Virus record (IMG/VR): IMGVR_UViG_3300029319_000169
Location: 1 to 36,856 of that record
Reading direction: 5' to 3' (one strand)
Length of the DNA stretch: 36,856 nt
Source: a virus
Shown here: piece by piece, positions 1 to 36,856 of the stretch
Numbering within the stretch: the stretch's first letter is position 1
Layout of the letters: each line of letters starts with the position of its first letter
Translations under genes and position numbers: made by a program
Notes under the pieces: generated by a model
The model's input: the letters and a program-made list of their open reading frames with translations, nothing else
Told to the model about the DNA's origin: nothing
Database searches by the model: none

Positions 1-54
1 AGCGGCGTAAATTCCTTCGATGAAGTTAGGTTTATTAACCGTATTAGTTTTCAT
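1..54 (-). CDS. 5' end of a small hypothetical gene, cut by the window edge
   Basis: Only the first 18 codons are present, beginning MKTNTVNKPNFIEGIYAA and running off the left edge. The ATG at 52-54 follows an AGAGAGG ribosome binding site with a 5-base spacer. That site lies in the 10-base gap after the stop of the gene at 65-316, so this is the next gene of the same leftward operon. Function cannot be judged from 18 residues. Confidence 0.7.
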   Translation of the reverse strand, partial: MKTNTVNKPNFIEGIYAA

Positions 55-64
55 ATATACCTCT

Positions 65-316
65 CTAATCTATCGGATAGCCTTTCTCATCCAGTTCCAA
101 TTCTTCTTCTGGCCATTTCCAGTCTGTGTAGTGGTTCATATCAAAGTTTCCATCAAACTCTAGCGTATCTCCGTTTTTCATCTTGAGTTTCAGACCTGTG
201 TATTTTACGAACCATTCTTCTACGTCTTCCCATTTGATACTGAGTTTCTTTTCTACTTCTTCAACGTCGAAGTGGAGAGACACATTGTAGTTTGCTTGTA
301 ATATAGTCGGCTTCAT
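65..316 (-). CDS. Hypothetical acidic protein, 83 aa
   Basis: Small, acidic, tryptophan-rich soluble protein (MKPTILQANYNVSLHFDVEE at the start, many D/E in the C-terminal third). There is no signal peptide, membrane segment or cysteine motif. An AGGATGG-like site precedes the ATG, and the gene starts 4 bases after the stop of the gene at 321-707, so they are co-transcribed. I do not recognise the family. It sits in a run of tiny early-type genes driven by the promoter at 1304-1332. Confidence 0.65.
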   Translation of the reverse strand: MKPTILQANYNVSLHFDVEEVEKKLSIKWEDVEEWFVKYTGLKLKMKNGDTLEFDGNFDMNHYTDWKWPEEELELDEKGYPID

Positions 317-320
317 AGTT

Positions 321-707
321 TTACCATCCTTGTATACTTGGTGTTTTGTTTTCTCTTGTTTCTAGTATTGCTATGTTTCTGGTTTCTACTTTTGTTCCGT
401 CCTCCGTATGAAAGAAGGGAAGTTTATAAGGGTTATACTTGATCTGCTCTACGATAGAAGAAGTACTGCTTGTAATAGTCCCCTCTACATATGCATGTAC
501 GTTCTTCTTCTTTTCTCTGAGTACTCTTTGTCTACCTTTCTCACTTACCTTAAACACTGGAGAGTCCAGGTTCAGTTGGTTTACATGAGCTACAACCAAA
601 CCTTTCTTTTCTTTCTCTAGCGATATGACAGAGAAACACTTCTTGTGGAGATTCCAGTAGACTCGGACTTTCTTTCCTGTCTTCATGTATTCTGCTTCAT
701 ACCTCAT
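321..707 (-). CDS. Conserved phage protein of unknown function, 128 aa
   Basis: Basic, beta-rich protein. The central block KKVRVYWNLHKKCFSV, then VVAHVNQLNL, then RQRVLREKKKNVHAYVEG, resembles a family of uncharacterised proteins I recall from many tailed phages; this is from memory, without a search. The chosen start is the ATG at 705-707, because TTGGAGG lies 5 bases upstream. A longer reading frame to 749 has no such site. The gene overlaps the end of the preceding gene (697-912) by 11 bases, typical of translational coupling here. No catalytic motif is apparent. Confidence 0.75.
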   Translation of the reverse strand: MRYEAEYMKTGKKVRVYWNLHKKCFSVISLEKEKKGLVVAHVNQLNLDSPVFKVSEKGRQRVLREKKKNVHAYVEGTITSSTSSIVEQIKYNPYKLPFFHTEDGTKVETRNIAILETRENKTPSIQGW

Positions 708-912
708 TTCGTTCCTCCAACGTCTCTTCCTGAAAGTGACTGTCTGCACTTTCTAGGACATTTAGGTAATCAATGCCTTCAAAGAAGAGTAGGTGCTGTA
801 GGTTGCATATAAGGTCTCTGGAGAGCACTTCTACATCATCATCGTTTGGCACTATCTCACGGAAGTATGTAAGTACCTTTCTCGCACACTCGGCTCGGTC
901 CTTGTTATTCAT
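697..912 (-). CDS. Hypothetical protein, 71 aa
   Basis: Short acidic, helix-rich protein (MNNKDRAECARKVLTYFREI at its start) with no recognised domain. Start chosen at 910-912, where TAGAGG stands 7 bases upstream. An in-frame ATG at 945 would lie inside the previous gene and has no ribosome binding site. Its last 11 bases overlap the next gene. Part of the operon below the promoter at 1304-1332. Confidence 0.6.
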   Translation of the reverse strand: MNNKDRAECARKVLTYFREIVPNDDDVEVLSRDLICNLQHLLFFEGIDYLNVLESADSHFQEETLEERNEV

Positions 913-922
913 ATCTATACCT

Positions 923-1159
923 CTAGTAAGTGTTTCCTTCTTCATCTACCATCTTGTATTGCTTTCTCTCATTGTCCCAACCATCTGCTTGGTCAAGCAT
1001 GGCATCCAGACAGTTAATGACTCCCTGTAAAGCTACACCATACTTACCTACAAACTCACAGTTCGTGTACTCATCTTGCATGTCCACAAGTAAGTCTCGC
1101 TGACCCCTCAAAAGAACCGGACAAATATTCACTGTTACATCACTAAACATATCACTCAT
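923..1159 (-). CDS. Hypothetical protein, 78 aa, first gene of its operon
   Basis: Acidic protein starting MSDMFSDVTVNICPVLLRGQ, with two cysteines and no recognised domain. The ATG at 1157-1159 is preferred over a GTG six bases upstream because the CAGGAG site lies at a usable distance only from the ATG. It is the first gene after the near-consensus promoter at 1304-1332, with a leader of about 140 bases. The leader can form a 7-bp hairpin (ACTACTG / CAGTAGT). Function unknown. Confidence 0.6.
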   Translation of the reverse strand: MSDMFSDVTVNICPVLLRGQRDLLVDMQDEYTNCEFVGKYGVALQGVINCLDAMLDQADGWDNERKQYKMVDEEGNTY

Positions 1160-1303
1160 AACCACAAACTCCTGTAAACTTTATATTCTCTGAAATTTAA
1201 TAATAAAATACTGATAACTATAAACAAAAAGTCATTTTAGTATTCAAGACTACTGAGCACTTCCAGTAGTTTGTTGCGAATACCTTTCCTGACATTTGAG
1301 TAC

Positions 1304-1332
1304 ATTATATACCTAAAGGTTAAACACGTCAA
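1304..1332 (-). promoter_or_regulatory. Sigma70-type promoter, TTGACG-N17-TATAAT
   Basis: On the minus strand, TTGACG (1327-1332) and a perfect TATAAT (1304-1309) are 17 bases apart. Transcription should start near 1297 and read the gene at 923-1159 and those beyond it. The -35 begins just after the end of the candidate RNA at 1349-1650. Confidence 0.7.
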
Positions 1333-1348
1333 ATATTATTAAGGGAAT

Positions 1349-1650
1349 ACTAAAAAGGGGTAGTGCAGATTCAGTTTCTCCGACTCCCGATCATGCTAAA
1401 CACTTCAGTGGTACTTACGTTCACTTCGTCCGCATGAATAACTCGGCTTTACGATCCAAGTAGCTCGGTCAAATGTCTCCACCTATCTACTAACGACGCT
1501 ACCCGCGCCGACCCAACCTGGGTCAGGAACTTATTGCTACTCGAACAGGTCTGATTATGTAAAGAACGAGTAACCTATGGGTAACCATCCCACTTCAATC
1601 ATCAGGTGTAGTAACCCCCGACTAGCCGGTGGTGAAACCAGCGTGGCTCT
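1349..1650 (-). ncRNA. Candidate structured non-coding RNA, about 300 nt, unidentified
   Basis: No reading frame with a usable start spans this stretch, and its GC content (near 50% by eye) exceeds the flanking genes. Read on the minus strand it folds into several short-loop hairpins: a 6-bp perfect stem at 1510-1524, extendable to 8 bp with 1508-1509/1525-1526; CCGAG-CTA-CTTGG at 1456-1468; a 6-bp closing helix 1391-1396 with 1432-1437; and 1538-1543 with 1567-1572. Two of these stems contain G-U pairs on the minus strand that become A-C mismatches on the plus strand, which favours a minus-strand RNA. Its 3' side carries an imperfect hairpin followed by CCCCTTTTTAG (1349-1357), like a weak terminator. 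It does not read as tRNA, tmRNA or RNase P. Confidence 0.45.
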
Positions 1651-1653
1651 AAA

Positions 1654-1842
1654 CTATCTAAGACTCCTAATCAATGTACGAAGGGCTTCGTTCTCAACCT
1701 TCACTTCTTCGTAGTCCTTTTTCAACTTGGCGTAAGCCATGTCCCGCCACCTAATAGTGTCCTCCGCTTTGCTCTCAGCCGCATCCACCTCTTTCCGTGA
1801 GATAGCCCAAGCGAGGCACTGTATGTGTTCGTCTATACACAT
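1654..1842 (-). CDS. Hypothetical coiled-coil protein, 62 aa
   Basis: The C-terminal half (about residues 34-62) is highly charged with heptad-like spacing (LKKDYEEVKVENEALRTLI), suggesting a short coiled coil. The N-terminus is more hydrophobic (CLAWAISRKE). GGAGGG precedes the ATG by 8 bases, so translation is well supported. It lies just upstream of the candidate RNA. No family recognised. Confidence 0.6.
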   Translation of the reverse strand: MCIDEHIQCLAWAISRKEVDAAESKAEDTIRWRDMAYAKLKKDYEEVKVENEALRTLIRSLR

Positions 1843-1909
1843 TACTTAGCCCTCCAAAAGCATAAATCGCTCCCCTGCAATCCCTCAATCTTATAACAAA
1901 ACAACACTC

Positions 1910-2164
1910 CTAAATGAAAGGAGTTTGTGTGCCGTGAGGGAAAAGTTTCATTATCTCCTTTGACTTCTCCACCGTGAACTCATTCCTAGCATCGAAATGA
2001 GTCTGTTGTGACCAATGCTCAATGGTCTTCAAGAACAAAGAGAAGATGTTCTGTTGTAAGGTTCTGTGTTCTCGCATTACCTCTTTCGCGAACGCAGCAT
2101 CATCCAGACACATACGATTAGCAAACTGAGATAAACTTCTTACTGTTTCCTTTGCATCACTCAT
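1910..2164 (-). CDS. Hypothetical protein, 84 aa
   Basis: Mostly helical soluble protein (MSDAKETVRSLSQFANRMCL at the start). A GGAG site lies about 11 bases before the ATG. The gene begins next to the stop of the gene at 2166-2426, forming one unit with it and with 2426-2737. No motif or family recognised. Confidence 0.6.
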   Translation of the reverse strand: MSDAKETVRSLSQFANRMCLDDAAFAKEVMREHRTLQQNIFSLFLKTIEHWSQQTHFDARNEFTVEKSKEIMKLFPHGTQTPFI

Positions 2165-2165
2165 A

Positions 2166-2426
2166 TCACACTTGCTCCTTTAATCTACTGACCTCAAGTT
2201 CCAACCTCTCTATCTCAGATAGAAGGCGTTTCTTCTCTGCATACCATGCCTTTTCAGTCTCTTCTTTAAGACCACACTCGTAGTAACCGTCCCACCAGAT
2301 ACCCTCGCAACCGTCACTTTCCAGTTTGTGTTCTTCCCATGCTATCTTTAATAAAGTTAGCTGGCGTTTAGACTCATCCAACTCCGTCCATGACTTCTCA
2401 TTCCCACCTTTATCAGACCACTTCAT
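2166..2426 (-). CDS. Hypothetical coiled-coil protein, 86 aa
   Basis: The C-terminal third (LLSEIERLELEVSRLKEQ) has leucine heptads typical of a dimerising coiled coil; the middle is tryptophan-rich. The start at 2424-2426 (MKWSDKG) follows GGGAG by 6 bases and overlaps the previous stop as TAATG, the coupled arrangement seen repeatedly in this genome. An in-frame ATG four codons earlier is less likely. Function unknown. Confidence 0.6.
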   Translation of the reverse strand: MKWSDKGGNEKSWTELDESKRQLTLLKIAWEEHKLESDGCEGIWWDGYYECGLKEETEKAWYAEKKRLLSEIERLELEVSRLKEQV

Positions 2427-2737
2427 TACTTCTCCCAAGCAGCAACAGGCTTACCCCCAGTCAATTCACTAGCCCAACTCGATACTGAAAAAGACTCAAT
2501 AGAATCTTCAATCTCACAAGTAACTTGCTGAGTCTCACCCTTGTCATTGGATACCCAGTCACCTGCATCATCGTGCAAGACAGTCTCAATCTCATCATCC
2601 ACATGACGAGAACTCTCTTCACACAAGTCCTCTACAGCACTCATAGCAGTGTGTTTGTTAGGGGCGCTTACAACCATAATAAAAGTACGAGTTACCTCTA
2701 CCTCTACTTCAAACTCTTTGTGCTTTGGCGTTTGCAT
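2426..2737 (-). CDS. Hypothetical acidic protein, 103 aa
   Basis: Very acidic protein starting MQTPKHKEFEVEVEVTRTFI, with alternating charged and hydrophobic residues that suggest beta strands. An AAGGAG site lies 8 bases upstream of the ATG. It is the first gene downstream of the promoter at 2766-2793. Such acidic small early proteins often act on host targets, but nothing here shows which; function unknown. Confidence 0.65.
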   Translation of the reverse strand: MQTPKHKEFEVEVEVTRTFIMVVSAPNKHTAMSAVEDLCEESSRHVDDEIETVLHDDAGDWVSNDKGETQQVTCEIEDSIESFSVSSWASELTGGKPVAAWEK

Positions 2738-2765
2738 TATTTATACTCCTTGTTTATTTACCTAT

Positions 2766-2793
2766 ATTATATAACATTGGTATTCTCTGTCAA
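2766..2793 (-). promoter_or_regulatory. Consensus sigma70 promoter, TTGACA-N16-TATAAT (repeat copy 1)
   Basis: Both hexamers match the sigma70 consensus perfectly on the minus strand: TTGACA at 2788-2793 and TATAAT at 2766-2771, spacer 16. The surrounding block of about 55 bases (TGATATTTGACA through to the AAGGAG ribosome binding site) is almost identical to that at 3021-3048 and similar to that at 3600-3627. It drives the gene at 2426-2737. Confidence 0.8.
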
Positions 2794-2800
2794 ATATCAG

Positions 2801-2992
2801 TTAAACTATCCTGTATCCTTGATCCGATATGAAATCCAAGGCAGACTGCTCAATCTCATCCGCCATCTCAGGACAATAATCTGAATCTGAACCATCAGAA
2901 AACTTATCTACCCAACCGAGAGACTCAGCAAAATCTAGGGTAGGTCCGAATCCGTCATACACATAATACTTAGCAAACTCTTCAGATACCAT
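2801..2992 (-). CDS. Hypothetical acidic protein, 63 aa
   Basis: Acidic protein beginning MVSEEFAKYYVYDGFGPTLD, without a recognised domain. AAGGAGG stands 7 bases before the ATG. It is a single-gene unit between two near-identical promoters (3021-3048 upstream, 2766-2793 downstream). This promoter-gene cassette pattern resembles independently acquired accessory genes. Function unknown. Confidence 0.65.
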   Translation of the reverse strand: MVSEEFAKYYVYDGFGPTLDFAESLGWVDKFSDGSDSDYCPEMADEIEQSALDFISDQGYRIV

Positions 2993-3020
2993 CTCACTTC
3001 CTCCTTGCTTATTTACCTAT

Positions 3021-3048
3021 ATTATATAAAACTGGTATTCTCTGTCAA
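3021..3048 (-). promoter_or_regulatory. Consensus sigma70 promoter, TTGACA-N16-TATAAT (repeat copy 2)
   Basis: TTGACA at 3043-3048 and TATAAT at 3021-3026 on the minus strand, 16-base spacer. The spacer and flanks are nearly the same as in the copy at 2766-2793. It lies directly after the stop of the gene at 3052-3279 and drives the gene at 2801-2992. Confidence 0.8.
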
Positions 3049-3051
3049 ATA

Positions 3052-3279
3052 TCAGTCATAACCATACATCATCATATCTTCGTACTCTTCCGGGTGCATC
3101 ATAGGAACAGATAAGTTATTGAAAACCTCACGCTCAACAAAGTCATACTCTCTTGACGGAAGAAAATGTGCGTGACCACTAATCTCATTAGTAATCTCGT
3201 CCCTGCACTGCACACCGCGTAGAATGTTTGCGATGTCTTTTGCCATAGCTACCAACTCATTATATTTTTCGTCTGTCAT
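3052..3279 (-). CDS. Hypothetical protein, 75 aa
   Basis: Acidic helical protein (MTDEKYNELVAMAKDIANIL at the start) ending in a methionine- and tyrosine-rich tail. AAAGGA lies 7 bases upstream of the ATG. Second gene of the unit driven by the promoter at 3600-3627. No family recognised. Confidence 0.6.
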   Translation of the reverse strand: MTDEKYNELVAMAKDIANILRGVQCRDEITNEISGHAHFLPSREYDFVEREVFNNLSVPMMHPEEYEDMMMYGYD

Positions 3280-3295
3280 AATTTATCCTTTAAGT

Positions 3296-3571
3296 TTACC
3301 AGTCACTTGGATCTGGAGTGTTTTCCTCTATTAACTTTACTTGGTTTTCATAAATGTATTCTTCAACAGCATCCCACATTTTTGTAAATACAGGATGCTC
3401 GCTCAGGTTCTTACGAGTAATCTCAAAACCAAAGAATTCAATACTATCCAACTCAAACTCTGGGCCTTCTGGCGGTTGAATTGCTTGACCTGACCTGTCA
3501 TAGCCGATACCAACACCCTTACTTGTTTGAGTAAAAGAAAACTCAATATATTCTTCCATTGAACCGTACAT
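3296..3571 (-). CDS. Hypothetical protein, 91 aa
   Basis: Acidic protein (MYGSMEEYIEFSFTQTSKGV at the start) with a glycine-rich segment near residue 20 and several aromatic residues. GTGAGG precedes the ATG by 6 bases. First gene after the promoter at 3600-3627. No membrane segment or metal motif; function unknown. Confidence 0.65.
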   Translation of the reverse strand: MYGSMEEYIEFSFTQTSKGVGIGYDRSGQAIQPPEGPEFELDSIEFFGFEITRKNLSEHPVFTKMWDAVEEYIYENQVKLIEENTPDPSDW

Positions 3572-3599
3572 AAATACCTCACTTGTTTTGTATACCCAT

Positions 3600-3627
3600 A
3601 TTATATAAAACTGGTACTACCTGTCAA
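3600..3627 (-). promoter_or_regulatory. Consensus sigma70 promoter, TTGACA-N16-TATAAT (repeat copy 3)
   Basis: TTGACA at 3622-3627 and TATAAT at 3600-3605 on the minus strand, 16-base spacer. It shares TGATATTTGACAG upstream and most of the spacer (TACCAGTTTTA) with the two promoters to its left, but differs after the -10. The stop of the gene at 3631-4755 abuts it. It drives 3296-3571 and 3052-3279. Confidence 0.8.
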
Positions 3628-3630
3628 ATA

Positions 3631-4755
3631 TCATTCTCTAATGCATTCCTGGCTATTGATTGGACTATACAAACTAAAGAAAAGCGTATCTGAGTCCAAC
3701 CATCGGTGGTACACAGGTGCATTGGCTTGTCCAGTTTTAATTAAAGACCTCATAAAGTCCAAAACGTAGTCTTCATCAACAGTTTTGTTTAGAATTAGAG
3801 CATGTAAAGCAGCAATCCTACCAAGTTTGTCTGGAGAAAATACATCTTCACTCAACTCATACTCGACTCGATCACTCTCCTGACACGTACCTAGAATTTC
3901 CAAAGCGTAGGCTTGAGCACTGCTATACTTTGGACTATTCAAAAAAGCATAAGTCAAGTCACGAGTCCATTTCTCACATTCCAAAGCATCAAGCCAATCG
4001 TCCAAGTTAGGTAAAAACCCACTGATGCCAGCAGTTTGTTTTGACTCAGGAAACTTGTCTTTAGAAACTCCAGCTTGTTCAAAAGCTGTACGACACAAGA
4101 CGTTAGCTAAAAGTCTCTGACGTACATGAGCATCGACGACTGGTTTGAAAGACTCCTCAAAAACCTGAGTGCAAAGTTTACGTACAAACTCTTTGATTTT
4201 AGGATGTTTACCACCATTCACATCGACGTTGAAACTATGTACAAGCTGATGGTACTCAACAGAGTCGATAAAGTCTGATTGCTCAACCAAAACCCTTTCT
4301 TCAGACTGTGTCGGCCAGCCAAACCCATCCTCTGGAAGTTCTTCAAAAAGGTCAACTTTGTATATTTTCCAAATTACCCTCTGGCCATCACCTTCGGATT
4401 GATGTTTTTCAATAAATTTATTCTTTTCAGAAATAGCATCATCAAGGTTTTGGTACAGAAAATCACCTTCTTTGACCTTAGAGTCATTATCTCCACTCAT
4501 ACGAATGTTCACTTCAAACGGTGGGAGGCGATGACTCAACACAGAGTCGCTTGGGAAAACACCACGTTGGTCGCGACATGCATCCCAAAGCATATCCCAG
4601 TCGATCAAAGCAAGAGCACTCGTGTATTGAATCTCAGTGTCATAGTCTGGAAAAAACATATACATAATATCATTACGCCACCACGAATCTTCAGCCGTTT
4701 TTGGTGCAATGATTGCAAGAACTTCATAACCAGTAAGATAATTGTTTCTCTTCAT
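3631..4755 (-). CDS. Large orphan protein, 374 aa, unknown function
   Basis: By far the largest gene in the left accessory region. It is soluble and acidic with no signal peptide or membrane segment. The N-terminal 80 residues are tryptophan- and aspartate-rich (around SWWRNDIMYMFFPDYD). The middle has a long helical stretch, and residues about 240-374 look all-helical, possibly repeat-like. I see no nucleotide-binding, nuclease or protease motif. GAGAGG precedes the ATG by 6 bases. It follows the gene at 4759-5247 by 3 bases, so it belongs to the operon started at 6133-6160. Confidence 0.7.
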   Translation of the reverse strand: MKRNNYLTGYEVLAIIAPKTAEDSWWRNDIMYMFFPDYDTEIQYTSALALIDWDMLWDACRDQRGVFPSDSVLSHRLPPFEVNIRMSGDNDSKVKEGDFLYQNLDDAISEKNKFIEKHQSEGDGQRVIWKIYKVDLFEELPEDGFGWPTQSEERVLVEQSDFIDSVEYHQLVHSFNVDVNGGKHPKIKEFVRKLCTQVFEESFKPVVDAHVRQRLLANVLCRTAFEQAGVSKDKFPESKQTAGISGFLPNLDDWLDALECEKWTRDLTYAFLNSPKYSSAQAYALEILGTCQESDRVEYELSEDVFSPDKLGRIAALHALILNKTVDEDYVLDFMRSLIKTGQANAPVYHRWLDSDTLFFSLYSPINSQECIRE

Positions 4756-4758
4756 AAT

Positions 4759-5247
4759 CTACCTCTCTACCACCACCATATGCTCCCCGCTAAAGTCAAA
4801 GTCAAAACCTCGACATTTACTACCACCGGGTCGATATGGACGATTATTATATTTACCAATAATTTTCTCTTCTGCGTAAGCCAAAGCCTCTGACCACTTC
4901 ATGGTCGGTTTCTTATCAAACCATTCGTCTCGATAAAAATACCTATTCCCAAGCTCTTCCTCGAAGTTATGGGGTGTGGCCCCACTTTCATCTTTGATAG
5001 AAACTCCACAATTCAACAAATCCTTCACCTTGTTTTTGACATGAGTTGGGAGTTGCTCCTCCATGAGAAACCTCATGACTTGCTGTTCAATGAGCCTGTA
5101 GAGTTCACGATTCTCATCTTGGTCAGGCAACATATTGGTGTGCCCAATAGGAGGTGTTCCATCCCAAGACGGACCAATACAGTTCATCACACCTTCGATG
5201 TCGTACATAAACTTGATAACTACTTCTTTCATTTTCTCAAGAGTCAT
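4759..5247 (-). CDS. Hypothetical protein, 162 aa
   Basis: Soluble protein with a short helical N-terminus, a glycine/proline-rich stretch near residues 25-40 (IGPSWDGTPPIGHTNMLPDQ), and a C-terminal KYNNRPYRPGGSKCRGFDFD region. The start overlaps the stop of the gene at 5247-5852 by one base (TAATG), indicating coupled translation. No recognised family; the promoter at 6133-6160 should drive it. Confidence 0.65.
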   Translation of the reverse strand: MTLEKMKEVVIKFMYDIEGVMNCIGPSWDGTPPIGHTNMLPDQDENRELYRLIEQQVMRFLMEEQLPTHVKNKVKDLLNCGVSIKDESGATPHNFEEELGNRYFYRDEWFDKKPTMKWSEALAYAEEKIIGKYNNRPYRPGGSKCRGFDFDFSGEHMVVVER

Positions 5248-5852
5248 TATTCACCATCCTTTGTTATAAATTTTTCAAAAACTTCTTCAGTAATTTTTTT
5301 TGCTTGATCATAAGTAAAACTTATGTCCTCTCCAGCGGCCACATGTCTAATTTCATCCAGAAACAACCAGGATCCTTCTGGTGCATCAGAAAAAGCCTCT
5401 TTCAAACCTGTTCGTAAATTAGTTTCTAGTTCAGACTTCAAGTCTTCTGAATCAATCAAAGCATCACTTGTGTCTTGGCATAGCCCAAGCACGTAAGGTA
5501 ATTTTTCACCACAAGACTTTATGAAGTCTGCTAGTGCCAGCCATGCGGCACATTTATATGCTTTGTTGATAGCTTGATCTATGCTTTCACCATGAAAAAA
5601 CAACAACTCTTGTTTATGCTCTGCCATGTGTGAAATCAATCCAGACAGATTCTTTTCATAACTCAAAAAATGAAACAGAATTTGAGACGCAGGTGTTTTA
5701 GGCATCAATGCAGCTAACTCAATAGCATCCATAGTTTCAGGTAAACTAAAGTCATAGTTGAGGGGGTCAGCTACGTGTGTCATACGCACCATTTTCTTAG
5801 CTAAAATATTTTCACAATTATCACGATTAAGATCTAAATTTGACCAGTCCAT
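5247..5852 (-). CDS. Hypothetical protein, 201 aa
   Basis: Mostly helical soluble protein beginning MDWSNLDLNRDNCENILAKK. Start taken at 5850-5852, where TAGGAGG lies only 4-5 bases upstream. A frame extension to 5879 would overlap the previous gene and lacks such a site. Residues about 90-150 contain an alanine-rich helical core with three cysteines. No catalytic motif recognised. Co-transcribed with 4759-5247 and 3631-4755. Confidence 0.65.
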   Translation of the reverse strand: MDWSNLDLNRDNCENILAKKMVRMTHVADPLNYDFSLPETMDAIELAALMPKTPASQILFHFLSYEKNLSGLISHMAEHKQELLFFHGESIDQAINKAYKCAAWLALADFIKSCGEKLPYVLGLCQDTSDALIDSEDLKSELETNLRTGLKEAFSDAPEGSWLFLDEIRHVAAGEDISFTYDQAKKITEEVFEKFITKDGE

Positions 5853-5860
5853 AAAACCTC

Positions 5861-6106
5861 CTATCGACATCCGTCGCAATACTCACAATACAAAGTACAG
5901 CTACATTTAACTGCTACCCTGCCCTGCAAATAATCCGATATCATCTTGGCCATCTCTTCCGTGTCACACTCACATACAAAAACAGAAGGCTGTTCTACCT
6001 CGCCACGTTCGTATGCAGCATATTGAAGACCTCGCACTATGTGCGTGTCCCCATCAGAACTGGGTTCTGATATTACTTTCTCTACTTTTAGTTCGTTAAG
6101 TAACAT
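5861..6106 (-). CDS. Small protein with cysteine-rich C-terminus, 81 aa
   Basis: Starts MLLNELKVEKVISEPSSDGD. It ends in a tight cysteine cluster CSCTLYCEYCDGC (five cysteines in the last 15 residues, plus one at VFVCECD), suitable for binding zinc or another metal. AAGGAGG lies 8 bases before the ATG at 6104-6106. A longer frame to 6160 runs back through the promoter and is rejected. First gene after the palindromic promoter at 6133-6160. Function unknown; a metal-binding role is inference. Confidence 0.65.
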   Translation of the reverse strand: MLLNELKVEKVISEPSSDGDTHIVRGLQYAAYERGEVEQPSVFVCECDTEEMAKMISDYLQGRVAVKCSCTLYCEYCDGCR

Positions 6107-6132
6107 AGGTAGTCCTCCTTGTTTATACACAT

Positions 6133-6164
6133 ATAATATACTAAAAAGAATACTTGTCAAGTAT
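6133..6164 (-). promoter_or_regulatory. Sigma70 promoter TTGACA-N16-TATTAT with a 15-bp palindrome over the -35
   Basis: TTGACA at 6155-6160 and TATTAT at 6133-6138 on the minus strand, 16-base spacer. The -35 box sits inside a perfect palindrome, ATACTTG-A-CAAGTAT (6150-6164), which the sister promoters at 2766, 3021 and 3600 do not have. A palindrome over a -35 is a classic operator position. It drives the operon 5861-6106 through 3631-4755. A winged-helix protein is encoded just upstream at 6323-6511. Confidence 0.7.
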
Positions 6165-6169
6165 CAATA

Positions 6170-6211
6170 AAATAAAAAGAGGAGGCCCAGTAAGTAAACT
6201 TACAAAGGCCC
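6170..6211 (-). terminator. Probable intrinsic terminator after the winged-helix gene
   Basis: On the minus strand a stem formed by AGGGCC / GGGCCT (one mismatch) and GTAAG / CTTAC with a TTTA loop is followed by CCTCTTTTTATTTTATTG. The T-rich run begins a few bases after the stem, so efficiency is uncertain. It would end transcripts coming from 6323-6749 before the promoter at 6133-6160. Confidence 0.5.
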
Positions 6212-6322
6212 TAGTATTGTGGTGTGGATTCCAGTTTTCTAAACACAAAGGATTTGTGTCAGCTTTCTGGGGAAGGATATTAAAATCCTACAGTAATGCT
6301 GTAAACCAGCAAGAAAATTATC
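6212..6322 (-). other. Hairpin-rich untranslated stretch between winged-helix gene and terminator
   Basis: About 110 bases without a plausible gene, holding three inverted repeats: ACACAAA-TCC-TTTGTGT (6243-6259, 7 bp), AGGAT / ATCCT (6274-6289) and ACAG / CTGT (6290-6302). CCAG (6231-6234) and CTGG (6267-6270) can close the first into a longer arm. It may be a structured 3' untranslated region or a small RNA ending at the terminator at 6170-6211. Confidence 0.35.
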
Positions 6323-6511
6323 TTATTGAAGGTTATTGTCTGATAACCACTTCTCACCTAATGGCGTAATGGTCCACCCAGTATTACGTTTACCAGACAC
6401 CAAACCCTTTTTATGTAGTTTTTCTAGTGTTCCTCTTGGCCTAGATAGTTGGCCTTTTTGCTTAACTTCTACCAGAACATCTCTTTGAACAGGCGTTACT
6501 ATTTTCTTCAT
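6323..6511 (-). CDS. Small winged-helix DNA-binding protein, 62 aa
   Basis: The whole protein fits a minimal winged helix-turn-helix: helix 1 (TPVQRDVLVEVKQKG), helices 2-3 (RGTLEKLHKKGLVSG), then the beta wing KRNTGWTITPLGEKWLS, a pattern common to MarR/PadR-like and phage regulators. It is very basic, consistent with DNA binding. Its start lies inside the gene at 6462-6749 (50-base overlap), with a weak AAGAGA site upstream. A likely target is the palindromic promoter at 6133-6164 or the repeated promoters further left; that link is inference from position. Confidence 0.7.
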   Translation of the reverse strand: MKKIVTPVQRDVLVEVKQKGQLSRPRGTLEKLHKKGLVSGKRNTGWTITPLGEKWLSDNNLQ

Positions 6512-6749
6512 TATCTTTTTTATCTCTTCTTTCTTTATAATATAGATTTAAATTAGACAGGTATATTCTCGACTTCTCTATTTTTACAAACGGAACATCC
6601 GTGTACTTTTCGTCCTCAAGACCTGAGTCTGCGACTTCCAGAATCTCGTGGTACATATCCCCAAGAAACTTATCAAAAAATAAAGCGTAGAGCTTCTCCA
6701 TTAAGGCGAGGCCCTCTGCAACTTCTTCTGTCATCCTTGGTCGGTTCAT
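6462..6749 (-). CDS. Hypothetical protein, 95 aa
   Basis: Helical protein starting MNRPRMTEEVAEGLALMEKL with a lysine- and asparagine-rich tail. The last 50 bases overlap the winged-helix gene, so the tail may be under constraint from that frame. AGGA precedes the ATG by 6 bases. No family recognised. Confidence 0.55.
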   Translation of the reverse strand: MNRPRMTEEVAEGLALMEKLYALFFDKFLGDMYHEILEVADSGLEDEKYTDVPFVKIEKSRIYLSNLNLYYKERRDKKDNEENSNACSKRCSGRS

Positions 6750-6756
6750 TCAAATC

Positions 6757-7056
6757 CTACTCTTTGTGGAACGATTCTATAAGATTGTCAGCTTCCAAAG
6801 CTAAGAAAAATCCCCAATCTTGCTCAGTCCAGGGTACTAAAGCATCGTCTACCCCATTGTCGTAGTCTTTGCATGCAGACTCCATGTCATCATATCTATC
6901 GTTTTCTTTCAAGCCATAACATTCATTAGATAGTGCGTGGAAATTCTCCACCACTAAATCTCCATCTGGATTATAGATAGCTAGACCCCAATCCATGTAC
7001 AATGAAGTAAATACCTGTAGCTTGAATCCATCTTCTGTAACGTGCTCTGCAAACAT
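6757..7056 (-). CDS. Hypothetical acidic protein, 99 aa
   Basis: Acidic soluble protein (MFAEHVTEDGFKLQVFTSLY at the start), likely beta-rich in the first half and helical at the end. A GGAG site lies about 6 bases before the ATG. No recognised family. It lies 7 bases upstream of the gene at 6462-6749 and is probably co-transcribed with it. Confidence 0.6.
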   Translation of the reverse strand: MFAEHVTEDGFKLQVFTSLYMDWGLAIYNPDGDLVVENFHALSNECYGLKENDRYDDMESACKDYDNGVDDALVPWTEQDWGFFLALEADNLIESFHKE

Positions 7057-7077
7057 AAAATTCTCCTTTATTTATAA

Positions 7078-7395
7078 TTACTTATCTTTTAACCTAAACA
7101 AAGACTCTCTCTCCCTAGCTAACAACTGACCTTGAAGTGATTGAACTTGAGAAAGCAGCGCATCCTCTTTGTTCCTACACTCTTGTCGTATGTCAGAGAT
7201 AACCTTATCGTACCGTTCTCTCATGATTTCTATTCGTCGTTCATACCCACTATCAATTTCTTTTAACTGAGTTTGAAAAGAAACCACCAGTTTTTCAAAT
7301 TTCTTCTGCATATTTACGTGTTGCCACACAAGAAATGCCGCAAAAGAGCCTAAAGCACCAAAATCTAACACCTGAGAAATTATTTGATCTGTCAT
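7078..7395 (-). CDS. Membrane-anchored coiled-coil protein, holin-like, 105 aa
   Basis: An N-terminal hydrophobic segment (about residues 9-25, VLDFGALGSFAAFLVWQHV) is followed by a long charged coiled coil (residues 30-105). This architecture resembles small BhlA/UviB-type holin-like proteins and also i-spanins. GGGGGAG precedes the ATG by 5 bases. It lies near other membrane miniproteins (7530-7646, 8142-8453), so a role in lysis is possible, but the transglycosylase gene is 11 kb away at 18652. Alternative: a membrane-tethered protein with another partner. Confidence 0.6.
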   Translation of the reverse strand: MTDQIISQVLDFGALGSFAAFLVWQHVNMQKKFEKLVVSFQTQLKEIDSGYERRIEIMRERYDKVISDIRQECRNKEDALLSQVQSLQGQLLARERESLFRLKDK

Positions 7396-7529
7396 TTCAC
7401 TCCCCCTTTAGTTACCTGACAAACTTAAAAAAAGAGTACAAGCAACAACAATATCGACAAAGGAGATAAACTTCTTAAAAAATAATATAAATTAACAAGG
7501 GCTGTGTATTCCCCCAGGTTTTTAGTTAC

Positions 7530-7646
7530 TCACTTCCCAGTTTTTGACTTTATCCACCACAGAAAGGTAGTGCTTCCTGTAGCAACCCATGGCCAAATCA
7601 AATGCTCTCCACATCCCCCACCGAAAAAATGTAAAACGTGCTCCAT
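7530..7646 (-). CDS. 38-residue glycine-rich, likely membrane miniprotein
   Basis: Below the usual 60-residue size limit but well supported. Its ATG at 7644-7646 has an AGAG site overlapping the previous stop region, and the gene starts four bases after that stop. The protein begins MEHVLHFFGGGCGEHLIWPW and ends with a short hydrophobic stretch (TTFLWWI) and a KSKTGK basic tail, consistent with a small single-pass membrane peptide. I recall similar MEH..LH-type peptides near lysis genes in marine phages, but this is unverified. The 134 bases after it (7396-7529) hold no gene I can support. Confidence 0.6.
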   Translation of the reverse strand: MEHVLHFFGGGCGEHLIWPWVATGSTTFLWWIKSKTGK

Positions 7647-7649
7647 TTT

Positions 7650-7865
7650 CTACTCTTTGCAGGTTGTTTCCTTGAATTCTGGGTTATCTACTTGCCACAA
7701 AACCTCTGAACAAGTAGAGCAAATAACCTTCACGCATGTCACTTCGTCATCTACAAAACATACAAAGTCACCGCCGATATTTGCGTACCTAACTACGCAC
7801 TCTATCTCATGACCTCTATGTTTGAATAGTTCATCAAATGATATTGAACTATCTGTGTTTGACAT
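7650..7865 (-). CDS. Hypothetical protein with a CxxC motif, 71 aa
   Basis: Acidic, beta-rich protein (MSNTDSSISFDELFKHRGHE at the start) with VICSTCSEVLW near residue 50, a zinc-ribbon-like half site; further cysteines are at EIECVV, DFVCFV and TTCKE. GGGG lies 6 bases upstream of the ATG, and the gene overlaps the preceding one by 17 bases. Metal binding is possible but not shown. Confidence 0.6.
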   Translation of the reverse strand: MSNTDSSISFDELFKHRGHEIECVVRYANIGGDFVCFVDDEVTCVKVICSTCSEVLWQVDNPEFKETTCKE

Positions 7866-8115
7866 CTGAACCCCATCGACCAGTCACAAGGCCGTGAAGG
7901 ATATGTGACCTAACCAGTTTTACAGAGGAAAACTCTTTTACTCTGTCAGATCCTTTTAAGTGAAGAACCCAAGAAACTTTTGGATTTTTGAAACCATTCG
8001 GATTCGTAGTCTTTCTCCTTGCCTCACCAACAGGATCACCAAACACAAGTATGTCGTATGAATTAATTACACCATCTACTGAATTTTTTTGAAACACAAT
8101 CTCTTTATCCATCAT
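7849..8115 (-). CDS. Hypothetical basic protein, 88 aa
   Basis: Basic protein beginning MMDKEIVFQKNSVDGVINSY. AGGAG lies 7 bases upstream of the first of two adjacent ATG codons. No signal peptide or recognised motif. It follows the membrane protein at 8142-8453 and overlaps the next gene. Function unknown. Confidence 0.6.
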   Translation of the reverse strand: MMDKEIVFQKNSVDGVINSYDILVFGDPVGEARRKTTNPNGFKNPKVSWVLHLKGSDRVKEFSSVKLVRSHILHGLVTGRWGSDVKHR

Positions 8116-8141
8116 GCTAAACTCCTTTTATCTATATAAAA

Positions 8142-8453
8142 TCATGGGATCATATCGTTTCCGACGCCAAAACCAGCCCTTACCATAAGCAGCATCAAAG
8201 TAGACCCAAGCGACATGGCCAAGGCAGTGACCGCACAAAGTTTAATCCTGACAGCAAGATCCTTCTGGTCTATGAAGAATAGAAAGCCAGGAAGATTCAA
8301 AAAAGGAAGCGCAACGCCAAGAATGGCCTGCAAAACAATCCAATCATGATTGATTGCGTAACTATACCAGTTAGCCCAAAAGTCGGTAACAAGCGCAAGA
8401 ACAAAAACAGTCACGTACATATGACGATTCATCCATCCCCAAAAACAGTTCAT
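8142..8453 (-). CDS. Small multi-pass membrane protein, 103 aa
   Basis: Three hydrophobic segments: about residues 11-30 (MYVTVFVLALVTDFWANWY), 39-59 (IVLQAILGVALPFLNLPGFLF) and 68-91 (RIKLCAVTALAMSLGSTLMLL). GAGGGAGG lies directly before the ATG. The size and three-segment topology are those of class I holins, but no holin sequence signature is visible. It lies just after tRNA-Arg in the unit driven by the promoter at 8585-8612. Alternatives: superinfection exclusion or another inner-membrane accessory protein. Confidence 0.6.
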   Translation of the reverse strand: MNCFWGWMNRHMYVTVFVLALVTDFWANWYSYAINHDWIVLQAILGVALPFLNLPGFLFFIDQKDLAVRIKLCAVTALAMSLGSTLMLLMVRAGFGVGNDMIP

Positions 8454-8475
8454 GTCCCTCCCTCTTTGAAGTCAG

Positions 8476-8549
8476 CACCTCGAACAGGACTCGAACCTGT
8501 GACCTACGGCTTAGAAGGCCGTTGCTCTATCCAACTGAGCTATCGAGGC
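8476..8549 (-). tRNA. tRNA-Arg (anticodon UCU)
   Basis: Complete cloverleaf on the minus strand: acceptor GCCTCGA / TCGAGGT, D-stem GCTC / GAGC, anticodon stem ACGGC / GCCGT with loop CTTCTAA (anticodon TCT), and T-stem ACAGG / CCTGT with loop TTCGAGT. The discriminator is G and no CCA is encoded. It reads AGA. It is the first element after the promoter at 8585-8612. Confidence 0.93.
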
Positions 8550-8584
8550 AAGTTGTGTAAGTAATACCTGAAAGATATAAACAC

Positions 8585-8612
8585 ATAATAACAAAAATAT
8601 ACTATTTGTCAA
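8585..8612 (-). promoter_or_regulatory. Sigma70 promoter TTGACA-N16-TATTAT upstream of tRNA-Arg
   Basis: TTGACA at 8607-8612 and TATTAT at 8585-8590 on the minus strand, 16-base spacer, in the 66-base gap between the virion-like gene and tRNA-Arg. It should drive the tRNA and the genes from 8453 leftwards. It shares the spacer length, but not the spacer sequence, of the left-arm promoters. Confidence 0.7.
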
Positions 8613-8615
8613 CTA

Positions 8616-9746
8616 CTATATTTTACTACAAACGATAGTTATATCTGCGTTTGCGGATAGACTTTCCCAAGCCACTGTAATTTTAGTAAAATGCTGTAAT
8701 GATCCTGTAAACTGGTCATCGGAAAAAACAATCATACCGTCTGTTGACGCCCTTCCCATTGAAGGGTCACCTGACGACAGCAAAGATCCTCTATCTGAAG
8801 AAAATTCTTTACTTATTATCGTCCCATAAACGTTAACTATAGCCGTAGAAGTACCGCCATCTGCTGGAAAAATAGATGTTCCACCGCTTAAATTACCGCC
8901 AACACCATCATTTATAAAAATTTCTTCGTCAGTTGCGCCTGTTTCTAACACCAATGAGTTACCAACTAAACCTGGAGCTACAGATTTAACAAACACAATG
9001 TGATCATTCTTTGGACCACCCGATGTTGTCGATGTGCTTTCGGTGCCCCTGACCACAGTAATTAAACTAGAGAAACTAGACCCAGCTAAAGCCGTCCTCA
9101 AAGATTCGGCGGTAATGGATGTACTTCCGTCAGAACCTCCAGTAAAAGCTGTTGGGATATTCACACTACAAACGGAATCAAAATGGCTTCTGGGGTTTAC
9201 ACCTATTGGTTGATTACCCGCCGCACCTGCTGTGTCTTGAGTCAAAACAACAACCCCAGGAGATGGATTTGTCGCCGTAATTCCTAAAGTAGTAACGCCA
9301 TTTATCTTTGCAACTAAATCTGCGGCAGATCCAGTTGCGCCGCCACCAGCTTCAGTTATCCCTGTTAAAGCTATTGCACCACTTCTAACCCCTGAGTTGT
9401 CATCATCAAACTCAAATTGAGCTGCCCCGCCAGAAGCATCATTGATAAGTATCAGAGATCCTTCATTTGGTTGCCCAGAGAAAGTAAACGTAGTAGTGGC
9501 AGCTACATAGGGATCAGGTGTCACAGTAGCACTGACATCACCAACAGTGACGGTAAAGTCACCACTTGGGTTAGCGTTTACTGCAAAAGACCCCTGATTT
9601 CTAGTGGAGTAACCCGATGATCCTGCTTGAGCAGAACCCTGCTTCACAACGTAACGAATAGCAGCAGATTTAGCGTCTTCCACAAGAAAATTAACACTAC
9701 CAGACGTAGATGTTGAATTTGAAACTAGTATTTTTTTAGTAGCCAT
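8616..9746 (-). CDS. Probable virion structural protein with beta-sandwich repeats, 376 aa
   Basis: Low-charge protein rich in glycine, serine, threonine and valine, typical of phage surface or decoration proteins. Residues about 85-185 (from TTFTFSG to VVLTQDTAGAAGNQ) match a domain style I recall in structural proteins of aquatic phages. A related, weaker copy seems to follow (SGGPKNDHIVFVKSVAPGLVGN). There are no membrane segments, and only C192 and C373 among the cysteines. It starts at the stop of the gene at 9746-10000's upstream edge (ATTATTCC spacing, coupled). A tail-fibre or head-decoration role is inference; assembly partners lie outside the window. Confidence 0.6.
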   Translation of the reverse strand: MATKKILVSNSTSTSGSVNFLVEDAKSAAIRYVVKQGSAQAGSSGYSTRNQGSFAVNANPSGDFTVTVGDVSATVTPDPYVAATTTFTFSGQPNEGSLILINDASGGAAQFEFDDDNSGVRSGAIALTGITEAGGGATGSAADLVAKINGVTTLGITATNPSPGVVVLTQDTAGAAGNQPIGVNPRSHFDSVCSVNIPTAFTGGSDGSTSITAESLRTALAGSSFSSLITVVRGTESTSTTSGGPKNDHIVFVKSVAPGLVGNSLVLETGATDEEIFINDGVGGNLSGGTSIFPADGGTSTAIVNVYGTIISKEFSSDRGSLLSSGDPSMGRASTDGMIVFSDDQFTGSLQHFTKITVAWESLSANADITIVCSKI

Positions 9747-10000
9747 TATTCCAAATCAACTAAAATAGGACCATTTTCACCAACGTAAGCACCTGCTACG
9801 TTGTACTCCATGTATTCCACGGCTTCATCATGAGACATCCCACCATCTACCATTACATCCACACATTTTTCGTAATCATAAACAGCGACATCTGGAGAGC
9901 CACATCTACGAGCTATGCCTATTAAAGCATTATCGAACCCGTCAATGAATAAAGCGTCAGGATTACACTCAGAGAGTCTTTCTTTAATAATTTCAAGCAT
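9746..10000 (-). CDS. Conserved phage protein of unknown function, 84 aa
   Basis: Acidic protein with the sequence run DALFIDGFDNALIGIARRCG, then VAVYDYEKCVDVMVDGGMS, then AVEYMEYNVAGAYVGENGP. I recall this pattern from a widespread family of small uncharacterised phage proteins; this is memory, not a search. It overlaps the virion-like gene by one base and follows 10003-10227 closely. No catalytic motif is evident. Confidence 0.7.
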   Translation of the reverse strand: MLEIIKERLSECNPDALFIDGFDNALIGIARRCGSPDVAVYDYEKCVDVMVDGGMSHDEAVEYMEYNVAGAYVGENGPILVDLE

Positions 10001-10002
10001 GA

Positions 10003-10227
10003 TTAACCCGAATAATAAGCATCAAAGCCCGTTTTGCTCGACAATACTGTCCAACCACTGTCAGTAGCGTAAGTCATAGCAAGAGCCTCAGTAGTAAAAA
10101 ATGAGTTATTTAATATCCAACTATATGCCTGGTTAGTAAAGTACAAAAAGTCAGCCATACTACCCTCTATCAATCGGTAGCCAGATGGATTCGATTTGTG
10201 TCTGTACTTCACCCAGAAATAGATCAT
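10003..10227 (-). CDS. Hypothetical protein, 74 aa
   Basis: Aromatic-rich protein starting MIYFWVKYRHKSNPSGYRLI. Start placed at the ATG 10225-10227, with AAGGGA 9 bases upstream; a TTG three codons earlier is less likely. It overlaps the end of 10224-10631 by 4 bases (ATGA), indicating coupling. Function unknown. Confidence 0.6.
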   Translation of the reverse strand: MIYFWVKYRHKSNPSGYRLIEGSMADFLYFTNQAYSWILNNSFFTTEALAMTYATDSGWTVLSSKTGFDAYYSG

Positions 10228-10631
10228 TCTCCCCAATCCCTTACAATCGCCTGAAGAACTAGCAGGAATGCTAATTTTAACCTAACTGCCTTCCTATCCA
10301 CAGCGATTTCTTCATCACCGTCTGTTTTCTTTGTGGCCTTCACATAGAAGGCCTTATCTCCAGCACTTAATTGAAGATTAGTTATGTCCCAGCCCATGTC
10401 AATAATCTTATCAATAACCCTATCGACATTGTCATCTATCTCTACGGAGTATTTTCTTCTAAGCCTACGAATGATTAGTTCTTCATCCCCGTTCTGAGCA
10501 TCGCCATGATATCGACTTCGCTCTTTCGTAAGTGGTATTTTCACGCTTCCATTTCTACGAATGTGAACTGAATGCGTCTTTTCCGACTTTTTCTTTACGG
10601 ATGAAACACTATAATCTTTTGCAAGTCTCAT
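10224..10631 (-). CDS. Hypothetical basic protein, 135 aa
   Basis: The lysine/arginine-rich N-terminal half (KKKSEKTHSVHIRRNGSVKI, later RRLRRKYSVEIDD) suggests nucleic-acid or virion contact. The C-terminus is a hydrophobic helix (LKLAFLLVLQAIVRDWG). GGGAAGG precedes the ATG. No known family recognised. It follows the Dam methylase by 17 bases. Confidence 0.6.
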   Translation of the reverse strand: MRLAKDYSVSSVKKKSEKTHSVHIRRNGSVKIPLTKERSRYHGDAQNGDEELIIRRLRRKYSVEIDDNVDRVIDKIIDMGWDITNLQLSAGDKAFYVKATKKTDGDEEIAVDRKAVRLKLAFLLVLQAIVRDWGE

Positions 10632-10648
10632 AACCTTCCCTTTGCAAA

Positions 10649-11449
10649 CTAATAATTGGTAATCAACAACTCAGTGCAATGACCGCGAGACTTACCCTCT
10701 CTGGATATTGAACTGACTGTCTGGATTTCACGAACGCGAAAGCCTTCATACCATTCACGAACCAGTTTCGTATCACTGTTGCTTACAGCAAACAAAACAC
10801 CTCTCTCATCGAGATTTCTACAAAAATCAGACAACTTCCTGTTCTCTGTATTCATAAATTCATTTGAGTTATAGCCTGTAAAAGACTTCTCTGACTTCTT
10901 TACGTATGGAGGATCGAAGTATGCAAAGTCCCCGGACGAGACACCTTCCATAGTCTTTTTATAATCACCTAGTCTTACGTCAACATTTTGTAATGATTCG
11001 CTGTAAGATCTAACATTAGTAAAGTCTTTATGTGGATCGCCAAAGCGTTTACCAAAGGCTACGTTAAACAGACCTTTCTTGTTTCTCCTATACAAACCAT
11101 TGAAGCCACATTTATTTAGATAAATAAACCTAGCTGCTTGACGTATGGACTCAGAGTTATCTGAATTAAACTCTTCTCTTATTTTGTAGTAAAACTCTTC
11201 TTTGTTAACAAAGGAATCAAGGATGTATATCACATCCTCTACGTTGTTCTTTATTTGAGTATGAGCATTGACCAAATCTCTTTCAACGTCCCCGACAACC
11301 TTATTTTCAGCTTTGACGTTTCGACAAACAACACCGGAGCCTAAAAACGGCTCATAGTATGTTTTGAAGTCCTTTGGGAAAGAGACCATCAACTGATTTA
11401 TGGACCGGAACTTTCCCCCAGGCCATTTTATAAACGAGCGTTTAAACAT
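10649..11449 (-). CDS. dam: DNA adenine (N6) methyltransferase, Dam/D12 class
   Basis: Carries the D12-class signatures: FIKWPGGK (residues 6-13), the SAM-binding EPFLGSG (33-39), FIYLNKCGFNGLYRRN (108-123) and the catalytic DPPY (179-182). The length of 266 residues is normal for the family. It methylates adenine in a short DNA target (GATC in the best-known members; not provable here), most likely protecting phage DNA from host restriction or marking it. It starts 3 bases after the terminase small subunit-like gene, with no strong ribosome binding site, so translation is probably coupled. Confidence 0.92.
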   Translation of the reverse strand: MFKRSFIKWPGGKFRSINQLMVSFPKDFKTYYEPFLGSGVVCRNVKAENKVVGDVERDLVNAHTQIKNNVEDVIYILDSFVNKEEFYYKIREEFNSDNSESIRQAARFIYLNKCGFNGLYRRNKKGLFNVAFGKRFGDPHKDFTNVRSYSESLQNVDVRLGDYKKTMEGVSSGDFAYFDPPYVKKSEKSFTGYNSNEFMNTENRKLSDFCRNLDERGVLFAVSNSDTKLVREWYEGFRVREIQTVSSISREGKSRGHCTELLITNY

Positions 11450-11452
11450 ATA

Positions 11453-12079
11453 TTATTCTTCAGAAAACTCAGCTACATCTTCAAAACTCACAACCTCTTC
11501 TTTCGGCATTGAGTTATGTTCTGGTAGCTCTAAAAACTCTTCTGCATCGAGAATAGCAGCATCAAGAACTGCATCAGCAACCATCTGCTTCTGGTCCTCA
11601 GACCATCCACCGATCACCTCTGAAGTTACCTGAACCTCGACCTTTTGAGCCTCTTTGTGTAATAAACCACTGCTTTGTAATAACTTTATTTGTTCTTTTC
11701 TTGTTGAGCGAACTGAATCTAAAAATTTAGCCTTTCTTACATCACCGTCATCAAGCTGTGCAACTTGATTCCAAGCCTCTTGCTCAATTCTTTGAAAAGT
11801 CTGGAGTGTATCTCCTATGAAATCCTCTTGAGCGAAAGTCGTAACGTGTTTCACATTACTTTGCCTGATGGCTTTGATGTCATTATAGATCGTGTTCTCG
11901 GACACGTTTAATGCTCTGGCTATGGTTCCTGCTGTTTGACCGCGAAGTCTACGCCTAATAACCTCCATACGACGAAGTTCAATGACTTCCTCTGGACTCA
12001 TCATCATCTGTTGAGCATTTGACCCATCAGAATCGAAGTCCTCCAGATCATCTGGGTTGGTTATTGGAGTGCGTGTCAT
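11453..12079 (-). CDS. Probable terminase small subunit with helix-turn-helix
   Basis: Residues about 40-72 form a helix-turn-helix (RRRLRGQTAGTIARALNVSE, then NTIYNDIKAIRQ), the DNA-recognition element of many small terminases. A helical middle and an acidic C-terminus follow. Start at 12077-12079 chosen because AGGA lies 7 bases upstream; the ATG seven codons earlier overlaps the large terminase end. Position right after the large subunit and the HTH support the call, but sequence identity is weak; another DNA-binding regulator is possible. Confidence 0.6.
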   Translation of the reverse strand: MTRTPITNPDDLEDFDSDGSNAQQMMMSPEEVIELRRMEVIRRRLRGQTAGTIARALNVSENTIYNDIKAIRQSNVKHVTTFAQEDFIGDTLQTFQRIEQEAWNQVAQLDDGDVRKAKFLDSVRSTRKEQIKLLQSSGLLHKEAQKVEVQVTSEVIGGWSEDQKQMVADAVLDAAILDAEEFLELPEHNSMPKEEVVSFEDVAEFSEE

Positions 12080-12086
12080 ATAAATC

Positions 12087-13826
12087 CTATAAAAATTCAA
12101 AAGAGAAGGTTCTCTTTTTTCTCTCCATTGCTATAACGCAGTACGCCCATGCATGAGTAAGGTGTGGGTCTAAACCAAGATAATTCCATTTGTATCTATA
12201 GTTTGTCGGATCTGATTTACTTTGAACAAGCTCCCTAATCACCGACTTCAAATGTAAAAACAAAGACTGTTCACAAACAAACTCAGGATCATAGTTACCA
12301 GTCTTATAGTTTCTAACCTGTTGCACCAAACCTCGTGGGTGAGGACATTCTACTCTGCGATCCACCCACTGCTTTAAAGCATACTCAATGCACTTGTACC
12401 TGTCTAAAAAAACAGTCCACTTAAATTTAAGATCTTCACTACTTCTTCTCAAGTACGCTTTCTCAGAACCCTTTGTTCTTGAGTTCTTATCGGACCATTT
12501 TACCATATCTTGGGAGTCTTTGTAATACGATAAAAATACCCTTCCAGGGAATGCCCTCGCAAAGTCTTTTGCTTCGTTTGCGTTCGGAAGAGCATCCAGA
12601 ACACACAGATCTACATCATACTCGTTCATCAATGAGTAAAGTCTTTTAAACGGAGTTATTACCTGACCATCAACCTTATACTGTTCTGCCTGATTATCAA
12701 CAATCTCAACATGAATGATTCTACGTTTGTTATCAATCATCTTGGCTATGACAAGGTGTAAGTTTCCAGACCTCTGGTCCACCCCCATACACGTATTCTT
12801 AGTGTCAGAATTCCAACTTATATCAGGATTTACACAAGCTTGTAATTCGTCATCAGTCACTCCGACGTTCTCTTCATCAACATAAGGTTTGCCTAAAGTA
12901 GCGTTATAAAACTCTTTAGGGTTGTCGGTGGTTATATACCTCTCCCAAACTTGCTTTGCAGATCTAGTCGCAGAGAGCATTTGATGAATGTGAAAGCTCT
13001 CGTATTCCGAAGTAGGGTTATGTGCAACATAACCACCATCTTGTGGGTCTAAGTCCTCCTGACCGCACTTTGGACACCTGTAAAAATAATCAGGTCTTCC
13101 ACTCTTCACATTTGTTCGAGAGCCTATGCAATTTGGAAAGTGGTCCGATAAAATAATACCATCAGGACATTTACATTTCGTATGCCAGACCTTTTGAGTC
13201 CCCAACATGAAAGATTTATCAATCGCGTCATTGGGGTAACCAGCGGTGCTAATCTTATACAACTCTGGGTGAGCGCACCCACTGAGACGCTCCTCTAACT
13301 GGTTGATCGTGGCAGGAGCCATCAGTCGAACCTCATCAAGGCACAATACATCCATAGGAGTAGAGTCCATGGAAGCAACACCGCCCGTGTAAGACAGGTA
13401 TAAAGAACTGTTCCCAAACTGAACCAGGTCAATGCTTATACTTCCTGACAAAGCCTCTTTGAACTCTGGGATACTATAAACCATAGGTCTAAGTCTATCC
13501 TTAGAGAATTTAGCTACAGAATCAAAGACAGGGAAGTAAAAGCCAGCCTTTTTCGCTAACTGCCTCCCTGTCTCCTCAGAAAAACGTAATGAATGTAAAA
13601 TCTTTAGAACCATCCAGATGGTCAAACCAACCTGTGTGCATTTTCGGACGGTTATGTAAGGGTTGTTACACTTATATATGTCTTTCAGAAACTTACGTCC
13701 CTTGAAAGTAAACGGTTTGTGATCAACCTCAAATTTATTTAAAGCGCACCATACAGCCAAGTTCTCTTTTCTAAGAGCGTCAATTTGCGGCTTATTAAGT
13801 CCACCAAGGCCAGAAAAATCGGACAT
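12087..13826 (-). CDS. Terminase large subunit, GpA family
   Basis: DNA-packaging motor and nuclease. The ATPase domain has a deviant Walker A, KCTQVGLT (residues 62-69), comparable to lambda gpA KSARVGYS rather than GxxGKS, and a Walker B LCLDEV with D164/E165. A cysteine cluster (C218, C220, C233, C251, C254) forms a likely zinc ribbon inserted between the two domains. The nuclease part has CMGVDQ (D350) and LCVLDA (D411), with LTHAWAY near the C-terminus as the third motif. The 579-residue length is normal for GpA proteins. GAGAT precedes the ATG. It acts with the small subunit at 11453-12079 on the prohead portal. Confidence 0.9.
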   Translation of the reverse strand: MSDFSGLGGLNKPQIDALRKENLAVWCALNKFEVDHKPFTFKGRKFLKDIYKCNNPYITVRKCTQVGLTIWMVLKILHSLRFSEETGRQLAKKAGFYFPVFDSVAKFSKDRLRPMVYSIPEFKEALSGSISIDLVQFGNSSLYLSYTGGVASMDSTPMDVLCLDEVRLMAPATINQLEERLSGCAHPELYKISTAGYPNDAIDKSFMLGTQKVWHTKCKCPDGIILSDHFPNCIGSRTNVKSGRPDYFYRCPKCGQEDLDPQDGGYVAHNPTSEYESFHIHQMLSATRSAKQVWERYITTDNPKEFYNATLGKPYVDEENVGVTDDELQACVNPDISWNSDTKNTCMGVDQRSGNLHLVIAKMIDNKRRIIHVEIVDNQAEQYKVDGQVITPFKRLYSLMNEYDVDLCVLDALPNANEAKDFARAFPGRVFLSYYKDSQDMVKWSDKNSRTKGSEKAYLRRSSEDLKFKWTVFLDRYKCIEYALKQWVDRRVECPHPRGLVQQVRNYKTGNYDPEFVCEQSLFLHLKSVIRELVQSKSDPTNYRYKWNYLGLDPHLTHAWAYCVIAMERKKRTFSFEFL

Positions 13827-13833
13827 AAATATC

Positions 13834-14397
13834 TCAACGGTTTGCGTCTATAAACTGACCGGACCCTTTGGGTTGGTTCGATCTATATCTTTCTTTTGGG
13901 TCATAGACCACATCATCACACAAATAAAAGACTTCGTCAGCGACTTGAGACACAGCCTTGTTCAAAGACTTTTCAAACGAAACCACGACAACTTCTTTAC
14001 CTAAATCTTTTAACGGGTCTAACAAATAAATAAAGTCTCCATCGCCACTAACCAGGATAAAAGAGTCATAACTATCTTTATGGTACAAAGCATCTGCCGT
14101 TATACCCACATCCCAATTCGTATTCTGGGCGTGTCTTTTCTCTGAGTCAAAGTGCAGGTTCCTTTTCTTTATGTTGAAACCTAACATTCTGAGAGTGTTC
14201 ACAAAGTTTGTTTGATCGTGATTTGGGCTGGCGATCATGTAAGCAGTGCAGTTAACAACCGAGTCTTTCTCCTCGGCTATGTCAGCGACATACTCTAACA
14301 ACTTTTTATAATCCACACGAAAACTGGGACCGTGAGCATACCTACACGAGTACCATAGATTCTGAATATCAACTGCAACTTGGTATCTTTTCGCCAT
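13834..14397 (-). CDS. NYN-domain ribonuclease-like protein, 187 aa
   Basis: PIN-like NYN (LabA/DUF88) fold signatures: VAVDIQNLW with D10 and N13, then TNWDVGITADAL with D96 and D102, then VSGDGDFIYLL with D119 and D121, followed by GKEVVVVSF. These acidic residues would bind a catalytic metal, so a role in RNA cleavage or turnover is likely. The C-terminal tail (from residue 168) is polar and variable. GGTAGAG lies directly upstream, overlapping the stop region of the zinc miniprotein gene. Partner and substrate are unknown. Confidence 0.8.
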   Translation of the reverse strand: MAKRYQVAVDIQNLWYSCRYAHGPSFRVDYKKLLEYVADIAEEKDSVVNCTAYMIASPNHDQTNFVNTLRMLGFNIKKRNLHFDSEKRHAQNTNWDVGITADALYHKDSYDSFILVSGDGDFIYLLDPLKDLGKEVVVVSFEKSLNKAVSQVADEVFYLCDDVVYDPKERYRSNQPKGSGQFIDANR

Positions 14398-14403
14398 CTC
14401 TAC

Positions 14404-14535
14404 CTACTTTTCCAAAGCGTTAGAAGAACAGCTACAGTGTAAAAAGACACGACCACAAGTAGGACAGCTTCTCACCCTTACTGAATTTGCATCGTCTTCT
14501 TTTTTTTCAACGCCAGCTTCATCGCCTTGAGACAT
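14404..14535 (-). CDS. Zinc-ribbon miniprotein, 43 aa, overlapping the nuclease gene
   Basis: A short gene that shares 58 bases with the end of the nuclease gene in another frame. ATG at 14533-14535 follows GGGGAAAGAAAA, a good ribosome binding site. Residues 1-20 are acidic and polar; residues 24-36 carry CPTCGRVFLHCSC (C24, C27, C34, C36), able to bind one zinc. Its stop lies 6 bases before the NYN gene start and just upstream of that gene's ribosome binding site. The site, cysteine pattern and spacing make it a likely real gene. It could regulate or bridge the flanking nucleases; that is inference. Confidence 0.65.
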   Translation of the reverse strand: MSQGDEAGVEKKEDDANSVRVRSCPTCGRVFLHCSCSSNALEK

Positions 14536-15113
14536 TTTTCTTTCCCCATCGCTAAAAATCTTTTCAGCGTCACAACATGTACATCACCCACTTGGATGTG
14601 TGCAGTGGATTCCAAAGATTCATCAATACCCCAATTTACGAATTCCCAGAAATAATTTGGGAACATGCAAAATTCAGGGATTCTATTCTTCGTAAATATT
14701 AGAAGAGGGACTTGATCCTCTGGACATTCACTAGATGCCTGGTCCCACCACTTCCATACTGCAGACTTTTTACTAGTTAATATGGTGTGAAAACCTGCCA
14801 AAGCCTCTTGGTTTTTACACTCAACATGAAACATCCAATCTTCATCTGAAGTGCATAAGTCACCTGCCATATTGAAGTCCCCCTTTAGTGGAGAACCTCC
14901 TGATGCAGGAGTTCGATGAAACGAAGCTCCCCAAAACTCAGACAAGTATTTGGCTATCTTTCTTTCGAAAGTGCCACCTTTTCTCTTTGCTTTCTTTCCT
15001 GCCCTAGACCTAGATGAAGTAACACCAACGTCATCTGGGACGCCAATTACAAACTCATCCGACTCTAATATCTCATCAGTGAAGGGTTTCAGATGTTGTG
15101 GGTTCGATTTCAT
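14478..15113 (-). CDS. PDDEXK nuclease, Holliday-junction-resolvase-like, about 211 aa
   Basis: Contains RKGGTFERKIAKYLSEFWG (E53 counted from the upstream ATG at 15122), then HRTPASGGSPLKGDFN, AGDL with D88, and HVECKN (E101, K103): the order E...GD...ExK of the Hjc/VRR-NUC type restriction-like nuclease fold. It probably cuts branched DNA during recombination or packaging. Start uncertain: ATG at 15111-15113 has a weak GATGG upstream, while ATG at 15122 has none. It overlaps the gene at 15076-15291, and its 3' end overlaps the zinc miniprotein. Substrate is inference from the fold. Confidence 0.7.
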   Translation of the reverse strand: MKSNPQHLKPFTDEILESDEFVIGVPDDVGVTSSRSRAGKKAKRKGGTFERKIAKYLSEFWGASFHRTPASGGSPLKGDFNMAGDLCTSDEDWMFHVECKNQEALAGFHTILTSKKSAVWKWWDQASSECPEDQVPLLIFTKNRIPEFCMFPNYFWEFVNWGIDESLESTAHIQVGDVHVVTLKRFLAMGKEKCLKAMKLALKKKKTMQIQ

Positions 15114-15291
15114 TATTACCATCTTTTAAATTTATTTCTACCTGAAGGGCTTTACCTTCATCATCAATATATTGTTTGATTACATAATTATCATCTATGT
15201 AATTTCTAAACTCTTCTATCTGTAACAATGCTTGAAACAACCCTAAAAGGTATTCGTTAGCTTCAGATATAGATAATTCTTTCGTTTCCAT
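15076..15291 (-). CDS. Hypothetical acidic protein, 71 aa, possibly leaderless
   Basis: Acidic helical protein starting METKELSISEANEYLLGLFQ. No ribosome binding site precedes the ATG at 15289-15291, nor the ATG three codons upstream. Instead the promoter at 15299-15327 would start RNA at 15291-15292, at the codon itself, suggesting a leaderless message. It is the first gene of the operon leading through the nuclease, NYN and terminase genes. No family recognised. Confidence 0.55.
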   Translation of the reverse strand: METKELSISEANEYLLGLFQALLQIEEFRNYIDDNYVIKQYIDDEGKALQVEINLKDGNNEIEPTTSETLH

Positions 15292-15298
15292 CGGGACC

Positions 15299-15327
15299 AT
15301 ACTAAAAATGGTTCAAGTTAATGTCAA
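15299..15327 (-). promoter_or_regulatory. Sigma70 promoter TTGACA-N17-TAGTAT for the packaging operon
   Basis: TTGACA at 15322-15327 and TAGTAT at 15299-15304 on the minus strand, 17-base spacer, in the short gap after the membrane protein gene. The expected start point coincides with the ATG at 15291. It should drive 15076-15291 through the terminase and Dam genes. Confidence 0.6.
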
Positions 15328-15340
15328 GGAATACAGGCGT

Positions 15341-15574
15341 TTAAGAGAAAACGCCCAAGTAATAACAAAATAGATATATGATGCAGATCACAAACAAATC
15401 AGTATTAAAATCAAATGTAAGAGTCTGCGGAACCTGCTGGCCCTCTGGGGATTGTTGAGGATTTTCTAGGTTAGGATCACGCTTAAAATTTCGTATGGTG
15501 CCATATATGTCAACACAGGATATCACTAAGTAATATATGGCCACAAAAGACAGAAATTTAAAAACTCCGTCCAT
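15341..15574 (-). CDS. Two-segment membrane protein, 77 aa
   Basis: Hydrophobic segments at about residues 4-24 (FKFLSFVAIYYLVISCV) and 57-77 (DLFVICIIYLFCYYLGV) flank a polar, proline/glutamine-rich loop (ENPQQSPEGQQVPQ). AAGGTAGG lies 6 bases before the ATG, and the gene is 1 base from the KTSC gene's stop. Role unknown: holin, exclusion or membrane anchor are all possible. Confidence 0.6.
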   Translation of the reverse strand: MDGVFKFLSFVAIYYLVISCVDIYGTIRNFKRDPNLENPQQSPEGQQVPQTLTFDFNTDLFVICIIYLFCYYLGVFS

Positions 15575-15575
15575 G

Positions 15576-15791
15576 TCAACCTACCTTTTCACACGAAAAT
15601 CCACCACTTTTGATTAACTGATTGAAAGCAGTCCCAATCGACACTGACACCATAAGACTGTTGTATACATCTTCTGGGACATCAAAATATTGATACAACT
15701 GCCCTCTTGAGAACTCCACTTCCATAGTCTTCTCTTGCATGTCATACCCTATAGACTTGATAGAACTTGACGCAACTTCATCTCTTTCCAT
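15576..15791 (-). CDS. KTSC-domain protein, 71 aa
   Basis: Matches the KTSC pattern over its full length: SSSIKSIGYD, then MEVEFSRGQLYQYFDVPEDV, then SVSIGTAFNQLIKSG. The domain is widespread in bacteria and phages, fused to lysyl-tRNA synthetase and other enzymes, and possibly binds nucleic acid; its exact role is unknown. Start at 15789-15791 chosen for the GGAG 6 bases upstream; a TTG four codons earlier overlaps that site. It lies between tRNA-Leu and the membrane protein gene. Confidence 0.8.
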   Translation of the reverse strand: MERDEVASSSIKSIGYDMQEKTMEVEFSRGQLYQYFDVPEDVYNSLMVSVSIGTAFNQLIKSGGFSCEKVG

Positions 15792-15825
15792 TAAAAACTC
15801 CAAAATTTCCCCTTTATAATATATG

Positions 15826-15908
15826 TGGGGCTGGGGGGACTCGAACCCCCACAGCCAAAAGCCAACGGATTTTAAGTCCGTCGTGTCTACCTATTCCACC
15901 ACAGCCCC
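15826..15908 (-). tRNA. tRNA-Leu (anticodon UAA)
   Basis: Minus-strand cloverleaf with a long variable arm: acceptor GGGGCTG / CAGCCCC, anticodon stem ACGGA / TCCGT with loop CTTAAAA (anticodon TAA), T-stem GGGGG / CCCCC with loop TTCGAGT, discriminator A, no encoded CCA. It reads UUA. Its first base is also the last base of the stop codon of the gene at 15908-16192, so mRNA and tRNA must be processed from one transcript. Confidence 0.93.
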
Positions 15909-16192
15909 TACTCGTCAGAGTCTTCAGAAGCTTCCTCTTCACCCTCTTTTTCAACAGGCTCATAGAACAAACCGATGGTTATGTTCTGCACCGGGACCGA
16001 AGAGTCTTGTTCACCCTCTTCAAGTTCAACCCCAGGTAACGAGCTTCTTGGAACAGAAAAGATATTAGAATCCATCTGCACATCAAGAACCTTAGCCTCA
16101 TCCATACCCTCAGACCTCAACCATTCGTTTACAACGTTATCCAAAGGAATAGGGTCATTGAGAAAATTCACACTAAACGATTTAAACTTCAT
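15908..16192 (-). CDS. Hypothetical protein with acidic tail, 94 aa, between two tRNAs
   Basis: Starts MKFKSFSVNFLNDPIPLDNV and ends in a run of glutamate and serine (EKEGEEEASEDSDE). The ribosome binding site AGGAGG follows directly after the CCA end of the upstream tRNA, and the stop codon TAG shares its last base with the first base of tRNA-Leu. tRNA processing at both sides would therefore trim this message to little more than its coding region. No family recognised. Confidence 0.7.
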   Translation of the reverse strand: MKFKSFSVNFLNDPIPLDNVVNEWLRSEGMDEAKVLDVQMDSNIFSVPRSSLPGVELEEGEQDSSVPVQNITIGLFYEPVEKEGEEEASEDSDE

Positions 16193-16202
16193 AATTACCT
16201 CC

Positions 16203-16278
16203 TGGTGGACCCCCAGGGACTTGAACCCTGAACCGTCCGGTTATGAGCCGGATGCTCTAACCATTGAGCTAGAGGTCC
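16203..16278 (-). tRNA. tRNA with CAU anticodon (Met or lysidine-type Ile2), CCA encoded
   Basis: Minus-strand cloverleaf: acceptor GGACCTC / GGGGTCC, D-stem GCTC / GAGC, anticodon stem TCCGG / CCGGA with loop CTCATAA, T-stem CAGGG / CCCTG with loop TTCAAGT, discriminator A followed by an encoded CCA (16203-16205). The D-arm (GCTCAATGGTTAGAGCA) and T-loop resemble bacterial tRNA-Ile2 more than elongator tRNA-Met, so it may read AUA after lysidine modification. Initiator features are absent. Confidence 0.9.
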
Positions 16279-16295
16279 GTAAATTAAAAAACAAG

Positions 16296-18230
16296 TTAAG
16301 CAGAGATACTCATACCATCCTTTCTCTGCAATACAATTTCATCATTAAAATAACTCTTCAACTCATCTCTGTGAGTAATCACAAAGACAGATGACTTTCT
16401 CCGCGCCAGATCTTCTAACACCTTAATCACATAGTAAAGTCCCTCCGCGTCAACACCCTCAAAAACTTCATCTAAGAGCAAAATGTTAAACCTTTTTCCA
16501 GATCTAGAGGATATGAAATCGTTAAACGCTAGGGCCACCGCTAGGTCTACTCGACGCCTCTCCCCACCACTATTACCTTCGTAAGTTTCAGATGCCTTTT
16601 TGTTCTTAATCTCAAGGTTAAAGTCCTCTCTATACTCACCAGAGGACAACTGCTTTACAGTGTTGAATCTTGCGGTAATGCCGCCATCGGTAAGTATAGT
16701 GAGGTAGTGATTGAGTCTCTCATTTATGTATGGGACAACTTTATCCAACATAAAAGATCGAATGCCTTTCCGAGAAAACCCATTTACCCAGAACTTAACG
16801 TAATTTATTTCCTCAGACTTCTGCTCAATTTCAGAATCAAGAGACTTTATCTTTTCCTTACATTCGTTTAATTGGCGCTCTTGAGAAGCTAATACTCCTT
16901 TCCAAGGGACCTCCTCAGTCTCCTCTTCAAGCTCTGCAATACGATTCTTCAGAAAATTTATCTCTTGAGCGTATGTCTCAATTCTAGATTCAAGAGATTG
17001 CTTTTTAGACTCTATCTTATTTTGGTAAATCAACTCAGACGTGAACTGTTTAGATAAGTCCCTAGCCGCTCTCATAGAAGTTTCTAGCTTTTCTTTTCGA
17101 CTCTCATAAGACTTAGACAAAGACTCTAACTTTTCAGCCAAAGATTTAACAGACCTCAAGTTATCCGCGATCTCAAACTCAAGATAACCTTTATGACTCT
17201 CAATACTATCGACCGTGATTACAGACCCACAATGATTACAGTGTTCCCCTGCGTCACTACCATCACTGAGAGCAGCTATCCTGGCTTTGAAAGACCCTAC
17301 GACACCATCTATTCTACCTTTAAGGCCAATAATTTCGTCTCTACGCTCACGATATCTTTTAGTAAGACTATCTCTTTTTAGCTTTTCAGATCTCTCTAAC
17401 TCCTCACATTGAGAAATTCTATCTTCGATATCCGATACATCTTTTGTTTCAGGCATATCAGAAAGGGCTTTTTTCTCGCTAGATAAAGTCTCGATGCAAT
17501 ACTCTAACTCCTCGGCCACAGTCTTTTTCTTCTGCAACAGTTCACGCTCACCATCTGCGATTCGCCTCTTACAATCAATTATGCTTTGGGTGAGATCTTC
17601 TATCCTGTTGAGGTGATTGTTGCGTTCTCTACTAAGAATATCTACCTCGGAGGAAAGACCATTCAGTACCTTTTTAGAATGCTCATGCGCCCTAGCAAAA
17701 GCCTCAATGTTAAGAACCTTCTCCATCGTAGACTTTTTCTCTGCATCACTCATCTCAGAGAACCGCTTCAGGTTCTTACTATGCCCTTGGCCAAATATAA
17801 TGGAGTTAGCAAAAGATATCTTATCCATGCCGATCACAGACTCGATAAACTCTTGAGTTTCTCTATTATCTTTACCTCTTGAGTCCACCCCATTGATGTA
17901 AAGATAGAGATTGTTCTTTTTCTTTGTATGTTTTCGGTATCTCTCTACCTGGTACTTAGTGTCTCCGTCTATCATCTGAACGACAACAGAGCAGTCTTTC
18001 TTGACTGTGTTATTCACAACACCGTCAGCAGATCGAATATTGCGTAAAGTGTCCCCAAAGAGACACCAGTACACCGCCTCTAAGATACACGACTTCCCAC
18101 TCCCATTGCTGGAACTCGTGGTGTCGTCCAGGTTCTCCCCAGCGATGCGTGTAAGGCCACGACCGCTAAGGATCGCATCTACCTCACCTATTATTAGAAA
18201 GTTTCTGATTCCTACAGATTGAATTTCCAC
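16296..18230 (-). CDS. SbcC/Rad50-like recombination ATPase (T4 gp46 analogue)
   Basis: 644-residue SMC-type protein. N-terminal Walker A SNGSGKS (41-47), long coiled coils (about 180-330 and 345-490), a zinc hook CNHC (C331, C334) between them, ABC signature SGGERRRVDLAVALA (554-568), Walker B ILLLDE (D587, E588) and H-loop THRDE (H620). With the nuclease at 19879-20958 it forms the SbcCD/Mre11-Rad50 complex that processes DNA ends for recombination. Start is GTG at 18228-18230 with AGGTAAAG upstream; MEIQSVGIRNF fits the family N-terminus. The 3' end lies 17 bases before the CAU tRNA. Confidence 0.93.
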   Translation of the reverse strand: MEIQSVGIRNFLIIGEVDAILSGRGLTRIAGENLDDTTSSSNGSGKSCILEAVYWCLFGDTLRNIRSADGVVNNTVKKDCSVVVQMIDGDTKYQVERYRKHTKKKNNLYLYINGVDSRGKDNRETQEFIESVIGMDKISFANSIIFGQGHSKNLKRFSEMSDAEKKSTMEKVLNIEAFARAHEHSKKVLNGLSSEVDILSRERNNHLNRIEDLTQSIIDCKRRIADGERELLQKKKTVAEELEYCIETLSSEKKALSDMPETKDVSDIEDRISQCEELERSEKLKRDSLTKRYRERRDEIIGLKGRIDGVVGSFKARIAALSDGSDAGEHCNHCGSVITVDSIESHKGYLEFEIADNLRSVKSLAEKLESLSKSYESRKEKLETSMRAARDLSKQFTSELIYQNKIESKKQSLESRIETYAQEINFLKNRIAELEEETEEVPWKGVLASQERQLNECKEKIKSLDSEIEQKSEEINYVKFWVNGFSRKGIRSFMLDKVVPYINERLNHYLTILTDGGITARFNTVKQLSSGEYREDFNLEIKNKKASETYEGNSGGERRRVDLAVALAFNDFISSRSGKRFNILLLDEVFEGVDAEGLYYVIKVLEDLARRKSSVFVITHRDELKSYFNDEIVLQRKDGMSISA

Positions 18231-18360
18231 TACTGTCTTTACCTGTATCTATAAAATTATTGGGCCAATCTTCTAACGGCCTGTCGCATATCGGACAAAA
18301 TTTATTTAAAACCACTACTCCACAATTATAACACAATTTGTACGCTGGATCTTCGGACAT
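18184..18360 (-). CDS. Zinc-ribbon miniprotein, 58 aa
   Basis: Residues 10-26 hold CYNCGVVVLNKFCPICD, two CxxC pairs 9 residues apart, a compact zinc ribbon; the tail is polar. Start at 18358-18360 follows GAGGAG by about 9 bases; an ATG at 18396 has no site. It overlaps the SbcC-like gene by 47 bases and the membrane protein gene by 46. It probably binds nucleic acid or a protein partner; no family recognised. Confidence 0.65.
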   Translation of the reverse strand: MSEDPAYKLCYNCGVVVLNKFCPICDRPLEDWPNNFIDTGKDSSGNSICRNQKLSNNR

Positions 18361-18650
18361 TCTGGGGCGCTCCTCAAACACATATCTTTCTGGCATGCAA
18401 TAACTAAGTTTATCGCTTCAATGCTAGTCTCTATGCGATGAGAGGAAACACAATCTAAAAGTTTATCACTCGTACAACTATCCAAGTCTATTAAATTTTT
18501 ATTTGAGCACCCACAAAAAGAAGAACTAAAAATAATAAATAAAACTAATACAAATGCCCAGAAAACCTTACCGCCATCACGTTTAAAAAACGAAATAGTA
18601 TCAATAACAAAACATTTTAATTCATTAAAAGATTCTTTATCGTAATACAT
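18315..18650 (-). CDS. Membrane-anchored cysteine-rich protein, possible spanin-type, 111 aa
   Basis: A short charged N-terminus, then a hydrophobic segment at about residues 30-46 (FWAFVLVLFIIFSSSF), then a polar domain with about eight cysteines (for example CGCSN, DSCTSD, LDCVSS, ACQKDMCL, APECPK), as expected for a disulfide-bonded periplasmic domain. It follows the transglycosylase gene within 2 bases, where spanin or other lysis genes often sit, but no lipobox or coiled coil is seen. Start at 18648-18650 is weakly supported. Confidence 0.55.
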   Translation of the reverse strand: MYYDKESFNELKCFVIDTISFFKRDGGKVFWAFVLVLFIIFSSSFCGCSNKNLIDLDSCTSDKLLDCVSSHRIETSIEAINLVIACQKDMCLRSAPECPKIQRTNCVIIVE

Positions 18651-18651
18651 G

Positions 18652-19119
18652 TCACTCAAAAACAATGGACTCTATGTGATGTTCAATATACGTCAAGCGT
18701 CTCTTAGTGCTCAACACCCTTCTAGCATAATACCTGGACTGTTTTGTACACTTATTGCCAGCGTTATAGTGGCATAGAGCCTCTTTTTCATCCTTATACT
18801 TGGCTAAATATACCTTTAAAGCTCGTATACCCTCAACCAACAGATCGCACCCCTCTAATTTTTTATTAGGACACCAATATTTGGGAAGCACTTGCATAGG
18901 CCCACGAGCGCCAGCCTTGCTGACAGCATTCGCGTTAAATCCAGACTCGTGCCACGCTACAGCCGCAGCGAGATTAGGCGGCGCATCCATCTCAACCGCT
19001 AAATCCATGACAGAAATGCACGTAGAAATCCTGTCTGGCATCTTCTTCTCTATTCTATCATTCCAGGATTCTGGGTATAGCGTCTGTAGTAAAGCAATAC
19101 ATAAGTATAAATGGTCCAT
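18652..19119 (-). CDS. Endolysin: SLT-type lytic transglycosylase, 155 aa
   Basis: Lysozyme-fold transglycosylase signature: AWHESGFNANAVSKAGARGP with catalytic E58, then GPMQVLP (73-79) and CHYNAGN (116-122). It would cleave peptidoglycan between MurNAc and GlcNAc for host lysis, or locally at infection. Start at 19117-19119 follows AAGGCGG; the first 15 residues (MDHLYLCIALLQTLY) are hydrophobic and could be an export or anchor signal, though no clear cleavage site follows. It is embedded between SbcC and SbcD homologues, which is an unusual site for a lysis gene. Confidence 0.85.
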   Translation of the reverse strand: MDHLYLCIALLQTLYPESWNDRIEKKMPDRISTCISVMDLAVEMDAPPNLAAAVAWHESGFNANAVSKAGARGPMQVLPKYWCPNKKLEGCDLLVEGIRALKVYLAKYKDEKEALCHYNAGNKCTKQSRYYARRVLSTKRRLTYIEHHIESIVFE

Positions 19120-19123
19120 AACT

Positions 19124-19438
19124 CTAACCGCCTTTTTTATAAGTTGCCCAAGCTCTAGTTTCCTTTTCGTACCAATCAACAACAAAAGTTTTTACAAATT
19201 TGTCTGGTAATTCGAGTAAACCTTCAGCCTCGACGTCTGATAGTTTAGTATATCTATAGCCAAGCTTATCCAATTCAAACTGAACTTGATATGCCTTAAT
19301 ACCATCTTCGCACCTAATTATGCCTCTTCCAAAATAATCAGATTCATTATCAATCGCGCATTTTAAAACCTCTTCCCTGTGAATACCTCCACAGTGAACT
19401 TTTAAAAAAACAGGATCGTTATTTAAAAACATACTCAT
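19124..19438 (-). CDS. Hypothetical protein, 104 aa
   Basis: Soluble mixed protein beginning MSMFLNNDPVFLKVHCGGIH. The ATG overlaps the preceding stop (TGATG) with little ribosome binding site, so expression should depend on coupling to the zinc-finger gene upstream. No family recognised. Confidence 0.6.
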   Translation of the reverse strand: MSMFLNNDPVFLKVHCGGIHREEVLKCAIDNESDYFGRGIIRCEDGIKAYQVQFELDKLGYRYTKLSDVEAEGLLELPDKFVKTFVVDWYEKETRAWATYKKGG

Positions 19439-19875
19439 CAGATGGATATCTCATAAGAGCAATCTCCAGGTCTGGACCAAGGCTCTATCTTATAGTCTGG
19501 GTATTTGAACTCATATACCTCATCCATGATAGACTTTTTCATTGCCTGTATACTCTTAACATACTCATCAGGAATCGTATCTTCTACCCAATCCCGAACA
19601 ACATATTCCTCTACCTTAAGACAATCAGCTATCTCCCCAACCCCAACGTTACGTATGCAATATATCAAGTCGGCTAATTTTTTTGAGGTCCGTTGTCTAC
19701 CATCAAATGCTTTAGTTCTATCTTCAGGGTACCTCGGGTAAGATCTAAGACCGCCGTTGTTCTGAACTTTTTTAAAACAAGATTCACACAGACCTCTACC
19801 TTTATAAAGAAGTTCTGATTTTGGTTTTTTACAAAGCTTGCAGTGATCTAACTCAAGAGGCCAAATTCGTTCCAT
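19438..19875 (-). CDS. Zinc-finger plus helix-turn-helix protein, 145 aa
   Basis: An N-terminal four-cysteine finger (CKLCKKP at residues 12-18 and LCESC at about 29-33), then a helical region resembling a helix-turn-helix (LADLIYCIRNVGVGEIADCL, then KVEEYVVRDWVED). It likely binds DNA as a phage regulator. It starts 3 bases after the SbcD-like gene, overlapping its GTAGAG ribosome binding site with that gene's end. Target unknown. Confidence 0.6.
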   Translation of the reverse strand: MERIWPLELDHCKLCKKPKSELLYKGRGLCESCFKKVQNNGGLRSYPRYPEDRTKAFDGRQRTSKKLADLIYCIRNVGVGEIADCLKVEEYVVRDWVEDTIPDEYVKSIQAMKKSIMDEVYEFKYPDYKIEPWSRPGDCSYEISI

Positions 19876-19878
19876 GAT

Positions 19879-20958
19879 TCACTCTACAACTTCAGAAAGG
19901 ATTTTTTTACCCATAGATATGAGCTTTGAAACATCTAAACTTTCGGTAGAAATTATATCGGAATTTGCATAATCTTCCAATACACCATAGAAACCTTTTT
20001 CCTCAGATAACTCCACTCTTTGTAGTGATATAGTCTTATCTTCTGGAGTAAATCTAAACTCCACAGTTAAAGCGCCTGATGACAACAAGTTATCTGACAA
20101 CTCTTTTTTCTCATCTTCAGCCAGTTCTGACTTGGTCACCACGCGCACAAACTTATTACAAACGTCTCGTCCATCAGCGCCCCCTTCTAAAACCATGAAC
20201 TCAGGGGCGCTACACCTCTCTCTTGTTATGGACATGTCCTTTGAATCACACACAACAAAAGACTTTTCAAATCCTACATCATCCCACCTGTGCTGCATGG
20301 CGGACCCGATGTAATGAAACTTCGAACCAATCTGCTGCCCAATGTGATAATGACCGCTAAATATGATGTCCCACCTATCTGGATGAAGCATCGGTAAACT
20401 TAGCTCACATGGAATGACGTAATCCCCAGGTCCGATCTTCGCACCTTGAACACCATAATGAATCAGCAAGATAGATTTCTTGACCCAGTCAGGCTTATTA
20501 TTTATACCCTCTAACGCGTGTGCCGCTATGACCTCGCCGTCATCATAATACGGCACAGTAAACAGCCCCACACCTGATCTTTTATCTAACGGCCACCACT
20601 TCGGCTCATCTGCCACGAAGCAAGAACTACTAGAGTTAAACCTCTCAAGCGCATGTATAGTTCCAGACCTATTTGCTTGGTCATGATTACCAACAAGAAG
20701 AACGCTTTTTACGCCATCACGAGACTCAGACAAAATGGTTTGGTGAATCTTGTTATAAGTGTCTACATCAATAGACTTCCTTCGATCAAAAAGATCACCA
20801 CCAAACAACACCCACTTGGCCCCACAATCCCTAGCGTGTTGGTAAACTTGCTGGATAACTCCCACAGCATCCAACACACGACTGTTGGTCCCATGCTCAA
20901 GCACAGACCCATTTGAATATGGGTGTGCATGCAAATCAGAAAACAAACATATTTTCAT
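19879..20958 (-). CDS. SbcD/Mre11-like nuclease (T4 gp47 analogue)
   Basis: Calcineurin-like phosphoesterase motifs in order: SDLHAH (D8, H10), GGDLFD (D55), GNHD (N91, H92, D93), LIHYG (H167) and SGHYH (H203, H205), which coordinate two metals. The last third is the capping and SbcC-binding region. It pairs with the Rad50-like ATPase at 16296-18230 to resect DNA ends. Four genes, including the transglycosylase, separate the two partners. GGAAC lies 7 bases before the ATG. Confidence 0.93.
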   Translation of the reverse strand: MKICLFSDLHAHPYSNGSVLEHGTNSRVLDAVGVIQQVYQHARDCGAKWVLFGGDLFDRRKSIDVDTYNKIHQTILSESRDGVKSVLLVGNHDQANRSGTIHALERFNSSSSCFVADEPKWWPLDKRSGVGLFTVPYYDDGEVIAAHALEGINNKPDWVKKSILLIHYGVQGAKIGPGDYVIPCELSLPMLHPDRWDIIFSGHYHIGQQIGSKFHYIGSAMQHRWDDVGFEKSFVVCDSKDMSITRERCSAPEFMVLEGGADGRDVCNKFVRVVTKSELAEDEKKELSDNLLSSGALTVEFRFTPEDKTISLQRVELSEEKGFYGVLEDYANSDIISTESLDVSKLISMGKKILSEVVE

Positions 20959-20975
20959 TTAAATGTTCCGAGTAT

Positions 20976-21143
20976 CTAAACACACTTCAAAAAACCAAGG
21001 CAACCGCCCTCAACACATATGCCCACCCAGCAATCCCCCTCACCACATTGGTAATCGTGCTTACAAGGCATTTCTCTCGAACTTTTAGATAAGTCAGAAG
21101 ATTCAACCCCGACAGTAGCCAAAGCGATCATAAGAATCCACAT
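20976..21143 (-). CDS. Secreted six-cysteine miniprotein, 55 aa
   Basis: A short hydrophobic signal-like N-terminus (MWILMIALATVGVES) is followed by a small domain with six evenly spaced cysteines (C27, C33, C38, C43, C48, C54), consistent with three disulfides in the periplasm or outside the cell. GAGGAG lies about 10 bases before the ATG at 21141-21143; a longer frame to 21203 is unsupported. It lies between SbcD and a conserved small gene. The spacing (C-x5-C-x4-C-x4-C-x4-C-x5-C) recalls disulfide-rich miniproteins; no family can be named. Confidence 0.65.
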   Translation of the reverse strand: MWILMIALATVGVESSDLSKSSREMPCKHDYQCGEGDCWVGICVEGGCLGFLKCV

Positions 21144-21144
21144 A

Positions 21145-21360
21145 TTATATAAACTCCTCTTTATCTTTAATACTTTTAAGCATGGAAGATAGTCTCCTAT
21201 CAATCATAGCATCCAAGTTATCAGAGACAACGCTCTCAAGCTCTTTAAGATCTTCCTTAGCCTCGACTTCTGCTTCAATGGCTAAATCAAACCTAGCACT
21301 CTCAAAGTTGCCCAGGTTAACTGTCTTTCCCATATTTATAGTGGCTTTTTTCAATTTCAT
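21145..21360 (-). CDS. Conserved small phage protein, 71 aa
   Basis: Starts MKLKKATINMGKTVNLGNFE, followed by an acidic helix (AEVEAKEDLKELESVVSDN). The motif TVNLGNFESARFD resembles a family of small uncharacterised phage proteins that I recall beside recombination genes; this is from memory. AAGTGA lies 5-6 bases before the ATG. It sits 17 bases after recA and 1 base before the miniprotein gene. Confidence 0.65.
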   Translation of the reverse strand: MKLKKATINMGKTVNLGNFESARFDLAIEAEVEAKEDLKELESVVSDNLDAMIDRRLSSMLKSIKDKEEFI

Positions 21361-21377
21361 ACCGTCACTTTACTACA

Positions 21378-22448
21378 TCAAGTAGTTGATTGCAACTCTT
21401 TTAGTAGTCTCTCTTCAATAATATTTTTAATATCTTTATTTTTAACAAGGAAGTCACAGACAGCGTTCTTGCCTTGCCCGATGTTACCGCCGTCATACTT
21501 GTACCAAGACCCAGACTTCTCAATAATCCCAAAGTCTGTGCTCATATCCACAAGCTCACCCATTCGGTCTATACCCTTTCCAAATACAATGTCTGTGGTA
21601 CAAGACTTAAACGGGGGTGCAAGCTTATTTTTAATAACCTTGACCTTCACGGTGTTGCCAACGGCGTTGTCCCCCTCTTTAATACTTTTAATTCTATTGA
21701 TCTGCGCTCTAACAGAACAATAAAACTTCAAAGCGTTACCGCCAGGAGTCGTAGTCGGATCTCCGAACATAACACCAATCTTTTGACGTGTTTGATTGAT
21801 AAACATAAGACAGGTATTGGTCTTACTAACTATCGCCGTTAGTTTACGCAAAGCCTGACTCATCATACGAGCTTGCAAACCAACGTGATTCTTCTCCATG
21901 TCTGCGTCTATCTCTGCTTTCGGAGTTAAAGCAGCAACAGAATCCACAACAACAAGGTCAACGACATCTGCTTTGACGATGTCCTCAACGATGTTAAGAG
22001 CCTGCTCACCGTAATCCGGTTGAGAGAAAAGAAGATCATCAACGCTAACACCTAAATTAGTGGCATACGCCAAATCTAACGCATGTTCTGCATCAATGAA
22101 CGCAGCCACTCCTCCAGCACGTTGGCACTCTGCGATTGCGTGGAGTGTGAGGGTGGTTTTACCGCTCGACTCAGGACCAAAAATCTCAACAATTCTTCCA
22201 CGCGGATACCCCCCGATACCAAACGCATAGTCAATACCTATGCTTCCAGAAGAAATAACACCAACACTCTTCGTAGGCGATTCCCCCATTTTCATGAGGG
22301 AACCATCTCCATGCTTCTTAGATACATCAGCCATCAATTTAGATAAAGCTTTTACTTTATCTGTTGAGATATCTGCGTCAGAAATTTTACCCGATACAGA
22401 CCTTTTGACAGGGCCAGCCTTATCTTTAGTGGTTGCACGTAGTTTCAT
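21378..22448 (-). CDS. recA: RecA recombinase, bacterial type
   Basis: 356 residues, close to the length of cellular RecA. Walker [10 protein letters not shown] (91-99), catalytic glutamate in FIDAEHALD (E121), Walker [10 protein letters not shown] (162-170), the L1/L2 region ([34 protein letters not shown]), and a shortened C-terminal domain. It catalyses strand exchange on SSB-coated DNA. It is a true RecA, not a T4 UvsX. A GGAGG site precedes the ATG, which overlaps the end of the SSB gene by 4 bases. Confidence 0.95.
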
Positions 22449-23389
22449 CCTTTACCTCCACGAGCAACTTTTTTAAGTTCATCTAATTTCTTTAAGATGT
22501 CTTCTTGACCACCATCATCTTCAGACGACAGCACCTCTCCCCACTCGTCATCCTCATCCTTGGCGACAGTCTCTGCTACAGGTTCAAACTCGTCCTTTAC
22601 TTCCTCTTGAACCTCTACTTTCTCCTCAACACCACCCTGAATCTGTTTAGTTTGTGTGGTGTTTCCACCAATGACTGCTTGAGGACTTCCTGTACGTGGG
22701 TCCAAAATTCCCTCGAATATTTGCTCCTGCTCTTCAAAGCTCCACTGCTTTACAGGAAACTCTGCGTCCAAGTCGTACAAGTAATCCAAAGCCTCAGGCA
22801 CCACTAATTCTTTGGGACTAGCGCCTACCTGAATGTCATAACGAGTCCAGGCTCTCTCCCCGGTGTTCGACGTCACGCTTGCCGTGATCTTAAAATTACG
22901 ACCAGTCATTGGGTGTGTGAGATCCCCGTATTCTGGATTTTGAAAGTAAGACCTAATGTCCGAAAACAATCTCCAGCTATACTGATAAATTTGAACCTTT
23001 GGAGTACCGTCCTCGTTGTACGGGTCATCTACGTCAATCACATTCGACATCACGGAGGAGCTTGCTTTCATACGTCGCGCCAGATCCTGCTTTCTTGGAT
23101 CTCCACTGTTGTAATAGTCGTTCACTACCTGACAGAAAAAACAAGGTTCTTCAAAGTGACTATAATTACATGGCAACGGAGGAGTCTTACTCATTCCAAT
23201 CGGAATACCCCAGTGCTGCTTACGCACGATGTAAAACTTTGGATCTCTCGGCCCTCGTAGAAAACGAATAACCTTTGACTCACCTGCGGGAATCTTCAAA
23301 CGATCAATTCGCTTTCGCTTTCCAAACTGCCGCTCGTCATTTTTCATCTCACCTAAATCAAGACTTACAAAATCATCATATTTACCCAT
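22445..23389 (-). CDS. Single-stranded DNA-binding protein, T4 gp32-like
   Basis: A basic N-terminus ([20 protein letters not shown]), an OB-fold core with a zinc site (H59, C74, H78, C83, C86: [15 protein letters not shown]), and an acidic C-terminal tail (residues about 245-300) that in gp32 recruits replication and recombination partners. 314 residues matches gp32-type proteins. It is encoded between recA and the possible mediator gene, and coats single strands for both replication and RecA loading. AGGAGAG precedes the ATG by 4 bases. Confidence 0.88.
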
Positions 23390-23398
23390 TATTCTCTC

Positions 23399-23872
23399 CT
23401 ATTGCTCAAAAACTCTTGGTTCTACTGTGGTTTTTCTTTGGTCTGCACCTGCATTAATCAAAGCCTGAAGCTTATGATTCAATGCATTACAGGTTGCTTT
23501 AAAAAGTTGTTTCTGCTTTCGCGCTTCAATCAAATCAAGTTTCAATTCCTGGTATTCTGGATTGGTGATGATAGTATTTCTAATCTTAGTCTCTGTACTT
23601 TTCACACCTGAAGCTTCAAAGTCGGCTCGTGTCTGGTGATCCAATACCGCATACACCCTCTCTAACTGATACTCAACCTGTTTCTCCTGGCTTTCAGCCA
23701 CAGAGCATAAATACCCATAAGCCGCTACCAGTTCTGACTGACGCAAAAATTCCTCTTGTATGTTTGAGAAATCAATCTTCACGTCTTTAACAGGGTCTAA
23801 CTTCATATAAAGATCAGTAATATTAAACTTGTTACCATTTACGTTCATGGTATGTTGATCTATTTCACTCAT
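23399..23872 (-). CDS. Possible recombination mediator (UvsY-like position), 157 aa
   Basis: Mostly helical protein with DFSNIQEEFLRQSELVAAYG in the N-terminal half, then a long helix pair (EARKQKQLFKATCNALNHKL). Its place between the gp32-like SSB and DNA polymerase, next to recA, and its size are those of T4 UvsY-type mediators that load the recombinase onto SSB-coated DNA. Sequence similarity to UvsY cannot be judged by eye, so the call rests on synteny and helix content. Confidence 0.5.
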   Translation of the reverse strand: MSEIDQHTMNVNGNKFNITDLYMKLDPVKDVKIDFSNIQEEFLRQSELVAAYGYLCSVAESQEKQVEYQLERVYAVLDHQTRADFEASGVKSTETKIRNTIITNPEYQELKLDLIEARKQKQLFKATCNALNHKLQALINAGADQRKTTVEPRVFEQ

Positions 23873-25807
23873 TTATAACTCCAATGTTTTCTTGTCTCCC
23901 CACGAGACATCACTCCAACTCACCTCTGCAAGGATAGGAACCCGAAAATCCCAATCCTCAAAAGCATCTTTGATTTTCAGAATCAAAGACAATTCATCCT
24001 TATGAATGTAGAAGACACACTCATCGTGTATGTTCATTACCATTTTAGATCTTGTTCCCTTCAACAGGTCGTGACACCTGATTAGGATTATTTTGAACAT
24101 ATCTGCAGAAGAACTCTGAATCACAAAGTTGACTGCCTGTCGATAGGCTCGTTCCCGCCTCCACTCTTCGATGTTTGAATCTTTTAAGTGACTGAGGTGC
24201 CTAACCCGACCAAAGTAATTTCTAACGTAGCCTTCTTTTTTTGCGATACGCTTGTACTTCTCAATGAACTTTGCAACACCCGAGTACCTTTCTAAGTATC
24301 GTTCGATGTAGTGTTTTGCGTCTGATACTGAAATGCTCAAAGTCTCTGCTAGTCGCGTCGGACCAATACCGTAGATAATACCAAAGTTAATAGGCTTCGC
24401 TATCGTTCGTTGTTCCTTTGTGACGTCCTCTAACTCTAAATCAAATATCTCTGCTGCGGTCCTTGTGTGGATATCCTCTTCGTAGGTGTAGGCATGCATC
24501 AAGATTTTGTCCTGACTATAATGCGCTGTCATCCTTAACTCTACCTGACTAAGGTCAATAGGGACGATGATGTAATCATCACCTGGAGGTACAAAAGCAT
24601 TGCGTATGCCAGTGCTTCTAGGGATAACTTGAAGGCTTGGGTTTTTACATGTCAGGCGTCCTGTCACAGCAACCGCTTGCATGTAACTACAGTGAATGTA
24701 TGAGCGTTCGTCGCAATGTCCTCTTAAAGGGTCTGTGTATGTGTATTTTGTCTTATACCCATCTCTGTAATCTAACAACTTCTTGATAAAGGGGAACTTG
24801 CTTGAAATCCCTTTTAAAGCTTTTGCATCCGTAGACATCTTACCTTTCGGAGTATATTGAAAAGTATGTATGCCTTTTTGTTGGAGCACGGAGCTAATTT
24901 GTGTCGGACTGTTTAGATCAAATTCCATATCAGCCAGGTCCCACACTTCTTTTTGAAGCACCTCAAGCTTATCACCAAGAGCATCGGACTTTTCTATAAG
25001 AATATTCTGATCTACGTAGACGCCCTCCTCCTCCATGTAACAAAGCACAGGAAGAAGATCTAGTTCACGCATATAAACCTGAAAAATTTCAGGATCTTTT
25101 ACCACATCCTTTAACAGGTATTCGAAAAGCTTCAATGTATACAGGGTGTCGCGGCATGCATACTCCACCATAATATCGATAGGAATGTGCTCAAACCCAA
25201 AGTCTTTCAACTTTATTTTGAGAGACCTTGCTAACTTTCTACGTATGTCGGCGATTATCCTTTCGTATTCATGAGCCTTTTCATCAATAAACTTTGCAGC
25301 TAAATTCTTAAGGGAATGCGAATCATTCTCATCAATGACGTAATGCATAAGCATCGTGTCATGTATTTCCCCACCAATCACAAATCCGTCTTTCTTTAAT
25401 TTATGATAATCGAACTTGAAATTATGAAAGATGTACTTTTTGGACTCACACCCAAACATTTCGTTTAAGATGTCCCTACAATCCTCAATATCCATTTGGT
25501 GGTCATCGCACTCATGCCTAAAGGGTATGTAGTAGTTATCCTTGTCGGACCACGAAAAAGATAATCCAATTATCTTATCAGACCATTTCAAACCCTGGGT
25601 CTCTGTATCGACAGCAACTAGACTGGGGTCGTCGTTTGCAAACTTCTGCATGACCTTTTTGATATCAATAAGATTATCAAGAAGGGTAAACGTATAACGA
25701 CTGTCTTTTTCTTTTGGAATATCTATAGAAGCAAAGACTTTTGCTAAGATTTGTTCCTTACATAAATTTGTTGTCGTATTTTTCTTTTGCGGCTTCAAGT
25801 CTGTCAT
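23873..25807 (-). CDS. DNA polymerase, family A, with 3'-5' exonuclease
   Basis: 644 residues. Exonuclease domain: VAVDTETQGL (D67, E69), FHNFKFDY (N129, D133), ACRDTLYTL (D220). Polymerase: motif A IDLSQVELR (D418), motif B RTIAKPINFGIIYG (R467, K471, F475, Y479), motif C NIHDECV (H594, D595, E596). F475 occupies the place of E. coli Pol I F762, as in the cellular enzyme. There is no 5'-3' exonuclease domain. It is the replicative polymerase of the phage. The start lies inside the preceding gene (50-base overlap) with a weak AAGAA site, so initiation may be coupled. Confidence 0.95.
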   Translation of the reverse strand: MTDLKPQKKNTTTNLCKEQILAKVFASIDIPKEKDSRYTFTLLDNLIDIKKVMQKFANDDPSLVAVDTETQGLKWSDKIIGLSFSWSDKDNYYIPFRHECDDHQMDIEDCRDILNEMFGCESKKYIFHNFKFDYHKLKKDGFVIGGEIHDTMLMHYVIDENDSHSLKNLAAKFIDEKAHEYERIIADIRRKLARSLKIKLKDFGFEHIPIDIMVEYACRDTLYTLKLFEYLLKDVVKDPEIFQVYMRELDLLPVLCYMEEEGVYVDQNILIEKSDALGDKLEVLQKEVWDLADMEFDLNSPTQISSVLQQKGIHTFQYTPKGKMSTDAKALKGISSKFPFIKKLLDYRDGYKTKYTYTDPLRGHCDERSYIHCSYMQAVAVTGRLTCKNPSLQVIPRSTGIRNAFVPPGDDYIIVPIDLSQVELRMTAHYSQDKILMHAYTYEEDIHTRTAAEIFDLELEDVTKEQRTIAKPINFGIIYGIGPTRLAETLSISVSDAKHYIERYLERYSGVAKFIEKYKRIAKKEGYVRNYFGRVRHLSHLKDSNIEEWRRERAYRQAVNFVIQSSSADMFKIILIRCHDLLKGTRSKMVMNIHDECVFYIHKDELSLILKIKDAFEDWDFRVPILAEVSWSDVSWGDKKTLEL

Positions 25808-26021
25808 CGAATTTCTTTTTGTGGTCGTCCATTGATCGTTTTTTTAAGGCGGCGTTTATTCGTTCTTTCGTATTTAATGATGCTACTGCTGGTGCTGAAA
25901 GCTGTATTGTAAGCTTGTCACTACCGCATACTTTACACCGAAGATCATCAATCTCAGCGTTGCGATAGCTGTATTCCTTCTTTGCTCCACATTCTCCACA
26001 TAAAAATCTGTTAAGTACCAT
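25758..26021 (-). CDS. Zinc-ribbon protein (FmdB-like N-terminus), 87 aa
   Basis: Two CxxC knuckles (CGECGAKKE at residues 8-16 and CKVCGSDKL at 29-37) form an FmdB-like zinc ribbon, followed by a long basic charged helix (ERINAALKKRSMDDHKKKFD). The ATG overlaps the preceding stop as TAATG. It shares 50 bases with the polymerase gene, suggesting linked expression. A nucleic-acid or polymerase-associated role is inference. Confidence 0.7.
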   Translation of the reverse strand: MVLNRFLCGECGAKKEYSYRNAEIDDLRCKVCGSDKLTIQLSAPAVASLNTKERINAALKKRSMDDHKKKFDDRLEAAKEKYDNKFM

Positions 26022-26641
26022 TACTCTAATCCGTAAACCTGTCTCATGCAGTCTATAGTTCTATTAACATCCGTTCTACTGGATAACTGTGTTGCCCAGC
26101 ACAAATAATCAGGAAAGTTTGGAAGTTCGGAGTCATACAATGACCTGCAACTTACTCTTTTTTCACTTAACATTTGCGCTAAATCATCTCTTATATATAC
26201 CAAAATTGAATTCTTTCTACGAAGATCAACTTTGATTATAAACTCATTTCCCTTTGAGAAAGAGTGTAGGAACTTCGTCGCTTTACACTCAAACCCGTTC
26301 TCATCTAAAAAGTCGGTAAGCTCTGCTATGTACTCATCTTTCGGATACCCTTCATCCTTGTACAATAATCTTGCAGGCTTCTTATAACCTCTTTTTTGGG
26401 TCGGGTACTGACTTCCCCTTTTTAAAACCCCGTCAAAAAAAGCGTCCTTCTGCTTCTTGTACGCAACCTGGAGTCTTTTCTTTTGCCGGTCCTTGGCCTT
26501 CTCTTTTATCTTCTTCTCTTCAAAAAGACCCATCGCAGACTGGTGCGTCTTCCCACACTCCTGCCGTAACAAACACTCAAGGTGTGGACACTCAACTCCA
26601 GATTCGTCGTAAAATTCTACCCCAAAACATTCAGGTCGCAT
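26021..26641 (-). CDS. Protein with N-terminal cysteine/histidine cluster, 206 aa
   Basis: Residues 5-32 contain C5, C18, H20, C23, C29 and H33, a probable metal-binding knuckle (CPHLECLLRQECGKTH). A very basic linker (residues 42-95) and a mixed C-terminal domain (YIAELTDFLDENGFECKATK onwards) follow; the latter looks like a small alpha/beta domain. Similar cysteine clusters occur in proteins beside phage polymerase genes in my memory, function unknown. It lies in the operon of the RHH protein and polymerase. Confidence 0.6.
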   Translation of the reverse strand: MRPECFGVEFYDESGVECPHLECLLRQECGKTHQSAMGLFEEKKIKEKAKDRQKKRLQVAYKKQKDAFFDGVLKRGSQYPTQKRGYKKPARLLYKDEGYPKDEYIAELTDFLDENGFECKATKFLHSFSKGNEFIIKVDLRRKNSILVYIRDDLAQMLSEKRVSCRSLYDSELPNFPDYLCWATQLSSRTDVNRTIDCMRQVYGLE

Positions 26642-26817
26642 TAAACCCTATCAAGCTTTTTATCGTAGTGCTTTCTAATAAGACTTCGCACAAGCTCTGA
26701 AATAGTAATCCCGCACTTTTCACTATCTTCAACCAAATGTTTGTGATCGACTGGCGACACGTAAATCTGTATTTTAACTTTTTTAGTTTCCGCAGAGCGG
26801 CTTTTCAACAATCTCAA
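26641..26817 (-). CDS. Ribbon-helix-helix DNA-binding protein, 58 aa, TTG start
   Basis: Fits the Arc/MetJ/CopG ribbon-helix-helix fold: basic strand KKVKIQIYVSP, helix HKHLVEDSEKCG, turn I-T-I-S, helix ELVRSLIRKHY. Such dimers repress operons by binding DNA through the strand. The start is a TTG at 26815-26817 with GGAG 6 bases upstream; a TTG four codons earlier overlaps that site. First gene after the promoter at 26860-26888, so autoregulation of the polymerase operon is likely (inference). Confidence 0.75.
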   Translation of the reverse strand: MRLLKSRSAETKKVKIQIYVSPVDHKHLVEDSEKCGITISELVRSLIRKHYDKKLDRV

Positions 26818-26859
26818 TTTATTCTCCAACGTATACCAAGATACAACTAGCGAATTATC

Positions 26860-26888
26860 AGTGTAGTCTAAAGAGACGCCTTAGTCAA
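26860..26888 (-). promoter_or_regulatory. Sigma70 promoter TTGACT-N17-TACACT for the polymerase operon
   Basis: TTGACT at 26883-26888 (overlapping the last codons of the primase gene) and TACACT at 26860-26865 on the minus strand, 17-base spacer. The first gene is the RHH protein, followed by the polymerase and the recombination genes. The -10 match is moderate. Confidence 0.55.
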
Positions 26889-27880
26889 GAAAAATGTTCC
26901 AGCTTAAACATTTGATATGCCACACTATTCACAGGCACTGATTCACTTAACAACTTATAATTTTCATCCTCAGATCTTTCCCCAGCATCTTTACCATCAG
27001 AGTGCAAAACTACAAAGCATTCTGCCTGTAATTTTTTACTGTACTGCTCGACTTGTGGGTACGCATCCAGGTCCCAATAAAAAATAACTTTCTTGAATTC
27101 GTTAAGCATGCTCATCTGACGGCGGGAAAGCGACTTGCCAAATGTCGCCACTGAGGGCGCAACCTTGGACGAGCTAATCGCGTCAAAGACACCTTCAGTA
27201 ACTACCACCAGGTCATCAGTCAAACCGTCTGAGTTAAACAAGAAGTCAGACTGCTTGTTTCCCGTGGGATTCAAATACTTTCTATCACTATCCCCAAATA
27301 AATCTCTTGCCACAAACGTTACTAACGACCCCTCGTGATAACAAGGCACCACTATTCGGCCAGAGTACGGCCCTTGATAACAAAATCGTATATCAAACTC
27401 CTGTATCGTTTCATCATCTAAACCTCTCATATTCAAATACCGTCTTGAGACACGGAGCATGTTGTCTACGCTAGGAATGTCTGTCTCCTCTAAAACAGGT
27501 ACAAACTCAGGACCAAAAGACAAACACTTGTAGTTGAATTGAAAGACCTCTTCTTCTTCAAAAATTTCATCGATGATATCGTCAACGTCTAACCCTGGGT
27601 CAGATACAAAAGCCCCGTCCTCTGCCATCGATAATACTTCGTTAATCGATAACCCTTCTAATTCAGAAATAAATTTTACTGGAGATTTAGAGTCATACTT
27701 ACATTTTTGACAGTACGGAAGACCCGCAGACAAGAGGATGTACAGGTGGCCTTTGGTGTCATTACAAAAAGGACAATCAACTCGTATCCTGTCTTCATTA
27801 GAAGTAGAATAAGTTTGAGGAAACTTTTTATAGACATAGCTCGTAAAGTCAAAATTCGATAAAAACTCTTTTCTTTTCAT
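26885..27880 (-). CDS. DnaG-type primase
   Basis: 331 residues. Zinc-binding domain with CPFC (C36, C39) and CQKC (C57, C60); then a TOPRIM catalytic core with VVVTEGVFDAI (E229) and IFYWDLDAY (D270, D272). It synthesises RNA primers for the polymerase and works with the DnaB-like helicase at 28380-29690. The start codon overlaps the stop of the SprT-like gene (ATGA) without a clear ribosome binding site, so it is translationally coupled. It ends just at the promoter of the next operon. Confidence 0.9.
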   Translation of the reverse strand: MKRKEFLSNFDFTSYVYKKFPQTYSTSNEDRIRVDCPFCNDTKGHLYILLSAGLPYCQKCKYDSKSPVKFISELEGLSINEVLSMAEDGAFVSDPGLDVDDIIDEIFEEEEVFQFNYKCLSFGPEFVPVLEETDIPSVDNMLRVSRRYLNMRGLDDETIQEFDIRFCYQGPYSGRIVVPCYHEGSLVTFVARDLFGDSDRKYLNPTGNKQSDFLFNSDGLTDDLVVVTEGVFDAISSSKVAPSVATFGKSLSRRQMSMLNEFKKVIFYWDLDAYPQVEQYSKKLQAECFVVLHSDGKDAGERSEDENYKLLSESVPVNSVAYQMFKLEHFS

Positions 27881-28368
27881 GAGACAATCGACTTTTCTAT
27901 CAGAGGTTTATTACAACTGTTGCAGTTCAATTCCACGCGCTTCTTTCTAAACAGTATTTGATCACAACCGTCGCACGTATATACGTACCTATTTTCTCTA
28001 ACAGGTCTGGCATATAAAAACTCTTCATACGTATTTGGTATAACCTTTTCATCGATTGATTCCTGCCTCTCCACCAAAAGCTCATAGTACTTTTTGAACT
28101 CAGGTCCGTGGTCAGGATCATCGCAATACGCAAAGTGTCCTACCTCATGCAGTAATGTAGACTGAAGGTCATTCGGATGTCTGTAATGGTAAGCTGGGTA
28201 TACCACAAGCTCTTTTCTATCCAACATAGCCAATGCTGCATAACTATACTTACCTTTACCAACACGAATCTTTATCTCCGAAGGATCATACTCAGGTACA
28301 AAAAGATCACATAACCTATGTAGTTCGTATGTAAGGTGTTTTTCTTCGCAGGGAAATACAAGTTGCAT
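27877..28368 (-). CDS. SprT/Spartan-like zinc metalloprotease, 163 aa
   Basis: Zincin motif LLHEVGHFAYCDDPDHGPEF with H74, E75, H78 and a third ligand H87, plus a C-terminal zinc ribbon (C132, C135, C149, C152). This is the SprT-like arrangement; its eukaryotic relative Spartan degrades proteins crosslinked to DNA. Between helicase and primase genes it may clear protein obstacles from phage DNA (inference). GGATA lies 5-6 bases before the ATG. Confidence 0.85.
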   Translation of the reverse strand: MQLVFPCEEKHLTYELHRLCDLFVPEYDPSEIKIRVGKGKYSYAALAMLDRKELVVYPAYHYRHPNDLQSTLLHEVGHFAYCDDPDHGPEFKKYYELLVERQESIDEKVIPNTYEEFLYARPVRENRYVYTCDGCDQILFRKKRVELNCNSCNKPLIEKSIVS

Positions 28369-28379
28369 AATAATATCCT

Positions 28380-29690
28380 TTATAAAGCATCATAAAATTT
28401 ACCATGAGCAAAGTTAGTGCTTATGGTCACCTCCGTTCCTGAAGTACCGTCCCTGTTTTTAGCCAGGAACAGTCGCATCTCCTGTTGCTCCTTCTCTTTC
28501 TTATTTTGACAAAGACCAACAATGACATCAGCAATCATTGCCTTACCAAAATCCTCAGAGATATCAGCCACAGTAACTTGAGATTTGCTTAGAGAGGCTC
28601 TATTGGCCTGAGAGGCAGTCCAAATCGGTATCTGCTCATCTACGGCCCACCCTCGTAAAGTTTTGTATATATAAGATTGATTATGTCTTTCCTCACTAAA
28701 TGTCTGGCCGGACTTCAACAAGTCTGCGTAGTCCACAACCACGAAGTCTGGGAAAAAGCCAGTCCTTCTCAGGTTGTCAGCGTAGTTTCTTAGGTTATCA
28801 ACACTCACAGACTTCGTCGGATACTCCTTGATGTGAACGTTCCCTATCGTCTCATCATTCAACATCTCCAATAGACGCCTCTCAACCATCTCAGGACGCT
28901 CCATCGTCTCTGTGCTGGTCATGTTAGATACGCTCATATCAAAACGGTCTAGATACCTATCCTCACTCATCTCCAGCGTAAAGATAATACCCTTCAAACC
29001 TTTGAGCATGTTGAACTCAGCGATGTGCTTCAAGAACATCGACTTACCACGGTTAGTAGGAGCCAGGATTACCCCCAACTCCTTCTCCCCAAGACCTCCA
29101 CCTCTCAGGAAACTGTCTAACTCCAGAATACCTGTAGGGACAATTCTACGCTTAACAGAGCGCCTGCTTATCCTGTCCTGGTACCCTTCTACGTCTGGGT
29201 ACGTCTGCCCGGTTTTAAACTGTATATCGGCCTTCTGAAACGCTTCGATGAAAACCTTCGGTATGTCTTCATACCCACCCTTCTGATAGACGGCTTGGGC
29301 TTTGACGAATGCTTCCTTCATCAAATTCTTTTTAACAAAGGTCACTACCCTTGCTTCGATGTACCCTGCGTCGGATAGGTCGTCCTCACACATGAAGTTG
29401 TACAACTCCTGAAAGAACTTCACTCTCGCTCGGTCTATCTCACCTTTGTTAATTGATATCTTGATTCGATCTATCAAAGACCTCTTCGTAATGATTGCCC
29501 TGGTGTTTCTAAAATGCGTTCGCATCGTAGCGTACATCCAAGACAAGTCTTTATCTGAAAAGTATTTCGGAGATAAGTTGTCACTTGCGTATGCCAAAAA
29601 CCTCAAGTTCTTGTACATCAATGACAGTATACCTTTTTGAAAATCTCTATCGAATTCTTCTTTTAAGTTCCCCAGAATTTCTGCTTCCAT
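28380..29690 (-). CDS. Replicative DNA helicase, DnaB-like
   Basis: 436 residues. A helical N-terminal domain (1-150), a linker, then a RecA-fold motor: Walker A APTNRGKSMF (210-219), LEMSEDRYLDRF (H1a-like, 239-250), Walker B FVVVDYADLL (D320), SQANRAS (sensor) and a C-terminal arginine-finger region (AKNRDGTSG). It unwinds DNA at the fork with the primase downstream. AAGGCG lies just before the ATG. The 429-residue protein encoded immediately upstream may be its loader. Confidence 0.92.
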   Translation of the reverse strand: MEAEILGNLKEEFDRDFQKGILSLMYKNLRFLAYASDNLSPKYFSDKDLSWMYATMRTHFRNTRAIITKRSLIDRIKISINKGEIDRARVKFFQELYNFMCEDDLSDAGYIEARVVTFVKKNLMKEAFVKAQAVYQKGGYEDIPKVFIEAFQKADIQFKTGQTYPDVEGYQDRISRRSVKRRIVPTGILELDSFLRGGGLGEKELGVILAPTNRGKSMFLKHIAEFNMLKGLKGIIFTLEMSEDRYLDRFDMSVSNMTSTETMERPEMVERRLLEMLNDETIGNVHIKEYPTKSVSVDNLRNYADNLRRTGFFPDFVVVDYADLLKSGQTFSEERHNQSYIYKTLRGWAVDEQIPIWTASQANRASLSKSQVTVADISEDFGKAMIADVIVGLCQNKKEKEQQEMRLFLAKNRDGTSGTEVTISTNFAHGKFYDAL

Positions 29691-29695
29691 GCGCC

Positions 29696-30985
29696 TTATT
29701 CTCTATACGATTTTATCTTTCTATAAAAACCCATCTTCTTATCTTCTTTGCCCCATGCCTGTTCATCGACAAGCTCTTGGTACAGCGGAAGACTTTTTAA
29801 ATACTGCCAAGGGATATACCCACTCTCTGGATTCCCCAAAATCCAAAGAACCTGCTTTCTAGACAACCCAAGTGTTTGCATTTGATGATTGATCATGTCC
29901 TCGTATATCTCAACCATATTTGCATTAGGAGTCTCAATTTTCACTTCACTACGCTTTGTTCGATACGCCTGTTCGACATTATCAACACCAGCTTCAAAGT
30001 AATTCAGTTCACGTTTAAATTTTTCACAATAACTTTTGTACCTACCTACTGAATTCCATGTAGAGTTCAAGGAAACGATGTACGATATGTTAGGAGCACT
30101 ACCTCTCCAACTGTCGTGGTAATGGTACTGAGCTTCTACAAAACGACGGACATCCAAGCCGTAGTGCTTACAGATCGCCGCTCCTAAAACATACTTGTCA
30201 AACGTTCTACGCTTCTTCGACAACACGCCGTTACGCAATAATCTGTAGTAGGGCTGGTCGTTGTAGTCCTGTATCTTCTTCTCACAGGCTTTAACAAATT
30301 CAATAACTTCACTACCGATGACAGTAACTTTCTTAGTGTGAATTTCAGCGACAAACTCATCATCGCTCTGTACGATATCATCAGGGTTATGGCTCGATTT
30401 TCTAGACCTCGATTTGAAAGCTGTAAACTGCTCTGACTCAGTATTTTTTACGCTCTTGTGCGATACGAACTCTTCTTGGTCAGAATTTCGCCGCTTTTTG
30501 TTGTCATCATCGTCCGGGTCTGGAGATAATACTGTGTCTTTCAAATTACTCATCGAGACATTAACTCTGCTTTTTGAATTGTTAGTGACTGACGCCAATA
30601 AATTCGAACCTACAACACCATCCAAAGAAAGAAAAGGCCAAAGAAATAATCCTGACCATTCTTCTTGAGAGAAGACGGATTGTGACAAGCCCGTAGGGCG
30701 CGGCGAAAATTCGTCTTTATCCAACATAGCCTGGAACGAATCAAACACGTAGTGTTTGATGAGAGTAAGGATTTGTTGGATCAATAAAACTATATTTAAA
30801 ACAATCTTACTAAAAGAAAAACCCCTATATACTACGTATATAGGGTCAAAAAGAAAACGGGTTCTTTTTGACTGGATTCGATCAAGACCCTCAGAAAAAT
30901 AACTCTTGACAATACCAGGAAGGTCGCCTGATAATCCTAAACATGTTGTTGCTTCGGCTGCGATGTGCGCTGTGCTTGTTGGCAT
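29696..30985 (-). CDS. Unknown protein upstream of the helicase, up to 429 aa; start uncertain
   Basis: The C-terminal 220 residues (from about 210) are a soluble helical domain (KYVLGAAICKHYGLDVRRFV; QTLGLSRKQVLWILGNPESG) that I do not recognise. Place right before DnaB suggests a helicase loader or initiator. Residues 145-205 are low-complexity and acidic/basic. The first 140 codons are peculiar: they run through four strong inverted repeats (30689-30872) and give a T-rich, unlikely protein, so translation may begin later, at the ATG at residue 87 or 145. The ATG at 30985 has GGGGA 4 bases upstream. The 5' end is covered by a likely antisense RNA. Confidence 0.55.
   Translation of the reverse strand: MPTSTAHIAAEATTCLGLSGDLPGIVKSYFSEGLDRIQSKRTRFLFDPIYVVYRGFSFSKIVLNIVLLIQQILTLIKHYVFDSFQAMLDKDEFSPRPTGLSQSVFSQEEWSGLFLWPFLSLDGVVGSNLLASVTNNSKSRVNVSMSNLKDTVLSPDPDDDDNKKRRNSDQEEFVSHKSVKNTESEQFTAFKSRSRKSSHNPDDIVQSDDEFVAEIHTKKVTVIGSEVIEFVKACEKKIQDYNDQPYYRLLRNGVLSKKRRTFDKYVLGAAICKHYGLDVRRFVEAQYHYHDSWRGSAPNISYIVSLNSTWNSVGRYKSYCEKFKRELNYFEAGVDNVEQAYRTKRSEVKIETPNANMVEIYEDMINHQMQTLGLSRKQVLWILGNPESGYIPWQYLKSLPLYQELVDEQAWGKEDKKMGFYRKIKSYRE
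30689..30872. repeat. Cluster of short-loop inverted repeats
   Basis: Four perfect inverted repeats within 184 bases: GCCC-GTA-GGGC (30689-30699), a 9-bp stem with GTA loop (30740-30760, ATCAAACAC / GTGTTTGAT), a 10-bp stem with TAC loop (30823-30845, CCCCTATATAC / GTATATAGGG less the outer base), and an 11-bp stem with a 6-base loop (30845-30872, GTCAAAAAGAA / TTCTTTTTGAC). On the minus strand the 10-bp stem is followed by GGTTTTTCTTTT. They occupy the 5' part of the unknown gene upstream of the helicase. Confidence 0.75.
30906..30935 (+). promoter_or_regulatory. Plus-strand sigma70 promoter TTGACA-N18-GATAAT
   Basis: TTGACA at 30906-30911 and GATAAT at 30930-30935 on the plus strand, 18-base spacer. 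It is the only strong plus-strand promoter I found in a window whose genes are all on the minus strand. RNA would start near 30942 and meet the plus-strand terminator ending at 31063. Confidence 0.6.
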
Positions 30986-31063
30986 TGTTCCCCAGACCTT
31001 GTCAATGAACAGTTTATACCTTTTAACCCCGGCCCTTAACCCCCTTAGGTGCCGGGGTTTTTT
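30942..31063 (+). ncRNA. Candidate antisense RNA over the start of the helicase operon
   Basis: A transcript of about 120 nt is defined by a plus-strand promoter (30906-30935) and an intrinsic terminator (31025-31063). It is complementary to the leader, ribosome binding site and first 15 codons of the gene at 29696-30985, whose own promoter is at 31107-31135. It could control translation of that operon. It also has a 21-codon frame beginning ATG at 30943-30945 (MLLLRLRCALCLLALFPRPC), hydrophobic and leaderless, which may be fortuitous. Expression is not shown by sequence alone. Confidence 0.55.
31025..31063 (+). terminator. Strong intrinsic terminator on the plus strand
   Basis: AACCCCGGC / GCCGGGGTT, a 9-bp GC-rich stem with a 17-base loop, followed by TTTTTT on the plus strand. 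On the minus strand the stem is preceded by A residues and followed by TTAAAAGG, so it is not a terminator in the direction of the genes but would form a stable hairpin in their leader RNA. Confidence 0.8.
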
Positions 31064-31106
31064 ATAACTAATTGATTTGAAATAACAAATTGCAATCAGT
31101 TCGATA

Positions 31107-31135
31107 ACAGTAGATCAAAAAATTCTTTTCGTCAA
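31107..31135 (-). promoter_or_regulatory. Sigma70 promoter TTGACG-N17-TACTGT for the helicase-primase operon
   Basis: TTGACG at 31130-31135 and TACTGT at 31107-31112 on the minus strand, 17-base spacer. The leader of about 115 bases contains the hairpin of the opposing terminator and is covered by the candidate antisense RNA. It should drive the genes from 30985 down to the primase. Confidence 0.6.
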
Positions 31136-31170
31136 GCGTTTAATTTCAAAGACTACAAAAAATAACAGTA

Positions 31171-31638
31171 TTAGCTCTTTACGATATTCTCGTAAGCGTC
31201 TTTTATAGTCTTGAATTTGTCTGCATTCGGAGCATCGCCATCTGGGTGATAATGTTTAGCAAGGGCTTTGTATGCTGCTTTTACAATAAAATCAGGAGCC
31301 GAGTCTAACAGGTAAAGCTCCGAATACTTTGAGGTAAATTTTACCTCGTTTTTGATAACGTTTTTACTTTTTTTATAATTATCTTGTAAAACATCTTGTA
31401 TAATTTTTTGATAGTTTATTGGGAGAGAACTTGATTCAATGTGGTTAAAAAGATGTCTTGAAAAAGCAACAACATCTGGGAGAGAATCTGGCACAATCAC
31501 CCAGCAAGATTTTTTAGAAAACCAAGTTCGATTTGATTGTGGTATAGAGCTAGATAAGAAACTTTTTAAATCTTCGTTTTTAAATAAAAGCTCTATTGTA
31601 TCATTCGAGTCATTATAATATAATGTTAGTTTACTCAA
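31171..31638 (-). CDS. J-domain protein with novel N-terminus, 155 aa
   Basis: The C-terminal 50 residues form a J domain: YSELYLLDSAPDFIVKAAYK, then ALAKHYHPDGD with the HPD triad at 131-133 and a final helix (FKTIKDAYENIV). J domains stimulate host DnaK ATPase, so the protein may bring the chaperone to a phage complex. The N-terminal 100 residues (MSKLTLYYNDSNDTIELLFK onwards) are unrecognised and would choose the client. The start is a TTG at 31636-31638 that overlaps the previous stop (TTGA); a GTG at 31719 would lie deep in that gene. Confidence 0.7.
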   Translation of the reverse strand: MSKLTLYYNDSNDTIELLFKNEDLKSFLSSSIPQSNRTWFSKKSCWVIVPDSLPDVVAFSRHLFNHIESSSLPINYQKIIQDVLQDNYKKSKNVIKNEVKFTSKYSELYLLDSAPDFIVKAAYKALAKHYHPDGDAPNADKFKTIKDAYENIVKS

Positions 31639-32042
31639 AATTTTACCCGTATCCTTTGTGTGCTTAATCTGCCATGTTTCTCTGAAACTATGGGTACTTC
31701 TATCTGCTTCAAAAGCCACAACTGAGCGATGTAATTTAGCGGTATCTCTGCACTAGCTTCTTTTCTTATACCTCTACCCACAAGAGACAAGCTCATGCCT
31801 GCTCCAGAATACGGACCTCCGTATACGTAGATCTTCTTATTATCTAGATCAATGCTAGATAACCTACCTACCATGTGAGTAATATCTTCTGACCTAGTAG
31901 ATGTAGTGTTCTGCGTAATCACCCAGGAGAACTCCCCACGACCGCTTCTGGTGTACTTTAAGGGATAGTTATGGGTTAAGATGACCTCGACTGTCTCAGG
32001 AGGCGTTACGTCCTTAATATCTACTGCTGTTCCGTGTACCAT
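31635..32042 (-). CDS. Hypothetical protein, 135 aa
   Basis: Beta-rich protein starting MVHGTAVDIKDVTPPETVEV with a glycine-rich turn region (VYGGPYSGAGMSLSLVGRG). Start at 32040-32042 chosen for GTAGAG upstream; an ATG 12 codons earlier overlaps the preceding gene. It lies between the decarboxylase-like gene and the J-domain gene, so those three products may act together. No family recognised. Confidence 0.65.
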   Translation of the reverse strand: MVHGTAVDIKDVTPPETVEVILTHNYPLKYTRSGRGEFSWVITQNTTSTRSEDITHMVGRLSSIDLDNKKIYVYGGPYSGAGMSLSLVGRGIRKEASAEIPLNYIAQLWLLKQIEVPIVSEKHGRLSTQRIRVKF

Positions 32043-32044
32043 AC

Positions 32045-32554
32045 TTACTCTACAATCATCGCCGCAACCAATACACAATACTCTTTGTCATCGGCACACT
32101 CGGCATGCTCCGTTAATTGAGTTGGGTTAGGGAGAATCCCTTGCCTATCAGACTCATATTCATAACACATCTCTTTCAGTATAGAGCGTTTAATCCTATC
32201 AACAGACGTTCCGCGAGACATTCCATAGGATATATAGCCCCAATCAGGCATAGACACGCCAGAGACACACGCCGATATGGACGAAGCTCCCGTGCTAAAC
32301 ATCTCTGTTCCGTACTTGTATATCTTCTTGTTTGCAGCGTGGGCTAAGAATTCGTCTTTGGTACATAGCGTAAACGGAACTTTATCGAACCTAGAAACTT
32401 CGTCATAGTAAAGTTCATTTATACCAGCGTTCTTCTTAGCTATAAACTGAGCAGACTTTTGATTTGTGTAAGACCCAACTCCAGTGGTAAGCCAGACATA
32501 CCTGGGCACCACTATTCTCTTCTTGTAGTTCGGATTCACTTTGTATCGGTCCAT
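32045..32554 (-). CDS. Pyruvoyl-dependent arginine decarboxylase-like protein, probably non-catalytic
   Basis: 169 residues, the size of archaeal/bacterial PvlArgDC. Family-like features: PRYVWLTTGVGS (17-28), AGINELYYDEVS (43-54), FSTGASSISACVSG (86-99), GYISYGMS (106-113) and the C-terminal CVLVAAMIVE. In active members a Ser-Ser pair self-cleaves to make the pyruvoyl group; here the aligned pair reads S54-R55, and by my recollection of the Methanocaldococcus enzyme the conserved N and E active-site residues are also replaced. So the fold may be kept without decarboxylation. It overlaps the gene upstream by 19 bases. Family call is from memory. Confidence 0.6.
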   Translation of the reverse strand: MDRYKVNPNYKKRIVVPRYVWLTTGVGSYTNQKSAQFIAKKNAGINELYYDEVSRFDKVPFTLCTKDEFLAHAANKKIYKYGTEMFSTGASSISACVSGVSMPDWGYISYGMSRGTSVDRIKRSILKEMCYEYESDRQGILPNPTQLTEHAECADDKEYCVLVAAMIVE

Positions 32555-32949
32555 AACAAGTTTACTTTCTTCTTGTAGATCTTTGTTGCTGGCATCGTAT
32601 GTGGAAACTCAACTGGTATCTCTAATTCAAAATCAAGCTTCCTCTTCAAAACAACTGTGTCTGCGTTGGTCTCACCCTCCCAGATGTGGATGTCTCTGAT
32701 AGCCTCGTACTCAAGTTCAGCGACTCCTTCAAAGTTAGAAGCCGTGTTACTGGTAAAGCGTATGGTCAATATCTTATCTGCATTAGCTAAGACGATACCC
32801 TCACCTCCAGTAAAAGACCTGGGAGTGCGTTTGAATTCATTCTTTGTTCTGTGGATAATGTCACCCTTTACTTGGACAGGATTTGCCGGTCTGGTTCGCA
32901 GTAAAGTAATTACAATGTCATCGCCACTTTTAAGGTCTGTTATGTTCAT
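32536..32949 (-). CDS. Hypothetical beta-rich protein, 137 aa
   Basis: Starts MNITDLKSGDDIVITLLRTR; mixed beta strands and basic loops, and a lysine-rich end (IYKKKVNLLWTDTK). GGA lies 7 bases before the ATG, which overlaps the helicase stop (ATGA). It is encoded between the UvsW-like helicase and the decarboxylase-like protein. Function unknown. Confidence 0.65.
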   Translation of the reverse strand: MNITDLKSGDDIVITLLRTRPANPVQVKGDIIHRTKNEFKRTPRSFTGGEGIVLANADKILTIRFTSNTASNFEGVAELEYEAIRDIHIWEGETNADTVVLKRKLDFELEIPVEFPHTMPATKIYKKKVNLLWTDTK

Positions 32950-34403
32950 ATGGAATCCAAATCATCAATTATTTCAATGTCGAAACAATTTTCCTTTTTA
33001 TAACTCTCAATTCGATCCAAACTATGCTTAGCAAGATATTTATTGGTTCTGTCGCAAAAATCTATAACTGTTAATTTTTCTTTACCTTCATGCATCCTTA
33101 AACCGCGACCAACACGTTGAATAGCCCGAATGTAGCTGTTACCACCTGCTGCAAAGATAAGGACATCGATATTAGGAATATCAACACCTTGATCAAGAAT
33201 ACTGCTGGTAATAAGAACACGAGTTATCCCGTTAGAGAAGCCTTCAATTCTCTCAGTGCGTTCATCAAGGGGGGTGTCGCCATGGATAAAGTAGTGAGGT
33301 ATGAATGCACCGTCTCTGAACTCGTACAAAAGATGGTCAAGACGATGTCCGTGGTCAATCTTTTTTACGATGATCAAAACACACTTCCCTTGAGTGTAAT
33401 AATGGTCGGTAAGCTCACAGATAACTCTATTTCTGTTAGCATTACCTACGATACCGAGGTCATAAGCTTCCTGATAATCCCGAACCTTGGTCAGGTCGGG
33501 GGCGTCAATGTCAACGAACTTGATTTCCGTGGGGACGCTGACACCGTCCTCGATCATCTCCTTATTGGTAATCTTACAGCAAACCTCTCCCGTAAGGGCG
33601 ACGAGCTTAAGGTCTTGCTTATCCCCTCGCCTAAAGGGAGTACCGCTAAGCCCATACCTGTAGGGGGCTTCACAGAAACGAACCACGTTCCAAAGGCCTT
33701 TTGATGCTGCCGTGTGACACTCGTCCACAATCACCACGTTTACATTCTGTAAAAGCTCCTTAACCATTTGCTGACGCTCTCTACTGTTGTCAGTAAGTTT
33801 ATTTGGAGTCAGTCTCCTTGCAAGCGTGTCAGCAGAAGCCACCGTAAACTTACGAACGTCCCACTGATTAGACATCACCAAGCCAATGTCCTCCTCACCA
33901 AGACGTTTTTGGAAACGCTTGTATGTCTGTGTAACAAGGTCTTTACCCTTCACTAAGAACAGCGTCGGCATGTCTAACGCCTTAATCACAGCTATCGCAG
34001 TCTCCGTTTTACCTGAGTTAGTAGCTGCCCATAAAACGCCATGACGCTTCTTTATCATGGCATTCCCAGCACGAACCTGGTGAGCGCGTAAAGTCACACC
34101 CTTCAAAGGAACATCTTGAACCTTTGGTATCTGCTTTGGAGACTTGAAGTCCCTATGGTCATTGATAGTTATTTGCTCATCCGGGTAATGCTTCTTGTAC
34201 TGACGAACAACTCTGTCCTTCAGCCCAGTAGGGAACAAACCCTTAGACTTACTAAATAGTCTGGTGTAGCCGTCCCACTGACGACTTTTAAAAGACGCTA
34301 CATGACGGTAGCCACTCTTCCTGAATCGAGTGGCCTGGTCTACAATATCTGAATCGTAAACGCCGCTTATGGCTGTATAGTTAGAATAAATATCTAATTG
34401 CAT
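32946..34403 (-). CDS. UvsW-like SF2 DNA helicase
   Basis: 485 residues. N-terminal 100-residue domain (as in T4 UvsW), Q-motif region LRAHQVRAG, Walker A ATNSGKT (127-133), DECH (227-230), SGTPF (253-257), and the second RecA fold with VLITSSILDQGVDIP and QRVGRGLR. UvsW-type enzymes unwind branched DNA and R-loops, switching replication to the recombination-dependent mode. It fits with recA, SbcCD and SSB encoded to the left. First gene after the promoter at 34435-34463. Confidence 0.88.
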   Translation of the reverse strand: MQLDIYSNYTAISGVYDSDIVDQATRFRKSGYRHVASFKSRQWDGYTRLFSKSKGLFPTGLKDRVVRQYKKHYPDEQITINDHRDFKSPKQIPKVQDVPLKGVTLRAHQVRAGNAMIKKRHGVLWAATNSGKTETAIAVIKALDMPTLFLVKGKDLVTQTYKRFQKRLGEEDIGLVMSNQWDVRKFTVASADTLARRLTPNKLTDNSRERQQMVKELLQNVNVVIVDECHTAASKGLWNVVRFCEAPYRYGLSGTPFRRGDKQDLKLVALTGEVCCKITNKEMIEDGVSVPTEIKFVDIDAPDLTKVRDYQEAYDLGIVGNANRNRVICELTDHYYTQGKCVLIIVKKIDHGHRLDHLLYEFRDGAFIPHYFIHGDTPLDERTERIEGFSNGITRVLITSSILDQGVDIPNIDVLIFAAGGNSYIRAIQRVGRGLRMHEGKEKLTVIDFCDRTNKYLAKHSLDRIESYKKENCFDIEIIDDLDSI

Positions 34404-34421
34404 TTTTATCTGTATCCTTTT

Positions 34422-34463
34422 AAAAGTTAACTTTTTTATACCACCAAGAGACTACTAAGTCAA
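34422..34463 (-). promoter_or_regulatory. Sigma70 promoter TTGACT-N17-TATAAA with a palindrome at the start point
   Basis: TTGACT at 34458-34463 and TATAAA at 34435-34440 on the minus strand, 17-base spacer. The 14-bp palindrome AAAAGTTAACTTTT (34422-34435) lies directly across the expected start point and could be an operator. It drives the UvsW-like helicase operon. Confidence 0.6.
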
Positions 34464-34464
34464 G

Positions 34465-34869
34465 CTATAGTTCCATGGTCACTGCCAGCCTCTGGCCTAT
34501 TCGTTTTTCTATACTGTTTACTGCCCATTTATTGAGAGGGCTTATTTTCATCTGTGTGTTTTCGTCTCTTTCCAAGATCATTCCCCATCTTCTTTCATTC
34601 TTTGGAGCGCCTGGGTAATGTGCCGACCAGTGAAGTATCATTAACTCTAGGTCTGACATGGCATCAAATATTCGATACGCTCGCTCAACAAGCATGCTCA
34701 TGCATGTTGTGTAGCTTCCTTTGTAACAACTGTTTGGAGTAATCCAGCAACTCAAGCGGGGTAATTTTGTATCTTTGGTCAAAGATTGGCACTCTGGAAA
34801 TATGTCATCCAGGGCTATGATCATGCTCTTTTTGCCAGACTGGCCTTTTAATACACTTGCTTCAAACAT
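34465..34869 (-). CDS. Hypothetical protein, up to 134 aa
   Basis: Soluble protein with several cysteines (residues 27, 41, 48, 56). The first ATG (34867-34869) has no ribosome binding site; directly upstream is the T-tract of an intrinsic terminator. The next ATG, at residue 16 (MIIALDD), has AAGAG but too close. A possible promoter (TTGAAT-N17-TATATG, 34908-34936) lies just beyond the terminator hairpin. Translation start and expression are therefore uncertain. No family recognised. Confidence 0.55.
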   Translation of the reverse strand: MFEASVLKGQSGKKSMIIALDDIFPECQSLTKDTKLPRLSCWITPNSCYKGSYTTCMSMLVERAYRIFDAMSDLELMILHWSAHYPGAPKNERRWGMILERDENTQMKISPLNKWAVNSIEKRIGQRLAVTMEL

Positions 34870-34872
34870 AAC

Positions 34873-34908
34873 AAAAAAGGGGTAGTAATCCTTTAAGAAT
34901 ACTACCCC
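34873..34908 (-). terminator. Intrinsic terminator
   Basis: GGGGTAGTA / TACTACCCC, a 9-bp stem with a 12-base loop, followed on the minus strand by TTTTTTG. It should stop transcription coming from the micro-gene cluster at 35305-34952. Its T-tract ends three bases before the ATG of the next gene. Confidence 0.8.
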
Positions 34909-34951
34909 ATATACGCGGATTTATCAGCTTATTCAACGAATCATTTGAACT

Positions 34952-35125
34952 TCAGACTTCACACAAACTTGCTTCAGCCCGAGCGCGGAAAAAAGAATTG
35001 TAGACTCCTTTCCACGTTCCTTGCTTACACCAGACATGAAATCCATTTAAAATAAGACCATGTGGAGTTTTCCAAGTTCCTAACCATACTAACGTTGATG
35101 GGTACAGGTCTTTCTCGTTTTTCAA
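34952..35125 (-). CDS. 57-residue protein with TTG start
   Basis: Begins at TTG (35123-35125) with GTGAGG about 10 bases upstream; no ATG is available in this frame. The protein starts MKNEKDLYPSTLVWLGTWKT and includes VWCKQGTWKG and a basic/aromatic end (FFRARAEASLCEV). It follows the zinc-finger micro-frame at 35130-35210 with a 4-base gap. Tryptophan/glycine repeats (WLGTWK, KQGTWKG) suggest a compact beta fold. No family recognised. Confidence 0.55.
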   Translation of the reverse strand: MKNEKDLYPSTLVWLGTWKTPHGLILNGFHVWCKQGTWKGVYNSFFRARAEASLCEV

Positions 35126-35129
35126 CTTA

Positions 35130-35210
35130 TCACATCCTCACTTTACGGCGTCCATAATGCCTACACCATTTTTTATGCTTCGCCCCTCGGTATCCGCAGG
35201 AGGGGCAAAT
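35130..35210 (-). CDS. Possible 26-residue zinc-finger peptide with ATT start
   Basis: The frame reads ICPSCGYRGAKHKKWCRHYG followed by RRKVRM, with C2, C5, C16 and H18, a plausible single zinc knuckle with a basic tail. It has no ATG, GTG or TTG. An ATT overlaps the TAA stop of the preceding gene as TAATT, like the TAATG junctions used elsewhere in this window, and GGGAAAA precedes it. The tandem packing and cysteine pattern argue that it is real; the non-standard start argues against it. Confidence 0.3.
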   Translation of the reverse strand: MCPSCGYRGAKHKKWCRHYGRRKVRM

Positions 35211-35305
35211 TATTTTCCCGAATCACTTCTTTTAGAAGCTGCTGTGTAAATAAGATATCCCATAATAAAAGCTATCGCACAAAAAACGTATATAGCTACT
35301 TTCAT
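35210..35305 (-). CDS. 31-residue single-pass membrane peptide
   Basis: ATG at 35303-35305 with AGAGGA about 4 bases upstream. The protein MKVAIYVFCAIAFIMGYLIY is one hydrophobic helix, followed by a short polar tail (TAASKRSDSGK). Too short for standard gene finders but well supported by its ribosome binding site and composition. It may be a small holin/antiholin-like or membrane-protein-modulating peptide; function unknown. Confidence 0.55.
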   Translation of the reverse strand: MKVAIYVFCAIAFIMGYLIYTAASKRSDSGK

Positions 35306-35336
35306 TCAATCCTCTGGGTGTGGTTAGCGGCCTTCG

Positions 35337-35771
35337 TTATTTAGCGTAACGAAGCGCCAGTACCGTGGTTACCGACCCCACGGCTACACCCCCAACTAGC
35401 ACCAGAGTAGCTTTCCACCAAGAGAAATCCTCTTTTTCTAAACTTGCTAAAACTTCACTTTGTAGAAGTTCTATAGAATTATCCTTTTCATTTATTATAC
35501 TTAGATACATATTTTCTTGGTTTGATAATTTTTTATCAAACAGATCCAAATCAACGCTTCTTAGATCTGAAAGCTCTTTGAGTCTTATCTCACAAGTTTC
35601 TTCACACAGCTTTATCTTTCCATACAGCTTCAGAGCAGTTTTATTACTCATACACTGCATATCAATATCAAATTTTACCGGCGTATTTGCTTGTATTAGC
35701 TTCACTGGCTCTTCGGCAAGGGCTAAGGCAGGGAAACATACCAGGAGAATCGTAGAGATGAGTTTATGCAT
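35337..35771 (-). CDS. Exported coiled-coil protein with C-terminal membrane anchor, 144 aa
   Basis: A signal peptide (MHKLISTILLVCFPALALA, likely cut before EEP), a periplasmic region with cysteines C40, C56, C60 and a coiled coil (about 60-115), and a C-terminal hydrophobic helix (ATLVLVGGVAVGSVTTVLAL) ending RYAK. The layout resembles a unimolecular spanin, but there is no lipobox cysteine at the cleavage site. It overlaps the ribosome binding site of its neighbour at 35774-36184, itself a membrane coiled-coil protein, suggesting a two-protein envelope complex. Confidence 0.65.
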   Translation of the reverse strand: MHKLISTILLVCFPALALAEEPVKLIQANTPVKFDIDMQCMSNKTALKLYGKIKLCEETCEIRLKELSDLRSVDLDLFDKKLSNQENMYLSIINEKDNSIELLQSEVLASLEKEDFSWWKATLVLVGGVAVGSVTTVLALRYAK

Positions 35772-35773
35772 GT

Positions 35774-36184
35774 TTAATCCAATATGTCGTTGAGTATATC
35801 GTTGACAGCCTCACTGTCGTCTTCCAACTTTTTATTTTCTTTCTTTAACTTGTCTCTTGCGTCTTTAACTTTTCTGTCAGCTTCTTTCTGAATGTCTTCT
35901 TTTTGCTCTTTAGCTTCGCTTTCAACTTCTGATTCTTTATCGGTCGCTTCTTTCTTGATCTTCGCAATGTTCTTCCTCTCCGATTTTTTGATGTCGTTGA
36001 GGCGCTTTACGACTTTTTCGGTTGGGTTTTTCCTCCCACCAGACAGTATCCACAGGATCAATCCAACCAAGAAAGCGACAGGAATCCAGTAGTACTTGTC
36101 CCACCATTCTTTGGAAAACAAGGTACTTTTTAAAAATTCCCATACACCACTAAAAAACTTAGATAAAACATTCAATACAATCAT
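35774..36184 (-). CDS. Membrane protein with long charged coiled coil, 136 aa
   Basis: A single hydrophobic segment at about residues 33-48 (WIPVAFLVGLILWILSGG) is followed by an 85-residue, extremely charged coiled coil (KKSERKNIAKIKKEATDKES onwards). The architecture is that of an i-spanin (Rz-like), with its partner perhaps the gene at 35337-35771. It has a weak ribosome binding site. A scaffold-like role is an alternative; no family can be named. Confidence 0.6.
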   Translation of the reverse strand: MIVLNVLSKFFSGVWEFLKSTLFSKEWWDKYYWIPVAFLVGLILWILSGGRKNPTEKVVKRLNDIKKSERKNIAKIKKEATDKESEVESEAKEQKEDIQKEADRKVKDARDKLKKENKKLEDDSEAVNDILNDILD

Positions 36185-36218
36185 ATTTAAAACCGTTTTT
36201 AGTAGTTAACCTAGTAAA

Positions 36219-36653
36219 TTATTTTTTACCTTCTTTCCGTTCTTGCCAATCGTAAGAAACTTTATCTGCCTTAATGGGTCCACCTTTTGCCCACGTTCTA
36301 CAAGATCTGGCTGAGTGGCATTTGAAGTGGTGCATCCAACAATATCCTAATCTACCATCGTCATCAGACGTTTTACCGGGCATGCAGTCGTCCATACGAG
36401 GACTAATATCAAAAGCCACACAGTTACCACACTTAGATTGCTTTGCAGCAGACTCAGAAGTGTTCCAGTAATCAGCAATCTTTTTCCAAAAATCACCAGG
36501 GTCATCTACGTTTAGAGGCCCATACTGAATATATGCAGCTTTAATCGCTTTGTCTCTATTACGAGTGTTTACCTTTAAGTCTTGTGTAGCTAAAGGACAA
36601 GCAGCGGTTTTCACTGCCTTCAATATGTCCATTGCGCGATTCCAAGATTGCAT
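36219..36653 (-). CDS. Conserved cysteine-rich phage protein, 144 aa
   Basis: The N-terminal half ends in IQYGPLNVDDPGDFWKKIAD. The C-terminal half has a cysteine/histidine cluster: KCGNCVAFDISPRM, DDCMPG, GYCWMHHFKCHSARSCRTWA. I recall the CGNC-AFD and YCWMHHFKCHSARSC pattern from uncharacterised virion-region proteins of aquatic phages, including cyanophages; from memory only. The cluster could hold zinc or an iron-sulfur centre. AGGAG lies 6 bases before the ATG. It follows the partial basic protein at the right edge. Confidence 0.7.
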   Translation of the reverse strand: MQSWNRAMDILKAVKTAACPLATQDLKVNTRNRDKAIKAAYIQYGPLNVDDPGDFWKKIADYWNTSESAAKQSKCGNCVAFDISPRMDDCMPGKTSDDDGRLGYCWMHHFKCHSARSCRTWAKGGPIKADKVSYDWQERKEGKK

Positions 36654-36662
36654 GATCTACTC

Positions 36663-36856
36663 CTACCACTTTACCTTGTCAGCCCAATACGCTGCTGACA
36701 TTTTACCACGGGCAATGTTCTTACCGTGTCTAGCTTTGAACGACTTTCGTTTTGCTTTCATACGGGCAGATTCGCCCTTTTTAGCTTTACCCGCAGTCCC
36801 AGATACGGTCCCCACCTTCTTACCTTGTTGACCGAACCGAATAGTCTTTATTCTAT
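36663..36856 (-). CDS. C-terminal part of a small basic protein, cut by the window edge
   Basis: The visible 63 codons end in a very basic, repeat-like stretch (KGESARMKAKRKSFKARHGK, then NIARGKMSAAYWADKVKW) and a TAG at 36663-36665. Such proteins beside the cysteine-rich gene at 36219-36653 occur in phage structural regions as I recall; a DNA- or virion-associated role is likely from its charge. The start lies outside the window. Confidence 0.65.
   Translation of the reverse strand, partial: RIKTIRFGQQGKKVGTVSGTAGKAKKGESARMKAKRKSFKARHGKNIARGKMSAAYWADKVKW

Follow-up and report, generated by a model that had tools for sequence, protein, structure and literature searches.

The plus strand at the head of this phage's replication operon probably specifies a constitutive cis-antisense RNA, about 122 nt long, that would block the start of translation of that operon. 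The window analysed here is the whole 36,856-nucleotide contig, a virus record, which encodes a terminase, DNA polymerase A, a UvsX-like recombinase, SbcC, SbcD, a DnaB-like helicase and a primase; the phage is likely to be virulent, a putative assignment. In the proposed mechanism, the antisense RNA would start in the first codons of the target gene, cross the ATG and then the ribosome site, and stop within the leader at a terminator of its own. Pairing between this RNA and the leader, probably begun at C-rich loops, would hide the ribosome site and reduce expression of the replication operon. By simple gene dosage, the amount of antisense RNA would also rise with the number of phage DNA copies, giving negative feedback or a delay. 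We infer the promoter, the RNA, the terminator and their conservation from sequence, while the production of the RNA, its inhibitory effect and the dosage feedback are deductions.

The elements of both strands lie close together. On the minus strand, the leader has a sense promoter, TTGACG-N17-TACTGT (31107-31135; -35 at 31135-31130, -10 at 31112-31107), and is followed by a ribosome site and start codon (30983-30993), with the ATG at 30985-30983 and GGGGA three bases upstream of it. The sequence of this minus-strand segment, GACAAGGTCTGGGGAACAATG, does not vary among the three close contigs. On the plus strand, the antisense promoter consists of TTGACA (30906-30911), an 18-base spacer and GATAAT (30930-30935), and faces the sense promoter at a distance of about 170 nt. 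The plus-strand intrinsic terminator (31025-31063, -20.0 kcal/mol) has a bulged GC stem, in which 31025-31033 pairs with 31051-31059, and a run of T's at 31058-31063; it was missing from the program's terminator list because its loop exceeds the 8-base limit. The predicted antisense RNA (30942-31063, plus strand) covers both the GGGGA and the ATG, and ends 108 nt short of the end of the dnaJ-like gene at 31171. An earlier note on this DNA had placed the two promoters, the plus-strand terminator and the ATG at these same coordinates, all of which proved correct.

Taken by itself, the antisense promoter match is not significant, since promoter-like sites occur at the level expected by chance: 11 were seen between 28 and 34 kb against 12.5 expected from shuffles, and, counting both strands of the whole window, about one site with at least 11 of 12 matches is expected. 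The promoter scan was therefore discarded as evidence on its own. A second plus-strand promoter-like site, at 31352, was rejected; it lies within coding sequence and its -35 is, by eye, not kept in L002. Elsewhere in the window, a 56-nt repeat occurs three times at positions 2746-3635; every copy carries a perfect minus-strand TTGACA-N16-TATAAT, and these sites precede small genes at 3627, 3048 and 2793. Judged by these repeats, promoters of this type are used by the phage.

Two IMG/VR contigs retain the whole region, L001/L006 (83% protein identity) and L002/L007 (61%). In both, the antisense -35, spacer and -10 are identical to those of the window except for one spacer base in L006, and about 40 nt around and upstream of the sense -35 are also conserved. 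The earlier note had proposed that an alignment of relatives should find both antisense promoter and terminator kept, and this is the case in L006 and L007. Searches of IMG/VR for further copies of the loops or of the conserved leader returned the same two contigs and the unrelated L017 only.

The predicted antisense RNA folds with a minimum free energy of -43.9 kcal/mol (z -4.67, exact dinucleotide shuffles) into three hairpins: hairpin 1 (30942-30967) with a cUUCGg loop, hairpin 2 (30969-31013) with a CCCCA loop, and hairpin 3 (31025-31059). All 39 pairs form on the plus-strand RNA and 30 of the 39 on the minus strand, as the other nine are G·U. In five of six contigs (the window and its close and more distant relatives) folding is more favourable for the antisense than for the sense strand, with L027 slightly favouring sense; this comparison used first-order resampling shuffles, which give smaller z values than exact dinucleotide shuffles. 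Three pairs of the terminator stem are changed on both sides between the window and L007. These compensatory pairs vanish on shifting the partners by one column and are equalled in 14 of 500 shuffles, in a covariation test based on three close sequences (the window, L006 and L007). Conservation is highest in the terminator loop, TAACCCCCTTAGGT, which the window and L007 share exactly and which has a single base difference in L006. In L007, hairpin 1 has been lost as a whole through a 30-nt deletion that spares hairpins 2 and 3. No Rfam family matched the antisense RNA at the gathering score, and a relaxed E-value gave chance-level matches only.

Six contigs from four diverged lineages (the window with L006 and L007; L027; L029; L068) have a common arrangement at the start of the gene that precedes the DnaB helicase. 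It comprises a sense promoter, an antisense terminator, a ribosome site with ATG and, within the first codons, an antisense promoter. The proteins of L027, L029 and L068 are 33-37% identical to that of the window in their conserved part, and a BLASTP comparison of the N-termini of the window and L027 proteins found no homology. The sense promoter, TTGAC[GA]-N17/18-TAnnnT, is present in all six contigs, 112-158 nt ahead of the ATG. In L027, L029 and L068 the antisense strand carries a GC hairpin and T-run with a predicted energy of -16 to -27 kcal/mol, and the antisense promoters lie 35-46 nt into the gene (TTGACA-17-TAGATT in L027, TTGCAA-16-TATAAT in L029 and TTGACT-17-TAGCAT in L068, the last with only 9 of 12 matches and P 0.06 in shuffles). 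Every homologous gene start tested has both an antisense promoter and an antisense terminator. The same contigs supplied 146 control gene starts. An antisense promoter with at least 10 matches is found at none of them, and an antisense terminator of -12 kcal/mol or lower at a single one; this one is an alternative start for the L068 gene itself, leaving 0 of the 145 others. It is these comparative controls that make the pair of antisense elements significant. The earlier note's prediction of a short plus-strand RNA with its own promoter and terminator, lying opposite the leader, the ribosome site and the first codons at the operon head, is upheld, and the same architecture recurs in three further lineages.

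The conserved hairpin could instead be a 5' leader structure of the sense message, acting in message stability or control of the ribosome site, with a coincidental plus-strand promoter. It lies 20-45 nt past the predicted sense start in every lineage, and stem pairs by themselves do not distinguish the strands. We nevertheless regard this explanation as unlikely, given that every lineage has a T-run after the stem on the antisense strand, that hairpins 1 and 2 require G·U pairs available on the plus strand only, and that four lineages have antisense promoters in the same position.

It is also conceivable that the product is a trans-acting small RNA whose C-rich loops target other messages, as pairing with ribosome sites would be feasible for the conserved loops CCCCA and ACCCCCUU. 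This seems very improbable: no sequence is common to the RNAs of the different lineages, and each matches the ribosome site of its own gene, in L027, L029 and L068 spanning its own leader as well. That the layout persists while the sequence differs argues for an RNA acting on its own locus, as the cis-antisense explanation proposes.

The earlier note took the target to be a minus-strand gene starting at 30985, and here our analysis disagrees. Between the window and L001, codons 1-144 (30554-30985, minus strand) differ at 11, 17 and 15 first, second and third positions, compared with 26, 21 and 106 in the rest of the open reading frame 29696-30985 (Fisher p 7e-5); the contrast holds outside the antisense unit and the internal terminator described below (p 0.001). 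Against L002, the same codons show 34, 43 and 37 differences at the three positions. In the AlphaFold model of this open reading frame, residues 1-197 mostly have pLDDT below 50, whereas the remainder folds. An ordinary gene from the first codon was rejected on these two grounds, and the conserved part of the protein starts near codon 145 (30553). As codons 1-144 lack amino-acid selection, what the antisense RNA overlaps is the beginning of an open leader frame. This frame is open in the window, L006 and L007, with indels of 30, 6 and 3 nt. The probability of an open 144-codon frame by chance is about 0.001, and that of its surviving the L007 divergence without constraint is 0.012. The simplest reading is that the leader is translated and the peptide itself is unimportant. 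It is possible that the true gene begins at 30553 and the leader is untranslated, although there is no good ribosome site at that position and the upstream frame has been held open.

Inside the leader frame lies a sense-strand intrinsic terminator, CCCTATATACGTAGTATATAGGGGTTTTTCTTTT (30811-30845, minus strand; hairpin 30845-30823), which L006 and L007 share without change in stem or T-run. This raises the prospect of an antisense-triggered attenuation that would extend the main explanation for the window clade, and that may cause premature termination before the replication genes. Under such a translation-coupled switch, ribosomes entering the leader would prevent the 30845-30823 hairpin from forming, as in pyrBI-type attenuation, while antisense RNA would shut ribosomes out of the otherwise meaningless frame so that the terminator fires before the helicase and primase genes. 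The frame from 30985 is open across the terminator in all three contigs even though its amino acids are unselected, and the ribosome site, ATG and internal terminator are identical in the three. We hold this extension to be possible but doubtful. A terminator with the same flanks is found directly 3' of the dnaJ-like gene in five relatives that lack the leader (L010, L011, L013-L015), so it may be an older operon terminator that only ends the upstream transcript. Neither an alternative antiterminator fold or pairing in the window nor a comparable sense terminator within the frame of L027, L029 or L068 was found.

Further inside the same frame, positions 30781-30719 form a conserved imperfect palindrome (ATCCAACA ... 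CAAACACTACGTGTTTG ... TGTTGGAT; minimum free energy -21.6 kcal/mol, z -4.4), also present in L006 and L007, which could be part of an origin. The act of plus-strand transcription might matter in itself, through collision of polymerases or through an RNA serving to prime or open an origin of replication close to the start of the gene. The close spacing of the facing promoters and the palindromes just inside the gene would fit this, as would the lambda origin, which lies in gene O beside oop (PMC6022878, PMC5869508). Collision requires neither a precisely folded RNA with compensatory changes nor a terminator before the sense promoter, and we consider it improbable that transcription rather than the RNA is what acts. 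Translational block by the antisense RNA remains our preferred explanation.

The operon downstream of the leader identifies the genes that would be affected. It includes a DnaB-like replicative helicase (28380-29690, minus strand; Pfam DnaB_C E 3.8e-22, phrog_19 E 3.1e-71) and a DNA primase (26885-27880, minus strand; phrog_47 E 6.9e-43). The nearest known matches of the window helicase are in SPO1-group phages, at about 32% identity, and the gene order helicase, gp20.1, DnaB is as in SPO1 (around gp20.1-21.1). The conserved coding part of the target gene (29696-30553, minus strand) shows third-position bias, occupies the SPO1 gp20.1 position before DnaB and has homologues in 11 contigs; it is predicted to be a replication protein, and this assignment is probable. 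The L068 protein model contains a winged-helix-like part of modest confidence, and a structure search with it gave no significant match. As a separate observation, the gp20.1-like N-terminus encoded at 2284-2700 of L029 has a sub-threshold similarity (E 0.055) to the lambda-type replication protein O (Phage_rep_O). An annotated phage collection contained neither similar DNA nor a gp20.1-like protein, and no relatives of the window were found among bacterial genomes.

The earlier note had counted relatives that keep the operon without the antisense promoter as evidence against its proposal, and five do exist. L010, L011 and L013-L015 keep the dnaJ-like gene, the gp20.1-like gene and DnaB, and lack the antisense promoter and such an antisense terminator. 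The sense promoter, the leader and the gene's N-terminal portion are missing as well. The five contigs group in one nested clade, and their condition reads as a single loss. In the tree, the six carriers surround this clade with moderate supports of 83-91%, the deep branches being long; on these sequences the simplest history would be one ancestral unit and one loss. In the five contigs, the spacer between the dnaJ-like and gp20.1-like genes carries nested palindromes around CAGTCGCTnCGCTCC and GGCTCCCTnCGGGTCGCC, with flanking stems that vary between contigs. This looks like a conserved RNA or DNA structure occupying the position of the antisense unit.

Antisense systems of plasmids offer the closest comparisons. 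In CopA/CopT of plasmid R1, loops of the antisense RNA face complementary loops of the leader upstream of the replication gene, and translation of a leader frame matters. The window resembles this in having an antisense RNA opposite a replication-gene leader together with a leader frame; the sequence, host element and target protein are unrelated, and tap/repA coupling is a feature of R1. Like RNAs of the CopA and pMV158 RNAII kind, the predicted RNA has its own promoter on the opposite strand and its own intrinsic terminator, and covers the leader and ribosome site. RNAII of pMV158 is a short antisense RNA with a 3' terminator hairpin, directed at the start region of repB, whose translation it blocks (PMC4485353). 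The predicted RNA has the same kind of terminator and position, and by analogy most likely blocks the start of translation in the same way. The L027 and L068 RNAs match the pMV158 plan of a 5' tail and one hairpin, whereas the window RNA has three hairpins and belongs to a phage operon rather than to a plasmid with a rolling-circle initiator. RNAIII of pIP501, a 136-nt antisense RNA that faces the leader of a replication gene between convergent promoters, causes premature termination in that leader (PMC4981023). The window shares the facing RNA and the convergent promoters and, like L006 and L007, has a terminator between antisense region and replication gene, as in pIP501 and pT181 attenuation. 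Any attenuation in the window clade could therefore be comparable in outcome to that of pIP501. In pIP501 pairing alters the leader fold, whereas the window terminator lies within an open frame and a switch, if any, would more likely depend on the passage of ribosomes; no CopR-like gene was identified here.

Among phages, the lambda OOP RNA is a short antisense RNA beside the replication initiator gene O, with its promoter at or in O, that runs away from O to its own terminator, overlaps 52 bases of the upstream cII, acts on cII and leaves the O start uncovered (PMC5869508). In the window, the promoter lies in the target gene and the RNA likewise runs away from it to its own terminator. Unlike OOP, it does not reach the upstream dnaJ-like gene and covers the start site of the downstream gene. 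The earlier note called such an arrangement unusual before a phage DnaB-primase operon, a claim that has to be set against the precedent of lambda OOP (PMC5869508). No Rfam sequence match links OOP with the window RNA.

Antisense control of replication genes is a textbook feature of plasmids, where it holds copy number down. That large tailed phages keep a plasmid-like layout in front of a helicase-primase-polymerase operon points to RNA as a means by which phages with a replisome of their own, too, may meter or delay replication. The four lineages provide a ready comparative set.
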